A program made the translations under genes and the position numbers. 64,000 nt of DNA from Methylobacter sp. KS41 (GTDB lineage: Bacteria > Pseudomonadota > Gammaproteobacteria > Methylococcales > Methylomonadaceae): contig PHSP01000004.1 in NCBI GenBank assembly GCA_002862125.1, positions 1 through 64,000 on the forward strand. Direction: 5' to 3'. Under the pieces are notes generated by a model. The model saw nothing but the letters and a program-made list of their open reading frames with translations. It searched no databases and was not told the origin of the DNA. Position 1 is the first letter of the stretch, and every line of letters starts with the position of its first letter. Of this stretch, positions 1-64,000 are shown in pieces.

Positions 1-18
1 CCAGACCGAGAAGACAAG

Positions 19-130
19 CCGAATAATGCTGAGTAAGCAAGTCTCAGCTTAGAATAAAACTTATTGAAAACCGTGGATAATAGCAATCGACCTAAACCTT
101 ACTCGACATTATTCGGTACTCCGGATTATG
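19..130. repeat. Palindromic and inverted half-sites at integrase break
   Basis: An imperfect palindrome at 107-130 has arms CATTATTCGG (107-116) and CCGGATTATG (121-130), 8 of 10 positions complementary, around a 4-base centre. The same half-site occurs inverted at 19-28, giving a longer imperfect inverted repeat between 19-37 and 98-116. The palindrome covers the final His codon of HTLRH, exactly where integrase homology ends. It could be a recombination core site or an element terminus. Which of these applies is inference. Confidence 0.5.
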
Positions 131-844
131 CCTCAGCGTATGCATCGAGACCCGCTTGTCTATGCCCGCGACCTCGGCAGCAGCATGGACAGCACGGTTG
201 AGTTGACGCGTGCTGAGTGGGTCGATGGGGTCCAAGCCCGGGAATAACCAACCATCTTTTAGCATTTTGCCTTGGGCATGGGCAAACTTTCACCAGCTAC
301 GCAAGCGTTCCAACAGGATCGGCGACAGCATGGCGTAGCGATCCTTGCTGCCTTTGCCCTGTTCGATGCGGGACGTCATGCGCTGGCTATCGATGTCACT
401 GATCTTCAGCGACACCACCTCGCTGGCACGTAGGCCGGCACCGTAAGCCACCGCTAGCGCCGTCTGGTGCTTGAGGTTGTCAACGGCCGCGAGCAGGCGA
501 GCCACTTCCTCACGACTCAATATGACCGGTAGTTTGCGAGGCTCATGCACAGCTTGCATCTTGGTCAACAATTCAGGATGATCCAGCGTCGTTGCAAACA
601 GAAACTTGAGTCCGGTAATAGCCGCATTCAGGGAAATCGGCGAAATCCCATGATCAACCAGATGTAATTGATAACGGCGTAAGTCTTCAGCACTGGCGGT
701 ATCGGGTGATCGTCCCAGAAAACCCGCGAATCGTTTCACAACACGAATATAACTGGCCTGGGTTTTGGGGGAAAGTTTGCGCATCCGCATATCGTCGATC
801 ATACGTTGGCGCAAAGGAGTGATGGTTTGAGTTATTGAAGTCAT
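92..844 (-). pseudogene. Tyrosine recombinase (phage integrase family) relic
   Basis: The reading frame from the ATG at 844 encodes the SAM-like N-terminal core-binding domain and the start of the catalytic domain, including the first Arg region (YGAGLRASEVVSLKISDID). An in-frame TGA lies at 292-290, right after RLRSW, where related integrases usually continue with a second Trp. The same frame then stays open for 65 more codons with family-like sequence (KDGWLFPGLDPID, STRQLNRAV) and reaches the box II motif HTLRH at 142-128. Family resemblance stops immediately after HTLRH, and a TAG closes the frame at 94-92. The C-terminal Arg/His/Tyr portion is missing. So there are two lesions: a nonsense change, probably TGG to TGA, and loss of the catalytic C-terminus. 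It resembles the small integrases often found with IS91-type elements. It is almost certainly inactive. Confidence 0.85.
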
Positions 845-883
845 GATGCTTCTCCTATCTTGAAACAAGGCGGATTGCCTCAT

Positions 884-1256
884 TTCATAGACATTGGAAA
901 CAGCAAAACTCTGTCAATTAGTCACAAGCTTGGATCGCAGCCACCCTACCGCGCGAGCGGTTTAGTCCAACGGCCACGAAGAGACAGCCAAAATTCTTCA
1001 TAGAACGGCTGATCAACCTTCTATTGCGGTCATTCAACCCCCATTGATCGACAGCCAAACCCCCAGAAAGACCTTATTCCCAGCTAGATGAAAGAATTTA
1101 GCCATAACTTCATAAACTATGTTTTATAGGGTAGCTTTAACTACTCTAAACCACCCTATTAAATTTATAAATACCGCTATGAATAAAGATCATTTAACAG
1201 GCCATTCCTCAATGGATTAAGGTGTTAATGAATCTTTTTTTAATTGGGAGTTATTT
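884..1256. other. Intergenic region without a recognisable gene
   Basis: This stretch lies between the integrase relic and the Yellow/MRJP-like gene. I see no convincing reading frame on either strand. The last 150 bases are AT-rich and probably carry the promoter of the gene starting at 1257. Confidence 0.5.
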
Positions 1257-2351
1257 ATGAATATCCACTGCAAATTTTTAGCCGTTTTATTGCTATTTGC
1301 ATGCGAAGTTGCAAACAGTAGCGAATCAAATTATGACATTGTCGCCAAGCTTGATACTGGTCCTGGAAATGTCACTGTTATGGGCAATGGTCGGGTCATA
1401 ATGAGTATGCATCAGTTTTATCAGCCGAAATACACCGTCGTTGAATATAAAAATAAAGCACTGGCGCCGTTTCCTAATAAAGAATTAGCGGATGCGGATT
1501 CGCTATCAATTCTAAAGCTCGATTCCGTGCTGGGTATTCGGTCAGATGCCAATGGCATAGTGTGGATGCTGGATAATGGGATGCGCAGCGGTGTAACCCC
1601 CAAGCTGGTGGGCTGGGATACTAAAATCAATCAGCTTCATCAGGTTATCAATCTGCCGCCGCCGATAACGCCTAAGGATGCGTTTGTTAACGATTTCGCA
1701 GTAGATACCCAGCGTAATCATATTTTTATCAGCGATCCGGCCGGTGGCGCCAATGCGGCATTAATTGTTGTCAATCTGAACACGGGAACAGCACGACGCG
1801 TGCTTGAGGGACATAAGAGCGTGATTCCTGAAGATATCGATCTGCTGGTTGATGGTGTAGCTATTCAAGTCAAAGATCAATCCGGCAAGCTGGTTAGACC
1901 GCATATAGGGGTTAACCCGATTACCGAAGATCTGGATAACGTGTGGGTTTATTTTGGCCCTATGCACGGGCACAGTCTATACCGGATAAAAGCGGATGAT
2001 CTGGCGAACGAGAATTTGGATGCCAAGCGCTTGGCAAACCATGTGCAACGTTATAGCGATAAACCGATTTCAGATGGAATATCCATCGATAAGGCTAACA
2101 ATATCTATCTGGGCGAATTGACTGCAAATGCTATTGGCGTTATTTCCCCTGATAAAACATACCGACGGCTGGCTCAGTGCCCTAACCTGTCGTGGGTGGA
2201 TTCGTTCAGCTTTGGGCCGGCGGGACAATTATATGCGGTTGTTAATCGGCTGCATCAGTCAGCAACGCTTAATGGCGGGGTATTGAAAGCTAAACCGCCT
2301 TTTTATCTGTTACAAGTAAAATCCTTGGCAGCCGGATTGCCAGGGCGATAA
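1257..2351 (+). CDS. Secreted Yellow/major royal jelly protein-like protein
   Basis: This 364-residue protein has a Sec signal peptide (hydrophobic residues about 7-20, AVLLLFACEVANS). The mature part looks like a Yellow/MRJP-family beta-propeller: VWMLDNGMRSG, DFAVDTQRNHIFISDPAG, DGISIDKANNIYLGEL and WVDSFSFGPAGQLYAVVNR match the repeated blade motifs of that family. Bacterial members are exported, and their substrates are mostly unknown. GGGAG sits 7 bases before the ATG. The gene is convergent with the LysR-type gene: their stop codons are separated by a single base. It lies close to pxmABC, but no functional link can be shown. Family assignment is good; a specific activity such as dopachrome tautomerase should not be assumed. 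Confidence 0.8.
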   Translation: MNIHCKFLAVLLLFACEVANSSESNYDIVAKLDTGPGNVTVMGNGRVIMSMHQFYQPKYTVVEYKNKALAPFPNKELADADSLSILKLDSVLGIRSDANGIVWMLDNGMRSGVTPKLVGWDTKINQLHQVINLPPPITPKDAFVNDFAVDTQRNHIFISDPAGGANAALIVVNLNTGTARRVLEGHKSVIPEDIDLLVDGVAIQVKDQSGKLVRPHIGVNPITEDLDNVWVYFGPMHGHSLYRIKADDLANENLDAKRLANHVQRYSDKPISDGISIDKANNIYLGELTANAIGVISPDKTYRRLAQCPNLSWVDSFSFGPAGQLYAVVNRLHQSATLNGGVLKAKPPFYLLQVKSLAAGLPGR

Positions 2352-2352
2352 A

Positions 2353-3282
2353 TCAAATTTCATGAGCAGCTATCGTTTGGCCTATCGCCATGATTTTATG
2401 GCGAAGCCAACGATGCGCCGGGTCCTTGTCTCGCAACAAATGCCAGATCATCACTAAATCGTAAGCAGGAAGTTCGAGAGGGACAGGAAATATTTCCAGG
2501 GGCGCCAGTTTTTTAAACTGCTCTGCAATTCTATAAGGCAGCGAGAGGACCATATCGGTTTCGGCGACTATCAGAGGCGCGGAAAGGAAGTGCGGGACGA
2601 TGAGTTGAATTCGCCGTTCCAGCCCCAACTCCGACAATTTTTTATCGATTTCGCCCACATTGCTTCCCGTTCTGGAGATCAGCATATGAGAAGCAGTCAC
2701 ATACTCTTCTAATGATGGCGCCTGTCTTATCTGCGGATGGTTTTGTCTGACCACACAGGTCATACGGTCGCTAAATAAAGGCTGGCAGTGTAAATGACCG
2801 GGTGGATTTAACACAGATGCGAAACCAAGCACCACATCCAAGCTACCGCTTTCCAGTTGTGAGACCGGAAACGAGGATTCCGTGCGTTTAACATGAAGAT
2901 TGATGCCGGGCGCAATGTGTCCGATGTTTCTGGATAACTCAGGGATTAAAAGCAATTCCATATAATCCGTGGCGGCAAGGACAAAGCGTCTCTGACTCGT
3001 GTCAGCCTTAAATTCCATTGGGGGTTGAATGAGTTGTTCCATCTCGGCCAACAAAGACCTGACCGGCGTAATTAAGGTTAGCGCCCTTTCTGTCGGTTTC
3101 ATGCCGGTCGGCGTTTTAACCAGCAAAGGGTCATCCAGTTGCTGACGCAGTCTATGCAATATATGACTCATCGTTGATTGGGTAATAAACATCTGTTCCG
3201 CAGCCCGGCTTACATTTAATTCGCGCATCAACACATCAAATGCCACCAATAAATTCAGATCAAACGTTCTTAAACTAGACAT
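2353..3282 (-). CDS. LysR-family transcriptional regulator
   Basis: This 309-residue protein has the usual LysR length and domain order. A winged helix-turn-helix is at residues about 7-66 (NVSRAAEQMFITQSTMSHIL), followed by a linker helix and a periplasmic-binding-protein-like effector domain from about residue 95. The N-terminus (LRTFDLNLLVAFDVLMRE) resembles the NodD/PcpR/LeuO side of the family. It is transcribed away from pxmABC, with a 272-bp shared upstream region. LysR proteins commonly control the divergent neighbour, so regulation of pxmABC is plausible but unproven. The effector is unknown. Confidence 0.9.
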   Translation of the reverse strand: MSSLRTFDLNLLVAFDVLMRELNVSRAAEQMFITQSTMSHILHRLRQQLDDPLLVKTPTGMKPTERALTLITPVRSLLAEMEQLIQPPMEFKADTSQRRFVLAATDYMELLLIPELSRNIGHIAPGINLHVKRTESSFPVSQLESGSLDVVLGFASVLNPPGHLHCQPLFSDRMTCVVRQNHPQIRQAPSLEEYVTASHMLISRTGSNVGEIDKKLSELGLERRIQLIVPHFLSAPLIVAETDMVLSLPYRIAEQFKKLAPLEIFPVPLELPAYDLVMIWHLLRDKDPAHRWLRHKIMAIGQTIAAHEI

Positions 3283-3554
3283 TAGGTTTTTTAGTTGTTG
3301 GCCAGACGGTAACTTTTGGGCGTTATGGTAACTGAAAGTTTAAAAGCGTTGGCTATTAATTATTTCAATAGTGTCATGAAATTTGACCATTTAACAAAGC
3401 ATCTTTTTCACCCTACTGTATGTCCCAGGCGCATCGTAATACTTGAGTCGATTCCAGGCCCCCTCATTGGCTAATTGATCATGTTTCCGCTGCGCTTATT
3501 TTTCTGGATAACAAAACCTTTATCCAGCAATGATTTAAGCCAGGAGATACAACG
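3283..3554. promoter_or_regulatory. Divergent LysR-pxmA intergenic control region
   Basis: These 272 bases separate the divergent LysR-type gene and pxmA and must hold both promoters and any LysR operator. An inverted repeat TGGATAA (3505-3511) / TTATCCA (3520-3526), with an 8-base loop, lies shortly before the pxmA ribosome site AGGAGA (3542-3547). No confident -35/-10 pair could be assigned by eye. A shadow reading frame starting at 3475 is not considered real. Confidence 0.5.
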
Positions 3555-4307
3555 ATGTCTGCAAATCTTACAAAACAAATTTTTCGACCCTATACCGGAG
3601 AAAAGGCACGAATCACCCGTGCCTATGATTATCTCATCCTGGTATTGGCGCTGTTTTTATTTATCGGTTCCTTTCATCTGCATTTTGCCTTGACCGTCGG
3701 GGATTGGGACTTCTGGATAGACTGGAAAGACCGGCAGTGGTGGCCGCTGGTAACACCGCTTATGGGCATTACCTTCCCGGCGGCGGTTCAGGCCGTTATG
3801 TGGGAAAAATTTAGACTGCCATTCGGGGCGACATTGTGCGTGACGGCATTGTTAATAGGAACCTGGATTACCCGGGTGTTCGCCTATCATTACTGGAATT
3901 ACTTTCCTATTAACATGGTGTTGCCTGCAACGATGTTACCAGGTGCTTTGGTTTTGGACGCAATTCTGATGCTAAGCAATAGCCTGACCATCACGGCTAT
4001 TTTTGGCGGTGCTGCTTTTGCGTTGCTGTTTTATCCCAGCAACTGGCCGATTTTAGGCATGTTCCACGAGCCTATTGAATACGGCAACGGACAGTTGACG
4101 GTCGCTGACTTGTTCGGCTTCCAGTATATCCGAACCGGCATGCCGGAATATTTACGGATCATCGAGCGGGGTACGCTGCGTACTTATGGTCAATACGCCG
4201 CACCGTTAGCGGCATTTTGTTCGGCCCTGTTGTGCTCCTTGATGTATACCTTGTGGTGGTACATCGGGAAATGGTTTGCAACGGTTCGTTACCTTAACAA
4301 AATTTGA
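3555..4307 (+). CDS. pxmA: Copper membrane monooxygenase subunit A (PxmA)
   Basis: This 250-residue integral membrane protein is homologous to PmoA/AmoA. It has about seven hydrophobic segments and the hallmark block LTVGDWDFWIDWKDRQWWP (the region targeted by pmoA/amoA PCR primers), followed by TFPAAVQAVMWEKFRLP, YFPINMVLPA and YIRTGMPEYLRIIERGTLRT. The residues differ from canonical PmoA at many positions. Together with the gene order A-B-C, rather than C-A-B, this points to the divergent pxm lineage known from Methylomonas, Methylobacter and Methylomicrobium. AGGAGA is well placed before the ATG. It is the first gene of an operon, 12 bp before pxmB. The substrate of Pxm enzymes is not settled; methane, nitrogen compounds or roles in hypoxia have been proposed. 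Confidence 0.93.
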   Translation: MSANLTKQIFRPYTGEKARITRAYDYLILVLALFLFIGSFHLHFALTVGDWDFWIDWKDRQWWPLVTPLMGITFPAAVQAVMWEKFRLPFGATLCVTALLIGTWITRVFAYHYWNYFPINMVLPATMLPGALVLDAILMLSNSLTITAIFGGAAFALLFYPSNWPILGMFHEPIEYGNGQLTVADLFGFQYIRTGMPEYLRIIERGTLRTYGQYAAPLAAFCSALLCSLMYTLWWYIGKWFATVRYLNKI

Positions 4308-4319
4308 AGGAGACGCTGT

Positions 4320-5558
4320 ATGAAAACCTTATTAATTAAAAGTGTGGTCTCGCTGAGTCTCATTCTTTCACTGTATGCACTGAACATTCAAACCGTGATG
4401 GCGCACGGGGAAAAGGCGTTAGAACCGTTTATCAGAATGCGCACGATTCAATGGTATGACGTGCAATGGTCCAAGCAAAAATTTACGGTTAATGAAGAAA
4501 TCAGCGTTAGCGGCAAATTTCATGTGGCCGAAGATTGGCCTGTCAGCGTACCCAAACCCGATGCAGCCTTTTTGAACATATCGACACCCGGCCCGGTATT
4601 GATCAGGACTGAGCGCTTTTTAAACGGTAAGCCCTATGTGAATTCCGTCGCCTTACAGCCGGGCGGCGATTACAGCTTCAAAGTTGTGTTAAAAGGTCGT
4701 TTGCCGGGGCGTTATCACATCCATCCCTTCTTTAATCTGAAAGATGCCGGTCAGGTGATGGGGCCGGGGGTATGGCTTGAAGTGTCAGGCAATGCAGACG
4801 ATTTTCGCAACGAAGTCAAAACCATTAATGGTGAAGTCATCAATATGGAGACCTATGGACTGAGCAATGGCATATTCTGGCATGTATTTTGGGGGGCGCT
4901 GGCTGCGGCCTGGTTGCTCTGGTGGGTGCGGCGGCCGTTATTCATTGCCAGATACCGGATGCTGCAAGCAGGCTTGGAAGATGAACTGGTCACCCAGCAG
5001 GATAAACATATCGGTAAGGCTATTTTGATTGGCGTACCGATATTCGTGCTGGCTTCTAACTGGATGACGATAAGTGAGTATCCAAAAGCCATTCCTTTGC
5101 AAGCTGCACTCGATCAGATACTCCCACTGTCAGCGCAGGTCAATGCAGGCATGGTCGATGTCGACACTTTAAAAGCCGAATACCGGATACCGGAACGCGC
5201 CATGACTTTCCTCGTAAAAATCAATAATAGAAGCGATAAACCTATTCAAGTAGGTGAGTTAGCCGTTGCCAATGTCCGCTTCCTCAATAAAGAGCTTGCC
5301 ATGCCTAGTCAGGACAATACCGACAGGATGATAGCGCCAGATGGATTGACTCTAGCGGATGCCACCCCCATCCAACCTGGCGAAGAACGCACGATGACGA
5401 TTATCGCTAAAGATGCGTTATGGGAATCTGAAAGGTTAGATGGGCTGATACGGGATTCTGATAGCCGGATTGGCGGCCTGCTGTTTTTTTACGACGGGTT
5501 AGTAGGCGAGCGATTTATATCCAGTATAACCGCCGCTGTCATCCCAAAATTTAATTAA
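4320..5558 (+). CDS. pxmB: Copper membrane monooxygenase subunit B (PxmB)
   Basis: This 412-residue protein is homologous to PmoB. A signal peptide ends near residue 28, so the mature protein would begin at HGEKALEPF. His29 and the pair His133/His135 (GRYHIHPF) match the three PmoB copper-B ligands of Methylococcus (His33, His137, His139). Two periplasmic cupredoxin-like domains flank two membrane helices (residues about 187-205 and 235-252). All soluble-domain copper ligands are therefore retained, which argues for a functional enzyme. GGAG lies 7 bases before the ATG. It is the middle gene of pxmABC, with a 19-bp gap to pxmC. Confidence 0.93.
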   Translation: MKTLLIKSVVSLSLILSLYALNIQTVMAHGEKALEPFIRMRTIQWYDVQWSKQKFTVNEEISVSGKFHVAEDWPVSVPKPDAAFLNISTPGPVLIRTERFLNGKPYVNSVALQPGGDYSFKVVLKGRLPGRYHIHPFFNLKDAGQVMGPGVWLEVSGNADDFRNEVKTINGEVINMETYGLSNGIFWHVFWGALAAAWLLWWVRRPLFIARYRMLQAGLEDELVTQQDKHIGKAILIGVPIFVLASNWMTISEYPKAIPLQAALDQILPLSAQVNAGMVDVDTLKAEYRIPERAMTFLVKINNRSDKPIQVGELAVANVRFLNKELAMPSQDNTDRMIAPDGLTLADATPIQPGEERTMTIIAKDALWESERLDGLIRDSDSRIGGLLFFYDGLVGERFISSITAAVIPKFN

Positions 5559-5577
5559 TATTCAAGAGGAAAAGGTT

Positions 5578-6351
5578 ATGGCTACAACATCTGAACAATT
5601 GCCTTTATTGGCAGAAAATGACAACAAAGTACCCTGGTATTTACTGGATTTACCCAGGTATCTGAAGGGCTTTGGCATACTGACGGTTATCTATATCGGG
5701 CTACGCTTATATCAAGGCGCTTTTGCCGTTTTGTCGGGACTCGATTCAACCGAACCAGCTTTCGAACAGTATTGGATGCGGCTTTTTAAGATTGAATTAG
5801 GCGTACTCGTCCTCTTCGTGACCGGAATGTGGGGGTATTTATGGTTTTCCCGGGATCGTCATCTGGACACACTGTCACCGAGGGAAGAAATCCGTCGTTA
5901 TTTTACCCTGACCATGTGGATAAGCATCTACACCTTTGCCGTCTATTGGGCGGGCAGTTATTTCGCAGAGCAGGATAATTCCTGGCATCAGGTCGCAATC
6001 CGGGATACGCCTTTTACTGCCAATCATATCATTGAGTTTTATTTCAATTTTCCACTTTATGTGATTTTAGGCGGCTCCGCCTGGTTATACGCTAGAACGC
6101 GTCTACCCCTGTATGCAAAAGGGATTTCGCTGCCCTTGACGCTGGCGGTATTCGGGCCGTTCATGATTCTGGTCAGCGTTGGCTTTAATGAGTGGGGACA
6201 TACCTTCTGGTTTAGAGAGGAATTCTTCGCTGCGCCTATCCACTGGGGTTTTGTGATTGGCGTTTGGTTTGCCTTAGGGGTCGGCGGAATACTCCTGCAA
6301 GGTGTCACGCGATTGATTGAATTAATTGATGAACTCGAAGAAAAACCCTGA
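5578..6351 (+). CDS. pxmC: Copper membrane monooxygenase subunit C (PxmC)
   Basis: This 257-residue membrane protein is homologous to PmoC/AmoC. The copper-C site residues are present as Asp133, His137 (EQDNSWH) and His150 (FTANHIIEFY), with the same spacing as Asp156/His160/His173 of Methylococcus PmoC. The copper-D site residues Asn204, His208 (NEWGHTFW) and His222 also keep the spacing of Asn227/His231/His245. Both membrane metal sites thus look intact. It is the last gene of the operon, with an AAGAGGAAAAGG ribosome site. The next start is about 146 bp away; that gap holds two direct copies of GCTTAAGGC (near 6359 and 6409) but no clear terminator. Confidence 0.93.
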   Translation: MATTSEQLPLLAENDNKVPWYLLDLPRYLKGFGILTVIYIGLRLYQGAFAVLSGLDSTEPAFEQYWMRLFKIELGVLVLFVTGMWGYLWFSRDRHLDTLSPREEIRRYFTLTMWISIYTFAVYWAGSYFAEQDNSWHQVAIRDTPFTANHIIEFYFNFPLYVILGGSAWLYARTRLPLYAKGISLPLTLAVFGPFMILVSVGFNEWGHTFWFREEFFAAPIHWGFVIGVWFALGVGGILLQGVTRLIELIDELEEKP

Positions 6352-6497
6352 GTGAAGAGCTTAAGGCTTTTTGGGAATTAGTTTATTCCGGGAAATAAGC
6401 TTCCCGCTTAAGGCGATACACAGGTAAGGCTTAATCTAATACTATCCTGTCTTAAGTGGGCAGCCGAGAAATCTATAATCTGGAGCATTCGTTCACT

Positions 6498-7715
6498 ATG
6501 GTATTAATTAACCCCGCCAGGATGCATTATGCCTGGATTATTCTCGGCGTTACCTTTTTCTGTTTATTTATTGCAGCGGCGGTTCGTTCTATTCCAGGGA
6601 TCATTCTCTTATCGCTGGAGTATGAATTTCACTGGAGTCGAGAAACCATAACCGGCGCTGTTTCTATCAACCTGCTTTTGTTTGGGTTAGCCGGTCCATT
6701 TTTTGGCAGACTGATCGATCTGTATGGAGCAAAAGCCATAACCGTATTAACGCTCTCTCTGGTGGTTCTTGGCGCAGGCGGGAGCATTTTCATGCAAAAA
6801 CCTTGGCAACTGTATCTTTTTTGGGGGTTCATTGTCGGCACAGGTTCAGGCGGCACTTCAATTGTGATGGGTTCCGCCATTATTAATCGCTGGTTTCATA
6901 AACGACGCGGACTGGCTTTAGGTATTTTGGGCGCAGCATTTTCGTCCGGCCAGTTAATTTTCACGCCGGTTTTAATGAACCTGAATATTCACCAAGGTTG
7001 GCGGATTGCAACATTGTTTATTGTTTGTTTGTTGGGGTTAATTATCTTACCTCTCGTCATTAGATTTATAGTTAATGATCCCGGCTTGAAGGGAATGCGG
7101 CCCTATGGCGCCAATGGATTTGATGCGCCACCGGTTCGCCCTGATCCGAGTCCTATGCGTTTGGCAATGGTTAATCCTCAATTCTGGTTGCTGGCGTTCA
7201 GTTTTGGTATTTGCGGTTTTACAACCTCGGGCCTGTTCCAAACACACCTGATTCCGCACGGCATAGAACATGGTTTCACGGAAATGACCATGGCGGTCTC
7301 CTTAGGCTTAATGGGCGCTACCGATATTATAGGAACCATTTTATCCGGCTGGCTATGTGACCGCTTTGGCAAACGCTGGCCATTGGCGATTTATTACACA
7401 CTCCGGGGCATCTCATTAATGCTCCTGCCTTATGTCGAATCGACCGGACAACTCATGGCGTTTTCCGCAGTTTATGGATTGAATTGGTTATCGACCGTCC
7501 CGGCAACCTCAGCACTGACAGCGGATTTGTTTGGCAAACAAAATGTTGGTGTCGTATTCGGATGGATTTGCTTCGCCCATCAAGTAGGCGCGGCATTAGC
7601 ATCTTATGGCGCCAGCTATATGCATAGTTTGGCAGGGAATTACACATTGGCATTTGTTACCTCGGGTCTTTTTGCCTTAGTCGCTACCGGACTTGTTGTA
7701 AATGTACGAGGCTAA
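6498..7715 (+). CDS. MFS transporter, monocarboxylate/OFA-like
   Basis: This protein of about 405 residues has some twelve hydrophobic helices and the MFS signature in loop 2-3 (FFGRLIDLYGAK), repeated in loop 8-9 (GWLCDRFGKRWPLAIYY). The closest look is to the monocarboxylate and oxalate:formate antiporter subgroups (HYAWIILGVTFF at the start, WFHKRRGLALGI after helix 5). The frame is also open from a GTG at 6456, but the ATG at 6498 is preferred because it places the first helix at a normal distance and has TGGAG upstream. It follows pxmABC on the same strand and may move an organic acid. Its substrate cannot be read from the sequence. Confidence 0.85.
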   Translation: MVLINPARMHYAWIILGVTFFCLFIAAAVRSIPGIILLSLEYEFHWSRETITGAVSINLLLFGLAGPFFGRLIDLYGAKAITVLTLSLVVLGAGGSIFMQKPWQLYLFWGFIVGTGSGGTSIVMGSAIINRWFHKRRGLALGILGAAFSSGQLIFTPVLMNLNIHQGWRIATLFIVCLLGLIILPLVIRFIVNDPGLKGMRPYGANGFDAPPVRPDPSPMRLAMVNPQFWLLAFSFGICGFTTSGLFQTHLIPHGIEHGFTEMTMAVSLGLMGATDIIGTILSGWLCDRFGKRWPLAIYYTLRGISLMLLPYVESTGQLMAFSAVYGLNWLSTVPATSALTADLFGKQNVGVVFGWICFAHQVGAALASYGASYMHSLAGNYTLAFVTSGLFALVATGLVVNVRG

Positions 7716-7837
7716 ACAGAAACTGAGAATGTCAAAAAGCCATAGTGAAAAAGCAGAACACAAATGGGTAAATTCCGCATCGGGGTTTGCTTCAAAATTA
7801 ATTTTCTTCGGAATTGAATCCCTTATCAGGAGATAAC

Positions 7838-8347
7838 ATGTCATACCTACCCTCAAGCCCTAACCTTAACAGCTTCGGCGGTATGCTGGCGAAATATCCT
7901 CGCCGTGGAATTTTGCTGTTCAAACTACTCGAAGACATCAAGAGCGGTTTTTCTCCCCTCAGCAAAGAGATGCGTGAGCTGATTATTACTTATATATCGG
8001 GCTTGAACCATTGCGAATTTTTTTATAAAGCACATAAAGAAAAAGCAAAAGAACTAGGCATTGATGAAGCTGTCTTCGATCAATTACAGACTGATATTAG
8101 CGGCGCCAATGTCGATGAGAAATTAAAGCCGCTTCTTTATTACATCAAAAAATTGACCCTTGCACCGGATCAAATTACCCAAACCGATGCGCAAAGAATA
8201 TTCGATGCCGGCTGGGATGAACAGGCTCTTCTCGATTCGGTTGGCCTGTGTGCTATCGTCAATTGTGTGAACCGCTTTGTTACCGGCATAGGCATTGATT
8301 TAGAAAAGCCCGGCGAAACGTATAAGTTACAAGGTTTGAGCGGTTAA
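7838..8347 (+). CDS. Carboxymuconolactone decarboxylase/AhpD-like protein
   Basis: This 169-residue all-helical protein belongs to the CMD/AhpD superfamily and is closest in look to uncharacterised peroxidase-related enzymes. The strong site AGGAGA before the ATG at 7838 fixes the start. The active-site helix reads SGLNHCEFFYKAH. The general pattern Glu/Asn-x-Cys...His is there, but the usual CxxC is reduced to one Cys: the second position is Phe (TTT, one change from TGT). A conventional two-cysteine peroxidatic cycle is therefore unlikely. It sits between an MFS carrier and a glutathione S-transferase, suggesting a detoxification or organic-substrate unit. The real reaction is unknown. Confidence 0.8.
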   Translation: MSYLPSSPNLNSFGGMLAKYPRRGILLFKLLEDIKSGFSPLSKEMRELIITYISGLNHCEFFYKAHKEKAKELGIDEAVFDQLQTDISGANVDEKLKPLLYYIKKLTLAPDQITQTDAQRIFDAGWDEQALLDSVGLCAIVNCVNRFVTGIGIDLEKPGETYKLQGLSG

Positions 8348-8501
8348 TGGTATTACGGTTTACATTTATCTCTTCTAAATGTGGCGAATTTGCTTTTCTG
8401 GTGGTTATTTAACCCGCTCTTGGAGATGTAAAATAAAGCTACAACCATAGAAATTGGTCTGTTGTGCGCCGTCTTTTATTTCACTTTCTGGAGATTTTTC
8501 A

Positions 8502-9152
8502 ATGATTACGCTATACGGTAGTCTAATCAGTAATTATTACAACAAAATCAAACTGGCCTTGCTGGAAAAAGAGATAGCCTTCCTTGAACAACCGGTCGCG
8601 CCCAGTCAAAATGAAGCGATGCTGAGACGTTCGCCACTGGGCAAAATCCCCTTCATCAAAAGCGATGATGGTTATTTGTCGGAATCTCAGGCAATACTGG
8701 AATATCTGGAAGATGCTTTTCCGGCTAAGCCGCTCTATCCCGAGAAGGTTCTCGAACGTGCCAAATGCCGGGAATTCATTCAACATCTGGAATTGAATGT
8801 CGAACTGATTGCTCGCCGTTTATATGCAGAAGCATTTTTTGGCCAAACCGTATCGCAGGAAATCAAGAACGAAGTTAGGGCGAAAATAACCATGGGGCTG
8901 ACAGGTCTGGCCAGACTGATGAAGCTTTCGCCTTATGCGCTGGGGGATAGGTTTACCGCAGCTGATGTCGCCGCTTGGCCGCATTTGCAAATAGTGTCTT
9001 TTGTCACCCAGAAAATTTACGGTCAGAATTTGGTTATCGAATATATTCAGGGGGTTGCGGCATATATCAAACTGATAGAAAGTCGCCCCTATGTGCAAAA
9101 ACTTGGTGAGGATCTCATGGCTGCATTGGCGGTGAAATTACAAAACCAGTGA
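8502..9152 (+). CDS. Glutathione S-transferase family protein
   Basis: This 216-residue protein has the classic two-domain layout. The thioredoxin-fold N-terminus is at residues 1-80 (MITLYGSLISNYYNKIKLAL, SPLGKIPFI with the cis-Pro, and LSESQAILEYLED, the glutathione-binding Glu-Ser). The helical C-terminal domain has the N-capping motif FTAADVAAWPHL. The catalytic N-terminal residue is probably one of the Ser/Asn/Tyr residues in SLISNYY. GGAG before the ATG at 8502 decides the start; a longer frame from 8454 lacks a site. It is probably a glutathione-dependent detoxification enzyme of unknown substrate, in line with the neighbouring AhpD-like gene. Confidence 0.88.
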   Translation: MITLYGSLISNYYNKIKLALLEKEIAFLEQPVAPSQNEAMLRRSPLGKIPFIKSDDGYLSESQAILEYLEDAFPAKPLYPEKVLERAKCREFIQHLELNVELIARRLYAEAFFGQTVSQEIKNEVRAKITMGLTGLARLMKLSPYALGDRFTAADVAAWPHLQIVSFVTQKIYGQNLVIEYIQGVAAYIKLIESRPYVQKLGEDLMAALAVKLQNQ

Positions 9153-9265
9153 ACCAAGGGAAGTTCAAAGGCGATCACTTTATGAAAAGCATTGTGTAGG
9201 CAACGGTAGTTTTGTAATTCTTAGCATGTTTTTTACTGCATATTTTTCAAGATTCAACCTCAAAT

Positions 9266-9949
9266 TTAAGAAGGATTAGTGGAGGTTATTTTTTGCGAGT
9301 TACCATAAACAAAGCGGGGTAGCATGTCTTCCAGCTGAAACCTTCGGTTATGGCGGTAGCAGAGTTCGGCCAGGTAACGAGGTAAATGCTTGGGGTTTAT
9401 CGCATGATAAGTGCCTGTGATGGCATTCTTCACATTACCTATCAGTGTGTTGATCCAGGTAAACTCCTCTTTGGTAACACTTTGCGGCCCGCCGCCTGTG
9501 ACAATGCTGATATGGCTACACCCGGCCTCTGTTACGGCCGTAAAACAAGGCAAGCCATCCGAAATAACCGTGCTGTTGGGTTGTAAATGCTGCTTTGCCC
9601 AGCGTGATATTTCTGTCAGCCGAAAGCCTTTAACCACATTCATATTCATCGCAATGGGATGGCCTTCTTCATTCAGCGACACAGCTGCAACAAAAGGAAC
9701 TTTGTTGACGGAGCCCCGGCCTCTTTTTCCGCCGCGACGCTCGCCACCCCAATAAACATCATCCAATTGAATGATTCCGCTTAAAGGCTTGCTGTCATCA
9801 CGTTCTTTCATTACCTGCATGATTTTGTGTTTCATACTCCAGGCGGTATTGTACGAGACACCGGTTTGTCGCTTAAGCGCTAAGGCTGACAACCCCGTTT
9901 TGGCCTGCGTGATTAAATGGATCGCCAGGAACTATAATGTTTTACAACA
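9266..9949 (-). pseudogene. IS1595-family (ISXO2-like) transposase relic
   Basis: From the TTG at 9892 the frame encodes the DDE domain of an ISXO2-like transposase: IIQLDDVYWGGERRGGKRGRG, STVISDGLPCF and the YLAELCYRHNRRF tail. The same frame continues upstream with family-like sequence (FLAIHLITQAKTG) but meets a TAG at 9934-9932, where relatives have Trp, and a TGA at 9952-9950. The N-terminal zinc-ribbon domain, about 90-100 residues, is absent. No matching terminal inverted repeats could be found around it. It is therefore a truncated, inactive copy marking the downstream edge of the pxm region. Confidence 0.85.
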
Positions 9950-10072
9950 TCATAAAGAATTGATCTAGCAGCAATAGCCTGAAAGCATTGCCCAAATGAA
10001 TCAAAATTATGATCGAATACTTAACTTTATTTTGAGTTAAACATCAAGCCTTCCTAAAAATTCAGCGCTAAC

Positions 10073-10225
10073 ATGAGCATCAATCGAATCCAATCCGATC
10101 AACTCATCATCGAACTCTCACAGCTATTCACCAAAGCGACCGGCAAACCGGAATGTTATGTGATGATGGCGCAAACTGGCGGAAAAACCCTGTTTTATGT
10201 CGGCGGCAATAAGCCGCTGGCTTAA
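10073..10225 (+). pseudogene. Fragment of a MIF-family tautomerase paralogue
   Basis: A 50-residue frame (ATG 10073, TAA 10223) reads as the middle of the tautomerase encoded at 39822: ATGKPECYVMMAQTGGKTL aligns with ETGKPERYVMVELAGGKAM, and VGGNKPLA with FGGSDQPLA. The true N-terminus with its catalytic Pro is replaced by unrelated residues, and the C-terminal half is missing beyond PLA. It is a decayed partial paralogue next to the IS1595 relic. Confidence 0.75.
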
Positions 10226-10394
10226 TCCGGATAGTCTATCGAATAGGCGTTTACTCTTAACGCTTTCAGCTTCTGTTCAGCTAACAAAAGGCACTATATT
10301 TGCCAGATAACAGAAATTATTGATTCTCAGGACAAAAATTTTTTTTGTACTACACTATTCTGCACATCAATTTATAACACAGGAAAGAAAAAAA

Positions 10395-10571
10395 ATGATT
10401 AACAAAGTTTCAAATACTCTTAATGATATTATTGAACCCATGAACCAGGCATTTGATGACGGCAATTTTTATGGCCTGGAATATGTTCTTGACGACTTGG
10501 TTAAAGTAAAGCCAGCGCCCGCGAATGAAAATACGATAGATTGGTTCGGAGCTACCGATTATTTTGCTTAA
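10395..10571 (+). CDS. Small acidic protein of unknown function
   Basis: This 58-residue frame begins at the ATG at 10395, with AGGAAAG about 8 bases upstream. A longer version from 10320 is less likely. The product is acidic, has no Cys, membrane segment or signal peptide, and ends in the aromatic tail DWFGATDYFA. A perfect 8-bp stem-loop begins directly after its TAA, supporting a self-contained small transcription unit. I do not recognise the family. It could be a lineage-specific small protein; the isolated position and the ribosome site favour it being real, but only moderately. Confidence 0.5.
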   Translation: MINKVSNTLNDIIEPMNQAFDDGNFYGLEYVLDDLVKVKPAPANENTIDWFGATDYFA

Positions 10572-10593
10572 GTGTTATTGGCCGGAATAACAC
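10572..10593 (+). terminator. Stem-loop directly after small ORF
   Basis: GTGTTATT (10572-10579) and AATAACAC (10586-10593) form a perfect 8-bp stem with the loop GGCCGG, starting one base after the stop codon. There is no following T run, so it may be an mRNA-stabilising hairpin or a weak terminator. Confidence 0.4.
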
Positions 10594-10679
10594 AGTGCGA
10601 TTGCCATGCGTCAAAGCTTTATGCAGTTGATTATTTTGGCGTTTGCCGCACAAGGGACGCTACCCCCCCTTCTTCTTGA

Positions 10680-11942
10680 TTAAATATCGTGATCAAGCAT
10701 TTCGCAAATCCGGACAATCGCTCCCTGATTTTGACGGACAAACTCCGATCCTTTTTCTGCCAATACCCTTCTATAGTCCGGTTGCTTATACAATGCCACG
10801 ATTGAATTGACAATTTTGTCTTTATTTTGACATTGAATAGCTGCATTGTGGCTTAACATCCCGCTGGTTATTTCTTTGAAGTTGAACATGTAGGGGCCAA
10901 ACATGACTGGAACGCCCGCTGAGGCGGCCTCCAGAATATTATGCCCGCCTTTCGGCACCATGCTGCCGCCGACAAAAGCAACATCTGATGCCGCATAGAG
11001 CATTTTTAATTCACCCATCGTATCAACCAGATAGACATCAGTTTCTGAATAAACACTCTCACCCGTTGTGCGCATGACTACGTTAAGGCGCTGCTGTTCA
11101 CACAGCTTTTTAACATCGGCAAAGCGTTCCGGATGTCTTGGCGCTATCACCAGTATTAATCCGGGGATTTTTTGCTTGATTTCTTTATAAACTTCCAGAA
11201 ATATGGTTTCTTCGTCTTTATGAGTACTGGCAATCAACCATACAAATCGGCCTCCAAAAAAACCGGCCTTTATCTGCAAGCCCTGTTCAATTGTTGCCTG
11301 TGGATTTTCAATATCGAATTTCAAATTGCCTAATATTTTGACTTTCTCACTGTCAGCGCCAATAGCGATAAACCGGTTTGCATCTTCTTGTGTTTGTGTC
11401 GCAATAAGGTTTACTTGAGCTAAAGCAGGGTGAGTCAATAAAGGAATTTTTTGATAACCGCGAAATGATTTTTCCGACAGACGGGCGTTGATAATGTATA
11501 AGGGAATATTGTTTCTTCCACAACATGCAAAAAGATTGGGCCAAATTTCTGTTTCAACCATAACCGCAAGCTTGGGTTTAAAGCATTTCATAAACCTGTT
11601 TACTGCATCGGGTAAGTCATAAGGCAGGTAGACATGCGTTACCGTTTCCCGCATGACTGCCTTAACTCGAGCGGACCCGGTAGGCGTAGTAGTGGTAATT
11701 AACAGTTTGGCATCAGGGTGTCGCCTATGTATTGCCCGGACGAGGGGAAATATTGCTTCGGCCTCCCCTACGGAAACCGCATGAAACCAGATAACTCCCC
11801 GAGGAAATTTTTTATTAATGTATACAGCGAAACGTTCGAGCCATCGGCATCGATATTCCGGCGCTTTTATGCTACGCCAGAGCTGACGCAGAAGTATAAA
11901 AGGAATTAGCAGGTAAAAAAGGCAGGAATAAAAAGCGCGCAT
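10680..11942 (-). CDS. waaA: 3-deoxy-D-manno-octulosonic acid (Kdo) transferase
   Basis: WaaA/KdtA (GT30) adds Kdo from CMP-Kdo to lipid IVA on the cytoplasmic face of the inner membrane, the first step of LPS core assembly. The 420-residue length is typical. An N-terminal membrane anchor (residues about 4-19) is followed by the acceptor-side domain with HAVSVGEAEA, whose Glu is the catalytic base of the family, and VMVETEIWPNL. The C-terminal donor domain has SMVPKGGHNILEAASAG and FGPYMFNFKEI. It lies 55 bp downstream of rplI on the same strand, with a 12-bp inverted repeat between them, and probably has its own promoter or readthrough transcription. Confidence 0.95.
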   Translation of the reverse strand: MRAFYSCLFYLLIPFILLRQLWRSIKAPEYRCRWLERFAVYINKKFPRGVIWFHAVSVGEAEAIFPLVRAIHRRHPDAKLLITTTTPTGSARVKAVMRETVTHVYLPYDLPDAVNRFMKCFKPKLAVMVETEIWPNLFACCGRNNIPLYIINARLSEKSFRGYQKIPLLTHPALAQVNLIATQTQEDANRFIAIGADSEKVKILGNLKFDIENPQATIEQGLQIKAGFFGGRFVWLIASTHKDEETIFLEVYKEIKQKIPGLILVIAPRHPERFADVKKLCEQQRLNVVMRTTGESVYSETDVYLVDTMGELKMLYAASDVAFVGGSMVPKGGHNILEAASAGVPVMFGPYMFNFKEITSGMLSHNAAIQCQNKDKIVNSIVALYKQPDYRRVLAEKGSEFVRQNQGAIVRICEMLDHDI

Positions 11943-11948
11943 AGTAAC

Positions 11949-11989
11949 GGCGCAAGGTTATAAAAAAGCCATTGCTTTAACCTTGCGCC
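11949..11989 (-). terminator. Stem-loop between rplI and waaA
   Basis: GGCGCAAGGTTA (11949-11960) and TAACCTTGCGCC (11978-11989) form a perfect 12-bp inverted repeat with a 17-base loop. On the minus strand it lies just after the rplI stop. A T6 tract lies in the loop rather than after the stem, so it may attenuate rather than fully terminate the ribosomal-protein transcript. Confidence 0.55.
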
Positions 11990-11997
11990 TTTATTGA

Positions 11998-12447
11998 TTA
12001 TGCTTCAGCTGCAATTTTTATTGACAGTGTCACGATAACATCAGAGTGTAAATTGATGTCAATGGGGTAATCGCCAATTTGGCGAATTGCTCCATGAGGC
12101 AAGCGAATTTGCTGTTTTTCGATAGAAATACCTGCCGCTGTAATAGCTTCGGCAATATTATGCGTACCTACAGAACCAAACAATCTGCCTTCGTCACCCG
12201 CTTTGTGGGTAATGACAATTTCAAGTTTGCTCAATTCATTACCCAGCTTTTGAGCTGCGCTCAGCTTTTCGGCGGCTGCTTTTTCAAGTTCAGCACGACG
12301 CGCTTCAAACTCGGCAATTTTCTTAGCTGTTGCAGCAACAGCTTTACCTTGTGGAACAAGATAGTTTCTGCCGTAGCCTGATTTAATGGTGACTTTGTCA
12401 CCCAGGTTACCCAAGTTTGCTATCTTTTCAAGAAGAATAACTTCCAT
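11998..12447 (-). CDS. rplI: 50S ribosomal protein L9
   Basis: This 149-residue protein is a standard bacterial L9. The N-terminal rRNA-binding domain starts MEVILLEKIANLGNLGDKV and contains the L9 signature GYGRNYLVPQGKA. A long connecting helix (residues about 42-75, rich in Ala/Glu/Lys) leads to the C-terminal domain (DEGRLFGSVGTHNIAEAI). It is the last gene of the rpsF-rpsR-DUF2232-rplI operon, 36 bp after the membrane-protein gene. Confidence 0.98.
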   Translation of the reverse strand: MEVILLEKIANLGNLGDKVTIKSGYGRNYLVPQGKAVAATAKKIAEFEARRAELEKAAAEKLSAAQKLGNELSKLEIVITHKAGDEGRLFGSVGTHNIAEAITAAGISIEKQQIRLPHGAIRQIGDYPIDINLHSDVIVTLSIKIAAEA

Positions 12448-12483
12448 CTTTTAATCCTCACCTTTCGGTTTTTAAACGGCTAT

Positions 12484-13383
12484 TTATACGCCATCAGGCG
12501 TGTTGATTCGATTTTTTTTTCGTAAGTTCAACCACGGGTCGCTCAAACCCACCAAGGCAACAAGCAGCATGGAATGGGGTATCAAAAACAGGGTTATATA
12601 GAGCATCGGCACCATGTAGCGCCCCAGTTTCAATCCGGCAAATACAGTATGTAATACAGCTGTTCCACTCACTGTGTATAACACAAAAAGCAAGATGCTG
12701 ACATTCCAGGCTACTTCCGAGATCAATCCCGTGCTTGCCAATGCAGTTACTACGACAGCGACCGTCCCTATTGACAGCCTCGGCTTGGTGGACAATGACA
12801 AAAACTCTTGCCTGAAACCGCCCGGATTATAGAGATTCGCCTGCCACCACCGGCCTAAAAACAAGCCAAACAACAAGCCAAATACTGAACCCGCAGCAAC
12901 CACTCCGGTCATGTAATGCGCAAGAACATCAATGGTGTGTTTGACATCCGCAACGGGTGCGTCTGGCGGAACCATCTGCGAAAGAACGGCTTTCCACATA
13001 GCAGAAGGATCGGCAGCATAGAGGTAAAAACCTATAACGCCAAGCACGCCAATCAATATCGCAATTTCAATCGCCAAAGATAAATGGCGCCCTTCTCTTA
13101 ATATGATTGAAATCAACCAGACCGGTAACCAAAGAACCATTACGTAAAGCAATGCGAACTGGTAATTACCTATTGCCAGAAAACCTAATAGCCCCGCCGC
13201 CACACTGGAACAGGCTAACACATATAAACCTTCGAACGCTCCCCGCCTCAGCGTAACAAGAGCAACGGCGGCTGAACTTACAACACTTACAGGGGGTAGC
13301 AATAGCGACAACAGTGCGAGAGAAGAAGCCACTAACATGGCCTGCATTCTACCTCGCATAATGTACGCCGCTAAAAAATTCAC
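12484..13383 (-). CDS. DUF2232 integral membrane protein
   Basis: This 299-residue protein has about eight hydrophobic helices (for example AMLVASSLALLSLLLPP, VLGVIGFYLYA and VFGLLFGLFLG) and a short basic C-terminus. The position between rpsR and rplI is the conserved location of DUF2232 membrane proteins in many gammaproteobacteria. Their function is unknown. It starts 15 bp after rpsR and is surely cotranscribed with the ribosomal genes. Confidence 0.85.
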   Translation of the reverse strand: MNFLAAYIMRGRMQAMLVASSLALLSLLLPPVSVVSSAAVALVTLRRGAFEGLYVLACSSVAAGLLGFLAIGNYQFALLYVMVLWLPVWLISIILREGRHLSLAIEIAILIGVLGVIGFYLYAADPSAMWKAVLSQMVPPDAPVADVKHTIDVLAHYMTGVVAAGSVFGLLFGLFLGRWWQANLYNPGGFRQEFLSLSTKPRLSIGTVAVVVTALASTGLISEVAWNVSILLFVLYTVSGTAVLHTVFAGLKLGRYMVPMLYITLFLIPHSMLLVALVGLSDPWLNLRKKNRINTPDGV

Positions 13384-13398
13384 AACCCCCGTCCTAAG

Positions 13399-13626
13399 TT
13401 ATTTGTGTGCGTCGCAGAACGGCAGTAATGCAATAAAACGGGCGCGTTTTATTGCAACACATAACTGTCTTTGATACTTGGCGCTGGTTCCTGTGATCCG
13501 ACTAGGAACAATTTTGCCGGTTTCAGTAATATAATCACTCAATAAATCCAGATCCTTGTAATCGATCTGTGTGCCGCCTTCCGCGCTGAACCGGCAGAAT
13601 TTTTTGCGTCTGATGTTACGTGCCAT
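13399..13626 (-). CDS. rpsR: 30S ribosomal protein S18
   Basis: This 75-residue protein is of normal length and sequence for S18: [27 protein letters not shown], and the signature [20 protein letters not shown]18 pairs with S6 on 16S rRNA in the small-subunit platform. The gene lies 33 bp downstream of rpsF. No priB gene lies between them, unlike in Escherichia coli. Confidence 0.98.
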
Positions 13627-13659
13627 AATAATTTCCTTAAATCCAATAAGTTAAAAGCG

Positions 13660-14136
13660 TTATTCAGGAATGATTTCGTCAGCATCAAAATCGACATCGT
13701 CTAAATCAATTTCGTCTAAATCAATTTCGTCGCCGATGACGCCTGTTGCCGGCACCACAACCGCTTCTCTGGCGGCTGCATCTTTGGCTCTGGATTCAGC
13801 TGCTTTATTTTCTTCCGCAGTTGATGTGGCGATAGCGGAGGGTCCTGTTATGGCCATTTTTTGCAATAAAGTCATGCTGCGCAAAATAGCATCGTTGAAG
13901 CGGAAGCCAGTTTCTAATTCTTCCAATGTTGCCTGATCACACTCAACATTCATCAGCACATAATGCGCTTTATGAATTTTTTTAATTGGATAAGCCAAAT
14001 GTCTACGACCCCAGTCTTCCAAACGATGAATAGTACCGGATGCTGCTTCGATAGTTGACCGGTAACGTTCAATCATCGCCGGAACCTGAGCGCTTTGGTC
14101 AGGATGGACTAAAAAGACAATTTCATAATGTCGCAT
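13660..14136 (-). CDS. rpsF: 30S ribosomal protein S6 with acidic tail
   Basis: The 158-residue product is a typical S6 through about residue 95 ([44 protein letters not shown]). It then has a longer than usual C-terminal tail of about 60 residues that ends in a strongly acidic Asp/Glu/Ile repeat ([19 protein letters not shown]). E. coli S6 also has a Glu-rich tail modified by RimK, so the acidic end fits the family, but the 21-base near-repeats in the DNA (13690-13735) suggest slippage expansion. It opens the operon, with AAAGGA before the ATG. The 277 bp upstream hold no gene and presumably contain the operon promoter. Confidence 0.96.
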
Positions 14137-14413
14137 TTTTTTTCCTTTCGGGTTAAGCCTTCCTTCTCTGTCTTAAAAAGAAGGTAAAGCAAGGAGGAGC
14201 AATACGCCCCGTAGAACCGCGCATTATAAAGCCATTTCCTGTTATTTGAAAATACTATTGTTGGAAATCCGGAAAAACAAGCCAGTCCGGACAATGCCGA
14301 AAATACTTCAAGATTATCCATGCTGTAGATCGTTACCCAGAGAAACGGCTTCCCGTATTGCAGTTTTCGATTTAGTTAGTTGTCTTTTGTGGACGGATGG
14401 AATGCAACACGAC

Positions 14414-15142
14414 TCAAATATAAAGCGATGCCATGCGCCGCCAATAATATCCGCTATGCGCCCTATCGTCCCAAAGCACTAACTGGTGATTTATGTTTTT
14501 TTGCCGCAATATGGAACTTAACTGTTCATTATTCTGCAAAAACGGATCTTCTTTACCAATGACCAGAGTAATCTCGATTTCCCTTAATTTGTTCAGGCGC
14601 CAGGAGCATTCCAGATTAGGCAAAAAATGTATGGGGGTATGAAAATAAATATCTTCATTATAAAAACCATCGAAAAGATCTTTAAAAAACTCTACATTGA
14701 GGGTGAGATCATAACGCCCGGAAAATGCGACCAGCTTTTTAAAAAATTGAGGGTAGCGAAATGCAATATTGGCCGCATGAAATGCGCCAAGGCTTAAGCC
14801 ATGAGAAATAACACATTCATGCTGATTCCTGCCTTGCATAAAAGGCAACACTTCGTTCAAGATATATTCTTCATAATCTATATGGCGCTGAATACGCCCG
14901 CTGGGATGAGCCCATTCACAATAAAAACTTTCAGTATCAATTCCATCGATACAATAAAGCTGTAACCAGCCTTGCTCTATCTTGTACTTTAAGGATTCTA
15001 CTATGCCTAATTTTTCGTACTCGTAAAACCGCCCAAAGCGGGAAGGAAAAACCAATACTTTTGCACCGGCATGACCAAACACAAGTAATTCCATATCGCG
15101 CTGTAATCGATCGCTCCACCACTTGTGATACTCACGATTCAT
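14414..15142 (-). CDS. Esterase D-like alpha/beta hydrolase
   Basis: This 242-residue protein resembles the putative-esterase (esterase D/PHB-depolymerase-like) family. The nucleophile elbow is SHGLSLGAFHAA (G-x-S-x-G as GLSLG). A family-style acidic residue follows in IGKEDPFLQN and a C-terminal His in WDDRAHSGYYWRR, completing a Ser-Asp-His triad. There is no signal peptide, so it is cytoplasmic. Its first 11 bases overlap the end of the upstream esterase gene on the same strand, so the two are translationally coupled. The natural ester is unknown. The opening HKWWSDRLQRDMEL is common to a set of uncharacterised bacterial esterases. Confidence 0.8.
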   Translation of the reverse strand: MNREYHKWWSDRLQRDMELLVFGHAGAKVLVFPSRFGRFYEYEKLGIVESLKYKIEQGWLQLYCIDGIDTESFYCEWAHPSGRIQRHIDYEEYILNEVLPFMQGRNQHECVISHGLSLGAFHAANIAFRYPQFFKKLVAFSGRYDLTLNVEFFKDLFDGFYNEDIYFHTPIHFLPNLECSWRLNKLREIEITLVIGKEDPFLQNNEQLSSILRQKNINHQLVLWDDRAHSGYYWRRMASLYI

Positions 15143-16169
15143 CCAGATCTCCAGTATACATGTCAGTTAATTGTTCGCCAAGGGGAGCAAAAAAGGCATC
15201 GAGCTGCTTTATCAGTCCGGACTCTTGCTGCACCTGTTTTGGGTAGATGCAATGCCCGGCTTCCAGAATAAAAAGCTGTTTTTCCCGGGGCAATGCGTTG
15301 TATATTGCAAACTGCCCGGGAGGAGCGACACAAGGATCAAACAGTGCGCACGCACAATGTATGGGCATGTTAATCCGCTTTGCCGCCAAGGCCGCATCGT
15401 AATATCTCAACACTTTTAGGGTCTGTTTTTTATGAGCTCTATAGTACCGCTGTACGCTCTGTCCGCTGCCATTGGTTGCAAGTTTTAAGCGTAAAGGCTG
15501 GTTGCCGAAGGTGGGCATATTGAAATGGCCTTTGCTGATACGCGCCTCCCACGCCAGCGCCAAAGCGCCAATTCCCCCGCCAAAGCTAATACCCAGATAG
15601 CCTAAATGTCCTGCCAAGCGCGGAAACAGGGACAGCATGGCGCTCACCGCCAGCCACACATCTTCAACACAGCCGCCCAGAATATAACGATCCCTCTGGT
15701 CAATGTCGTGCAGCACATGCCAACAAGGTTCGGTAGAAATGGGCGGCCGTGAACTGAGAGCTAAGCCGCGAAAACAGGGAAACAACAAGGCCGCGTCTTT
15801 AAAGGGCTGATGAAAATCAGGCCCATCGCGCCCGCCATAGCCGTGCCCGACAATAAAGCCGCGCTTTATCTCTCCGGAAACCGGCAACAATAACCAGCCC
15901 CGGATAGGAAAATTACCGGTGGAGGTGTAACTTATTTCGAATACCTGCCAGCCCATGCTATTTTCAAGTAATATCCTTGTTTGCGGGCGAGGATCAATGG
16001 TTAATGACTTTTGATAGCGCTTTTGCCAAAAGGAATCAAAATCCACCGGTTCTTTCGGAGTCTTGACCGCAAGCAATTGCTTAAGCGAATATCCATAAGT
16101 TGGATCAAAATCATATTTAATTGTCTCTATGATACTTTTATCGTCATCTGGCATTGATGCAATCCTCAA
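15132..16169 (-). CDS. Acetyl xylan esterase-like (AXE1 family) hydrolase
   Basis: This 345-residue protein fits the AXE1/cephalosporin-C deacetylase group. An N-terminal part begins with KTPKEPVDFDSFWQKRY, a common AXE1 opening. It continues with an oxyanion-region motif VGHGYGGRDG, the nucleophile elbow LGISFGGGIG, the Asp segment CALFDPCVAPP and the terminal His in EAGHCIYPKQ. No signal peptide is evident. It is the first gene of a two-esterase unit, overlapping the next gene by 11 bp. The substrate could be acetylated sugars or other small esters. Confidence 0.82.
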   Translation of the reverse strand: MRIASMPDDDKSIIETIKYDFDPTYGYSLKQLLAVKTPKEPVDFDSFWQKRYQKSLTIDPRPQTRILLENSMGWQVFEISYTSTGNFPIRGWLLLPVSGEIKRGFIVGHGYGGRDGPDFHQPFKDAALLFPCFRGLALSSRPPISTEPCWHVLHDIDQRDRYILGGCVEDVWLAVSAMLSLFPRLAGHLGYLGISFGGGIGALALAWEARISKGHFNMPTFGNQPLRLKLATNGSGQSVQRYYRAHKKQTLKVLRYYDAALAAKRINMPIHCACALFDPCVAPPGQFAIYNALPREKQLFILEAGHCIYPKQVQQESGLIKQLDAFFAPLGEQLTDMYTGDLDES

Positions 16170-16451
16170 AACGCCGCACTTTATAACATGGAAATTATTA
16201 CAGAATTATTTATACATAGAGCCAAAACGATCAATCAACAATCAAGAGTAGCGCAACTTATGGTTACAAAACTTCAGCGCAAGGTGGCATTAAAAACATT
16301 CCGCCGATGCCTCGGCGAACAAATTTGCCTGGTAGCGTGAGCATTATTGAGCAAAGAAACCAGGTATATCCCGAAAGGTAAAGCGGCATAAGTCCGCCGG
16401 CAAGCTTTCAAACTTAAGCCGGTTGAAAGACTGGTGCGGAACCCATAACAA

Positions 16452-16468
16452 TTAACCCATCTTCGTGA
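16452..16468 (+). repeat. Left terminal inverted repeat of IS1634-type element
   Basis: TTAACCCATCTTCGTGA, exactly complementary to the repeat at 18552-18568. Confidence 0.85.
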
Positions 16469-16623
16469 CTCCAGTCGCCCTAAGTTATTGATTTTTGGTT
16501 ACCGGCGGTTTTCATTTCGAAAAAACCCTTTAAAATCAATGCTCATTTTTCGCTCTCTCTTGTAGTGCCATCCATTTAGGTTTGCATCTTGATTTTTTCC
16601 GGAATAGCGCCCATGCTAGAGCC

Positions 16624-18510
16624 ATGTATATTCGAAGAACCAAAACCAAAACAGCGGATCATGGCGAAGATTCCTATACCTATCGGATCGTTGAATCCGT
16701 GCGTGAGGGAACACAAGTCAAGCAACGTACGCTACTCAATCTAGGCAAAGACTTTGCCATTGAGCCCGCGCACTGGCCCTTGCTTGCGGCCAGAATTGAA
16801 CAGCTTCTGCAAGGCTCAGCGCCGCGCCAAGACGAGTTGTTTCATTTAGAGGATGATGCCGGTCAACTTCTGGAGGCCGCCGCCGTGCGCTATAGCGACC
16901 TCATCATCGCGAAACTGGCGCAACCGGTGGCGGCAGCGACGCCCGGGCAGGATTATCATAGTGTCGGCATTAATCATATCGAAGCCCATCAAGCCCGCAG
17001 CATCGGCGGGGAAACGTTGGCGTTGCATGCGGTCATGCAGTTGCAGCTGGATCAGAAGCTTGCCGCACTGGGCTTTAACAAAATCGATGCCGCGGCGGCA
17101 TTGGGCAGCATCATAGGGCGCATGATTTCACCCGGCAGCGAACTGCAGACCCATGACTGGCTGCAAGCACGTACCGGCCTGGGTGAACTGCTTGATCATG
17201 ACTACGGCAGCACCAGTCTGACGCGCCTGTACACCATCAGCGATAAGTTGCTCAAACACCAGTCGGCGCTGGAAACTTTTCTGGGTGCTCAGGAGCAGAC
17301 CTTATTCGATTTAAACCGGAGCATCGTCTTGTACGACTTGACCAACACCTATTTTGAAGGCCAGTGCGCCCAAAACCCCAAGGCCCGGTTCGGCCGCTCC
17401 AAAGAAAAACGCCGTGATTGCCCATTGGTGACCTTAGGTCTGGTTCTGGATGGCAATGGCTTCCCGCTCAGCAGCCAGGTCTTTCCAGGCAACGCCAGCG
17501 AGCCCGCCACGTTGGCGCTGATGCTGGACGGTCTGCAGGGGAAAAATCCATTAGCCGGAGAAAAACCGGTCATTATCATGGATGCCGGCATTGCCAGCGC
17601 TGACAATCTCGCCTGGTTAAGCGCGCGCGGTTATCTTTACCTGGTGGTCAGCCGGGAACGCTACCTACAAGATCCCAGAGACCAGGATAATGCCGTACTG
17701 GTTAGGGAAACCGGACAGAGCAAAGTCAGCGTTTACCGCACAATCGATGCAGAAACCGGGGAAACCCGGCTCTATTGCCACTCCGATCAAAAAGCCAAAA
17801 AAGAACAGGCCATCCGCAACCGCTTCCACGTTCGTCTGGAAGAGGGGCTCGACAAGCTCCATGCCGGTTTGGACAAAAAAGGCACGATCAAAAACTACGC
17901 GAAAATACTCGAACGCATTGGCCGGCTGCGCGAAAAAAACAGCCGCGTCGCGCAAGACTACCGCATTGAAGTCATTGCTGATGACGCGAAAAACAACGCC
18001 ATCCGTATTGAATGGCAGCGTGAACCCAAAAGTGAACAAAAAGACCGGCACTGCGGAGTTTACTGCCTGAGAACCACTACTCCGGACTGGTCGGAAGAAC
18101 AATTGTGGTCAACCTATATCATGCTGACCGAGATCGAAGCCACGTTCAGAAGCTTGAAAACCGACCTCGGCTTACGTCCAGTTTTCCACCATAAAGAAGA
18201 ACGCGTCACCGGACACTTGTTCATTACTTTAATGGCCTACCATCTGGTGCATACCCTGCGCTATCAACTCAAGCAGCAGGGTATCCATTTAAGCTGGGAC
18301 AGCATACGCAACATTATGTCGACCCAACAACGCCTCACGATTACCTTGCCGACAGAGGATAATAAGACCATTCACCTGCGCACAACAACCCAAGCCGAAA
18401 CACGCCAAAAACAACTATACGCAGCCTTAAGTATCAAACCTGACCTGATAGGTAAATGTAAGACGATTATTGATAAGAAAAAATATGTAGTGCCATTTGA
18501 GATAAATTAA
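16624..18510 (+). CDS. IS1634-family transposase
   Basis: This DDE transposase of 628 residues has the IS1634-type N-terminus MYIRRTKTKT; a longer frame from a TTG at 16582 is less likely. The RNase H-like core shows the first Asp in VLYDLTNTYFEG, the second in VIIMDAGIASADNLAWL, and the YREK-type C-terminal block in TEIEATFRSLKTDLGLRPV followed by ERVTGHLFITLMAYHL. The frame has no internal stop or shift. It is the only gene in the element. Confidence 0.93.
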   Translation: MYIRRTKTKTADHGEDSYTYRIVESVREGTQVKQRTLLNLGKDFAIEPAHWPLLAARIEQLLQGSAPRQDELFHLEDDAGQLLEAAAVRYSDLIIAKLAQPVAAATPGQDYHSVGINHIEAHQARSIGGETLALHAVMQLQLDQKLAALGFNKIDAAAALGSIIGRMISPGSELQTHDWLQARTGLGELLDHDYGSTSLTRLYTISDKLLKHQSALETFLGAQEQTLFDLNRSIVLYDLTNTYFEGQCAQNPKARFGRSKEKRRDCPLVTLGLVLDGNGFPLSSQVFPGNASEPATLALMLDGLQGKNPLAGEKPVIIMDAGIASADNLAWLSARGYLYLVVSRERYLQDPRDQDNAVLVRETGQSKVSVYRTIDAETGETRLYCHSDQKAKKEQAIRNRFHVRLEEGLDKLHAGLDKKGTIKNYAKILERIGRLREKNSRVAQDYRIEVIADDAKNNAIRIEWQREPKSEQKDRHCGVYCLRTTTPDWSEEQLWSTYIMLTEIEATFRSLKTDLGLRPVFHHKEERVTGHLFITLMAYHLVHTLRYQLKQQGIHLSWDSIRNIMSTQQRLTITLPTEDNKTIHLRTTTQAETRQKQLYAALSIKPDLIGKCKTIIDKKKYVVPFEIN

Positions 18511-18551
18511 AATTTTAACTTATTGAAATAACAAGAAATTATCAGTAGAAT

Positions 18552-18568
18552 TCACGAAGATGGGTTAA
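18552..18568 (-). repeat. Right terminal inverted repeat of IS1634-type element
   Basis: TCACGAAGATGGGTTAA, the exact reverse complement of the left end; it begins about 40 bp after the transposase stop. Confidence 0.85.
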
Positions 18569-18642
18569 GGCATTTATCCCTTTTCTTCCCAAGTCATACA
18601 CCAGAAATGATTATACTTCATGCGAAAATTAGCATGATTGGA

Positions 18643-18819
18643 CTATCGTGGATTAATCAATACAACGTCCTCAGCGGAAAAACCAATACTCCCCAGAGAA
18701 GAATTTTTAAACCCAAACGTAAATTGATTGGCATAGAAATCAGCTTCAAATATCAACTTAAGTTCGAGAACTCCATTAATAGTAAACCCTGAAAGACTGC
18801 TGTATTTGTTCAAACTCAT
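18643..18819 (-). CDS. Possible small ORF overlapping PLD gene end
   Basis: A 58-residue frame (ATG 18819, TAG 18645-18643) overlaps the last 44 bp of the PLD-family gene in another frame. Its translation has protein-like composition (NGVLELKLIFEADFYANQF, SLGSIGFSAEDVVLINPR). No ribosome site is clear. It could be a small coupled gene, the frameshifted tail of the PLD protein, or chance. Low confidence. Confidence 0.22.
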   Translation of the reverse strand: MSLNKYSSLSGFTINGVLELKLIFEADFYANQFTFGFKNSSLGSIGFSAEDVVLINPR

Positions 18820-20371
18820 AGAGATATGGCTGCGCTACCTGGTGATTATTAACCACCACAACCAGATCGTGAGAAAAAACAGAGGTGTTATACCAGTTAA
18901 AACTGCCTTCTATAACAATTGAATCGTCAATGACACAATATTTGGAATGAATGGGCGAATAAGGGACGGGGTGATCGTCTTGCCCATACACCAAGCCTAC
19001 CGGTATGCCGGCATTTTTTAGCCGCTGCACGGCAGGCAACAATGGCCGATTGAGTTCATCCGCCATCGATCGCTCCACGCCAACCCGCCCCTGCCTGGCT
19101 AAATGTCCATTAAAAAGAATATGCACATAAACCCCGCGATCCTGAGCGTGAATCAAGGCGTCGACCACGCTGTCATGATGATCACCCAACAGGTCTCCCA
19201 TTAAAAACAGACAAAGCTTGATCGAATGCCTAGCATGGTGAATTTCGGCCAGGATGGCGTGATGGGGACGGTAGGGCTTCCCGTTGAGCATCATGTGTCT
19301 GCCGAAGGTATAGAGCAAATTGAACTGGCTTAAGGGGTTAATGCCATATTTCTGATTCACGCCGCCGCGTTGACTCTGGAAAATATTATCAAGCAGACGG
19401 CATATACCCTTGGAATGAAAGGTCATCCCTGATTCCCAATTAGCCCACCAGCGGTCGAAGGTGATGTTGAATGAACCCAGTATGGAGTCCTCATCGTTAA
19501 AAATAACAAATTTGGTATGCATATCCGGCTCAACTTCAATGAGGTGATGCTTGGGACTGCAAAAAACGCCTATCAATTCAACTCTGGCATGCTTCAAACG
19601 GGCATAGTTCTGGCTGTTGGTGAGGGTCATCTTTCGCCAGTCCACAATACACTGAACCAAAACGCCCTGATGGCTGGCATGAATCAAATGAGAAATAAAA
19701 TCCGCATCATCAATACAATCGACACTGACTTTGATGGTACAAAGCCGGCCAGGATTTGCCCATTTGCTGTGAATGACCTTATCTATATGATCATGGATAA
19801 AACGTTTGGGATGATAAGGATGGTAAAGCTGACCTTTGGTAAACTTGGGAGTCAGATTTAAAGATTCTAAATGTTGATTATACCAGTCTACGTCACTCTG
19901 TAATTCGGCGGCATTCAGTTCATAGGTACGATAAGCGTTAGCGGTTGACCATTCTCCGGTGATCTTTCGATACTGCGGGTGACCATCTCTCGCTTGATGG
20001 CTGTCCATGAAAATGTAATCATTTTGAGAGGGAATGGAATGCTCATCAAGATGAATAATGAAAGAAAACTTGATGCAGTTAACCGGACCAAGGTTATTGG
20101 AAAACGGTAGCACATAAAAGTCGCGAGTGCTGCGCTTGTGGCGATCCCACTGGATATCAAAGGCATCGGTATCAACTATGTACTTTTCGCATAATCCATG
20201 ATCCCGATACACTTTAAGAATAACTTTTACATTAGCCTGAATTCCGAAGAACACATCAAATTCTATTTTCCCCCAGCGGATATCAAATTTATCATTATAA
20301 TCATTGACTCTTTGAAAATAGCCGCCCAAATGCCCATGAACGGGCATGGCAAAGTATTCTGCTACTTGCAT
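18776..20371 (-). CDS. Phospholipase D-superfamily protein, two HKD motifs
   Basis: This 531-residue protein has two phosphodiesterase half-sites of the PLD superfamily: His285/Lys287 in MHTKFVIFNDEDSILGSFN and His475/Lys477 in IHSKYCVIDDSIVIEGSFNW. Each is followed by the family's GSFN segment. Residues 1 to about 150 form an extra beta-rich N-terminal domain that I do not recognise. It has no signal peptide, so it acts in the cytoplasm. It is the last member of the leftward glgB-glgA-EEP-PLD group, 96 bp after the EEP gene. The family includes nucleases, phospholipases and cardiolipin synthases. With a phosphoesterase fused to starch-binding modules next door, a role on a glycogen-linked phosphodiester is a hypothesis only. 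Confidence 0.82.
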   Translation of the reverse strand: MQVAEYFAMPVHGHLGGYFQRVNDYNDKFDIRWGKIEFDVFFGIQANVKVILKVYRDHGLCEKYIVDTDAFDIQWDRHKRSTRDFYVLPFSNNLGPVNCIKFSFIIHLDEHSIPSQNDYIFMDSHQARDGHPQYRKITGEWSTANAYRTYELNAAELQSDVDWYNQHLESLNLTPKFTKGQLYHPYHPKRFIHDHIDKVIHSKWANPGRLCTIKVSVDCIDDADFISHLIHASHQGVLVQCIVDWRKMTLTNSQNYARLKHARVELIGVFCSPKHHLIEVEPDMHTKFVIFNDEDSILGSFNITFDRWWANWESGMTFHSKGICRLLDNIFQSQRGGVNQKYGINPLSQFNLLYTFGRHMMLNGKPYRPHHAILAEIHHARHSIKLCLFLMGDLLGDHHDSVVDALIHAQDRGVYVHILFNGHLARQGRVGVERSMADELNRPLLPAVQRLKNAGIPVGLVYGQDDHPVPYSPIHSKYCVIDDSIVIEGSFNWYNTSVFSHDLVVVVNNHQVAQPYLYEFEQIQQSFRVYY

Positions 20372-20466
20372 ATCATTCCCTTGTAGAAATTTAAGCTTTT
20401 CATGTTATTTTTTCATCTTTTTAACGATGGTTTTGACGGTTCAGTGCAACTATCGGCTGTCCTTCC

Positions 20467-21972
20467 TTACTTTGGCTCAAATGACATAAGATAACCGCAG
20501 TGATCCGAGACCCTGCCATAATCTTCTTCTGTAAACAGAACCCTTCCTGAAACAATGGATAAAGCACTCGCCTTGTCCATAAAAATATAATCAATGCGAT
20601 AATCATCGGCAACAAAATCATGCCAATGGGGGTCATTCACTTTAAAAATTTTTTCGAATACGCCCTGGGCGCTGACCGATAAAAACTGGTCTTCATATTC
20701 ATTGGATTTTACCACCAGATTGTAGCCTTCCGACCCTGGCGCTATATTAAAATCGCCGCACAACATTGTCCCGCTAACATCTGCTGCCTGGTTATCAGAA
20801 GCCCAGCCGCACAGTCTTTTAAACTGCTCGGAAAAGCCGTCCGCCCACCAACTTAGATGCGCTGAAAAAAAATTGATTAACCCTATGCAGGGAACATGCA
20901 CTTGCGCCATGACGACTTTTCTGGAATGAATACTGAAGGCGCTATGGCTGTTCGAAACATATTTTGATTCCCGTTTTAACATCGGGTATCTGCTCAAGAC
21001 AGCAACGCCTTCCCGGTATTTTTCAAAACCCAGATGCGACCAATCCGTATAAAGATGGTAAGGCGGATTAAGACGATCATTAATTATTTTCGCCGAATTT
21101 GTTTCCCAATCCCCATGCCCATCGTTCCAAAGTTCCGCGACTTCCTGAAGACAGACGATATCGACATCCAACTCGTTAATCGCTTTAGCTATTTGTGAAA
21201 ATTTGTAATCCTGATTATCCTCCTGATAACAATGCAGATTAAGAATCATGACTTTTAACGGATCATGACTAAGCGAGTAATTCTTACCATAATTATTATC
21301 CCATAAAACCTGATCAGGACACTCACAGGAAATAGTGTATTGCAACCGAAAAACGCCATCTATTTTAAGCAATCCTTGCCAAATCTGAACACCATATTGA
21401 TTTGGATTCCGGGCATGGCTGCGAGATTTTTCATCCCAATAGTTTCTTTTAAAATGACAAGGGGCTTTATTCGTGTGCTTCCAATTGTCTGTTGTCCAGT
21501 GAACAGTAACTTTTTTAGCATGAACAGACTGTTTTACCGATACTGTGACAGGAACGTATTTCTGTCCATCGTGTAATCTGCTCTCAAAGCCGATATTCAA
21601 CACTGGTTGACTGGTTACTACTTTAATTCCGGAGTCTGCCTGGCTGGAATAATTTAAGCCGTATTTGTTGTCCCAATATTCCCTGCCCTGTGTTTGATAA
21701 CGCAATGCAAACTTGATATTGCCCGGCAGTGATTGATCCGCTGATAAATTAACTGACATTTGAGCCTGCCAGTACTCTTTATTATGTCCAGGATTACTGT
21801 GATAGGTTGCCGGAAGCGTGTGCCACTGGTCATCCTCGCCAGCCCACAGAACAGCAATTTTCTTGTCATGATACAGATTTTCCACCAGCATAAAAAAAGA
21901 CAGTTCCTGGTGAAGAACCCGTTTTTTTCTGGTTATTACATTTTCTACATACAGCAGACCGATTTCATTCAT
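20467..21972 (-). CDS. Tandem CBM21-EEP phosphoesterase fusion
   Basis: This 501-residue protein has three domains. Residues about 7-112 and 125-236 each look like a CBM21 starch/glycogen-binding module. Both end with that family's signature: YWDNKYGLNYS (residues 99-109) and LWDNNYGKNYS (223-233), the motif also found in glycogen-targeting subunits of protein phosphatase 1. Residues 240-501 are an endonuclease/exonuclease/phosphatase (EEP) domain with a full active-site set: LQEV (Glu277), SAHLSWW (His372), CGDFN (Asp407, Asn409), RIDYIF (Asp461) and SDHCGY (Asp490-His491). There is no signal peptide. It follows glgA on the same strand, 211 bp apart. Inference: a metal-dependent phosphoesterase recruited to glycogen. 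Whether it removes phosphate, cuts nucleic acid or acts on a nucleotide sugar is unknown. Confidence 0.8.
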   Translation of the reverse strand: MNEIGLLYVENVITRKKRVLHQELSFFMLVENLYHDKKIAVLWAGEDDQWHTLPATYHSNPGHNKEYWQAQMSVNLSADQSLPGNIKFALRYQTQGREYWDNKYGLNYSSQADSGIKVVTSQPVLNIGFESRLHDGQKYVPVTVSVKQSVHAKKVTVHWTTDNWKHTNKAPCHFKRNYWDEKSRSHARNPNQYGVQIWQGLLKIDGVFRLQYTISCECPDQVLWDNNYGKNYSLSHDPLKVMILNLHCYQEDNQDYKFSQIAKAINELDVDIVCLQEVAELWNDGHGDWETNSAKIINDRLNPPYHLYTDWSHLGFEKYREGVAVLSRYPMLKRESKYVSNSHSAFSIHSRKVVMAQVHVPCIGLINFFSAHLSWWADGFSEQFKRLCGWASDNQAADVSGTMLCGDFNIAPGSEGYNLVVKSNEYEDQFLSVSAQGVFEKIFKVNDPHWHDFVADDYRIDYIFMDKASALSIVSGRVLFTEEDYGRVSDHCGYLMSFEPK

Positions 21973-22183
21973 CCGTTGTCTCCATCATTAGAAATACGCA
22001 TATCGCCTTCAGTTGCGCCGGAAAACGATGTGAGTATTTCCATCGGACGGTTTCCCGTGAAGAATATCTCCGGAGTGCGGGTCATTCTGTCCATTTTTAC
22101 CTTGGAAAAAAGATTACATAGGCTGCAATGCGTACTTTTTAAACCTCGAAAATAAACAAAATTCGCGCACCATTCGGCGGTAT

Positions 22184-23635
22184 TCATTCTTTGAATTCGC
22201 CTTTAAGGCTTTCATATAACGCCATATACTGCTCAGCGCTGCGCTGCCAGGAGAAATCTTTACTCATGGCATTAATCTGCATTCTCTTCCAGATATCCGG
22301 ATAACTGTATAAAAACAGGGTGCGTTTGATCGCTTCCAGCAAAGAACCCGCACTGGCTTCGGAAAACACAATACCGCTTGCGGTATGCCGGGCCAATGTT
22401 TCAGGCAAGGCATCAGTGACAGTATCCGCCAGTCCCCCGGTTTTTCTGACTATAGGAATAGTGCCGTAACGCTGACTATACATTTGATTTAAACCGCAGG
22501 GTTCAAATCGCGATGGCATCAGGAAAATGTCTGCGCCCGCCTCAATAAGATGAGCCAGCGCTTCATCATAGCCGATGTTTATCGCTATTTTTTCGGGATA
22601 CAACTGAGCCATTTTTTGCAGCTGTTTTTCAAAGTCCTTGTCGCCACTGCCAAGCAATACAAATTGCAGGTCCATAGTAATTAGCTCTGGAAGACATTCT
22701 AAAATCAGGTCTATGCCTTTTTGCTCTACCAGTCGTCCTATCAGTCCGAAGAGCGGAACCAGATCATTAGCCGGAAGCCCTAATCTCTTTTGTAATTCAG
22801 ATTTGTTGGCCGGCTTTTTATTGAGCGTCGCGGCCGTATAGCGCTGGGCAATATAAGGATCTTTCTCAGGATTCCATTGATCGGTATCAATGCCGTTTAT
22901 GATGCCGCCTAAAAATTCCTTTCTATGATCCAGTAATCCTTCAAGACCATAACCAAACTCCGGGGTTTGAATTTCCAAGGCATAGGTCGGGCTCACAGTT
23001 GTAATGTAATCCGCAAAAATCAGGCCGCCTTTAATGAAGGACAACATCTCATGAAATTCCAGTCCATCCGGGTTCCATAACCTGCCCGGTATGTTTAATG
23101 CGGCTGCCGTACTGCTTGGGAATAAACCCTGATAGGCCATATTATGGATAGTAAAAACGGTCGAGGGCCGTTCTTGCTCAAGCGTTAAAAAGGCCGGAAC
23201 CATGCCGGTTTGCCAGTCGTTACAGTGGACTATATCGGGTTTCCAGTGCTGATGCACCCTATCCATGGCCGCCTCGACAGCGACGCGGCAAAATAACGCA
23301 AACCGTTCCGCATTGATGGGCCAAGGTACACCCTGTTCATCGACATAGGGGTTGCCCGGATAGTTGTAGTAGACTGGATAATCAACAAGCCAGACAACAA
23401 CGTGGCTATCCGGCATATGTGTTTCAAGTATATTCACGTTCCGGTTATCAACACGTATGGTACAAAGAAAACGGATATCCCCGGTGGTTTTTAGCGCTTG
23501 ATAATTGGGAATAATCAGTTTTATATCATTGGATAATTCAGCTAATGCTTTAGGCAGGCTACCGCAAACATCCGCAAGGCCTCCGGTTTTAATCAGAGGG
23601 TGTGCTTCACTGGTAACAAAAAGTATTTTTTTCAT
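22184..23635 (-). CDS. glgA: Glycogen synthase (ADP-glucose)
   Basis: This 483-residue GT5 enzyme elongates alpha-1,4-glucan from ADP-glucose. The N-terminal ADP-glucose-binding motif is HPLIKTGGLADVCGSLPKAL. The acceptor-side segments HCNDWQTGMVPAFL and FTIHNMAYQG follow, and the C-terminal Rossmann domain has GRLVEQKGIDLI and the catalytic-region block MPSRFEPCGLNQMYSQRYG. Length is normal for bacterial GlgA. It lies 94 bp downstream of glgB on the same strand and directly upstream of the CBM21-EEP gene, so the three are likely cotranscribed. Confidence 0.96.
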   Translation of the reverse strand: MKKILFVTSEAHPLIKTGGLADVCGSLPKALAELSNDIKLIIPNYQALKTTGDIRFLCTIRVDNRNVNILETHMPDSHVVVWLVDYPVYYNYPGNPYVDEQGVPWPINAERFALFCRVAVEAAMDRVHQHWKPDIVHCNDWQTGMVPAFLTLEQERPSTVFTIHNMAYQGLFPSSTAAALNIPGRLWNPDGLEFHEMLSFIKGGLIFADYITTVSPTYALEIQTPEFGYGLEGLLDHRKEFLGGIINGIDTDQWNPEKDPYIAQRYTAATLNKKPANKSELQKRLGLPANDLVPLFGLIGRLVEQKGIDLILECLPELITMDLQFVLLGSGDKDFEKQLQKMAQLYPEKIAINIGYDEALAHLIEAGADIFLMPSRFEPCGLNQMYSQRYGTIPIVRKTGGLADTVTDALPETLARHTASGIVFSEASAGSLLEAIKRTLFLYSYPDIWKRMQINAMSKDFSWQRSAEQYMALYESLKGEFKE

Positions 23636-23729
23636 ATAATTCTTATGCGATCAATTATAAGCCTCAGGGAACGCTTATTGCGCGCGCCCTGTGAACAGCA
23701 TCTTTTCGCTTAGCGCGTTTGCCGGCATA

Positions 23730-26207
23730 TTATAATTTCAGGATCAAAGCTCCCAAAGGCGGCAAGGTCAGACTAATGGAGTGAGGATGATTCATCCATG
23801 GCGTTGGTTCTGATTGAATCGCACTATTTCCCATGTTACTGCCGTCATAGTATTTGGAATCAGAATTAAAAATCTCGTAATAGGCGCCGGCCTCGGGCAC
23901 GCCGAGCCGGTAATTCTCCCTGGGCACGGGGGTGAAATTGAGCACAATTATTAACTCTTCATATTTGTTTTTACGCCGGTAACTGATAATGGATTGTTGC
24001 ACATCGTGACAATCGATCCATTCAAAACCATGATGATCGAAATCATGCGTGAATAAAGCCGGATGCTTTTTTAACAGATGATTCAAATCCTTGACTAGTG
24101 TTTGCACGCCTTTATGATGCGGATAATCGAGTACGTACCAGTCCAATTCCTTGTTTGAACTCCATTCAGTGCCTTGCCCGAACTCACAACCCATAAACAA
24201 CAGTTTCTTGCCCGGATATGTGTACATGAAAGTATATAATAGCCGTAAATTGGCAAAGCGTTGCCATTCATCCCCCGGCATTCTGTTAATCAGGGAGCCT
24301 TTCCCATGCACTACTTCATCATGGGAAAAAGGCAGGGTGAAGTTTTCGGTAAAGGCATAGAGCATCCCGAATGTGAGCTGGTCATGATGGTATTTGCGGT
24401 GTATGGGCTCCTCGCTCATGTAGGCCAGTATGTCATGCATCCAACCCATATTCCATTTCATCGAAAAACCCAAACCGCCGGTCCATGTCGGACGAGTCAC
24501 CTGTGGCCAGGCAGTGGATTCTTCAGCCATCATGACAGTGCCAGGATGCAAATCGTGGGTGACAGTATTGAGTTCTCTGAAAAAATCAATGGCCTCAAGA
24601 TTCTCGTTGCCGCCATACATATTCGGGATCCAGTCATTTTCTTCACGGGAATAATCGAGATAAAGCATGGAAGCCACGGCATCTACTCTTAAACCATCAA
24701 GATGAAACTCTTCCAGCCAGAATAGCGCGCTGGAAAGTAAAAAGTTTTTAACTTCATTACGGCCATAGTTATAGATCAGCGTTCCCCAGTCACGGTGTTC
24801 GCCTTTACGGGGGTCTTCATGCTCATACAGGGCGCTGCCGTCAAATCTCGCCAAGGCAAACGCATCTTTAGGAAAATGCGCGGGCACCCAATCGAGAATA
24901 ATACCGATGTCATTTTGGTGACAAGTATCAACAAAATAACGGAAATCATCAGGTTTGCCGTGACGGCTGGTTGGAGCGAAATAGCCTGTGGTTTGATAAC
25001 CCCATGAGCCATCAAACGGATGCTCGGTTACAGGTAACAGTTCAATATGGGTAAAACCCATCTGTTTAACATAGTCAACAAGTTCGACCGCCAGCTCCCG
25101 GTAAGTGAGAAAATTACCCTGACTATTCCTTCTCCAGGAGCCCAGATGAACTTCATAAATAGCCATCGGTTCATGCAGCCAATCGTGTTTGGCGCGCTGC
25201 ATCATCCAGCGGGTGTCCTGCCATACATAAGTTTTTTCCTTGATGACAATTGACGATGTGTTTGGCCGGAACTCAAATTCCTGTCCATAAGGATCGGTCT
25301 TTAATAGTAACTCGTTGGTATACCGGTTTAATATTTCAAATTTGTATAAACAGCCTTCCTTTAGACCAGGGATGAAAATTTCCCAAATTCCGCTGCCGCC
25401 GAGACTACGCATAGGGTTGCAACGGCCATCCCAGCGGTTAAAGTCTCCCACCAAGCTGACCCGGCCGGCGTTTGGCGCCCATACAGAAAATAAAACACCA
25501 TCAATACCATCGACGGTATGCAGATGGCCGCCCAGTTTCTGGTAAATATGCCAGTGCTTACCTTCTCCGAATAAATGCTGGTCAAATGGTGGGAATTGGG
25601 TTCCAAAATCATAAGGATCATAGTTCTCATGAGGATAGCCGTTTTTATCTATCCAGTTTAATTTGTAGTGTTGCGGCAATTCCCCTTCTTTGGCGTAATA
25701 TTCAAAAAAGTCAGTGCCGGTTATCCGGTTAAGAACTGGACCGTCATTGGCAAGCCGGACCGTTTCTGCGTAGGGCAGATAAACTTTAATCTGAATTTGA
25801 TTATTCTTGGAATGGCGGCCCAAAACTGAAAAGGGATCATGATGCTTCGCTTCCATAATTTTTATCGAATCGGGATCCAGTTTGTTTTCTACTTTTTTCG
25901 CTGCTATGGTTTTTGCGGGCTCAGGGGCAACTATTTTTTTTGCAGGTTCTGGGACCGCTATGTTTTTTGTTGGCTCAGAGACCGGCGCTTTTACTGCTGC
26001 ATTTTCTTTTTGAGGTTTTATAGCTTCTACAGTCACCGTTTCTGTTTTCGGTTTCTCGCTTTTCCTGGTATTTGACTCCATCGGGCTAGATGCTGTTTTT
26101 TCTTCTATATTTTTTGCGGGCTTAGAGCCGGAGGTGTTCGTTTCCGGTTTTGCAGCACTGGTTTTATTAGCATCAGAGTCAAGTGTGTTATTAGAACGCT
26201 TTTTCAC
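23730..26207 (-). CDS. glgB: 1,4-alpha-glucan branching enzyme, extended N-terminus
   Basis: This 825-residue GH13 branching enzyme is about 100 residues longer than usual. Residues 1 to about 113 are a low-complexity Lys/Pro/Ala/Glu-rich extension with near-repeats ([20 protein letters not shown]). The normal enzyme then follows: an N1 domain from about 115, a CBM48 ([19 protein letters not shown]) and a GH13 barrel with the nucleophile Asp in [16 protein letters not shown], the acid/base Glu in [13 protein letters not shown], and [12 protein letters not shown]. Translation probably starts at the GTG at 26207. It heads the leftward glycogen unit and is divergent from glgC across 96 bp. The tail may be a disordered or tethering segment. 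Confidence 0.95.
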
Positions 26208-26303
26208 TTTGAATGGCCTCGTTGTAGTAGTAGAATGGACGTTTGGTCAATCTTACCAAAATAACCAACGGTTGTAATATCTATATCAACATGGAGATGA
26301 AAA
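26208..26303. promoter_or_regulatory. Divergent glgB-glgC control region
   Basis: The 96 bp between the divergent glgB and glgC starts must contain both promoters of the glycogen island. The glgC ribosome site (GGAGATG) is at its right end. No operator could be identified by eye. The compactness suggests that the two units are coregulated. Confidence 0.45.
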
Positions 26304-27584
26304 ATGTCAACATCAAGCAATCATAAGCATGATCACAATGTCGGTCATTTAACTCGCAATACCATTGCTTTAATACTAGCGGGCGGCCGTGGTTCGCGGT
26401 TGATGAACATGACTGATTGGCGCGCCAAACCGGCCGTCCCCTTCGGCGGCAAGTTTCGCATTATTGATTTTCCATTATCCAATTGCGTGAATTCCGGCAT
26501 ACGCAAGATAGGTATTTTGACACAATACAAGGCGGATTCACTCATTCGGCATATTCAGCAAGGATGGGGGTTTTTGCGTGGTGAATTTGGTGAATATGTT
26601 GATTTAATGCCCGCCCAACAAAGGCACGATGAAGATTCCTGGTATAAAGGGACCGCTGATGCTATTTTCCAGAACATCGATATTCTCCGCAGCCGCCATC
26701 CTGAACACATTCTGGTGCTGGCCGGTGATCACATCTACAAAATGGATTATGGTGCCATGCTGGCGGACCATGTTGAAAAGAATGCAGATTTAACGATTGG
26801 CTGTTTGGAAGTATCATTGGAAGAAGCGTCGGCCTTCGGCGTGATCGATATTGATTCCGATCGGCGCGTTAGAGCCTTTGTTGAGAAACCGGCAAATCCT
26901 CCGGTTATGCCGGGAAGAACCAATACTGCTTTGGCATCCATGGGCATTTATATCTTTAATGCTCCTTTTTTATTTGAACAGCTGCTTAAAGATGCCGACA
27001 CCAAAAAATCCTCGAATGATTTCGGTAAAGATATTATTCCTGCCGTCATTGATAAATACCTAGTCAATGCTTATCCATTTTTGGATTTGCAAACCGGTGA
27101 TCAAAGCTACTGGCGCGATGTGGGTACAATAGATGCTTACTGGGCGGCCAATATGGAATTGATTGGTGTAAACCCCGGCATGAATTTATACGATGACAGC
27201 TGGCCGATATGGACAAATCAGGAACAAACGCCGCCGGCCAAATTTGTTTTTGATGATGATGACAGGCGAGGACTAGCAGTTGACTCAATGGTTTCAGGAG
27301 GCTGTGTGATTTCCGGAGCAACAGTCAGGCATTCCTTGTTATTTTCAAATGTCCGTGTCAACTCATTCACTACTGTTCAAGATTCTATTGTTTTGCCTCA
27401 GGTTAATATTGCCCGTCATTGCCGCATTACCAAAGCGATTATAGAAAAAAGCTGCGATGTCCCGGAAGGCACCATCATCGGCGAGGACAGAGCGGAAGAC
27501 GAAAAAAGATTTTATGTCAGCGAAGGCGGCGTCGTGGTGGTGACTCCTGAAATGCTGGGACAAAGATTGCACTATGTCCGGTAA
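26304..27584 (+). CDS. glgC: Glucose-1-phosphate adenylyltransferase
   Basis: This 426-residue GlgC makes ADP-glucose from glucose-1-phosphate and ATP, the committed step of glycogen synthesis. It shows the nucleotidyltransferase motif [20 protein letters not shown], the [19 protein letters not shown] block, the [12 protein letters not shown] segment and the catalytic-region motif [12 protein letters not shown]. The sugar-phosphate site VEKPANPP comes next and a C-terminal left-handed beta-helix follows. The allosteric Arg/Lys residues near the N-terminus are of the bacterial type. It is the first gene of the rightward unit, followed after 136 bp by the GH57 gene. Confidence 0.96.
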
Positions 27585-27596
27585 ACAGCTCTCCCG

Positions 27597-27626
27597 GGAT
27601 GGGTGTCGTTCACATTTTACCCATCC
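27597..27626 (+). terminator. Stem-loop after glgC
   Basis: GGATGGGT (27597-27604) and ACCCATCC (27619-27626) form a perfect 8-bp stem with a 14-base loop, 13 bp after the glgC stop. No T run follows, so it may only partly separate glgC from the downstream genes or stabilise the transcript. Confidence 0.45.
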
Positions 27627-27720
27627 TGGTTAAACCTAAAGTCTATTTCGACAAATTACGTGAGCAAACCCCTAGTTTTAATTTTCCAAGCCTACAAAAG
27701 GCTGTAATTGGCGAGAAAAA

Positions 27721-29412
27721 ATGCCCGACAAAAAAAAGTTAAAATTGGTCTTGTGCTGGCACATGCATCAACCGGAATATAGGGATTTACAAACCGGAGA
27801 GTTTAAATTGCCCTGGACATATCTTCATGTCATTAAGGACTACATTGACATGGTTGCTCACCTGGAAGCGTCGCCCGAAGCTAAAGCGGTTGTCAATTTT
27901 GCACCCATTTTACTGGAACAAATTGAAGAATACGCCAATCAGGTCAATGGTTATTTACGACTTGGCAATTCAATCTCGGATCCTTTGCTGGCTGCTCTGA
28001 TTGCTCCAACTATTCCTGAAGATGCCGAAGATCGTTGGCAGCTGGTTAAAGACTGTCTGCGTGCCAATAGAGACAGACAAATCAACCGCTATCCGGCCTT
28101 CAAAAAACTGGCTGAAATGACAGAGTGGCTTGAACAGCATTACGAATCACTGAGTTATGTCAATGCCCAGTTTTATTATGATATATTGGTCTGGTATCAT
28201 CTGGCCTGGATGGGAGAAACAGTTAAATTAACCGATAGCCGGGTAAAGCACTTAATTGAAAAAGGTTCTGGTTATAGTTTGCACAATCGAGTTGAAATCG
28301 TGCAAATTATTGGAGAACTGCTGGCAAATGTGCTCCGCCGCTATAAGGTGTTAGCCAGAAAAGGGCAGATCGAGCTTTCGGTAACGCCTTATGCCCATCC
28401 CATTATACCGCTGTTGCTGGACTTTAAATCCGCGCACGAAGCAATGCCGGACGCGCCTTTGCCGGATTTGGATGTTTATCCGGGCGGAGAAGAACGGGTG
28501 AGATGGCACCTTGAAAAAGCAGTGCAAACCTTTAAGCGTTTTTTTGGCTCTAAACCAAAAGGATGCTGGCCGTCAGAGGGTAGTATCAGCGGCCAGACGC
28601 TGGAGATACTGAGTGATTTCGGCTTTCATTGGACTGCAAGTGGCGGCTCCGTTCTGCAAAACAGTTTAAATCAGCCTGAAAATATGGAACCATCAGGAAT
28701 ACACCATCCCTTTAAACTAAAAAATACAAAAATTGCCTGCTTTTTCCGGGATGACGGCTTATCAGACCTTATAGGTTTTGAATATTCAAAGTGGCACGCA
28801 AATGATGCGATTAGTGATTTGATTCATCATCTGGAAAATATTGCAGCTCACGAACCCGGCAATAAAGTGGTTTCAATTATCATGGATGGCGAAAACGCCT
28901 GGGAATATTTCCCGGATAACGGCTATCATTTTCTAAGCGCCTTATATAGCCGGTTAGCTAGTCATCCGGGAATTGAATTGACCACTTTCTCGGACTGTCT
29001 GAAAAGCAAAGCCGTTGTTAAACCCTTATCCAGATTGGTTTCAGGCAGTTGGGTTTACGGGACATTCTCAACCTGGATAGGGTCTCCGGACAAAAATCGT
29101 GGCTGGGATATGTTGGGCGATGTAAAATATGCGTTCGATAAAGCCTTGGCGGCCAACCGGTTAACCGACAAACAAATTCAGCATGCTGAGTTTCAGCTTG
29201 CTGTGTGTGAAGGTTCCGACTGGTTCTGGTGGTTTGGCGATTATAATCCGGGCGAAGCGGTCAGCAGCTTTGAGAAACAATTCCGGCTTAATTTGGCTAA
29301 TCTGTATCGATTATTAGGCGAAGAGCCACCAGCTTATCTGGCACTGTCATTTACCCAAGGTTCTGGTGATCCAGCCATGGGCGGAGCAATGCGGCCAGGC
29401 GTAGAACACTAA
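27721..29412 (+). CDS. Glycoside hydrolase family 57 enzyme
   Basis: This 563-residue cytoplasmic protein belongs to GH57. The opening motif VLCWHMHQPEYRD is the first conserved GH57 region. The presumed nucleophile Glu is in GCWPSEGSISGQTLEIL, and the presumed acid/base Asp is in SIIMDGENAWEYFPDNGYHF; SDWFWWFGDYNPG lies in the C-terminal domain. GH57 includes alpha-amylases, 4-alpha-glucanotransferases, amylopullulanases and branching enzymes, and sequence alone does not choose between them. Its position between glgC and malQ, 16 bp before the latter, points to glycogen or maltodextrin processing. Confidence 0.92.
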   Translation: MPDKKKLKLVLCWHMHQPEYRDLQTGEFKLPWTYLHVIKDYIDMVAHLEASPEAKAVVNFAPILLEQIEEYANQVNGYLRLGNSISDPLLAALIAPTIPEDAEDRWQLVKDCLRANRDRQINRYPAFKKLAEMTEWLEQHYESLSYVNAQFYYDILVWYHLAWMGETVKLTDSRVKHLIEKGSGYSLHNRVEIVQIIGELLANVLRRYKVLARKGQIELSVTPYAHPIIPLLLDFKSAHEAMPDAPLPDLDVYPGGEERVRWHLEKAVQTFKRFFGSKPKGCWPSEGSISGQTLEILSDFGFHWTASGGSVLQNSLNQPENMEPSGIHHPFKLKNTKIACFFRDDGLSDLIGFEYSKWHANDAISDLIHHLENIAAHEPGNKVVSIIMDGENAWEYFPDNGYHFLSALYSRLASHPGIELTTFSDCLKSKAVVKPLSRLVSGSWVYGTFSTWIGSPDKNRGWDMLGDVKYAFDKALAANRLTDKQIQHAEFQLAVCEGSDWFWWFGDYNPGEAVSSFEKQFRLNLANLYRLLGEEPPAYLALSFTQGSGDPAMGGAMRPGVEH

Positions 29413-29428
29413 CTAGAGATCACTACGA

Positions 29429-30904
29429 GTGAATAACCTTTTAAACAAACGCCGCGCAGGCGTCCTGCTGCATATCACCTCGCTGCCGGGTACGAGCGAG
29501 CGAGGCGAGTTAGGTCAAGAAGCCTATAATTTTGTCAATTTTCTTCATGATTCCGGGGTTAGCGTATGGCAAACATTGCCATTAGGCATGCCCCATAGGG
29601 ATGGTTCTCCTTATCAATGTTTATCCGCTCATGCCGGCAATCCTGACTTGATTGATATTGACGGGCTAGTGAAACTGGGCTGGTTACAATTATCCGAGCA
29701 GTGCGAAGAATGCCGGAAAACACCGGAGGGCTACAAAAGCTGTTTGCTGGCAAAAGCTTATCATGGATTTTTAGAACGCGCTGAACGCCGGGATTGGGAC
29801 GAATTTGCACATTTTTGTCAGGAAAAGGCATTTTGGCTCGATGATTTTACGTTATTTATAGCCCTTAGAAACGTATTTAATCAACAATGCTGGAACCAAT
29901 GGCCTGAGCCTTTCAAGGAAAGGGATCCAAAATCACTCAGGGAAGCGCGACACCGGTTATCAACGGCAATAGAAGAGATTAAATTCGAGCAATATGTCTT
30001 TTTCCGGCAATGGATGGCATTAAAAGCTTATGCCAATGAGCATGGCGTGCTGTTGTTTGGCGACATTCCTATTTTTGTATCTTATGACAGCTCTGATGTC
30101 TGGGCCAACCGGAAGGTTTTTAAACTCGATGAATCAGGGGAGATGTTAGTAGTCGCGGGCGTGCCGCCTGATTATTTTTCCGCAACCGGTCAGCGCTGGG
30201 GCAACCCGCATTATGATTGGAATTATCTGAAGAACACCTGGTTTAATTGGTGGATTGAACGGATGCAAACCCAGCTTGAACAGTTTGACATTCTCCGTAT
30301 CGATCATTTTCGCGGACTGGAGGCGGCGTGGGAAATACCAGCCGATGAGCCTACCGCCCAGAATGGCCAATGGGTTAAAGCCCCGGGAAAAGCCTTATTG
30401 AAGGCAATAAAAGCAAAACTAGGTTCGATTCCCCTGGTGGCTGAAGATCTCGGAATAATTACCGATGAAGTTGAAGCATTAAGAGATGAATTCAATTTAC
30501 CCGGCATGAAGATTTTACAGTTTGCCTTTGGCAGCGGACCTGAAAATCCTTATTTACCTGACCATTACGAAAGGAACTGTGTTGTTTATACAGGCACTCA
30601 TGATAACAATACGACTTTAGGCTGGACGCACGCTCTCAATGACTATGAGAGAAACCACGCGTGCGAATATCTGGGTAATCCGTCAATTCCACTGCATTGC
30701 GCGCTCATTCAATCCGCATTGAGATCGGTAGCCAATCTTGCCGTTATCCCGATGCAGGATATTCTTGAACTGGGTTCCGAAGCCCGGATGAACACACCGG
30801 GCACTACAGTAGGCAACTGGAAGTGGCGTTTTCAGTGGGATCAACTGCCGCATGAACGAGCCAGCCGTTTTGCGCATCTGGTATCGCTATATAGCCGGAA
30901 TTGA
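29429..30904 (+). CDS. malQ: 4-alpha-glucanotransferase (amylomaltase)
   Basis: This 491-residue GH77 enzyme transfers alpha-1,4-glucan segments between maltodextrins. Seen motifs are ITSLPGTSERGELGQEA, FGDIPIFVSYDSSDVWAN, PPDYFSATGQRWGNPHYDW, the nucleophile Asp in ILRIDHFRGLEAAWEIP, the Glu in LVAEDLGIITDEV and the stabilising Asp in TGTHDNNTTLGW. Translation starts at a GTG (29429), 16 bp after the GH57 stop. It closes the rightward glycogen unit and is followed by a terminator-like hairpin. Confidence 0.95.
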   Translation: MNNLLNKRRAGVLLHITSLPGTSERGELGQEAYNFVNFLHDSGVSVWQTLPLGMPHRDGSPYQCLSAHAGNPDLIDIDGLVKLGWLQLSEQCEECRKTPEGYKSCLLAKAYHGFLERAERRDWDEFAHFCQEKAFWLDDFTLFIALRNVFNQQCWNQWPEPFKERDPKSLREARHRLSTAIEEIKFEQYVFFRQWMALKAYANEHGVLLFGDIPIFVSYDSSDVWANRKVFKLDESGEMLVVAGVPPDYFSATGQRWGNPHYDWNYLKNTWFNWWIERMQTQLEQFDILRIDHFRGLEAAWEIPADEPTAQNGQWVKAPGKALLKAIKAKLGSIPLVAEDLGIITDEVEALRDEFNLPGMKILQFAFGSGPENPYLPDHYERNCVVYTGTHDNNTTLGWTHALNDYERNHACEYLGNPSIPLHCALIQSALRSVANLAVIPMQDILELGSEARMNTPGTTVGNWKWRFQWDQLPHERASRFAHLVSLYSRN

Positions 30905-30912
30905 TTTAAGAG

Positions 30913-30953
30913 CAGGTTCAAGGTATGCTTTTTAGAAACTTCGAACCTGTTTT
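30913..30953 (+). terminator. Terminator after malQ, likely bidirectional
   Basis: CAGGTTC (30913-30919) and GAACCTG (30943-30949) form a stem followed by TTTT, between the convergent malQ and xoxJ-like genes. Confidence 0.6.
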
Positions 30954-30955
30954 AT

Positions 30956-31810
30956 TCAATCATCATCAGACGCAACTTCTTTCGTAAGCGGTAATAAAGG
31001 AATATTGTAACTCGCTATTATGGCGTGAATTTTCTTTGCATTGGTCGCAATCAACTTGTCAAGCTCGGCTTTTCTTGTCTTGTCGCCATTCCGGACCCCC
31101 ATCGCCATGGCAAAATCAAACTTTATTCCCGGCGTTGATTTCATCGGAATCATGTTATAGCTGTTCTTTGGACTCTGTGCAGTCACGTATGCCGCCATTG
31201 GCCCCCACAATATAACCATATCAATTTTCCTGGCTTTAAAATCCTTACCTATCTGCATAGCCACATTATTCTCACTATCGCCGGACATCGATTGATAAGG
31301 AATGCCTTGATCGAGCAAACCATTTTGTTGCAGCCAGGCAGTTCCAGGGCCGCGATCGAACATGGCAATCTTTAAAGCTTCCTGTCTTTGCAAAGGCAAC
31401 CCGGTTAGTTGATTTGCGTCCTTAATATCATCCCAACCGCGCCCTTTTGCAATCAACAGCACATAAGTCGACTTATAATAAGGAACAGTGGTTAAAGTCA
31501 AATCATAACCCGCCGGAACCCCCATCACTATGTCGCACTTATACTTGTCACTATCAGCATCCCATTCATTTACCGGCGCTGTCAGGGTATTGCGAATAAA
31601 GCCAATCCGCTGCGCAAACCAGGTGTACTCAAGTTTTTGCCCCAGCTCCCTGGCAAATAATTCGGCAATTTTGTTTTCAAAACCGTCTTTATTCTTGGTT
31701 GAATAAGGCGGGTTTAGCGGATCAGCGCAAACCTTGAATTTTTCTTCCGCCGAAGCCGGAAACAAAATTGCAGCTAAACATAGCCCTGCAATTATCTTTG
31801 TAACGCTCAT
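30956..31810 (-). CDS. MxaJ/XoxJ-like periplasmic binding protein
   Basis: This protein of 284 residues from the ATG at 31810 (AAGGAC upstream) is chosen over a longer frame from 31840 because it puts the Sec signal peptide (IIAGLCLAAILFPASAEE) at the very start. The mature part is a solute-binding fold with FKVCADPLNPPYSTKNKDGF and VMGVPAGYDLTLTTVPYYKS, typical of MxaJ/XoxJ and of proteins annotated as quinoprotein-dehydrogenase-associated ABC-type binding proteins. XoxJ and MxaJ assist pyrroloquinoline-quinone methanol dehydrogenases in the periplasm. No xoxF, xoxG or mxaF lies in this window, so this is an orphan copy. Confidence 0.85.
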   Translation of the reverse strand: MSVTKIIAGLCLAAILFPASAEEKFKVCADPLNPPYSTKNKDGFENKIAELFARELGQKLEYTWFAQRIGFIRNTLTAPVNEWDADSDKYKCDIVMGVPAGYDLTLTTVPYYKSTYVLLIAKGRGWDDIKDANQLTGLPLQRQEALKIAMFDRGPGTAWLQQNGLLDQGIPYQSMSGDSENNVAMQIGKDFKARKIDMVILWGPMAAYVTAQSPKNSYNMIPMKSTPGIKFDFAMAMGVRNGDKTRKAELDKLIATNAKKIHAIIASYNIPLLPLTKEVASDDD

Positions 31811-31935
31811 TTTGTGTCCTTGTATAAATTGAAAAACCATTACAAAGAGGGTTTAACTGTACAACTATCCCCGGTTAAAACACCTCTTGCAATAAAATAC
31901 TGGCCTTAATTGAAACCAAGCCTATAGTAATTTCA

Positions 31936-34074
31936 CTAAAAGCTAAGCCACCCTGAACCAAATGAAGTCGCAAAAACAAGACTGACTATGGACATTAATT
32001 TGATCAGAATGTTTAGAGACGGGCCGCTGGTATCTTTGAAAGGGTCGCCTACGGTGTCGCCGACTACCGCTGCTTTATGGGCATCGGAGCCTTTGCCGCC
32101 GTATTGTCCGGTTTCAATCCACTTCTTAGCGTTGTCCCATGCGCCGCCGGCGTTGGCCATCATCACCGCCAGCAAAAAGCCGGAAGACATAGTGCCAACC
32201 AGGAGACCAGCAAGGGCTTCTTTCCCCAGAATAAAGCCAACAACCAGGGGCACAACGACCGCCAATGAACCCGGCAAAATCATTTCACGCAGAGCGCTTT
32301 CAGTACTGATGGCGATGCAGGTTTTGTAGTCGGGCTCTCCAGTGCCATCCATCAAGCCGGGAATCACATTGAACTGCCTGCGCACCTCCAGCACAATCTC
32401 GTGCGCCGCCTTGCCGACAGCCATCATGGTCAATGCCGAAAAAAGATACGGCATCATCGCGCCAATAAGAATACCGGGAAGCATGGTTGGTCCGAGGATA
32501 TTCAGATTGTCAATTTTTGCGGCTGTTACATAAGCGGCCAGTAAGGCTAAAGCGGTCAATATTGCCGAACCAATGGCAAAGCCCTTGCCGGTAGCCGCTG
32601 TGGTATTGCCAAGACTATCCAAAGCATCGGTACGTTGACGCACCTCATCGGGCAGATGACTCATTTCAGCAATGCCACCCGCATTATCAGCCACCGGACC
32701 ATAGGCATCGGTCGCCAGAGTGACGCCGAGCGTGCTTAACATGCCTACCCCGGCCACCGCTACGGCATAAAGACCGGAAGCAATGGTGCCATCAGCCTTA
32801 TAACCCAGCCATATACTTAACAAAATAGCCACGGCGACAATCAACACCGGCAATACCGTGCTCATCATGCCGGCTGCCAAGCCTTGAATAATCGTGGTGG
32901 CCGCGCCGGTTTGCGTCGCGTTGGCAATTGCTTGCGTCGGTTTTTCAGTATAGGAAGTAAAGTATTCGGTCGCATAGGCAATGGCGTTACCCGCGACCAA
33001 GCCCACCAAAATAACCAGCCAATAATTAAAGCTGACGCCCGAAATTAACACTGTCAGCAAAGTCAGCGCCAACACCACGACTGAAGCCCCCCAAACGGAA
33101 CGCCGCAAGGCTGTCAGCAAATCTTCAAGGCTGGCATTTTCGTTTATCCTTGCCACTTGCTTCCTGAGAAAATGGGTGACGCGGCCGGTAACGGACATAT
33201 CCTCATAGGCGACTGCCAATGAAACGTTTTGCTCTTCGCCGATCACCATATAAATGCCAAAAAGGCTGGACATGACGCCTACGGCGGCAACCAGGAAGGG
33301 CAGCCCAATAAAAGCGGCGGCTGAATCAGAGCCCAATGCCGCCCCCAGCGTTGCCGCGGCAATAATGGAGCCGCTATAGCTTTCAAACAAGTCCGCGCCC
33401 ATACCGGCGACATCACCAACATTGTCGCCGACATTATCGGCAATTACCGCCGGATTGCGAGGATCATCTTCAGGAATGCCCTTTTCGACTTTACCGACAA
33501 GATCAGCGCCGACATCGGCTGCTTTAGTGTAGATGCCCCCGCCGACTCTGGCAAAAAGCGCTATACTGCTGGCGCCAAAACCAAAACCGGTTATATAGGT
33601 CAATTGCGCCGGATTGCCGGTAAATATAAGATATAAAACGGTCATGCCGATAAGGCTGAAGCTCACTACAGCCATCCCCATAATCGCGCCGCTGCCAAAG
33701 GCGACCCGTAATCCTTCATGCAGCCCCCGGCTGGCGGCCGCGGCGGTGCGGACGTTGGCGCGCACGGCCACATACATCCCCAGATAGCCTGCTCCTGCCG
33801 ATGCAATCGCGCCAACTACAAAACAAAGCGCGGTCTGCCACTGCAAAAACAGGGTAATGACCGTGGCGACAATAACCACGAAAATCGCTATAACGCGATA
33901 TTCGCGCGATAAAAAGGCCCCTGCCCCATCCTGAATAGCCGTAGCAATTTTCCGCATTACGGCATTGCCTTGATCATGACTTAAAACCCGCTGTGTTTGC
34001 CAAAGTACAAAACCGACGCCAACAATACCCATTAATAATGCAATGATAACCGATGCAGTTGCCTGTAACATCAT
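31936..34074 (-). CDS. hppA: Membrane-bound proton/sodium-pumping pyrophosphatase
   Basis: This 712-residue protein of about 16 helices hydrolyses pyrophosphate to pump cations. It has the substrate motifs [39 protein letters not shown] and, at the C-terminus, [19 protein letters not shown]. The segment [18 protein letters not shown] has Ala where potassium-independent enzymes have Lys, so it should belong to the potassium-dependent class. That class contains both sodium and proton pumps, so the ion is not settled here. Methanotrophs often use pyrophosphate in central metabolism. The start ATG at 34074 has an in-frame second Met immediately after it. Confidence 0.95.
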
Positions 34075-34466
34075 ACCCCCTCACTCTTATAATTATGTGT
34101 CAAATAGCCGGTAACCCCGCGCCATTTATGATTTTTTTCATTTTCTAATAGTTATATTCTCTCACCAACTCCTCTCCGCGTTTCATTACCGGCATTTGTA
34201 ATCGATAAAATTTTTTTGAGAAAATCCCCGGACACATCGTTGAATTCATCCTCCAAGGGAGGCTGCCACCGGTCCGTCATCACCCGTTGAATTTCATTTT
34301 TTGGGTTAACGTACCCTGAAAAATTGATATGCCGGTTTTTAAACTCAACACGGTTTCTTCAACAAAGCGATTGATTATAACGTATAAATGCTTATATGGT
34401 TTCGAACCAATCATGGAGAAGATTCAACCAGCGGTTTGTATTGCCTTTCAGATGGGCTTCAAACGT
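34075..34466. other. Intergenic region upstream of hppA
   Basis: These 392 bp lie between the end of pilU and the hppA start, both on the minus strand, and should contain the hppA promoter. A short perfect palindrome CCTCCAAGGGAGG lies at 34250-34262. I see no gene and no riboswitch I recognise. Plus-strand frames here and into pilU are shadows. Confidence 0.45.
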
Positions 34467-35642
34467 TTATTCTTTGTCGCTTCCTTCTGTTTCTTCATCT
34501 TTCTGGATGGCTTCGAGGGAAAACTTTCCAAGCAAATCGTTTTTTGATATGTCAGTTGAATTATCTGAGGATGAGGAGCCAAGCCCGGAACTTAGATTGA
34601 TTTTTAACTTGAGGTTATTTGGCGAATCCGAATTTTGCAGCGCCTCTTCCAATGAAATTGTGCCTTCTTTAAACAGTCTGAGCAAATGGCTGTCGAAAGT
34701 CTGCATGCCGACATTTTCTGACTTTTCCATGGCTTCTTTTATAGCATGGATATCGCCTTTTTGGATTAAATCTCGAATCAGTTGCGTACCCAGCAATATC
34801 TCAATAGCAGCCGTGCGTTTGCCGTCAGTGGTTGGCACCAGTCTTTGCGAGACAAAGGCTTTCAGATTAAGCGACAAATCCAGTAATAATTGATTGCGGC
34901 GTTCTTCCGGGAAGAAATTGATGATTCTGTCGAGCGCCTGATTTGAGTTATTGGCATGCAAAGTTGAAAGACATAAATGACCGGTTTCCGCAAACGCCAG
35001 AGCATGCTCCATGGTCTCCCGTGAGCGGATTTCACCGATCAGAATGACATCGGGCGCCTGACGCAGGGTATTCTTTAGGGCATCTTCGTAACTCAGAGTA
35101 TCAACACCCACTTCGCGCTGATTTACCAGCGATTTTTTGTGCGGATGCAGGTATTCGATAGGGTCTTCAATAGTGATAATATGACCGGAGACATTGCTGT
35201 TGCGGTAGTCAATGAGCGCCGCCAGCGAGGTTGATTTCCCTGAACCTGTCCCGCCGACAAACAATATCAATCCGCGCTTTTCCATAATGGACTTTTTCAG
35301 AATGGGCGGCAGTCCCAGCTTATCGGCATTGGGAATTTCCATCTTGATATTGCGGATGACCAGAGCATAGCTGTTGCGCTGCTTAAAAATATTGACCCTG
35401 AAACGGCCAACTCCAGGTTCCGAAATTGCCAGGTTCATTTCAGGAATATGTTCAAAGGCTTTTTGCTGATCTTCGTCCATCAGGCTATAAGCGATTTCCT
35501 TTATCCGGGCCGGCGTCAGTTTAACATTGTCCAGCGGTTTGAGAGCGCCCTCGAATTTGCCTGCCGGCGGCGCATCCATGGTTAAATAAAGATCAGAACC
35601 GTTATGATGGGCGAGGATTTTCAAATAATCTTTAAATTCCAT
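34467..35642 (-). CDS. pilU: Type IV pilus retraction ATPase PilU
   Basis: This PilT/PilU-family ATPase of 391 residues starts at the ATG at 35642 (MEFKDYLKILAHHNGSDLY, the usual PilU opening); an ORF extension to 35756 is not family-like. The PAS-like N-terminal domain is followed by Walker A (GGTGSGKST), the Asp box (TIEDPIEYLH), Walker B (VILIGEIRSRET) and the His box (GHLCLSTLHAN). The last 45 residues are a Ser-rich and then acidic tail. PilU works with PilT as an accessory retraction motor at the inner-membrane base of type IV pili. No pilT lies nearby in the window. Confidence 0.92.
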   Translation of the reverse strand: MEFKDYLKILAHHNGSDLYLTMDAPPAGKFEGALKPLDNVKLTPARIKEIAYSLMDEDQQKAFEHIPEMNLAISEPGVGRFRVNIFKQRNSYALVIRNIKMEIPNADKLGLPPILKKSIMEKRGLILFVGGTGSGKSTSLAALIDYRNSNVSGHIITIEDPIEYLHPHKKSLVNQREVGVDTLSYEDALKNTLRQAPDVILIGEIRSRETMEHALAFAETGHLCLSTLHANNSNQALDRIINFFPEERRNQLLLDLSLNLKAFVSQRLVPTTDGKRTAAIEILLGTQLIRDLIQKGDIHAIKEAMEKSENVGMQTFDSHLLRLFKEGTISLEEALQNSDSPNNLKLKINLSSGLGSSSSDNSTDISKNDLLGKFSLEAIQKDEETEGSDKE

Positions 35643-35763
35643 GGCAAATTCAATATCAAAGAAAAATGTGAGGCCCTTAAGTTTATGCCATGAACCATAG
35701 AAGTTAAAGCCATGGTAGAAAATAACCGGGTATAATATGGCGATTTTTTGATACAAGGGCGTT

Positions 35764-36807
35764 ATGACTAAACAAAGAAAAGCAGTGGCATTGATTTCCG
35801 GCGGACTGGATTCAATGCTGGCTGCAAAAACTGTAATAGAACAGGGCGTTCACGTTGAAGGCATTAATTTTTTTACGGGTTTTTGCGTAGAAGGTCATAC
35901 TCATGCTATTCGCAAAAAAGAAAAAGCCAAGCCCAAACGCAATAACGCCCTATGGGTAGCCGAACAGTTAGGGATAAAACTGCATATTGTCGATGTTATC
36001 GAAGAATATAAAAATGTATTGATTAACCCGAAGCACGGTTATGGCGCGCACATGAACCCTTGCCTGGATTGCAAGATTTTCATGGTTAATAAAGCCCGCC
36101 AGTGGATAGCTGAAAATGCTTTTGACTTTATTATCACGGGTGAAGTCATCGGCCAAAGACCCATGTCGCAACGTAAATCTACAATGCCGATAGTAGCGAA
36201 GCAGTCGGGCGCTGATGATTTATTATTACGTCCCTTGTGCGCGAAGAATTTACCGTCAACATTGCCGGAACGCGAAGGCTGGGTCGATAGAGAAAAACTG
36301 CATGACATTACCGGACGTTCGCGCAAGCCGCAGATGGCGATGGCAGAGCAATTTGGATTTGAGGATTATGCCCAGCCCGCAGGCGGCTGCTGTTTTCTGA
36401 CCGATAAAAATTACTCAGCCAAACTGGTTGATTTATGGCAAGCGCAAGGCAATAAAGACTATGAACTGGACGATGTGATGCTTTTAAAAGTCGGCCGGCA
36501 TATTCGCCCGCAACCGAATTTTAAATTAATCGTAGCGCGCGAAGAAGGTGAAGGGCGATTCCTGCAGGGTTATAAACATGAATATATCAGTATGAGCTGT
36601 TTAAGCCACAGCGGGCCTTTAGTGCTGTTGGACGGCTCGCCTTCCGCGGAGGATTTGTATTTGGCCGCCAGAATTACCGCCCGTTTCGGTCAGGGTCGGG
36701 ACGCCGAACACGTCGATATTAATATTATGAACAAGGATGGATCGGAACGGACGCTTCAGGTTAAACCCTTAAAAAAAGAAGAAATGCCCGAGAAATGGTA
36801 CATTTAA
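35764..36807 (+). CDS. PP-loop ATPase, MnmA/ThiI-like, with NFACT-R-like domain
   Basis: This 347-residue protein begins with a PP-loop ATP-pyrophosphatase motif (LISGGLDSMLAAK). It continues with MNPCLDCKIFMVNKA, a CxxC typical of sulfur-transfer members, then ITGEVIGQRPMSQ and GGCCFLTDK. Residues about 235-347 resemble the NFACT-R RNA-binding module found at the C-terminus of this subgroup. It resembles tRNA thiouridylases (MnmA, ThiI) but is not a standard one. A TusA-like sulfur carrier follows 60 bp downstream, supporting a sulfur-transfer role, probably on RNA. It is divergent from pilU and starts an operon with tusA-like, CDF and argJ. Confidence 0.85.
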   Translation: MTKQRKAVALISGGLDSMLAAKTVIEQGVHVEGINFFTGFCVEGHTHAIRKKEKAKPKRNNALWVAEQLGIKLHIVDVIEEYKNVLINPKHGYGAHMNPCLDCKIFMVNKARQWIAENAFDFIITGEVIGQRPMSQRKSTMPIVAKQSGADDLLLRPLCAKNLPSTLPEREGWVDREKLHDITGRSRKPQMAMAEQFGFEDYAQPAGGCCFLTDKNYSAKLVDLWQAQGNKDYELDDVMLLKVGRHIRPQPNFKLIVAREEGEGRFLQGYKHEYISMSCLSHSGPLVLLDGSPSAEDLYLAARITARFGQGRDAEHVDINIMNKDGSERTLQVKPLKKEEMPEKWYI

Positions 36808-36876
36808 CGGGTATAAGGTTAAAGGCGAACGGTCAAAAGCCTAAATCCATATATCCTGATTTAAACCTTGTTTATC

Positions 36877-37104
36877 ATGAATAAAGAAACGCTAAATGCA
36901 CGACGGTTACTGTGCCCTCTCCCCGTCATACGCACCCAGGATAAAGTTAAACAACTCCGGCCCGGCGACCAGTTGGAGGTTATTTGCACCGATCCCGGCG
37001 TCATGCAGGATATTCCGGCGTGGTGCCGCATTAACGGACATAAAGTCTTGGAAACCTTTTCCTTAAATCACGAGTATATTATTATCCTTGAAGTAGGCGT
37101 GTAA
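36877..37104 (+). CDS. TusA-family sulfur carrier protein
   Basis: This 75-residue protein starts at the ATG at 36877; an upstream TTG would add three residues. It has the signature RLLCPLPVIRTQDKV, with the persulfide-carrying Cys in CPxP, and a typical DPGVMQDIPAWCRINGH segment. TusA proteins relay sulfane sulfur to tRNA thiolation and other pathways. The upstream PP-loop gene is the obvious partner. Its TAA overlaps the CDF start by one base (TAATG). Confidence 0.9.
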   Translation: MNKETLNARRLLCPLPVIRTQDKVKQLRPGDQLEVICTDPGVMQDIPAWCRINGHKVLETFSLNHEYIIILEVGV

Positions 37105-38252
37105 TGGCTGAAATTCTTGATACGGCAAGAACCCGCAAACTGAAAGCCCGAGCAAGCTATGTCGGCGCGGCGGTTAATATTTTTCAGACGCTTATTAAAA
37201 TTGCTTTCGGCATTCTGGGGCAGTCAGCCGCATTGATCGCCGATGGCGTTCATTCTTTATCGGATTTGCTGAGCGATCTTTTAGTCATTATTGCCATTAA
37301 ATTGGGAAGCCGTGAAGCTGATTATGAGCATCCTTATGGGCATCGCCGTTTTGAAACTATCGCAACTATCATATTGGGCGTCAGCCTGATTACTATCGGC
37401 GGAGCAATTGCCTGGACGGTTATGGATCGCATGGCGCATCCTGAAAACCTGCCTGTGCCCAATATAATGAGCCTGAGCATTGCGGCTGTATCAATCCTGA
37501 TTAATGAATGGCTGTATCATTACACTAAACGCGTGGCTAAAAGAACGCGCTCTAAATTATTAATGGCCAATGCGTGGCATCAGCGTAGTGACGCTATTTC
37601 TTCGCTGGTGGTATTATTTGGTATTGGCGCAGTGATGCTGGGTTATCCCTTGGCTGATGCGATTGCCGCCATCGTTGTTGCCTTGATGATAACAAAAATC
37701 GGTTTGAATCTGGTCGTTGAAAGCATCAAAGAGCTGGTTGACACTTCATTGCCGCCCAAACTGGTTGCCGAGATCCGCGCCACTATCATGGGGATTGATG
37801 GTGTTGAAGGCATTCATTTATTACGCAGCAGGCAGATGGGCGAAGACGCGCTGATTGATGCTCATATCGTTGTTGATCCGCGCATCACCGTGTCAGAAGG
37901 CCATAGCATCGGCGATACAGTCAGGGACGAGTTGATTGCCCGCTTTGATGACGTGATGGATGTGCTGGTGCATGTCGATCCTGAAGATGATGAAGGACGG
38001 TTTGAACACAACAAGCCTCTGACTCGTGGCGATGTGCAGATTCTGTTAGACAAATATCTTGCAGAAATCAAGTCATCGATAGAAGATTTCAGAATTCATT
38101 ATTTAAATGGACAGATTGAAGTCGAGGTTATTTTACCGTTCGCCCTTAGCGAACAACCTCCGTTATTAGCCGCTCTAAAAAGACAATGCCGGCTGATGAA
38201 AGTTAAAGTAAAAAAAATCAATAAAGTAACACTATTTTTTAAACATAAATGA
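37104..38252 (+). CDS. Cation diffusion facilitator transporter
   Basis: This 382-residue inner-membrane exporter has six helices and both CDF metal-site motifs, HSLSD in helix 2 (ADGVHSLSDLLSD) and HQRSD in helix 5 (NAWHQRSDAISS). A cytoplasmic domain starts at about residue 205 (IDGVEGIHLLRSRQMG), plus an additional C-terminal stretch of about 80 residues. The helix-2 metal site with HxxxD plus helix-5 HxxxD fits Zn/Fe/Mn-type FieF-like members. The metal is not determined. It is cotranscribed with the TusA-like gene and with argJ. Confidence 0.92.
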   Translation: MAEILDTARTRKLKARASYVGAAVNIFQTLIKIAFGILGQSAALIADGVHSLSDLLSDLLVIIAIKLGSREADYEHPYGHRRFETIATIILGVSLITIGGAIAWTVMDRMAHPENLPVPNIMSLSIAAVSILINEWLYHYTKRVAKRTRSKLLMANAWHQRSDAISSLVVLFGIGAVMLGYPLADAIAAIVVALMITKIGLNLVVESIKELVDTSLPPKLVAEIRATIMGIDGVEGIHLLRSRQMGEDALIDAHIVVDPRITVSEGHSIGDTVRDELIARFDDVMDVLVHVDPEDDEGRFEHNKPLTRGDVQILLDKYLAEIKSSIEDFRIHYLNGQIEVEVILPFALSEQPPLLAALKRQCRLMKVKVKKINKVTLFFKHK

Positions 38253-38262
38253 GGATTTACAC

Positions 38263-39477
38263 ATGGCTGTAGGACAGTGCGATTTTCCGGACATGCCCGG
38301 CGTAGCTGGAATAACTCTGGGCACAGCCTGCGCGGGCATCAAACAAGCTATCAAGGATGATATTCTGGTTATTCAGATGGCTGAACAATCAACATGCGCG
38401 GCGGTGTTTACCCGCAATGCTTTTTGCGCCGCGCCGGTCCATGTCGCAAAAGCCAATTTAGCCCACAAGCCTCGCTGGCTGCTGATTAATTCGGGCAATG
38501 CCAACGCGGGAACCGGTGAACAGGGAATGAAGGACGCCCTGCTTACATGTGCTGAACTGGCAAAAATCGCGGGCGGCGCGGATAATCAAGCGCTGCCTTT
38601 TTCCACCGGCGTAATTGGACAACTATTACCGGTGGAAAAAATAACAGCGGCATTACCGGAAGCCATGAAAAATCTGTCGCCGGATAACTGGGACAAGGCC
38701 GCGCGCGCGATCATGACCACGGACACGTTCCCCAAAGGCGTTTCCAAAACCATCGTCCTTTCAGGCCAGTCCATCACGATCAACGGTATTTCCAAAGGCG
38801 CCGGCATGATACAGCCGGATATGGCGACCATGCTGGGCTTTATCGCCACTGACGCCAAAATAAACCAGGCCCTGTTGCAGAACTGTCTCGCATCTGCCGT
38901 TGAACAGTCTTTTAATCGAATAACCGTTGATGGAGACACTTCGACCAACGATGCCTGCGTAATAATGGCGAGCGGTTGTTCAGCCGCGCCGGAAATTACT
39001 GCGCATAGCGAACATTATGCGATTTTTGCCGATGCCCTTGCGGGCGTTTGTAAACAATTAGCGGAAGCCATTATCAGGGATGGCGAAGGAGCGACCAAGT
39101 TAATGCGTATCGTGGTCAAAGAAGCCTTGCATAATGAAGAAGCCGTGCGCGTCGGCAAAACCATCGCCCACTCGCCGCTGGTGAAAACCGCTTTTTTTGC
39201 CAGCGATCCCAATTGGGGACGTATTCTTGCCGCCGTGGGACGTTCAGGTATTGAAAACATGGCTCTGGAAAATGTCCAGATTTTTTTAGACGATGTTTGC
39301 ATAGTCAGGAACGGCGGATGCGCCGATGATTACACCGAAGAAGCGGGTCAGCAAGTAATGAACCGGGAAGAAATCACGATAACGGTTAAACTGGGGCGAG
39401 GTAAAGCCTCCCAGGAAGTTCTAACCTGCGACCTTTCTTACGATTATGTGAAAATCAATGCGGAATATAGGACTTAA
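38263..39477 (+). CDS. argJ: Arginine biosynthesis bifunctional protein ArgJ
   Basis: This 404-residue ornithine acetyltransferase recycles the acetyl group from N-acetylornithine to glutamate. If bifunctional, it also makes N-acetylglutamate from acetyl-CoA. The autocleavage site is present: KGAGMIQPDMATMLGF, cut before the Thr of MATML to give alpha and beta chains. The motifs LINSGNANAGTGEQG and FFASDPNWGRILAAVGRSG are also standard. It has a GAGGAT ribosome site 10 bp after the CDF gene and ends in a terminator-like hairpin at 39489. Confidence 0.96.
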   Translation: MAVGQCDFPDMPGVAGITLGTACAGIKQAIKDDILVIQMAEQSTCAAVFTRNAFCAAPVHVAKANLAHKPRWLLINSGNANAGTGEQGMKDALLTCAELAKIAGGADNQALPFSTGVIGQLLPVEKITAALPEAMKNLSPDNWDKAARAIMTTDTFPKGVSKTIVLSGQSITINGISKGAGMIQPDMATMLGFIATDAKINQALLQNCLASAVEQSFNRITVDGDTSTNDACVIMASGCSAAPEITAHSEHYAIFADALAGVCKQLAEAIIRDGEGATKLMRIVVKEALHNEEAVRVGKTIAHSPLVKTAFFASDPNWGRILAAVGRSGIENMALENVQIFLDDVCIVRNGGCADDYTEEAGQQVMNREEITITVKLGRGKASQEVLTCDLSYDYVKINAEYRT

Positions 39478-39488
39478 CGGCTGGTTCA

Positions 39489-39507
39489 AGGCGAAAGCGC
39501 CTCTTTT
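39489..39507 (+). terminator. Rho-independent-like terminator after argJ
   Basis: AGGCG-AAAG-CGCCT (39489-39502) is followed by CTTTT, 12 bp after the argJ stop. Confidence 0.6.
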
Positions 39508-39821
39508 GCATCCATTCCATCCCGCCAAGTGAAGTTAAAAATGTGAGGTAACACTGAAATTGGAGCCGGATCTGATGAGGTATGGCGGCTCGACAGCAGT
39601 TTGATTATTATCCAGGCAATACGACCCGGACAGGGAATTGTCTCCTGACATTACGCAAGTTTTAAAAGAAACTACGTTAAAGCCTTTTAGGCTATCGTCA
39701 TTTTTTCGTTGTCCGGCAAGGCTGCTCGTACAATTGATATAGTAAAATATCAGGTTATCCATCGCTGGAAATCTTAGAGTCTTTTCCAGCTTAATCTTCA
39801 CTTTATTTTGAGGAAATCATC
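39508..39821. other. Intergenic region before tautomerase gene
   Basis: This stretch of about 314 bp lies between the argJ terminator and the tautomerase gene. An 88-codon minus-strand frame (39535-39801) lacks any family resemblance and is not accepted. GAGGAAATC at the right end is the ribosome site of the next gene. Confidence 0.45.
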
Positions 39822-40241
39822 ATGCCTTTCTTAAAGCTCAGCACCAATGTTGACATCGAGCAAAGCCTTTCCAGACAACTGCTCAGCGATCTTTCACAAC
39901 TGCTTGCCAAGGAAACCGGCAAACCGGAACGTTATGTGATGGTGGAACTGGCCGGCGGCAAAGCGATGGTATTCGGAGGCAGCGATCAGCCGCTGGCTTA
40001 TCTGGAATGTAAAAGCATCGGCTTAAGCGCAACGCAAGCAAAAGCCCTGTCCGCATCGCTAAGCAAATTATTGACGGGTATTTTGCCGTTGACTGCCGAG
40101 CGGAATTTATATCGAATTCAGCAACTGTCCGGCGGAATTCTGGGGCTGGAACGGCTCAACGTTTGGTTAACTTTAAGCCGCTGTAAACAAGAAGACTGGA
40201 AAGGCCGTCAAGCACTCGTCCAGCCTTGGTTATTCAAATAA
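39822..40241 (+). CDS. MIF-family tautomerase, C-terminus frameshifted
   Basis: The first 94 residues are a clear MIF/phenylpyruvate-tautomerase protein: catalytic Pro2 (MPFLKLSTNV), GKPERYVMVEL, FGGSDQPLAYLECKSIG and LTAER. After LTAER the frame as written gives an unrelated tail (NLYRIQQLSGG). Removing one base from CGGAATTTAT (40101-40110) restores the conserved end in the +1 frame: IYIEFSNCPAEFWGWNGSTFG, stop at 40168-40170, for a normal 115-residue product. The lost segment contains the active-site aromatic region. So the gene has a single-base insertion, real or a sequencing error. A fragment of a paralogue lies at 10073. Confidence 0.85.
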   Translation: MPFLKLSTNVDIEQSLSRQLLSDLSQLLAKETGKPERYVMVELAGGKAMVFGGSDQPLAYLECKSIGLSATQAKALSASLSKLLTGILPLTAERNLYRIQQLSGGILGLERLNVWLTLSRCKQEDWKGRQALVQPWLFK

Positions 40242-40261
40242 TCCGATGCGCGATGGGCGTT

Positions 40262-43200
40262 TTAATTCCGCGTCAAGCGCTCATAATCCGGGCGCGCAAG
40301 CACATAAACCGGGCTGGCGGAGACCGGTATGTTCGCGACGCCTGAAGCGTCCACCGGCAGCTCCCGGATGCGGCCAACCACGTCCGCCAGCAACCAGGAT
40401 TTGCCCGGATCAAGCCGTAACGGCCAAGTGCCGGCCTCCTCATCACTCCGCCAGATCATGAAGGTTTCGCCGAAGTAAGCCGCCTGGATTTGAGGGTCTT
40501 TGGTGTCGACGGCTTGATAAGGCAAGCCGTCGATCAATGCGCCCGCCGTATAAAGAGCTGCTTCGCCTGGCTTGTGGCCCATTGAGTAGTCCCAGATCCG
40601 GCCATAGGCCAGATCGTATTCGTGACCTATGCAGAAAGCCAGCCCCAGATAGTTGCCGCGGCTGTTGACCCAGGCGATCATTTTCGCTGCCTGCTCCGCC
40701 TGCCAGCGGCGTCCTGTTAACCCATGCATCGCCTTGGCTCCCGTCTCGCCCAGCCAGAAAGGTAAGCTGTTCTTTTTGCCCAGGCCGGCGTATGTGGCAA
40801 GCACGCCTCGCTCATCCTCGCTTTCACCATTGCCGATGGGCCCGCCGAAACGGGGCGCTTGCTGAGGATAGGCATGGACGTCCCAGGCATCCTGATATTG
40901 GTCCAGACCCAGTTGTAAAACCTGCTTGAACCAGTCGCCCTCACCCGGCCGTACCAGACTGCCTCCGGTATAATGGGCGTCGCTGCGAGCCTTATGCGCC
41001 TGTTCATATTCCCATTTTGCCCGCTCAACCCAATGCGCAGGATCACGCAGTTTTTGCCATTCAGGCTCGCTGCGAATGTCGATCTCGTTGGTCGATTTGA
41101 AAAAACGGGTAAAAGCTGCCGCCGTTTTGATGAAATTTTGGCCATCCTTTTGGTTATCATTGAGCCAGTTGCTATCGCCTGAGGAATCGGCGAACATAAC
41201 CAGGCCAAGTTGTTTCGCGCGTTCCCATTTAGCTTGATACTGCGCCTCGAACCCCGGATAGCTGCCATAGCTTTTGTATATCCCCATTCGTTGCAGCCAG
41301 GCGAAATACCCGCCCACCCCCATAAAGCTCTTGTCGCCGTCAGCCAGCGCGTAATAATCGTTGTTCCATAACTTTTTCCGGTCCAGCCTCTGCTTTTGTC
41401 CGGCTGCGCCGCGCACCACCGAAAAGCCATCGGCCGGGTAGTTCATGATCAACTTGCCTTCAGGGGTATACAGTGACGGATAAACCGCGTAATAACCGGG
41501 CTCGCTTATCTTGCCGAAGTCAGCTTCAACTTCGCCGGGGAACAAGCCGGAGATTTCCTTCTCGGCGATTTGCTTGCCGCCGTAATCAACCAGACGCACG
41601 CGCAGCTTAGCCTGAAAACGCGGCAACGGCGCAGTCAAGCCGGTTTCCTCCAGAATCGGATGCCAGCGCATGTCAAGCCGCAGCTTGAGCGGGTCGCCCG
41701 GATGCGGCAAGTTGGCCGGAGCGTCCGTAAAGACCAAAGGGCGCAGTTTGGCGGCGATTGCATTAAGCGCTAAATCGGCATTGGGATCGGACAGTTGCGT
41801 CTTGATCGAATCCAGAGGCTGGCCGGATGAATCAGTAAGTTGGCCCGCGAAATAAAAGCGTTGACCCTGATCATGCTGCATCACCAGCTTAACCAGCAGA
41901 CTGTGCCAACCTCGCGACAGATTCAGCGTAGCCAGCTGCGGGGCTTCGGGATGGTCCGGCTGCGCGGTCGCCACCAAGCCCTCGGTGGTCAGACCGTGCA
42001 ACAAGGTTTTTATTTGCTCCGCTGAAGACGGGAACCCAGCCGGAGGCTTCGGGTCAGCGGTCAATTTGAAAGGCCGCCCATCCAGCCAGCCAGCGCTCCT
42101 GATGCCGGATTGCCTCAGATGCAGCATTACCTGCATAGGCTGATCGACATGCAAGTAAAGCTGCGCATAGCCGCTGCCGCGCGACCAGCCGTAGCTGTGT
42201 TTGGTATTGGCTTCAAGGTCCGCGACGCCGTCGGCTTGCGTAGGCGCAACACGCCAGGTCCGCATTTCCCCGCCCATCATTTGCAGGCTAAGGTAGGATT
42301 GACCGGGATTCGGACGCAACACGGTTTCGTTATCCAGCCCGAAAATCGAAACGCCTGCCAAGCCGTCCTGTAAACCGCCCGCCAGCCAGGCTTCGGGCAC
42401 GCCGTTCTTGAGCGGCCTAGGCGCATCAGCTGCAACCGGAGCCGGCGCCGGCATCATGCCGGTTTTGCCGGGGTTGGCCAGAAACCTGGATACGTCCGCT
42501 TCGCTGCCGGGCCGGGCCAATACGCCCAGAACACCGTAATGATCGTCAGTCATCACAACTGCCGGCAGAGACGGAAGATTCAGACCGCGGGCCATGGTCT
42601 CGGCTTCCTGCCCTATCAGATAGGATACCGGCAGTTTTTCATAATTTGGCCGGGCTGCATCTGAGGATAGACCACGAAACAGAATATCGTCATTTTCGCC
42701 TTTACCGTCCAGCAGATACAAATGCCGTCTGGCATCCGGCACGGCCCTGGTCAGCGCCAGAAAGCGGTTTCTGGACTGGGCCTGGGCAGCGCTCATCCAA
42801 GCGCCCAATGGCGTCTCCAGTTGCAGCAGAAAGGCATCGAAGACTTTGGCTCCGTCCGCCTTGCCGGTGTTATGGATTTCCATCCAGTGGTCGCCCGGCA
42901 GCACCGTGACCGTTGATGCGGCTTGCAGCCATTGATATTCCCACGGCGTGGTATTGGTCAAGGCGAAATCTCCGCGCGCCGCCAGTTCATCAGGCTTTGC
43001 TCCAGACTTGACCGTAAAATTCTGGCTTACCTGGGAGACTTCGCCGCCGCTTTTGTAGCGGGCAAAAAAACGGTACTGCCCCGGAGCAATCGCGGGATTC
43101 AGTTCGAAACGAAAATTAGCGCCCCAGTTTCCGAAACCCTGATGAAAAACCTGAACTTCGTCCTTTTCGGTCAACACTGACTCAGCGCCTGGGCCGGCAG

Positions 43201-43912
43201 TTGCCGAACCGGCTTGAACTTGCAGGGCGGGGTCTTTTTCCGCTGCCCCAAAGGCAGGCGCATTGCCTAAATCCAGCAGCACCAGAGGCCTTTCCGCCGT
43301 GCCGCTGGCCGGTAAGGCGGACAATGGCGGAGCGAGCAGAAAGGCGTCAAAAACCTTGGCGTCATGGCCGGAGCCGTTATCACGCACCTCGATTACTGCG
43401 TCGCCGGGCTTAAGATTAACCGGCTGCCCGCCGGCTATCCAGGCATACTCCCAACCCTTAGGTTTCATGGACTGGGTGGCGCGCAGCTCCAGCCTGGATG
43501 CATCAGGCCCGGCCCAGACTTCGAAAGTCTGCACGCAGACCTCGGGATCTCCGCCCTGCCGCCAGCGGGCCCAAAAGGTGTAAGGCCTGGCCGGAAGACC
43601 GGGGTTGACGTTGAAACGAAAACCGGCCTTCCAGCTGCCGAAACCGGAGTGCAAAAAGCTGATCTCATCCTTATCCGTCTGAATCGATGCCTCTCCTTGA
43701 TGCTCGTTGACCTCGCCTGTAAACACCAGCCTGGTCTTGTCGTCAATGCCAACTGACAGCGGCTGACTACCCAGTTCAAGCAACAGCGCAGGCCTGCCTG
43801 CTGAAGCATTTACCGGCAATCCCCCAGGCGCTCCGGCATGGGCAAGGGACAATCCGGTTAACGCAAGCAACGTTGTACGTACTATGAAAACTAATAAAGT
43901 CAATGGCGTCAT
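40262..43912 (-). CDS. Large secreted protein, putative glycoside hydrolase
   Basis: This 1216-residue protein has a signal peptide (LLVFIVRTTLLALTGLSLAHA). Two similar beta-domains follow, residues about 40-195 and 205-370: each starts with a PLVLLDLG-type strand and ends with AKVFDAFLL, with EISFLHSGFGSWKAGFRF and EVQVFHQGFGNWGANFRF in equivalent places. The middle is unassigned. The C-terminal about 350 residues look like a clan-A TIM-barrel hydrolase: DAWDVHAYPQ (His1013) and FWLGETGAK with candidate nucleophile Glu1056. The gene is visibly richer in G+C than its neighbours, hinting at transfer. The substrate is unknown; the fold call is moderate and the export call strong. Confidence 0.7.
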   Translation of the reverse strand: MTPLTLLVFIVRTTLLALTGLSLAHAGAPGGLPVNASAGRPALLLELGSQPLSVGIDDKTRLVFTGEVNEHQGEASIQTDKDEISFLHSGFGSWKAGFRFNVNPGLPARPYTFWARWRQGGDPEVCVQTFEVWAGPDASRLELRATQSMKPKGWEYAWIAGGQPVNLKPGDAVIEVRDNGSGHDAKVFDAFLLAPPLSALPASGTAERPLVLLDLGNAPAFGAAEKDPALQVQAGSATAGPGAESVLTEKDEVQVFHQGFGNWGANFRFELNPAIAPGQYRFFARYKSGGEVSQVSQNFTVKSGAKPDELAARGDFALTNTTPWEYQWLQAASTVTVLPGDHWMEIHNTGKADGAKVFDAFLLQLETPLGAWMSAAQAQSRNRFLALTRAVPDARRHLYLLDGKGENDDILFRGLSSDAARPNYEKLPVSYLIGQEAETMARGLNLPSLPAVVMTDDHYGVLGVLARPGSEADVSRFLANPGKTGMMPAPAPVAADAPRPLKNGVPEAWLAGGLQDGLAGVSIFGLDNETVLRPNPGQSYLSLQMMGGEMRTWRVAPTQADGVADLEANTKHSYGWSRGSGYAQLYLHVDQPMQVMLHLRQSGIRSAGWLDGRPFKLTADPKPPAGFPSSAEQIKTLLHGLTTEGLVATAQPDHPEAPQLATLNLSRGWHSLLVKLVMQHDQGQRFYFAGQLTDSSGQPLDSIKTQLSDPNADLALNAIAAKLRPLVFTDAPANLPHPGDPLKLRLDMRWHPILEETGLTAPLPRFQAKLRVRLVDYGGKQIAEKEISGLFPGEVEADFGKISEPGYYAVYPSLYTPEGKLIMNYPADGFSVVRGAAGQKQRLDRKKLWNNDYYALADGDKSFMGVGGYFAWLQRMGIYKSYGSYPGFEAQYQAKWERAKQLGLVMFADSSGDSNWLNDNQKDGQNFIKTAAAFTRFFKSTNEIDIRSEPEWQKLRDPAHWVERAKWEYEQAHKARSDAHYTGGSLVRPGEGDWFKQVLQLGLDQYQDAWDVHAYPQQAPRFGGPIGNGESEDERGVLATYAGLGKKNSLPFWLGETGAKAMHGLTGRRWQAEQAAKMIAWVNSRGNYLGLAFCIGHEYDLAYGRIWDYSMGHKPGEAALYTAGALIDGLPYQAVDTKDPQIQAAYFGETFMIWRSDEEAGTWPLRLDPGKSWLLADVVGRIRELPVDASGVANIPVSASPVYVLARPDYERLTRN

Positions 43913-44135
43913 GGCTTAAATGAGATTTGGATGCGGGACAAACCGATGCGCCCGGCTGGAATGATCGATAAGACACAAAGTGTGTATAATAACGTTTTTT
44001 CGATAGGGCTTTTCAACAAATGTAATATACCAGTGTTTGGATTTTCGAGACCGTAAACTGATTCCCATTCAGCACGGGATCCTGATTGAATTTTTTTGGG
44101 AGAGGATTACTTTTGACGATTAACCACAAAAATCA

Positions 44136-45701
44136 ATGAAAGAGCTCATTACCAACTTTGTTCTGAATACTTTCAGAAAACCGGATTTTTCAAGACTATT
44201 GACGATTGCAGGGGATCGGTTTAATTCCATGTACGGCCTAATGAAATTCAAAAATATTTTATCGTTGAAATTCCTTATTGTTTTAGGCTTTGTAATTGCC
44301 GTTATACCGCTTTTTCTAGCCGTAATGTACGCCGCTTTTGGCATGCGCGAAACCTCGGCATTGGGCAGGACAATCAATTCCCAGATTTTCGAACAAACCA
44401 AGGCGGTAGGTCTGGTTATGCAAAAAACTGCCGATATTGAGCGTAAAGCCAGACTTTTTATTTTGTTTTCGGATCCTAGCCTGCGTCAGCCTTATGAACA
44501 ACAATCCTATGAAAATACCAGGGCTTCATTCAAACAGGCTTTGGGCGAATTACTCAAACTGCATGTTAATAACAAAATTACCCTGTTGGTCAACGAAATA
44601 TCGGAAAAGGATAATCTGATATATCAACAGATCATTGGCTCGGTGGGCGAGAATAATCTCAAATTGCCGGTCGATGAGGCGTTCCAGGGGCTGCGCGAGT
44701 CCACTATCAGTCTTTCGCGTGAATTCGAGCGTCACGTAGACCATGAATTCAACGAATTACGCCAGCAATCAGAGTCCCTTGAAGAAGGTTTGTTAATCAA
44801 GGGCGCAGTTCTGTTTGTTATCTCATTTATATTCGTCGCGATAGTCCTGGCCATACTTTCGCGTTCTATGCGGCAACTGGATGTCAGCATCCGTCGACTG
44901 GGCTCAGGGGAGCTCGAAGAACCGATTGCCGTCTCGGGACCTTCGGACATGCGCTATCTGGGTAATCGTCTCGAATGGCTGCGAACCCACTTGATTGAAC
45001 TGGAGGCTTCAAAACAACAGTTCATGCATAATGTGGCGCTTGAGATCAATTTACCGCTGGAGAGTATCGAGGAAGGCGCGAATCTTCTTGTAAACGAGAG
45101 TGATGGAGAACCGGATAGTGTCCGGCAAGACATCGCACGATTACTATGCAACAATATCGACAAGCTGAAAACGGTATCCGAGGAATTGCTCCGTTATAGT
45201 CAAATCAACTCGAAGCAGGAATTGAGCCAGAAGGGAACCGTGAATATGAAAGAACTGCTTGAGTTAGTCGCCGGGGATTTTCAAAACCGTCTTCAGGAAA
45301 AATCAATTAGCTTGAAAAAGCTGCTCAGGCCAGTCGAGATTTCCGGAATCCGCGAGCAGTTGCAAAGCGTTATCGAGCAGTTGATGTCTAATGCAGTGAA
45401 ATATTCACCAGTGGGCGGCGAAATACGTATCATACTTCGCCAATCCGGCGCTCAGATGGAACTGGAAGTCGAGGATGAAGGTCCCGGTATTGAAACCGAT
45501 GAGCGTGCGCATGTGTTCGAACCATTTTTCCGCGGCAAAAGCGCTCAAAACGACGAATGCGCCGAAGGTCCGGGTTTGGGTCTGGCTATAGTCAGAGAAT
45601 ATGTCACCAATCACCACGGTAGAGTCGAAATCATTGACTCAAGACAAGATCAACATGGCGCTCGCATCCGCGTTCAAATACCGCTTAGCGGAGAGGCCTG
45701 A
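44136..45701 (+). CDS. GlrK/QseE-like histidine kinase lacking phospho-His
   Basis: This 521-residue sensor kinase has two membrane helices (about 46-68 and 222-241) around a helical periplasmic domain, then HAMP (about 240-290), a DHp helix and HATPase_c. The DHp motif reads FMHNVALEINLPLESIEEG, aligning with F-x4-S-H-E-L-R/K-T-P-L of intact kinases. The phospho-acceptor His is Leu302 (CTT at 45039-45041), and the neighbouring S, R and T are also changed. The ATP lid motifs look intact: MSNAVKYS (N box), DEGPGIE and GPGLGLAIV. Autophosphorylation is therefore not expected, but ATP binding and dimerisation are possible. The start could be 44229 or 44241 instead. It is first in an operon with a QseG-like lipoprotein and a second, intact kinase. 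Confidence 0.87.
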   Translation: MKELITNFVLNTFRKPDFSRLLTIAGDRFNSMYGLMKFKNILSLKFLIVLGFVIAVIPLFLAVMYAAFGMRETSALGRTINSQIFEQTKAVGLVMQKTADIERKARLFILFSDPSLRQPYEQQSYENTRASFKQALGELLKLHVNNKITLLVNEISEKDNLIYQQIIGSVGENNLKLPVDEAFQGLRESTISLSREFERHVDHEFNELRQQSESLEEGLLIKGAVLFVISFIFVAIVLAILSRSMRQLDVSIRRLGSGELEEPIAVSGPSDMRYLGNRLEWLRTHLIELEASKQQFMHNVALEINLPLESIEEGANLLVNESDGEPDSVRQDIARLLCNNIDKLKTVSEELLRYSQINSKQELSQKGTVNMKELLELVAGDFQNRLQEKSISLKKLLRPVEISGIREQLQSVIEQLMSNAVKYSPVGGEIRIILRQSGAQMELEVEDEGPGIETDERAHVFEPFFRGKSAQNDECAEGPGLGLAIVREYVTNHHGRVEIIDSRQDQHGARIRVQIPLSGEA

Positions 45702-45723
45702 ATACAATGGAAAAAATACTCCT

Positions 45724-46293
45724 ATGCTGTTATTACATTTTATTCGAAATATAGGCTTGGCGCTTGGGCTGGTTGTGCTGACTGGATGCGCCGAACTTAA
45801 TCCCAACGGGTATGCGAACAGTTATAATAACCCCTATAGACAGTCAGAACTCGATGAACTGCTTACTTTCGGCGATAACATGGCTAAAATACCTTCCTCA
45901 TCAAGGGTCAAGGTTTGCCGCACGTTGCTTACTCGCCAAAATAATTACACCGATTCTGGAGTTCTTTTTCATTTGTTGATAGGCCGCCTGCTTTCCGACT
46001 CCTGCGGCGACATTCCCAAAATTCTGGAAGGAATTGCATCTATCCCGCCGGCAAGGCTAAACGATGAGCAACTTATGAAGCTTGTCGCCATAAATATGGA
46101 AGCTTTGAAACGGATGAACTATACGTCAAAAAAAGTCGTTTCGATGGAGCGCAAACAAAAAAAAGCCCCAACTGTGCCGGAATCGAAAGATTCAAGCGGC
46201 TCGAAGAATGATGAAGCCCGTCTGCTGCGGGAAAAGCTGGAAGCGATCAGATCCATGGAAAAACACCTGGACGAGAGCGGCGACGCAAACTAG
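45724..46293 (+). CDS. QseG/YfhG-like lipoprotein
   Basis: This 189-residue protein starts at the ATG at 45724; a longer frame from 45601 overlaps the kinase gene. Its lipobox is LGLVVLTGC, acylated at the Cys. The mature part is helical and ends in a coiled coil (ARLLREKLEAIRSMEKHLDE). Size, lipobox, coiled-coil end and position after a GlrK/QseE-like kinase match the QseG/YfhG type, an outer-membrane lipoprotein that interacts with the kinase periplasmic domain in enterobacteria. Direct sequence similarity is weak. It lies 22 bp after the first kinase and 5 bp before the second. Confidence 0.65.
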   Translation: MLLLHFIRNIGLALGLVVLTGCAELNPNGYANSYNNPYRQSELDELLTFGDNMAKIPSSSRVKVCRTLLTRQNNYTDSGVLFHLLIGRLLSDSCGDIPKILEGIASIPPARLNDEQLMKLVAINMEALKRMNYTSKKVVSMERKQKKAPTVPESKDSSGSKNDEARLLREKLEAIRSMEKHLDESGDAN

Positions 46294-46298
46294 AACAG

Positions 46299-47906
46299 AT
46301 GTTTCGTTACCGTTTGGCAGTATTCATTTTTGTTTCGTTCGGTTTTGTCTTGTTTTTAGGAATCACATTGTATTGGGGATCAAACCAGGTTGCCTTGCAT
46401 TTTCAGCGTAGTCAAGCGGCGTATGAAGCTTTTGATAATTATGAGCGCTTGTCCCAGGAAGCTTACCGCTACTTCAAGCAACGGATAGATAGGCTGATAA
46501 CGGCCAACCCGTCCGCGGAGGCTGGAGCGGAATCATCCAAACTCCGTCTTTACGAAGCGATGCAGAAACTTAGAAACTCGGCGGTACAGCCCCCCATTGC
46601 AGGGCTGTATTCCGGGCACTTGCCGGATAAACCCGCCGAACTGGAAAGAGTCGCCCATTTCACCGCCTTTCTGGATGCCAGCGAATACCGGTTCGACGAA
46701 GTCGAACGTTTGCGCCAGGAAGGCAAGATCGAATTAGCCATGCAAGCGCTATCGAAATTTTCGGAAGATGAAATCGACGGAAAATTCCAGCCGCTGATTG
46801 ATGCCGCCATCAATGCTGAACGAAAAAAGGCCGGAAAAGCCAAACAGGAACTGGAGGATTTAGTTGCTCAATCGCACTGGATCGCCATCCTGTCGTCATT
46901 GACAGCAGCCATATTTAGCCTCACATCCGGGGTATTACTACTTAGCGGCGTTAGGAAGCCGATCGAAGTATTGATGAAGGGCACCGACGAAATCGCCTCC
47001 GGTAAACTAGATTACCGTATTTCTCTCGATACCCGCGATGAATTCGCCTACCTCGCCAACCATTTCAATCAAATGGCGCAGGAACTGGAACTTCAGCATA
47101 ATAAACTGCGCGAAGGGCGCATCGTTCTGGAAAAAAGGGTGGCTGAGAGAACTTTCGAGCTTCATCAGTTAAATGATGAATTAAAACGCATGGATAGCGC
47201 TCGAAGGGAATTTTTAGCCGACATCAGTCATGAGCTTCGCACTCCGATCACCGTCATTCGTGGAGAGGCTGAAGTTACTCTGAGAGGGAAAGATCGCGAT
47301 GCCGATGAGTACAAGGATGTCTTACAGCGTATCGTAGAACTATCAATGCAATTGGGAAAATACGTTAACGATCTATTATTTCTAGCCCGTACCGAAAACG
47401 CCAATCTCCAATTTGAATGGGACAGGTTCGATCTGAGCGATCTGGTAACCGGCGCCGTCGAGGATTTTCAAGTAATGTCAGTGGAAAACTCGATTTCGGT
47501 ATCCCTGGACGCCGAAGCCGGGCCCGTGTGGGTGCGCGGAGACAAACAGAGGCTACGTCAGGTGCTGTTCATTCTCGGCGACAACGCCTGCCGGTACTCG
47601 AATCCCGGCGGACACATCACGGTCTCCTTATCGGCGGATGCAAAGGAGGCCAAAATAAGCCTTACGGACCAAGGCATAGGCATACCCGCCAAGGATTTGG
47701 GGAGTATTTTTGATCGTCACTTCCGCAGCCAGAATGCCCTGCTTTCCAGGGAAGACGGCACGGGTCTCGGCTTGCCTATGGCCAAGTCGATAATGAAGGC
47801 GCATGGCGGACGCATCACGGTGACCAGTATTGAAAACTCAGGCTCAACGTTCACAATAACGCTTCCGTTATATTCAGGAGAACAGGACGGACTTTCAGAT
47901 CAATGA
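46299..47906 (+). CDS. Sensor histidine kinase, HAMP-HisKA-HATPase
   Basis: This 535-residue kinase has membrane helices at about 7-27 and 195-216 flanking a helical periplasmic region of about 165 residues. HAMP (about 218-270), a coiled linker, then the DHp motif EFLADISHELRTPITVIRG (His311) and HATPase_c with GDNACRYSNPGG, DQGIGIPAKD and GTGLGLPMA follow. All catalytic motifs are intact, unlike in the first kinase of the operon. It lies 41 bp before the response regulator and is presumably its cognate kinase. The signal is unknown. Confidence 0.92.
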   Translation: MFRYRLAVFIFVSFGFVLFLGITLYWGSNQVALHFQRSQAAYEAFDNYERLSQEAYRYFKQRIDRLITANPSAEAGAESSKLRLYEAMQKLRNSAVQPPIAGLYSGHLPDKPAELERVAHFTAFLDASEYRFDEVERLRQEGKIELAMQALSKFSEDEIDGKFQPLIDAAINAERKKAGKAKQELEDLVAQSHWIAILSSLTAAIFSLTSGVLLLSGVRKPIEVLMKGTDEIASGKLDYRISLDTRDEFAYLANHFNQMAQELELQHNKLREGRIVLEKRVAERTFELHQLNDELKRMDSARREFLADISHELRTPITVIRGEAEVTLRGKDRDADEYKDVLQRIVELSMQLGKYVNDLLFLARTENANLQFEWDRFDLSDLVTGAVEDFQVMSVENSISVSLDAEAGPVWVRGDKQRLRQVLFILGDNACRYSNPGGHITVSLSADAKEAKISLTDQGIGIPAKDLGSIFDRHFRSQNALLSREDGTGLGLPMAKSIMKAHGGRITVTSIENSGSTFTITLPLYSGEQDGLSDQ

Positions 47907-47946
47907 AAAATAACTTATATTTAATCATCTAATGGGTGCCGGCTAT

Positions 47947-48627
47947 ATGCGAGTTCTACTAGTAGAAGACGATGAACGGATTGTCGATTTTGTCCAGCGA
48001 GGACTGAAGGCTGAAGGCTTTGCCGTAGAGGTGGCCAGGAGCGGTTTGGAAGCTGTGGCGTTGGGAACCGAGGGTAATTTTCAGGCTATCATTCTTGATC
48101 TTGGCCTGCCTGACCTAAATGGCATGCAGGTATGCGAGCGCTTGCGCGGCACTGGCGTCGCCACCCCGATTCTAATGTTGACGGCCAGGGATACCGTGCA
48201 GGATAAGGTGACCGGCTTGCGTTCGGGGGCCGATGACTATTTGACCAAACCATTCGCATTTGAGGAACTGCTTGCCCGGATCGAGGTGTTGATGCGTCGC
48301 GGCGGCGGCGAAATCTCACCGGAAACCAAGGAATTCAGGATAGCCGACCTCGTTCTGAATGTGGAAACTCATAAAGTTATGCGTGGAGAGACGATCATTG
48401 ACCTAACGCCTAAGGAATTTGCCTTGCTTGAATGCTTTATGCGCATGCCTGGCAGGGTATTGAGCCGTACCCGGATTCTGGAACAGGTATGGGGTTACAG
48501 CGCCGATCCGTTAACCAATGTGGTGGACGTCTATATTCGCCAGTTAAGGCGGAAAATCGATGACGATTTTGATCTAAAACTTCTAAAAACCGTAAGAGGA
48601 TTCGGCTACAAACTTGATGCCTCATAA
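47947..48627 (+). CDS. OmpR/PhoB-family response regulator
   Basis: This 226-residue regulator starts at MRVLLVEDDERIVDF (ATG at 47947; an ATG at 47932 would add five residues). The receiver domain has the acidic pair Glu7/Asp8/Asp9, phospho-acceptor Asp51 (AIILDLGLPDLNG), Thr in LMLTARD and Lys in YLTKPFAFEEL. The C-terminal winged helix (DLTPKEFALLECFMR, VVDVYIRQLRRKID, TVRGFGYKL) is the OmpR type. It is the output of this operon. Its type differs from the NtrC-like GlrR/QseF usually paired with GlrK/QseE and QseG. Confidence 0.95.
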   Translation: MRVLLVEDDERIVDFVQRGLKAEGFAVEVARSGLEAVALGTEGNFQAIILDLGLPDLNGMQVCERLRGTGVATPILMLTARDTVQDKVTGLRSGADDYLTKPFAFEELLARIEVLMRRGGGEISPETKEFRIADLVLNVETHKVMRGETIIDLTPKEFALLECFMRMPGRVLSRTRILEQVWGYSADPLTNVVDVYIRQLRRKIDDDFDLKLLKTVRGFGYKLDAS

Positions 48628-48702
48628 ACAGGGCGTAGGCAAAACTTTTGTTAAAAGACTGTTGGCAATTCATTAAACAAGTCAGATTGAGGAAAAGCAA
48701 AC

Positions 48703-49566
48703 ATGAACTATCGTAAAAAATTTGTTGTGGATGCCGGTGAAAAAGTTCAACTGAGTAAAATTGATCCTTCATATACCGGCAAGCATGAGTCCCACGAAAA
48801 AGCAATGCCGAAGATACAGGAACATATTGCCTGTATGGACAAGCTACAGTACCTGCTTTATGCTGATGGCAATCAGTCGCTGCTGATCGTTTTGCAGGCG
48901 CTTGATGCCGCAGGCAAAGACGGCGTGGTGCGGCATTTATTCAGCGGCATGAACCCGCAGGGAACATCCGTGTTCGGCTTTAAACAGCCGAGCAAGGATG
49001 AAGCCGCCCATGATTTCCTCTGGCGGGCCCATCTGCGGGCTCCGGGCAAAGGCGAGGTAGTCATCTTTAACCGTTCGCATTACGAAGATGTTCTTGTGGT
49101 GCGCGTACACAAGCTGGCGGAAAAACCGGTTTGGTCAAAACGCTACGACTTGATCAATGATTTTGAAAAAATGCTCTCCAACAACGGCACGCGGATTCTG
49201 AAGTTCTTTCTGCATATCAGCCCTGAGGAGCAATTGGAGCGTTTTAAACAACGGCTCGACGATCCGTCCAGGCACTGGAAAATCTCCGACGCTGATTACA
49301 CCGAACGCGAGTTATGGCCCAAATATATCGAAGCATACGAAGAGGCCCTGGAAAAAACGAGCACTAAATATGCGCCCTGGCACATTATCCCCGCTAACCA
49401 TAAATGGTTTCGCAATCTCGCCATCTCGGAGATTATTGCCGGTACCATGAAAGAGATGGGCCTGAAGCTTCCGCCTACGCATGTGGACTTGGAAGAAATC
49501 CGCAAAAAATATCATATTGCCGAGCAGGAGCAGGTAAAACAAGGCAGCAAGGGTAGCGGCGCGTGA
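48703..49566 (+). CDS. Polyphosphate kinase 2 family protein
   Basis: This 287-residue PPK2-type enzyme transfers phosphate between polyphosphate and nucleotides. The Walker A motif is ALDAAGKDGVVRHL, the Walker B motif is VVIFNRSHYEDVLV, the lid region follows with Arg-rich FKQRLDDPSRHWKIS, and APWHIIPANHKWFRN is the family-specific C-terminal block. It lies 75 bp after the response regulator and may be part of its transcript. Whether it favours NDP or NMP (class I or III) cannot be fixed by inspection. It is cytoplasmic. Confidence 0.93.
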   Translation: MNYRKKFVVDAGEKVQLSKIDPSYTGKHESHEKAMPKIQEHIACMDKLQYLLYADGNQSLLIVLQALDAAGKDGVVRHLFSGMNPQGTSVFGFKQPSKDEAAHDFLWRAHLRAPGKGEVVIFNRSHYEDVLVVRVHKLAEKPVWSKRYDLINDFEKMLSNNGTRILKFFLHISPEEQLERFKQRLDDPSRHWKISDADYTERELWPKYIEAYEEALEKTSTKYAPWHIIPANHKWFRNLAISEIIAGTMKEMGLKLPPTHVDLEEIRKKYHIAEQEQVKQGSKGSGA

Positions 49567-49821
49567 AGGTTTTTGCTTGTCAAGCAGGCGCGAAGGGTAT
49601 CTGAGTTTCAAGTTGCATAACTTATTTCGCGCGCGTCCTGGAGTATTTCAAAAAGCATTTTTAGGGGCCGATACAGCTTGCTGGTCAGCGCAGCCGAAGG
49701 GATGACTTCAAAATAGAATACAACAAAGCCGGCACAAACATCAGTCGCCCGAGCCTATCGAAAGGCGGTTACCAGTACTTTTGCAAGCACTTCCAGCAGG
49801 AAGAATTAACCGGAGATGGCG

Positions 49822-51480
49822 ATGCAAGTGACATTTTTCTCAGGTCTTCGTCCTTTAAACGCCGGCGCAACAGTGCGTGAAGCGTTCGCGGGCCTGACTC
49901 TGGCGTCGATGAATATTCCGCAAGTGCTCGGTTATACCCGCATCGCGGGGACACCCGCTGTAACCGGACTGTACACGGTGCTGTTGCCGCTGGTTATGTT
50001 CGCTATCTTCGGTTCTTCTCGGCATCTGGTTGTTGCTGCGGATTCTGCAACGGCGGCCATTTTCTCCAGCGGACTGTCCGGCATGGCTCCAGAGGCCAGC
50101 GAGAAATACATGACTTTAGTAGGCATGGTTGCGCTGCTGACTGCGGCACTCCTGCTGCTGGCGCGAATTTTCAAGCTCGGTTTTCTGGCCGATTTTCTCT
50201 CGCGGACTGTGCTGACCGGTTTTCTTACCGGTGTAGGATTCCAGATCGGAATCGCTATGCTGGGCGAAATGTCCGGCATACCCGTACATGCGCACAAAAC
50301 GATCGATCAGCTACAACAGATTGCCCGCGGACTGCTTCAGATAAATCTTCCCACTCTTGGCATATCGGCGCTGGTGGTGTGCTGCATCATGGGTTTTCGT
50401 CATTTTCTGCCGCGGCTGCCAATACCGCTGTTTGCCGTGGTAGCGGGAATCGGCGCAAGTTATGCCTACGATTTTGCCAGCCACGGCATCGCTGTCATCG
50501 GACCGGTGCCGGGCGGACTGCCATCGCTTACCTTCCCTGCCGTGAGCTGGGACGAATTGCTTAAACTCGTGCCTGTCGCATTATCCTGTTTCGTGATCAT
50601 TATCGCCCAAAGCGCGGCCACTTCCCGGGTCTTCGCTATGCGTCATCACGAGCGCCTGAATGAGGATGCCGATATTATGGGTTTGTCGGCTGCAAATGCG
50701 GCCGCGGCCTTGACGGGAGCATTCGTGGTCAACGGCAGTCCCACGCAAACCGCGATGGCGGACCTTGCAGGCGCGCGCAGCCAAATTGCCCAGCTGGTGT
50801 TCGCAGGAATCGTGTTGCTGGTGCTGCTGTTCTTTACCGGACCGCTACAGTACCTGCCTCGCAGCGTCCTCGCGGGCATTGTCTTCACTATCGCTTTAGG
50901 ACTCATCGATATCCGGAGCTTGCGCGACATCCGCAGCGAGAGTCCGGGCGAGTTCATGCTTGCTATTGTCACAGCTGCCGTGGTTGCCCTGATCGGTCTC
51001 GAGCAGGGAATCCTGCTGGCGATCGTGTTGTCGCTGCTCCGGCATGTACGCCACAGCTACCGCCCGCATACCATGGTGCTGGCCCCCGATGAAGCGGGCC
51101 GGTGGCTGCCCATGCCGGCGATGCCGGGTCTTGAAACCGAGCCAGGGCTGGTGGTCTACCAGTTCGGCGCCGATTTGTTCTACGCAAATGACAACCGCTT
51201 TGCCGATGAAGTGCGCGCGCTTATAGAACACGCTCCGGCTCCGGTACGCTGGTTTGTGATCGACGCGGGCGCAATGACCGACATCGACTATTCCGCCGCG
51301 CGATCCTTGCGTGATCTGTGCGACGATCTAAAACGCCGCGAGATCAAATTAGTCTTCGGCCGCGTCAACGCTTACCTTCGAGCGGACATGGACCGGCATG
51401 GCATTACTTTGGCAGTTGGCGAAAAATTTATTTTCCCGACTCTGCACGAGGCTCTATCCGCCGTGCATGGCAAAACCTGA
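49822..51480 (+). CDS. SulP-family anion transporter with STAS domain
   Basis: This protein of about 552 residues has a SulP transmembrane core of 12 or more hydrophobic segments (GLTLASMNIPQVLGYTRIAG at the start, TGLYTVLLPLVMFAIFGSS, GSPTQTAMADLAGARSQ). A C-terminal cytoplasmic STAS domain runs from about residue 440 (LVVYQFGADLFYANDNRF, IDAGAMTDIDYSAARSL). The ATG at 49822 is preferred over 49816 because GGAG lies 6 bases before it. Substrates of SulP proteins include sulfate, bicarbonate and carboxylates; none can be chosen here. The gene is somewhat G+C-rich and stands alone, convergent with accA. Confidence 0.92.
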   Translation: MQVTFFSGLRPLNAGATVREAFAGLTLASMNIPQVLGYTRIAGTPAVTGLYTVLLPLVMFAIFGSSRHLVVAADSATAAIFSSGLSGMAPEASEKYMTLVGMVALLTAALLLLARIFKLGFLADFLSRTVLTGFLTGVGFQIGIAMLGEMSGIPVHAHKTIDQLQQIARGLLQINLPTLGISALVVCCIMGFRHFLPRLPIPLFAVVAGIGASYAYDFASHGIAVIGPVPGGLPSLTFPAVSWDELLKLVPVALSCFVIIIAQSAATSRVFAMRHHERLNEDADIMGLSAANAAAALTGAFVVNGSPTQTAMADLAGARSQIAQLVFAGIVLLVLLFFTGPLQYLPRSVLAGIVFTIALGLIDIRSLRDIRSESPGEFMLAIVTAAVVALIGLEQGILLAIVLSLLRHVRHSYRPHTMVLAPDEAGRWLPMPAMPGLETEPGLVVYQFGADLFYANDNRFADEVRALIEHAPAPVRWFVIDAGAMTDIDYSAARSLRDLCDDLKRREIKLVFGRVNAYLRADMDRHGITLAVGEKFIFPTLHEALSAVHGKT

Positions 51481-51622
51481 GCTTTTTACTTTCATACATA
51501 AGCCGGCGCGTGCATTGATCCAAACTCGAGGAACAAGCTTACGTTGCAGGTCATAACGGCAATTCACTAATATTTAAAAGCCGGACACCCCCAAGTCCGC
51601 CCCGCGAAAATTAAAGCTGTGA

Positions 51623-52591
51623 TTACTTACCAGCTTCCTCGGTAAAAACACCAAAGTTCATAATGCGCTGATAACGGTTTTTCAGCATATCATCAATATT
51701 CTGATGCTTCAACTCCGCCAAATGACGGTTCAACGCCTCCTTTAAATTGAGCGCGATCACCTTGAAATTTCGATGACCTCCGCCCAAAGGCTCTCTAACA
51801 ACTTCATCCAGAAAACCCTGTTCACGAATACGATCTGAAGTAATGCCCATAGCCTCCGCCGCTAATTGCGACTTGTCCGCGCTTTTCCAAAGAATGGATG
51901 CGCATCCTTCGGGCGATATGACGGAATATGTGCTGTATTCGAGCATGATTAAACGGTCGCCCACGCCAATCGCCAACGCACCGCCAGAACCGCCTTCTCC
52001 AATAATTGTACAAATTATCGGGGTTTCCAGTTTGGCCATTTCATACAGATTTTTGGCGATGGCTTCACTTTGTCCGCGCTCTTCCGCGCCAATGCCGGGA
52101 TAAGCCCCTGGGGTATCAATCAAACAGATGACGGGGATTTTAAAACGCTCAGCCATTTTCATGACACGCAATGCCTTGCGATAACCTTCAGGGCGGGGCA
52201 TGCCGAAGTTCCGGTAAATTTTTTCCTTGGTATCCCGGCCTTTTTGATGACCGATCACCATCACCGGCTGTCCGTCAAGACGGGCTAACCCGCAGACGAT
52301 GGCGGGATCATCGGCATAGGCGCGATCACCATGCAATTCATGGAAATCAGTAAAAATATGTTCGACATAATCCAGCGTATAGGGCCGCCCTGGATGTCTG
52401 GATAATTGAGAAATTTGCCAGTCAGAAAGATTACTGAAGATTGATTCGGTCAGTACCTGGCTTCTGTCTTCCAACTGTTTCAGCGCACCGGAAATATTAA
52501 TATTATTATCAAATTCTACATTGCGGAGTTCTTTGATTTTCGCTTCTAATTCAGCGATCGGTTGTTCAAAGTCGAGAAATTTTAGATCCAT
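51623..52591 (-). CDS. accA: Acetyl-CoA carboxylase carboxyltransferase subunit alpha
   Basis: This 322-residue AccA joins AccD to transfer carboxyl from biotin to acetyl-CoA in fatty acid synthesis. Conserved blocks are [14 protein letters not shown] at the N-terminus, [54 protein letters not shown] and [19 protein letters not shown]. Length is normal. It is monocistronic here, divergent from queD across 215 bp. Confidence 0.97.
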
Positions 52592-52806
52592 GGATACCTG
52601 ATATTGAGCTGTAAGATTAAAGCGTAGATTTTATAGAATTCCAGCAATTTATTCTAAATAAATTCAGTATTCACAGATCATCAGCCACTCTTATGCTCAT
52701 TTTTATAGTACACTTCCACATAAACCAAACTGCTCAACAATAAAAAAATAAAATATCCCAATCAACTTTTCTCATTGAAATCAGCGCAACAACTTCTACC
52801 TTTATC

Positions 52807-53223
52807 ATGTTTACAATTACCAAAGAAGTTTATTTTTGTTACGGGCATCGATTAATGAATCACCCCGGTAAATGCCGTAACTTACACGGTCATAGCGTTA
52901 AGGCGTCAGTTTCAATACAACAGGAACAACTCAATGAGCAAGGCATGGTCTGTGATTTTTCCGATATCAAAGACTGTGTGGAAGCCTACATTGATGATCA
53001 TCTCGATCATAATTTTCTGCTGCATAAAGATGACCCGATTATTCCGATGCTCATGAAGAACAATGAACGTTTTCTGGCGCTTGATGAACACCCCACTGCC
53101 GAAGTATTAAGTAAAATGATTTTTCAGCATCTTAAACAAGCCGGTTTTAACGTCGCCCAGGTCGTATTATGGGAAACGGCCAGCGCAAGCGCCTGCTACC
53201 GGGAAAACTGGCACCAGCCATGA
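52807..53223 (+). CDS. queD: 6-carboxytetrahydropterin synthase (QueD/PTPS)
   Basis: This 138-residue PTPS-family protein acts in queuosine (preQ0) or pterin synthesis. The zinc ligands are His14 (FCYGHRL) and His27/His29 (NLHGHS), and the catalytic Cys23 is in KCRNLHGH. MVCDFSDIKD, LDHNFLL and HPTAEVLSKMI are the other family blocks. Queuosine synthesis is the commonest role in proteobacteria, but no other que gene is in the window. Its stop overlaps the next start (ATGA at 53220-53223). Confidence 0.88.
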   Translation: MFTITKEVYFCYGHRLMNHPGKCRNLHGHSVKASVSIQQEQLNEQGMVCDFSDIKDCVEAYIDDHLDHNFLLHKDDPIIPMLMKNNERFLALDEHPTAEVLSKMIFQHLKQAGFNVAQVVLWETASASACYRENWHQP

Positions 53224-53672
53224 GCTTTGTTAATCCGGTCAACAAGTCATTTTGCCTAGAACAAATCTGTGAATCCAACTACCATAAACTGCTTAAGTTA
53301 ATCCCGGATTTGCTTACGTTCGAAGATAAAGCCGTTGGACTTGCTCCCAACAACACAACGCTTCATATAACAGTTATTGAAAGCACGCCCTACACAATGA
53401 CTGTTGAACTCAGCCATTGCTTTATCAGGAATCTGGATGAATCTATTGAGCCGGCCGTCAAAATACGCATATATCTGGATGCGCAACTGGCTGAAGTGTT
53501 AAGCGATCACGTCCGTGCCAGCGTAGCGCGGGTATTCAAAAACCAGAGTCTAAGCAGGGAAATCATGAATTACAAATGGCGCTTAAACTATTTTCTGCAA
53601 AAATGGCTTGATCATTGTTTAAAAAAAGACTATCACTTCAGCAGAACGGCTGATTACGCCGAGCTGACTTAA
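53220..53672 (+). CDS. DUF1249 (YqiB-like) protein
   Basis: This 150-residue protein starts at the ATG overlapping the queD stop, so the two are translationally coupled. The sequence (NYHKLLKLIPDL, LHITVIESTPYTMTVELSH, KIRIYLDAQLAEVLSDH, NYFLQKWLDHCLK) matches the YqiB/DUF1249 family, whose function is unknown. In enterobacteria yqiB lies between the nudF and cpdA genes; here queD is the partner instead. It is cytoplasmic, with no membrane segment. Confidence 0.85.
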   Translation: MSFVNPVNKSFCLEQICESNYHKLLKLIPDLLTFEDKAVGLAPNNTTLHITVIESTPYTMTVELSHCFIRNLDESIEPAVKIRIYLDAQLAEVLSDHVRASVARVFKNQSLSREIMNYKWRLNYFLQKWLDHCLKKDYHFSRTADYAELT

Positions 53673-53910
53673 CCGGCGACTTCCGAGTTCAAGGCTTCTT
53701 GGCCTCCCAAAATACCTTACCTGTTCGAATGATTGCCCGAATGCTTTCTGATCAGTCACGGACAGGCGGATCGTGTGGCAATCGCCGCACAAACGCGAGT
53801 CCTTATGCCGGACAGTGGGATACTGGATGTTTACGTATATGATTTTAGTAATTTCGAGAGCTTAAATTTAGACTCCCGAGTAGCATATTCTATTTTAAAG
53901 GAGATACTGT

Positions 53911-55116
53911 ATGTCAAGCCCAAAGCCGGTACCTAAGCGCATTGCTGTTTTTCTTGATGGAACATGGAACACTCTTTTGGATAACACCAATGTTTGGCGA
54001 CTAAAATCGCTCTGCAAACAAAGCGATGAACAAGTCATTTATTACAGCAAGGGAGTTGGTACACAAGTTGGAACAAAAATTATTGGCGGCGCATTGGGTT
54101 ATGGCATAGATCAAGGCGTGATTGATGCTTATGAATGGTTGATTGAAAACTTCAACGACGGCGATAAGTTGTATATCTTTGGCTTTAGTCGAGGCGCATA
54201 CACAGCGCGAAGCCTTAGTGGATTAATTTCCAAATGCGGCCTGTTGTACCAGGGAGCGCCTCTCTCAGTTAGGGCGCTTTACGACAGATACCGGAACCGG
54301 GGCACAAAAGGCCGGAAAGTTAACCCGAGAACTATACGTCAGCTAGTCGTCGATAACATAGAAAACCCCGGGATTAATGGCCCTAAAGACCAGCAAGAAC
54401 GCTGGATGCTTAAATATTGCCATAAACCTGACATTCATTTCCTTGGCGTATGGGATACAGTTGGTTCGCTAGGTTTAAGGCTGCCATTTGGAGATATCCC
54501 CTATATCAGCAGTGACAGTTATCAGTTTTTAGAGACCGATCTTAGATTAACCAATTTGCACGCATATCACGCTCTGGCAATTGACGAACATCGGCAAAAA
54601 TTTGCGCCCACGCTATGGACAAAGACCGCGGATAACCTAGCCAAGCCTAGAGAAATAGAAGCCGTTGAACAACGCTGGTTTGCAGGCGCTCACGCCAATG
54701 TTGGCGGCGGATACCCAAATGATTTACTTGCTCAACGACCGCTTCAATGGCTAATGTCCAAAGCAAAAATACTTGGACTGGAATTCCGGTATGAGGTGGA
54801 TATTGATGGCGATATTTCAGATTCAGAATGTAAAGACTCTTATGCTGATTTCATGGGCGGCCTTTACAAATATCTTCCTTTCTCGAAAAAACATTTTCGA
54901 GTGATAGGAAACCCAAAAAAAGAAGAGTATTTAACAGAGCCTAAATCAATCAATGAAACTATTGACAGGTCTGTTTTTGAACGCTGGCACAAAAGAAAGG
55001 ATTATCGCCCGGAAAACCTTAAGAGCTGGGCGGACAGGCATGGCATAAGCATAGAAAGTCTGATTCCTCAACAAACAGTCAAAGCCGACGACCCCACTGT
55101 AGCCGTGCCAGATTAA
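53911..55116 (+). CDS. DUF2235 (Tle1-like) alpha/beta hydrolase
   Basis: This 401-residue protein fits DUF2235, the catalytic fold of T6SS Tle1 phospholipase effectors and of uncharacterised hydrolases. It opens with RIAVFLDGTWNT. The nucleophile elbow is IFGFSRGAYTAR with Ser93. Then come HFLGVWDTVGSLG (candidate Asp), HALAIDEHRQKF and EQRWFAGAHANVGGGYP, which holds the candidate His. AAAGGAG lies 9 bases before the ATG. No signal peptide, VgrG, PAAR or Hcp gene accompanies it, so secretion by T6SS cannot be claimed. It is close to an LprI-like and a lysozyme gene, across a MITE. Confidence 0.88.
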   Translation: MSSPKPVPKRIAVFLDGTWNTLLDNTNVWRLKSLCKQSDEQVIYYSKGVGTQVGTKIIGGALGYGIDQGVIDAYEWLIENFNDGDKLYIFGFSRGAYTARSLSGLISKCGLLYQGAPLSVRALYDRYRNRGTKGRKVNPRTIRQLVVDNIENPGINGPKDQQERWMLKYCHKPDIHFLGVWDTVGSLGLRLPFGDIPYISSDSYQFLETDLRLTNLHAYHALAIDEHRQKFAPTLWTKTADNLAKPREIEAVEQRWFAGAHANVGGGYPNDLLAQRPLQWLMSKAKILGLEFRYEVDIDGDISDSECKDSYADFMGGLYKYLPFSKKHFRVIGNPKKEEYLTEPKSINETIDRSVFERWHKRKDYRPENLKSWADRHGISIESLIPQQTVKADDPTVAVPD

Positions 55117-55133
55117 CTGGAAGTTAAATTATG

Positions 55134-55288
55134 CTTTGTCAGATTATGCTCAATCTCGTCATATCCGCCGGGAAACGGGTATCCAGTACCATGGACGGTA
55201 AGCTTAATTTCATCCATGGAGACTGGATTCCGGCAATCCATGCCGGAAAGACGATCTTGGAAAATAGTCATCATGTAATCTGACAAAG
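55134..55288. mobile_element. MITE-like 155-bp element
   Basis: The element is bounded by CTTTGTCAGATTA (55134-55146) and its reverse complement TAATCTGACAAAG (55276-55288). The inside contains a short palindrome TTCCGGCAATCCATGCCGGAA and a CCATGGA pair, as in many small non-coding repeats of proteobacterial genomes. It has no gene, and no TSD was identified with confidence. Confidence 0.65.
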
Positions 55289-55351
55289 TAGAACTAACAA
55301 TCTGTTTAAAAAGCACGAAAACTACCGGCTAAAGTTATTGTCCTGCGAAGG

Positions 55352-55813
55352 CTACTTTTCCATTAACTCTTTAATTTTCCAGTCATTCATTATTGAACCC
55401 TTGCAAACATCGCCTTCTTCTTTACCATTGAGCCACTTTTTAAGAAATTCAGCTCGTTGCATGGTGATTCTGGTCTTATAATCAGATACACACATTGGAA
55501 ATACACTCCCATAATAGCCAGGCTCTTCTGAATGCGGATATTGAAGCTCAATATCCGCATCTCTAAGCTTAATCCAGGCAAGTTGCGACACTTTAAGTTT
55601 TTCTAAAAAAATACCATCATTTTTATAGATTTCCTGGATCTTTTTATAGATTCGATTTAATTCTAAATCCGCCGTATTAAATTCAACGTCAGCACAACGA
55701 TTCATATCAAGCTGAGTCACTGCAGCTTCCAGGCATTGCTTAGTTTGATCCGCCAAAACCGGAATTGACATGGAACAAACAATACTTAGCAACGCTAATA
55801 GTGAAGACTTCAT
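55352..55813 (-). CDS. LprI/DUF1311-family secreted protein
   Basis: This 153-residue protein has a signal peptide (SLLALLSIVCSMSIPVLA) and a mature Cys-containing helical domain typical of DUF1311/LprI (TKQCLEAAVTQLDMNRCADV, ELNRIYKKIQ, SQLAWIKLRDADIEL). Mycobacterial LprI is a lysozyme inhibitor, and the family is often annotated that way. Its function in this organism is not shown. A lysozyme-type gene lies directly upstream on the same strand (140 bp), which makes an inhibitor role attractive. Confidence 0.85.
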   Translation of the reverse strand: MKSSLLALLSIVCSMSIPVLADQTKQCLEAAVTQLDMNRCADVEFNTADLELNRIYKKIQEIYKNDGIFLEKLKVSQLAWIKLRDADIELQYPHSEEPGYYGSVFPMCVSDYKTRITMQRAEFLKKWLNGKEEGDVCKGSIMNDWKIKELMEK

Positions 55814-55953
55814 ATCTGCCTCCGGAATAACAAATTCAATGTAAAACGGATTGAGCGAATTGGGCGGTAGCGAAACTCCGCTGGAGATTTATGTAGGCTT
55901 GGTTGTTCAATAACTTTTTTGTTTTAGGTTGAACCGCCCCCAATCCCGCCGGC

Positions 55954-56430
55954 TTAGACAGGTGTGCAAAATAGATCAGCCTCGGCTTTTCTTCGTAGCA
56001 CTAAACCTTTGAGCCCATGGTTGGCATACTTCCCAAACTGCTCATCAATCCAGGCTGAGTCATTCCACCGTTCCGGGGAATCGCAAACATTGGTAATAGA
56101 GGTAAAATTCGCGCCTTTATAAAATCCTGCACCAAGGTTGTAAGCAAAGCTATAAAGAGCGCTTTGTTGATTTGAGTTCATCGCCGCCCAGGTGGGGATT
56201 TTAGTCAAAGAAGGGGTGCAATTTTTCGCCACATGATCAGCCAAATATTCACTGGCCAGCGCTTCGGTAATGGTATCGCCCTGCTTAACGTGGGCGCCAT
56301 CAGGATATATTGTTGTCCCATATCCTATGGTTGGTACTTTCCAATGTGCAATGGGGTCAGGATAGGCATGGGCGCTAAAACCCTCAAATTTTTTAATAAG
56401 TTCAATAGCAGCATCAGGGATAGAATTCAT
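55954..56430 (-). CDS. GH24 phage-type lysozyme
   Basis: This 158-residue muramidase of the T4-lysozyme family (GH24) starts at the ATG at 56430, with TGAGGT 7 bases upstream; an extension to 56451 has no site. The catalytic Glu16 is in KKFEGFSAHAYPDP, with Asp25, and Thr34 is in PTIGYGTT, matching the Glu-Asp-Thr triad with a slightly longer loop. There is no signal peptide or holin nearby, so it is either a stray prophage gene or an effector-type lysozyme. No other phage gene is seen. Confidence 0.87.
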   Translation of the reverse strand: MNSIPDAAIELIKKFEGFSAHAYPDPIAHWKVPTIGYGTTIYPDGAHVKQGDTITEALASEYLADHVAKNCTPSLTKIPTWAAMNSNQQSALYSFAYNLGAGFYKGANFTSITNVCDSPERWNDSAWIDEQFGKYANHGLKGLVLRRKAEADLFCTPV

Positions 56431-56451
56431 AATTAATACCTCAAAAAACAT

Positions 56452-56925
56452 GACTCGATTGCAACCAAGCCTGAATAATAATATTCCAGGCTTGCTTTTT
56501 CATTATTCTCAATCATGATTGCTGGCAGTTAGTTAGTTAAGCAGGGAATGCCATACCTAATTTTTGGTGATTTAATTGGTATACACAGATTTACTGGTAC
56601 GCACATCGAGTATATTCCTGGAGACCACATGTTATTATACTGGACAGCAGAGCTTATATGCCAGAATAACTGTAGAGGCAACAATTTCTAAAAGTCTTAG
56701 ATTTCATTCTAGGATTACGATCAAACAGTTCACGAGCCCGCTTGATGTTGAATCAACACAACCCGGCTTCTCCTCCTTACCCCAGCCAGTTGGTTCGCTG
56801 GAATCGACTACCTGCCTTGCATTGTCAAGCTGATAATCGAACAGGAAGCAATTCGGCAGTCATCATACTGAAAGACGAGTTCTCTGCATTCAAATATGGG
56901 TGGCAGTCTCTTTAGCACAAAGCCC
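56452..56925. other. Intergenic region, no gene recognised
   Basis: About 470 bp lie between the lysozyme start and the end of the L,D-transpeptidase gene, both on the minus strand. An 85-codon plus-strand frame (56576-56833) has no family-like sequence. I see no repeat or RNA gene here. Confidence 0.4.
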
Positions 56926-58392
56926 TTACCTAGCCGCAGCAGCCGGCTCGGCACGAGCCTCCTTAGTTGCGCTTTTGCTTTCTTCGACCGGCACATGCCC
57001 GGCCTGAATTGACTCAGGCGCCTTATTCATCACCATCACCGGCAGTCCCAGCGCACCCCAACTGTAAAGCCATCCGGCGTCCTCGGAGACATTGGGCCAG
57101 CGCTTGTTTTGGTCTTTGGTAGACAAATTGACGCAGCCATGGCTGGCGGGATGGCCAAAATTATTGTGCCAAAACGCGCCATGAAAGGCATTGTCTCTAT
57201 GAAAGAACTGCGTATATGGAACATCTTTCACTTCATAGTAGCCGCGCTGCCCGCGACCGACATCGCTACGCATGGTCTTGTAACGATAGCGGTCATAGAT
57301 ATAAAAAGAACCCGTCTTCGTGGGCGTTTTGCTTTTGCCCGTGCTAACCTTGAAGGTGCGGACCACCTCGCCATTTTCCACTGCCTCCACACGCTGGCTG
57401 TCCAGGTAAACGATCAGCCTCCGGTCCGTGCCTGTGCTGAATTGCTCGATTAGGGCTTGCTTCAGCATCCCGCCCTGCACGCTTCTTAAGTTTTGCACGT
57501 CGGCGCTGACTTCGATGGTGCTTGAGGCCGGCCATGCGGGATGGGGGGTGAATTTAAGACGGTGCTGTCCAATCCAGCGCCATTTTCCGGAAATGGCTTT
57601 GCCATCGCGAGTCCGCACCTGAAAACTGCTCGCAGCGTTGGCCCGATCGGCCAACTCTTCGCTAAAGGTCACTTGCAGTGGTAACACCAAACCTAGATTG
57701 GTCAATCCATGAACGTTAGTCTCGGCGGCAAAAGGTGGCGGGGTCGTCAATTCCAGCTTTAGCGGCGGCAAGGGTACGCCGGTGGTGGTTTTATAGTTCA
57801 ACCTGATTGCGTAGCTACGGTCTTGCTCATAAGCGCTGGCCAGCAACCGGATGTTCTGGCCGTTGGCATCGGGCTCCGCGCTCAACGTCATGTCACCCGT
57901 GGCCTGCACTTCTCCTACCGGCCGGTCGAAATGCAGGGTCACCGATGCGTCCGGCTCCAATTTTCTAAGCGCCGGTCCTTCCAGCTTAGGCACGGCGACC
58001 GTCATGAAGTTAATTTCGCGGGTCTCGGACTGCCCGAACCAGGATCGCTCCACCGTAATCTTGATCGTATAGCGACTCTCGAAGGCCAGTGGCGCGGGCA
58101 GGCTAAGAGTGGTTTGATCCTTCGCCTCAAACAAGACTTTTCCTGTGCCGTCGAGCAGTTCGACTCTGGACAAGCGGGCACCCAAGCCCACTGCCTTTAA
58201 AGTGATTGAATTGAGCGGATCGACTTCATTGCCGCCTTGCAAGGCTGTCATAGAGAACCCATAAGGAAGCAGGTCCTGGCTGACAAATTTTTCATCCGGA
58301 TTGGCTAGCACAGCTGCAGGCAAAGCTACGATCGCCGCGGACAACCAGAAGAGAAGCGGTTTAATCGCACCAAAACATGTAGCCATTTTCAT
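56926..58392 (-). CDS. L,D-transpeptidase (YkuD) with extended ectodomain
   Basis: This protein of about 488 residues starts at the ATG at 58392, which gives a clean signal peptide (FWLSAAIVALPAAVLA); a frame from a TTG at 58449 is less likely. Several Ig-like/bacterial N-terminal domains with a CFSEEL-type segment (LQVTFSEELADRANAAS) precede a YkuD catalytic domain with HGAFWHNNFGHPASHGCVNL holding the active-site His and Cys. The C-terminal 30 residues are low-complexity Ala/Glu. It crosslinks peptidoglycan in the periplasm. The catalytic motif is intact. Confidence 0.9.
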   Translation of the reverse strand: MKMATCFGAIKPLLFWLSAAIVALPAAVLANPDEKFVSQDLLPYGFSMTALQGGNEVDPLNSITLKAVGLGARLSRVELLDGTGKVLFEAKDQTTLSLPAPLAFESRYTIKITVERSWFGQSETREINFMTVAVPKLEGPALRKLEPDASVTLHFDRPVGEVQATGDMTLSAEPDANGQNIRLLASAYEQDRSYAIRLNYKTTTGVPLPPLKLELTTPPPFAAETNVHGLTNLGLVLPLQVTFSEELADRANAASSFQVRTRDGKAISGKWRWIGQHRLKFTPHPAWPASSTIEVSADVQNLRSVQGGMLKQALIEQFSTGTDRRLIVYLDSQRVEAVENGEVVRTFKVSTGKSKTPTKTGSFYIYDRYRYKTMRSDVGRGQRGYYEVKDVPYTQFFHRDNAFHGAFWHNNFGHPASHGCVNLSTKDQNKRWPNVSEDAGWLYSWGALGLPVMVMNKAPESIQAGHVPVEESKSATKEARAEPAAAAR

Positions 58393-58449
58393 CAAGTCGT
58401 CTCGAACCCAAATAGATGTATTGTTTAAAAACCGGGAATGAGCCTTCAA

Positions 58450-59016
58450 GGCATCCAGTCCGGCCTTCTCGATCAGAAGGCCGGCTCCATGCCGGTTATA
58501 ATCAGTTTTATGCCCATTTCATCGCCTACATTTTACCTCAGCTTCTTCCGCCAGAAGAAAATCTTACCAAATCAGTCCCAACTGAACAGGATAAAATCAT
58601 TGCGGACAAGCATGGCCGAGCCGGGTGAGCAACCCTTTTTTTTCCGATTTGAACAAAACAGAAGGTAAAAAGTTTCACTAGAGCACAGTTCACGCCAGAA
58701 ACCAGCTCATCCTGAAAGCCTCAACGGACGATTTTGGCATTCAACGCCGGCGAAATGATGCTTATAGTGAGAAGCCAGCCACCCGAATACGATGACACTC
58801 AACTCTCGCCTCTTATACGAAGGCGCAGAACCTAAAGACCTGTTAGGCGTTACCTAAACAATGCTGTTTCCCAGTTCGTTTTCATCAAGTTAATAAGCCC
58901 ATGTTCTTTTCAATTTACTAAAAAACTCACGCCAGCCAACCTGATTGATAGGATAGACAATAAGCCTGTTAACTCAACCTATGCGCCTTATGATTTATCA
59001 GGCCCTTCAAAACTGG
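58450..59016. other. Intergenic region, no gene recognised
   Basis: This region between the L,D-transpeptidase gene and the outer-membrane pseudogene shows no plausible coding frame on either strand. It may hold the lost C-terminal part of the pseudogene, degraded beyond recognition, and the L,D-transpeptidase promoter at the left. Confidence 0.4.
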
Positions 59017-59442
59017 TCATTCCGGCAAGCCCTTATTATTTCGGGGAATAGCAACGCAACCTGGAAACGGAGCGGCCAGCGATCCCTGGTTAGGACTGAC
59101 CATCACGGCGGAGAGCCCGGCTCTGAAGATATTCGAACCCAGTTCGTCATTGGTTTTGGCCGGGAAGACGAAAATGGGGCCGACGCCCCAAGTGAACCCC
59201 TTGATCTTGGCTGGTGACAGAAACAAGGTCTTGTTTAGATTGCCCAACCCAGACTGTCTGCTATTCGAGACCGGGCCGGGTTGATTGACCGCCTGCAGGA
59301 TAGTGCGCGTGATCAGGTTAAAATCCTCGTTCAAATGAATGGCTCCACCGGCTTGAATATTGACAATAAACTGCACTTGATTGTTGGCTCTGGCATAGAA
59401 GTTGAAATTGCTCTGGAAACCCCGGCAAATGATCTCCGGCAA
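59017..59442 (-). pseudogene. Fragment of outer-membrane transporter-like protein
   Basis: The 141-codon frame reads as part of a Phenol_MetA_deg/outer-membrane transporter-like protein: NFNFYARANNQVQFIVNIQ, LNEDFNLITRTIL, LGNLNKTLFLSPAKIKGFTW, GVGPIFVFPAKTNDELGS and GLSAVMVSPNQG are all typical of the N-terminal half. The signal peptide is missing, and after SPNQGSLA the sequence stops resembling the family. The C-terminal beta-strands are absent. It is a 5'- and 3'-truncated remnant. Confidence 0.7.
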
Positions 59443-59494
59443 AGCTGGGTATTATGGGGCTTTAGCGTCATTTGATTAAAAGCGCTCGCTTTGG

Positions 59495-60100
59495 CTATTT
59501 TTGCTGTACCTGCTGTAATGCCAAGGATAATTGTTGACTGAACTTGCTGAGTAGTTTGCTAAGCGCTTGAGCCGCACTGTTGTAACTGACATCATTCAGT
59601 AGCTGTTTGATATTAGCTTGCCCATTGCTGACTATCGTATGGTTTTTCTCCTCCATGACTGTCCAGCTTGCTTCAAGGTTTGCCGACTTGCCAGGTTGAG
59701 TATCGAAACGGCTTACATCGATAATAACACGATAATCCACGTTGCCATAGGCGCTCCATGGATAGGCTCTGACAATGGCATTCGGTTGTAGCGCCGCCAC
59801 ATTTTTGCTTAATACGGTAATGACATTGTCCTTTAACGGTGCTGCCCATTGATCGAATTCAGCCAGTTGTATGCCGTTATTCTCCGTACGCGTGACAATC
59901 TGACTGCGATCAAGCAAAGCGGGTAGCGTCAGAGGCCCTATGCCAATCAGCAGTTTTTTTGTGCTGGCCGTGGCTGAGGCTACAGGCGTCTGGCTCTGGG
60001 ATTCCAGCGTATAAAAATGAGTAGGAGGAGTCGACGAGCAAGCGCTTAGCAGAAAACTGATGCAGAAAATGACAAATCGATTTGAATGCTTATTTAACAT
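59495..60100 (-). CDS. pqiC: PqiC-like outer-membrane lipoprotein
   Basis: This 201-residue lipoprotein has the lipobox SFLLSACSS. Its ABC-type transport auxiliary (DUF330) domain has THFYTLES, GIGPLTLPALLDRSQIVTR, FDQWAAPLKDNVITVLSKN and DYRVIIDVSRFD. PqiC pairs with PqiB to form the trans-periplasmic lipid path, anchored in the outer membrane. It is the last gene of the pqi operon, 5 bp after pqiB. Confidence 0.92.
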   Translation of the reverse strand: MLNKHSNRFVIFCISFLLSACSSTPPTHFYTLESQSQTPVASATASTKKLLIGIGPLTLPALLDRSQIVTRTENNGIQLAEFDQWAAPLKDNVITVLSKNVAALQPNAIVRAYPWSAYGNVDYRVIIDVSRFDTQPGKSANLEASWTVMEEKNHTIVSNGQANIKQLLNDVSYNSAAQALSKLLSKFSQQLSLALQQVQQK

Positions 60101-60105
60101 GATGG

Positions 60106-61692
60106 TTATTTCTCATTTTTACCGCGAATTAAGGAATCGGGATGTTCTTCCAGATAGTCTGCGAGTTGCTTGACGGAGCTTGCTGTTTGAGTAAGTTCTT
60201 GCAGTAATTGGTTTAGTTCGTACTGCGTGGTTGATCCCGGTTCCAGCGTGCTTAATACGTGCTGCGCTGAACTCATGGTTTTGTCAGCGCTGCTCAGTGT
60301 GCCTGTTGCCGTGACTAAAGTCTTGGTTGCCGCCTTGGTTGTTTCTTGCAGAGATACCAGGGTTTTGTTGATTTCTGTTGTCATCGTTTCCAAGGGAAGT
60401 TTGGAAACTTTATCCATGACGGTTTGTGCGGAATTAACAATCTGATTCATTGAGTTTGGCGTCGTCGGAAATTCCAGATAGCCGGTATTATTCGGATGGA
60501 TCACTATTTTACTTTTTGGAAAAAGATCTAATGCAATAAAAAGCTGTCCTGTCAGCAGGCTGCCTGTTTGTAATTGCGCCCGTAAACCATTGGCAACCAG
60601 TTGTGTTATATTTTCTTTAACCGTCCGATTGGCCTGTTTATTAAGAATAATAATGCGGTCCGGTTCTACTTCAACCACGACGGGAATGTTTATCTGTCCG
60701 GTTTTTCCATCTATTTCAAGATTAATGCCGATCACTTTGCCAATCGGAATGCCGCGTAATAAAACGGGAGCGCCGAGAGTTAAGCCGCGCACCGACTCAT
60801 TAAAATACATGACAACTTTGACCGTTCTATGATAAATAACCTGAGTGGATTGATCATAATCATCGAACAGTTGAAATGGCGTGTTTTCGGGCACTGTATC
60901 TACGGCTTTATCATTAGAGTCGGTACGAAAGGCGATACCGCCGGCCAATATCGAAATTAAAGGCCCTGTTCTTAATTTAAAACCATCGGCGCCCGCGGAT
61001 AAATCGATGCCGCTGTCTATCCAAAAGCGGGTATTTGTTCTTACAAACTGGTCATAAGGCGAGTTAACAAAAATAGTTAATTTAATATCATCGGCGTTTT
61101 TGGCTAATTCATATTCGAGCACCTCGCCTACGGTAATACCATGAAAGCTAATCTGCGTTCCAGGCCCCATGGAACCAATATTAGCCGTCCGAAGTATGAA
61201 CCTTTTGCCTTGCGCATTCGTTTCCAATACCGGCGAGGTGTCGAGTCCCTTAAAGCGACGCTCTTCTTTGCCTTTTTCGGGCTTAATGGCTATATAAGCG
61301 CCTGACATCAGCGTACCCAAACCCGTAACTCCGCTTAAGCCGATTTTTGGCCGAACCACCCAGAACTGCGTGTTATTAGTTAGATATGAACTGCTTTCCT
61401 TGTGCATTTCAGCGGTAACGTCAATGGTTTTCATATCCTTATTAATGGCGATATCGGTCACCTTACCTATTTCCACATCCAGGTATTTGATTTTGGTTTT
61501 GTCTATTTCCAAACCGTCAGCGCTGGGAAAGTTAATGGTAATCACAGGTCCTTTTTCGGAAACGGTCTTATATATTAGCCAACCCGTCACTAATAGCGCG
61601 CATAAAGGCAACAACCAGATGAGCGGTAATTCCCGTTTTTTATTGATAGCGGCATCGGCCGCTTCGTAAGGAGGTTCGATAAAATCATTCAT
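60106..61692 (-). CDS. pqiB: PqiB, three-MCE-domain lipid transport protein
   Basis: This 528-residue protein has an N-terminal membrane helix (PLIWLLPLCALLVTGWLIY). Three MCE/MlaD domains follow (starting at about residues 42, 158 and 285; FPSADGLEIDKTKIKYLDVE, FHGITVGEVLEY and LRGIPIGKVIGI are equivalent segments). A helical C-terminal stretch of about 110 residues then forms the tube that reaches the outer membrane. PqiB stacks MCE rings in the periplasm to carry lipids. The start overlaps the upstream pqiA gene by 4 bp. Confidence 0.94.
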   Translation of the reverse strand: MNDFIEPPYEAADAAINKKRELPLIWLLPLCALLVTGWLIYKTVSEKGPVITINFPSADGLEIDKTKIKYLDVEIGKVTDIAINKDMKTIDVTAEMHKESSSYLTNNTQFWVVRPKIGLSGVTGLGTLMSGAYIAIKPEKGKEERRFKGLDTSPVLETNAQGKRFILRTANIGSMGPGTQISFHGITVGEVLEYELAKNADDIKLTIFVNSPYDQFVRTNTRFWIDSGIDLSAGADGFKLRTGPLISILAGGIAFRTDSNDKAVDTVPENTPFQLFDDYDQSTQVIYHRTVKVVMYFNESVRGLTLGAPVLLRGIPIGKVIGINLEIDGKTGQINIPVVVEVEPDRIIILNKQANRTVKENITQLVANGLRAQLQTGSLLTGQLFIALDLFPKSKIVIHPNNTGYLEFPTTPNSMNQIVNSAQTVMDKVSKLPLETMTTEINKTLVSLQETTKAATKTLVTATGTLSSADKTMSSAQHVLSTLEPGSTTQYELNQLLQELTQTASSVKQLADYLEEHPDSLIRGKNEK

Positions 61693-62303
61693 AGGTTTTG
61701 TTGGTTGTCCCAGAGTAAGCGTGGATCAAAATTTTCGGCGGCAAACATGGTTAATATCACCACGGCGGCAAATGCGGTTGCCGCAGGGCCGGCAATAATC
61801 TGTACAGCGCCAAAATTAACCAAATCGACCAGAATTGAAATCATAAAAATATCCAGCATCGACCATCGCCCTACAAAAGCTATGACACGATACATCACTG
61901 TCCATTTACGCGCGTTGACTTGCCAGCGGAAATGCGCGCACAGCAGCAGCAAGCCGATACCTATCAGTTTTAACGAGGGCACGAGAATACTAGCCACCAA
62001 AACCAACAGACCGATTGGAATCATGCCGCTATTGAATAATTCAATAATTCCGCCGGCAATGGTATGCGGATCGCCTACGCCAAATTGATTCACGTTCATA
62101 ATGGGAAAAATATTGGCGGGAATATAAAGAAAAAAACCACTGAACAACAATGCGGTGGTGCGTTGCAAACTATGTGGGCGTCGTCCATGCAGGAGACTGT
62201 CACATCGCGGACAAGTTGCCGGATGATCAACTCTTTTGACCAAATAACCACAGTCGTGGCAGCGTATAAACCCTTGAGCGAGGGCATTTGTTTTAGCATT
62301 CAT
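61689..62303 (-). CDS. PqiA-like membrane protein, second copy
   Basis: This 204-residue protein has a zinc-ribbon N-terminus (CHDCGYLVKRVDHPATCPRC) and four membrane helices. It corresponds to one half of E. coli PqiA, which has both halves in one chain; here the halves are separate genes. The start lies within the end of the upstream gene (11-bp overlap), and its stop overlaps the pqiB start by 4 bp. Confidence 0.88.
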   Translation of the reverse strand: MNAKTNALAQGFIRCHDCGYLVKRVDHPATCPRCDSLLHGRRPHSLQRTTALLFSGFFLYIPANIFPIMNVNQFGVGDPHTIAGGIIELFNSGMIPIGLLVLVASILVPSLKLIGIGLLLLCAHFRWQVNARKWTVMYRVIAFVGRWSMLDIFMISILVDLVNFGAVQIIAGPAATAFAAVVILTMFAAENFDPRLLWDNQQNL

Positions 62304-62922
62304 GATTATCCTTCTTACGCAATTGCTCGATGCGTTGCCAGAATAACCCGCTATCCAGACCGCTGGTTAGCATGGTTGTTATAATGATCAGGGCGATAAA
62401 AGCATAGAGGCCCCAGCCGAATTTGAGTGGCGCGATGGCCATAAGCTTAACGCAAGCAACAATGATACCCAGCAAATAAACCTCAAGCATCACCCATTCA
62501 TCCAAATGCAGCATCCAGCGCATCCACATCGCTAAATTACGATTGGGACGATTAAAATAAAGGTGACCGCTGATCAGTAAAGATAAACTGATATGCACCA
62601 GGGGAAACAAAACGCTGGCCAAAAATACAACGATAGCAACTGCCACCATACCGTCGTTAAATAAAGCCAGAACCCCGGACATCAATAGGCCTGTATTGAC
62701 ATTGCCCAAGACTGTTATACCCACCATTGGCAAAAAATTAGCGGGGAAAAATAATATAAACCCCGCAATAGACAAGGCGAAGGTGCGCTCAACACTTTGT
62801 TTATGCGGACGCGACAGCAACAAGCCACAGCGCGGACAATGGGCTTTTTCGCCAATTTTTGGCTGAGCAGGCTTAAGTAATAAATCGCACTCAGGACAGG
62901 CATCAAAGTTTGTGCTATTCAT
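62293..62922 (-). CDS. pqiA: PqiA-like membrane protein, first copy
   Basis: This protein of about 209 residues from the ATG at 62922 (a GTG start at 62973 would add 17 residues) has two CxxC pairs at its N-terminus (DACPECDLLL and KAHCPRCGLLL) and four membrane helices (LSIAGFILFFPANFLPM, VVFLASVLFPLVHISLSL). It has the PqiA-half fold. It is the first gene of the four-gene pqi operon. PqiA is thought to feed or power the PqiB/PqiC lipid path; its mechanism is unsettled. Confidence 0.88.
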   Translation of the reverse strand: MNSTNFDACPECDLLLKPAQPKIGEKAHCPRCGLLLSRPHKQSVERTFALSIAGFILFFPANFLPMVGITVLGNVNTGLLMSGVLALFNDGMVAVAIVVFLASVLFPLVHISLSLLISGHLYFNRPNRNLAMWMRWMLHLDEWVMLEVYLLGIIVACVKLMAIAPLKFGWGLYAFIALIIITTMLTSGLDSGLFWQRIEQLRKKDNHEC

Positions 62923-63105
62923 GACTTTAGTGGAAAGGTGCGGCAAAAGGCGTCTCTCTTGTAATTTGTACACAATGCATGGTATGACAAATCATACTGG
63001 ATGGGTAAGAAAAAAATGACAACCCTATTAAAAAGCAGCGCCGCAACTATGAAATGAGCCAGAAAAAACCAGAAGACAATAAACCCGGTACAATCCTCTG
63101 GACAA

Positions 63106-63141
63106 TAAAAAACCCACTAAGCCTCTGACTTGCGGGTTTTT
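63106..63141 (-). terminator. Terminator downstream of tRNA-Ser
   Basis: On the minus strand, AAAAACCC and GGGTTTTTT flank an 18-base loop, shortly after the tRNA 3' end. The T run makes this a good factor-independent terminator. Confidence 0.7.
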
Positions 63142-63172
63142 GATGTTATTTGTATCTCGTTAACGCTTAAGG

Positions 63173-63260
63173 TGGCGGAGAGAGAGGGGTTCGAACCCTC
63201 GATACGTTGCCGTATACACACTTTCCAGGCGTGCGCCTTCGACCACTCGGCCATCTCTCC
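63173..63260 (-). tRNA. tRNA-Ser(GGA)
   Basis: The 88-base gene on the minus strand runs from GGAGAGA (63260) to TCTCTCCGCCA (63173), with the CCA encoded. The acceptor arm GGAGAGA pairs with TCTCTCC. The anticodon loop CTGGAAA has anticodon GGA (63226-63224). The long variable arm (TATACGGCAACGTA) is typical of tRNA-Ser, and the T loop is GGTTCGAACC. GGA reads UCU/UCC codons. Confidence 0.97.
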
Positions 63261-63343
63261 TGCTTATTCCCAAACACTGCGCATGAGAGCCGCTAAGGAT
63301 ATTACAGATTGAACTTTGTTGCAATTACTTTTAACCAGCGTGT

Positions 63344-64000
63344 TTAACCGGCGCTTTCTTCCGTCAGTGCTTCCAGCTCATTCCAGCGTGCATAAACTTG
63401 CTCCAGACTCGCTTCTATTTCTTTCAATTCATCCAAAGTCTTGGCAATAACCATCGGTTCTTTTTTATAAAAAGCTGATGAACTGATTTGCTGTGTTAAC
63501 GCCGTTTGCCTTGCTTCCAATTCATCGATCATTTCCGGCAATTTATTCAGCTCCTGCTGGTCTTTAAAACATAATTTTTTCTTTTTAGCGGTGGCGGGTT
63601 TTTCCTGTTTTGGCGCCTCCACTGTCTTGTTTATCGCGGCGGCGGGTTTGTCCTGTTTAGTCTGTTCAATGTGTTTAACATGGTTCATCCAATCCGTGTA
63701 ACCGCCAACATACTCATCGACATCGCCTGAACCATCAAGAACAAATACTGAGGTCACTACGTTATCCAGAAAGGCCCGGTCGTGGCTTACCAGCAATAAA
63801 GTGCCGTCATAAGTCACCAGTTTTTCTTCCAGTAGCTCCAGGGTTTCCAAATCCAGATCATTAGTGGGCTCGTCCATGACGATAAGATTCGCCGCCCTGG
63901 TAAATAGCCGCGCCAACAACAAGCGGTTCTTTTCACCGCCCGATAAACTTTTTACCGGCGACCTAGCCCTGGCAGGCGCAAACAGAAAATCTCCCAGATA
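63344..64000 (-). CDS. uup: ABC-F ATPase (Uup-like), C-terminal part
   Basis: The gene enters from the right edge: the frame is open from base 64000 and ends at 63344, giving the last 218 codons. The second nucleotide-binding domain is seen with the ABC signature LSGGEKNR, Walker B LIVMDEPTNDLDLETLELLE and the H-loop LLVSHDRAFLDNVV. A Lys-rich linker follows and then a Uup-type C-terminal coiled coil (ELNKLPEMIDELEARQTAL, LDELKEIEASLEQVYARW). The C-terminal coil is what separates Uup from other ABC-F proteins. It acts on ribosomes or DNA in the cytoplasm. The N-terminal half lies outside the window. Confidence 0.93.
   Translation of the reverse strand, partial: YLGDFLFAPARARSPVKSLSGGEKNRLLLARLFTRAANLIVMDEPTNDLDLETLELLEEKLVTYDGTLLLVSHDRAFLDNVVTSVFVLDGSGDVDEYVGGYTDWMNHVKHIEQTKQDKPAAAINKTVEAPKQEKPATAKKKKLCFKDQQELNKLPEMIDELEARQTALTQQISSSAFYKKEPMVIAKTLDELKEIEASLEQVYARWNELEALTEESAG

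Follow-up and report, generated by a model that had tools for sequence, protein, structure and literature searches.

The window analysed here, a 64,000-nucleotide stretch of Methylobacter sp. KS41 DNA, contains a gene at positions 20467-21972 of the minus strand which, read as an open reading frame from an ATG start at 21972, encodes a protein of 501 amino acids in which two CBM21 modules precede an EEP domain (the CBM21-EEP protein). In minus-strand order, glgB (26207-23730; a branching enzyme with GlgB_N, CBM48 and GH13 domains in Pfam) is followed by glgA (23635-22184; glycogen synthase, Pfam Glyco_transf_5 E=3.2e-80), by the CBM21-EEP gene after a gap of 211 bp, and, 95 bp further on, by a gene for a 531-residue protein of the PLD superfamily (20371-18776; Pfam PLDc_2 E=2.5e-35, in two stretches). 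On the plus strand, pointing away from these, lie glgC (26304-27584; glucose-1-phosphate adenylyltransferase, with Pfam NTP_transferase, Hexapep_GlmU and LbH_GLGC matches), a gene for a GH57 glycosidase of the glycogen cluster (27721-29412) and malQ (29429-30904; 4-alpha-glucanotransferase, GH77), the latter two likewise assigned by Pfam. The original prediction had set the gene directly after glgA, and both this position and its coordinates were right, on the minus strand. Among the best 80 of 200 relatives, the MAG Methylococcaceae NSM2-1 supplies the closest record (84% across the protein), while of those bearing a species name Methylobacter psychrophilus comes nearest (78%).

Tandem CBM21 modules had been proposed for this protein from the motifs WDNKYGLNY and WDNNYGKNY, both of which are present, and profile searches bear the proposal out. 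Pfam CBM_21 matches the whole protein at E=5.5e-21 in two stretches, and module 1 (residues 1-120; 21613-21972, minus strand) and module 2 (residues 121-238; 21259-21612, minus strand) each exceed the gathering cut-off of 28.9 bits when taken alone, with scores of 38.4 and 49.9 bits, respectively. At E<=0.01, this 4.74 Mb genome has no CBM21 matches other than these two modules, and 14 control genomes searched in the same way gave none. Module 1 finds its best match, in a PDB profile search, in the starch-binding domain (SBD) of Rhizopus glucoamylase (2djm, E=5.3e-8), and phmmer aligns module 2 with PPP1R3B (2eef, E=3.3e-7) and PPP1R3C (7qf7, E=1.7e-6); CBM21 structures are absent from the best 50 Foldseek matches of the model of the whole chain.

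Ligand-contact residues were taken from the accessible text of PMC3398936 (sites I and II of the Rhizopus SBD) and of PMC9582199 (PTG). Aligned to the SBD, site I of module 1 corresponds to W50, W100, N102 and N107, and site II to N32, H35, K37, Y57 and E66, with RoSBD Y83 (site I) and Y67 (site II) left out of the counts. Across 42 homologues, W50, W100 and N102 are each kept in 41 and N107 in all; at site II, K37 and E66 are kept throughout, N32 is kept in 37, Y, H or F stands at position 35 in 36 of them, and every sequence has an aromatic residue or His at position 57. Site I is also largely kept in module 2 (W164 in 42/42, W224 in 41/42, N226 in 38/42 and N231 in 39/42), with PTG Tyr196 replaced by T167 and by T, S, A or V among the homologues; site II of module 2 is mostly not kept, as positions 148, 151, 152 and 153 are mostly unlike PTG, leaving position 174 (F or Y in 33/42) as the only one of five that is generally PTG-like (PTG Arg187, Cys235 and Asp214 are left out of the module 2 counts). 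Module 1 resembles the Rhizopus SBD both in its profile match and in largely keeping its two sites. Rhizopus glucoamylase is a secreted enzyme, whereas no signal peptide is evident by eye in the CBM21-EEP protein, nor in its PLD-like neighbour, and so intracellular glycogen is the likely ligand.

The catalytic domain (residues 237-501; 20467-21264, minus strand, stop codon included) matches Pfam Exo_endo_phos (PF03372) at E=3.4e-16, such that the profile check suggested with the original prediction came out positive for both domain types. The EEP active site was said to be complete, and we agree: N245, H247, E277, H313, E321, H372, W375, D407, N409, D461, D490 and H491 are invariant in all 42 homologues, the presumed catalytic residues and metal ligands of EEP enzymes among them. 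On a profile built from six MapP-type proteins, the domain scores 131.2 bits, to be compared with 148.4 for a homologue from Candidatus Accumulibacter, 140.7 for L075, a CBM-free, lipoprotein-like EEP protein of another gammaproteobacterium, and 137.4 for a CBM-free paralogue in the same genome (C3:1451630); the genome's two EEP proteins from outside the group, an admittedly small negative panel, reach 6.7 (exonuclease-III-type) and 18.1 bits, more than 110 bits lower. Plain identity separates these groups far less: the domain is 27-31% identical to MapP-type proteins, vs 24% and 21% for the two negatives, and it is the profile, rather than plain identity, that sets MapP-type proteins apart, as judged on that panel of two. 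The paralogue (about 38-39% identity) and L075 (40%; no glycogen gene seen by eye within its 3.8 kb stretch) are, on these sequence comparisons, closer EEP relatives than MapP, and are without known function.

The likeness to MapP of Enterococcus faecalis extends to a (L/I)NxHxxxE start, the segment with H313 and E321-G, Hx(S/G)WW, GD(F/L)N, R(I/L)D and SDHxG, apart from departures in individual rows. All 11 MapP-like rows compared (nine MapP-type proteins, the paralogue and L075) have equivalents of H313 and E321, which both negatives lack; 9 of the 11 also have that of W375. MapP-type proteins are 261-274 aa long, have no CBM and, where annotated, have a PTS neighbour; the CBM21-EEP protein differs from them in its tandem CBM21 modules and its glycogen locus, but shares with MapP both the EEP subfamily and a link to alpha-glucan metabolism. 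The best plasmid matches listed (61 records matched) cover the EEP domain only and come from Lactococcus, Priestia and Enterococcus, and in each of the three such loci inspected a PTS IIBC gene adjoins the homologue, with GH65 and pgmB also nearby in Lactococcus and E. faecium, and pgmB in Priestia. The E. faecalis homologue, annotated as a maltose 6'-phosphate phosphatase, sits beside PTS IIBC, GH65 and pgmB, and those of Leclercia and Cetobacterium beside alpha-glucosidase and PTS IIBC genes. A PTS IIBC neighbour is thus found for all five of the six profile members that lie in annotated stretches (the Niallia record is without annotation there, and the Lactococcus protein is outside the profile). 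The arrangement corresponds to that given in the consulted part of PMC3737437, where mapP, situated downstream of malT, a gene for the maltose PTS, is reported to encode an EEP-family maltose-6-phosphate phosphatase.

Structure comparison leads to the same neighbourhood. A MapP-type protein searched against the PDB returns 3teb as its sole EEP match at E<=1 (E=3.7e-37), and the profile of the full-length CBM21-EEP protein returns, at E<=0.001, 3teb (4.6e-31) and four CBM21 sequences; a single-sequence PDB search with a limit of E=1 adds ANGEL2 at E=0.016. The AlphaFold (AF2) model of the whole chain (pLDDT 87, pTM 0.81) again has 3teb as its top Foldseek match (E=8.8e-19; TM 0.82 on target for 3teb_A); the runner-up among other proteins, a sphingomyelinase, trails it by over five orders. 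Lower in the ranking, amid many TDP2 entries, is the mannosyl-6-phosphatase Bt3783 (4c1r), an EEP fold acting, by its title, on a sugar 6-phosphate; it comes from Bacteroides, concerns mannose phosphate, is a far weaker structural match than 3teb and gives no sequence match at E<=0.001. In the tree, the MapP-type group (supports 80/78) and the CBM21-EEP group (91/99) are both recovered, and the latter may be placed either within or beside the MapP clade. Given this fork, and the lack of a PTS neighbour (none was recognised by Pfam among the 14 other window genes scanned, three of which matched no family), we call the domain MapP-like rather than MapP. Its nearest relatives of known function are MapP proteins and not nucleases: the exonuclease III and MnuA models score it at 16-17 bits, set against cut-offs of 182-185, and match MapP-type proteins weakly as well.

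The PLD-like gene, a near-constant partner, was missing from the original prediction. In 70 of 73 loci it is the next gene downstream (the exceptions being L107, L110 and L135), the 73 being those with at least 600 bp downstream among the best 80 of 200 relatives from named genomes; in a second, partly overlapping set it is next in 37 of 40 loci, two of the 37 being cut by a contig end, and in the three exceptions (L051, L064 and L065, from genomes G169, G117 and G128) it sits elsewhere in the genome. Among the family's 237 genomes, both genes are found in 154, the EEP gene by itself in four, the PLD gene by itself in seven and neither in 72, and hence 154 of the 165 with either gene have the two together (seven of 165 EEP rows, with a weak best match of about 1e-45 to 1e-3 indicating a paralogue or fragment, were left out of the count); the Fisher p of 3e-47 for this co-occurrence is optimistic, given the kinship among the genomes. 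Across 69 loci, the pairwise distances of one protein follow those of the other with a correlation of 0.86, which is what co-inheritance predicts.

The first HKD motif of the partner, HTKFVIFN (285-292), has N in place of D, and this N292 is invariant in the two alignments inspected (A2 and A4); the second, HSKYCVID (475-482), is canonical. Residues 1-150 have no Pfam match and are predicted by AF2 to be mostly beta, with a local confidence of about 75-90. The idea that they form a hidden CBM21 found no support, as hhalign gave probabilities of 0.2% and 0.4% against the two modules, compared with 92% for module 1 against module 2 as a control. The model as a whole is poor (pLDDT 65.8, pTM 0.37), and its fold search consequently tells little beyond the PLD superfamily. 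In some genomes two esterase genes lie 3' of the PLD gene; on the phospho-editing reading taken up below, these would hint at the removal of further decorations.

A strong match to the CBM21-EEP protein (best E <1e-100) is present in 158 of the 237 family genomes, and the matches listed cover the whole protein, save for a few short ones (e.g. G084, G177 and G198); the architecture is no local accident. The pair is widespread in methanotrophs, and is also carried by two Candidatus Accumulibacter records (L148 and L153; GC 60% in both stretches), in the first of which it stands, by eye, amid pgk-, rpoD- and dnaG-like frames. From its presence there we conclude that the two genes were probably transferred together, as a unit. 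Beyond the family, no second full-length copy of the CBM21-EEP protein was found in samples of the class (369 genomes) or phylum (398), nor of the PLD partner in the phylum sample (398 genomes), and none of 72,556 plasmid or 50,697 phage records covers 80% of the CBM21-EEP protein at E<=1e-5. Three matches to the EEP domain only were seen in phage records that carry no annotation.

How closely is the gene tied to glycogen? Among the best 80 of 200 relatives, 62 loci lie near glgABC or near genes for a GH57 branching enzyme, DUF4912 or GlgX: 30 with glgA, glgB or glgC, 20 with the GH57 branching enzyme, DUF4912 or glgX, and 12 with both (domains for the second set are from Pfam, and glgX is presumably the right name for the last). 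Looking up to 700 bp upstream, glgA could be recognised as the neighbour in 26 of the 80 and the GH57 branching enzyme gene in 27. The remaining 18 loci have no such glucan genes in the stretch examined, and several of them end at contig ends. It had been argued at the outset that occurrence without any link to glycogen genes would count against a role in glycogen, and here the picture is mixed: set against those 18 loci, glgA is present in 151 of 158 carrier genomes vs 69 of 79 non-carriers, a weak association (p=0.03), as expected where glgA is common anyway (220 of 237 family genomes). The link is mainly positional, and glycogen synthesis does without the pair; with 69 glgA genomes lacking the gene and 18 of 80 loci lacking glucan genes, we regard the gene as accessory.

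Synthesising these findings, we lean, at a little better than even, towards the CBM21-EEP protein being a glycogen-tethered, MapP-like glucan phosphatase, comparable in bacteria to what laforin and SEX4 are in eukaryotes. Reading the computed features together (domains, kept ligand and catalytic residues, MapP kinship, gene context and pairing), we propose that a cytoplasmic protein would be held on glycogen by its two CBM21 modules, such that its metal-dependent EEP domain could remove phosphate monoesters, most likely from C6 of glucosyl residues; branching, debranching and phosphorolysis could in this way continue to reach the glycogen, an effect for which eukaryotes have laforin and SEX4, whose catalytic fold has a different origin. 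The PLD-like neighbour would act in the same process, perhaps on phosphodiesters. Speaking for this reading are both CBM21 scores above cut-off with most ligand contacts kept; the gulf between the MapP-type profile score of the domain and those of the two other EEP proteins; the PTS IIBC and sugar-gene setting of the MapP-type relatives; the H313 and E321 pair, common to the MapP-like rows and absent from the other two; 3teb as top or sole EEP match in the PDB and Foldseek searches; the invariance of the presumed catalytic residues; glgA or the GH57 branching enzyme gene as upstream neighbour; and the precedent, from its title, of Bt3783. Of the substrates first suggested, glycogen-bound phosphate is thereby favoured, as no relative with a known function comes closer to the EEP domain than MapP, and exonuclease III is by profile far away, and a nucleotide sugar or a nucleic acid is disfavoured.

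Several observations count against it. No GWD-like kinase was found in the genome, where the PPDK_N matches are pyruvate phosphate dikinase and PEP synthase; a side reaction of the synthase, debated as a phosphate source for animals, would need no kinase. We also weigh the low plain identity to MapP-type proteins beside that to the other EEP proteins, the closer relatives without known function, the fork in the tree, the weak nuclease-model matches together with ANGEL2, and the accessory nature of the gene.

A more elaborate version, which we hold to be unlikely, is a two-enzyme 'phospho-editing' of glycogen, in which the PLD-like protein would open phosphodiesters, or move phosphoryl groups, and the CBM21-EEP protein would remove the resulting 6-phosphate; that the partner prepares monoesters in this way, as a phosphodiesterase, is a guess. 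It is likewise unlikely, in our view, that the protein is a phosphatase for small soluble sugar phosphates of glycogen turnover, such as maltodextrin 6-phosphates, which the CBM21 modules merely station on the granule. MapP itself acts on maltose 6-phosphate (in the consulted part of PMC3737437), and the CBM-free paralogue means that this type of catalytic domain exists in the genome without a CBM; however, tandem CBM21 modules with site I kept in nearly all 42 homologues suggest a polymer, and no PTS gene, from which maltose phosphate arises where MapP occurs, was recognised in the 14 other window genes scanned (three without a family).

Distinctly less probable is a phosphodiesterase or nuclease, acting on DNA, RNA or ADP-glucose, that is stationed on glycogen. 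The EEP family does include many nucleases, the exonuclease III and MnuA models match weakly, the structure search brings up TDP2 and neutral sphingomyelinase, and the partner, as a PLD-superfamily protein, draws DrmC and NucT-like matches. Yet on the MapP-type profile the domain leads both remaining EEP proteins of the genome by more than 110 bits, and it falls far short of the nuclease cut-offs, and a nuclease or defence role was rejected when PADLOC and NCBIfam returned generic PLD matches (DrmC and NucT, far below the NCBIfam cut-offs) and weak EEP matches, of which PADLOC contributed a single one. Least probable is a non-catalytic scaffold that brings the PLD-like protein or GlgA to glycogen in the manner of the PP1 glycogen-targeting subunits or plant LSF1 (catalytically inactive according to the part of PMC13011383 consulted), since, for all the resemblance of module 2 to PPP1R3B/C and the near inseparability of the gene pair, every presumed catalytic residue is invariant in 42 sequences.

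Returning to the glucan phosphatase that we favour, its nearest functional counterparts would be eukaryotic, this activity being known to date from plants, animals and protists alone. Loss of laforin causes Lafora disease, and in plants LSF2 and SEX4 form a pair of CBM-free and CBM-bearing glucan phosphatases, which the CBM-free and CBM-bearing EEP proteins of this one genome recall. The parallel first drawn, to the PP1 subunits, stands insofar as module 2 matches PPP1R3B/C (PTG), but these recruit a separate protein phosphatase, whereas here the catalytic domain is in the same chain; SEX4, which joins a dual-specificity phosphatase (DSP) to CBM21 (PMC2714694, in the part consulted), is the closer comparison, as it and laforin also combine phosphatase and glucan-binding module in a single chain. 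All known glucan phosphatases are DSPs, according to the accessible part of PMC13011383; the CBM21-EEP protein has an EEP fold instead, with no DSP domain found in Pfam up to E=1, and so may work like laforin and SEX4 without being a member of their family.

A 2009 survey, in the portion available, found no bacterial protein joining a phosphatase to a carbohydrate-binding domain, and judged a bacterial glucan phosphatase unlikely (PMC2714694); a 2025 paper, in its accessible part, asks whether glycogen without laforin, that of bacteria included, is phosphorylated (PMC13011383), the corresponding part of PMC13297497 speaks of laforin only, and MapP, CBM21 and laforin go without mention in the part consulted of a review from 2024 on the alpha-glucan enzymes of prokaryotes (PMC11046441). 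Our literature search, with subscription journals mostly outside its scope, likewise yielded no description of a CBM21 and EEP architecture, in keeping with the original prediction, no paper whose title or first abstract lines concern a glucan phosphatase of bacteria, and nothing relevant by title on glycogen in Methylobacter or Methylomicrobium. This kind of activity has been described before; what would be novel is its fold, its architecture and its occurrence in this domain of life.

The locus makes the question of a bacterial glucan phosphatase directly testable, and provides a concrete gene for asking if the glycogen of bacteria is phosphorylated, what takes the phosphate off and to what purpose. 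Methanotroph strains known by name carry it, among them Methylobacter tundripaludum SV96 (L093) and Methylobacter luteus IMV-B-3098 (L091). The locus may also offer biotechnology a new glucan-directed sugar-phosphatase, along with a near-constant partner gene. Finally, should phospho-editing prove true, the glycogen of methanotrophs, and of the phosphorus-cycling Candidatus Accumulibacter, would be both phosphorylated and actively dephosphorylated, and glucan phosphatases would have arisen independently in bacteria, on an unrelated fold.

The CBM21-EEP proteins fell into two groups in a tree of 69 rows (68 of the 80 loci from named genomes, together with the window), one of 25 that includes the window protein and the other of 44. 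As judged by eye from their gene contexts, members of the group of 25 lie mostly beside glgBA, whereas those of the group of 44 are found mostly beside a GH57 branching enzyme or elsewhere. Two loci from Candidatus Accumulibacter (L148 and L153), a lineage that cycles polyphosphate and glycogen, carry the pair of CBM21-EEP and PLD genes, with no glucan genes recognised beside it within the stretches around the pair.

MapP-like EEP domains were also encountered in other settings. The same genome encodes a 280-amino-acid paralogue without a CBM (L002; C3:1451630-1452457), which is 39% identical to the window protein, and is also MapP-like, scoring 137 bits against the MapP-type profile; thioredoxin-like frames were seen close to it by eye. 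A lipoprotein-like EEP (L075, so described by eye), 40% identical to the window catalytic domain, is likewise MapP-like at 141 bits; it adjoins an oxidoreductase-like frame, and no CBM21 was seen in it by eye. Two further gammaproteobacterial genomes (L158 and L159) encode MapP-like EEP proteins scoring 277 bits each against the MapP-type profile; frames resembling a PTS transporter and a glycogen/maltodextrin phosphorylase were seen near them, again by eye. EEP matches with 25-28% identity to the window catalytic domain were found in three phage records without annotation (H83-H85).

Within the window, Pfam places a proton-pumping pyrophosphatase (H_PPase; 31936-34074) adjoining the glycogen cluster, and a 1216-amino-acid frame on the reverse strand (40262-43912) matched no Pfam family at E<=1e-5. 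A second glgA, 68% identical, lies outside the window at C3:120601-122040 of the same genome.

Downstream of the PLD gene sits an insertion sequence (16452-18568), bounded by perfect inverted ends of 17 bp (16452-16468 and 18552-18568) and encoding a DDE transposase (16582-18510; Pfam), which separates the PLD gene from two reverse-strand esterase genes (14414-16169) assigned by Pfam to Putative esterase (PF00756) and AXE1 (PF05448). The AXE1-type esterase follows the PLD gene in 9 of the 80 relatives kept from 200, and also does so at two loci (L035 and L062) of a partly overlapping set of 40; because of this arrangement in relatives, a longer gene row has probably been interrupted by the element. 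The two esterases are retained near the CBM21-EEP/PLD pair in some relatives, where they may serve to take off acyl decorations.
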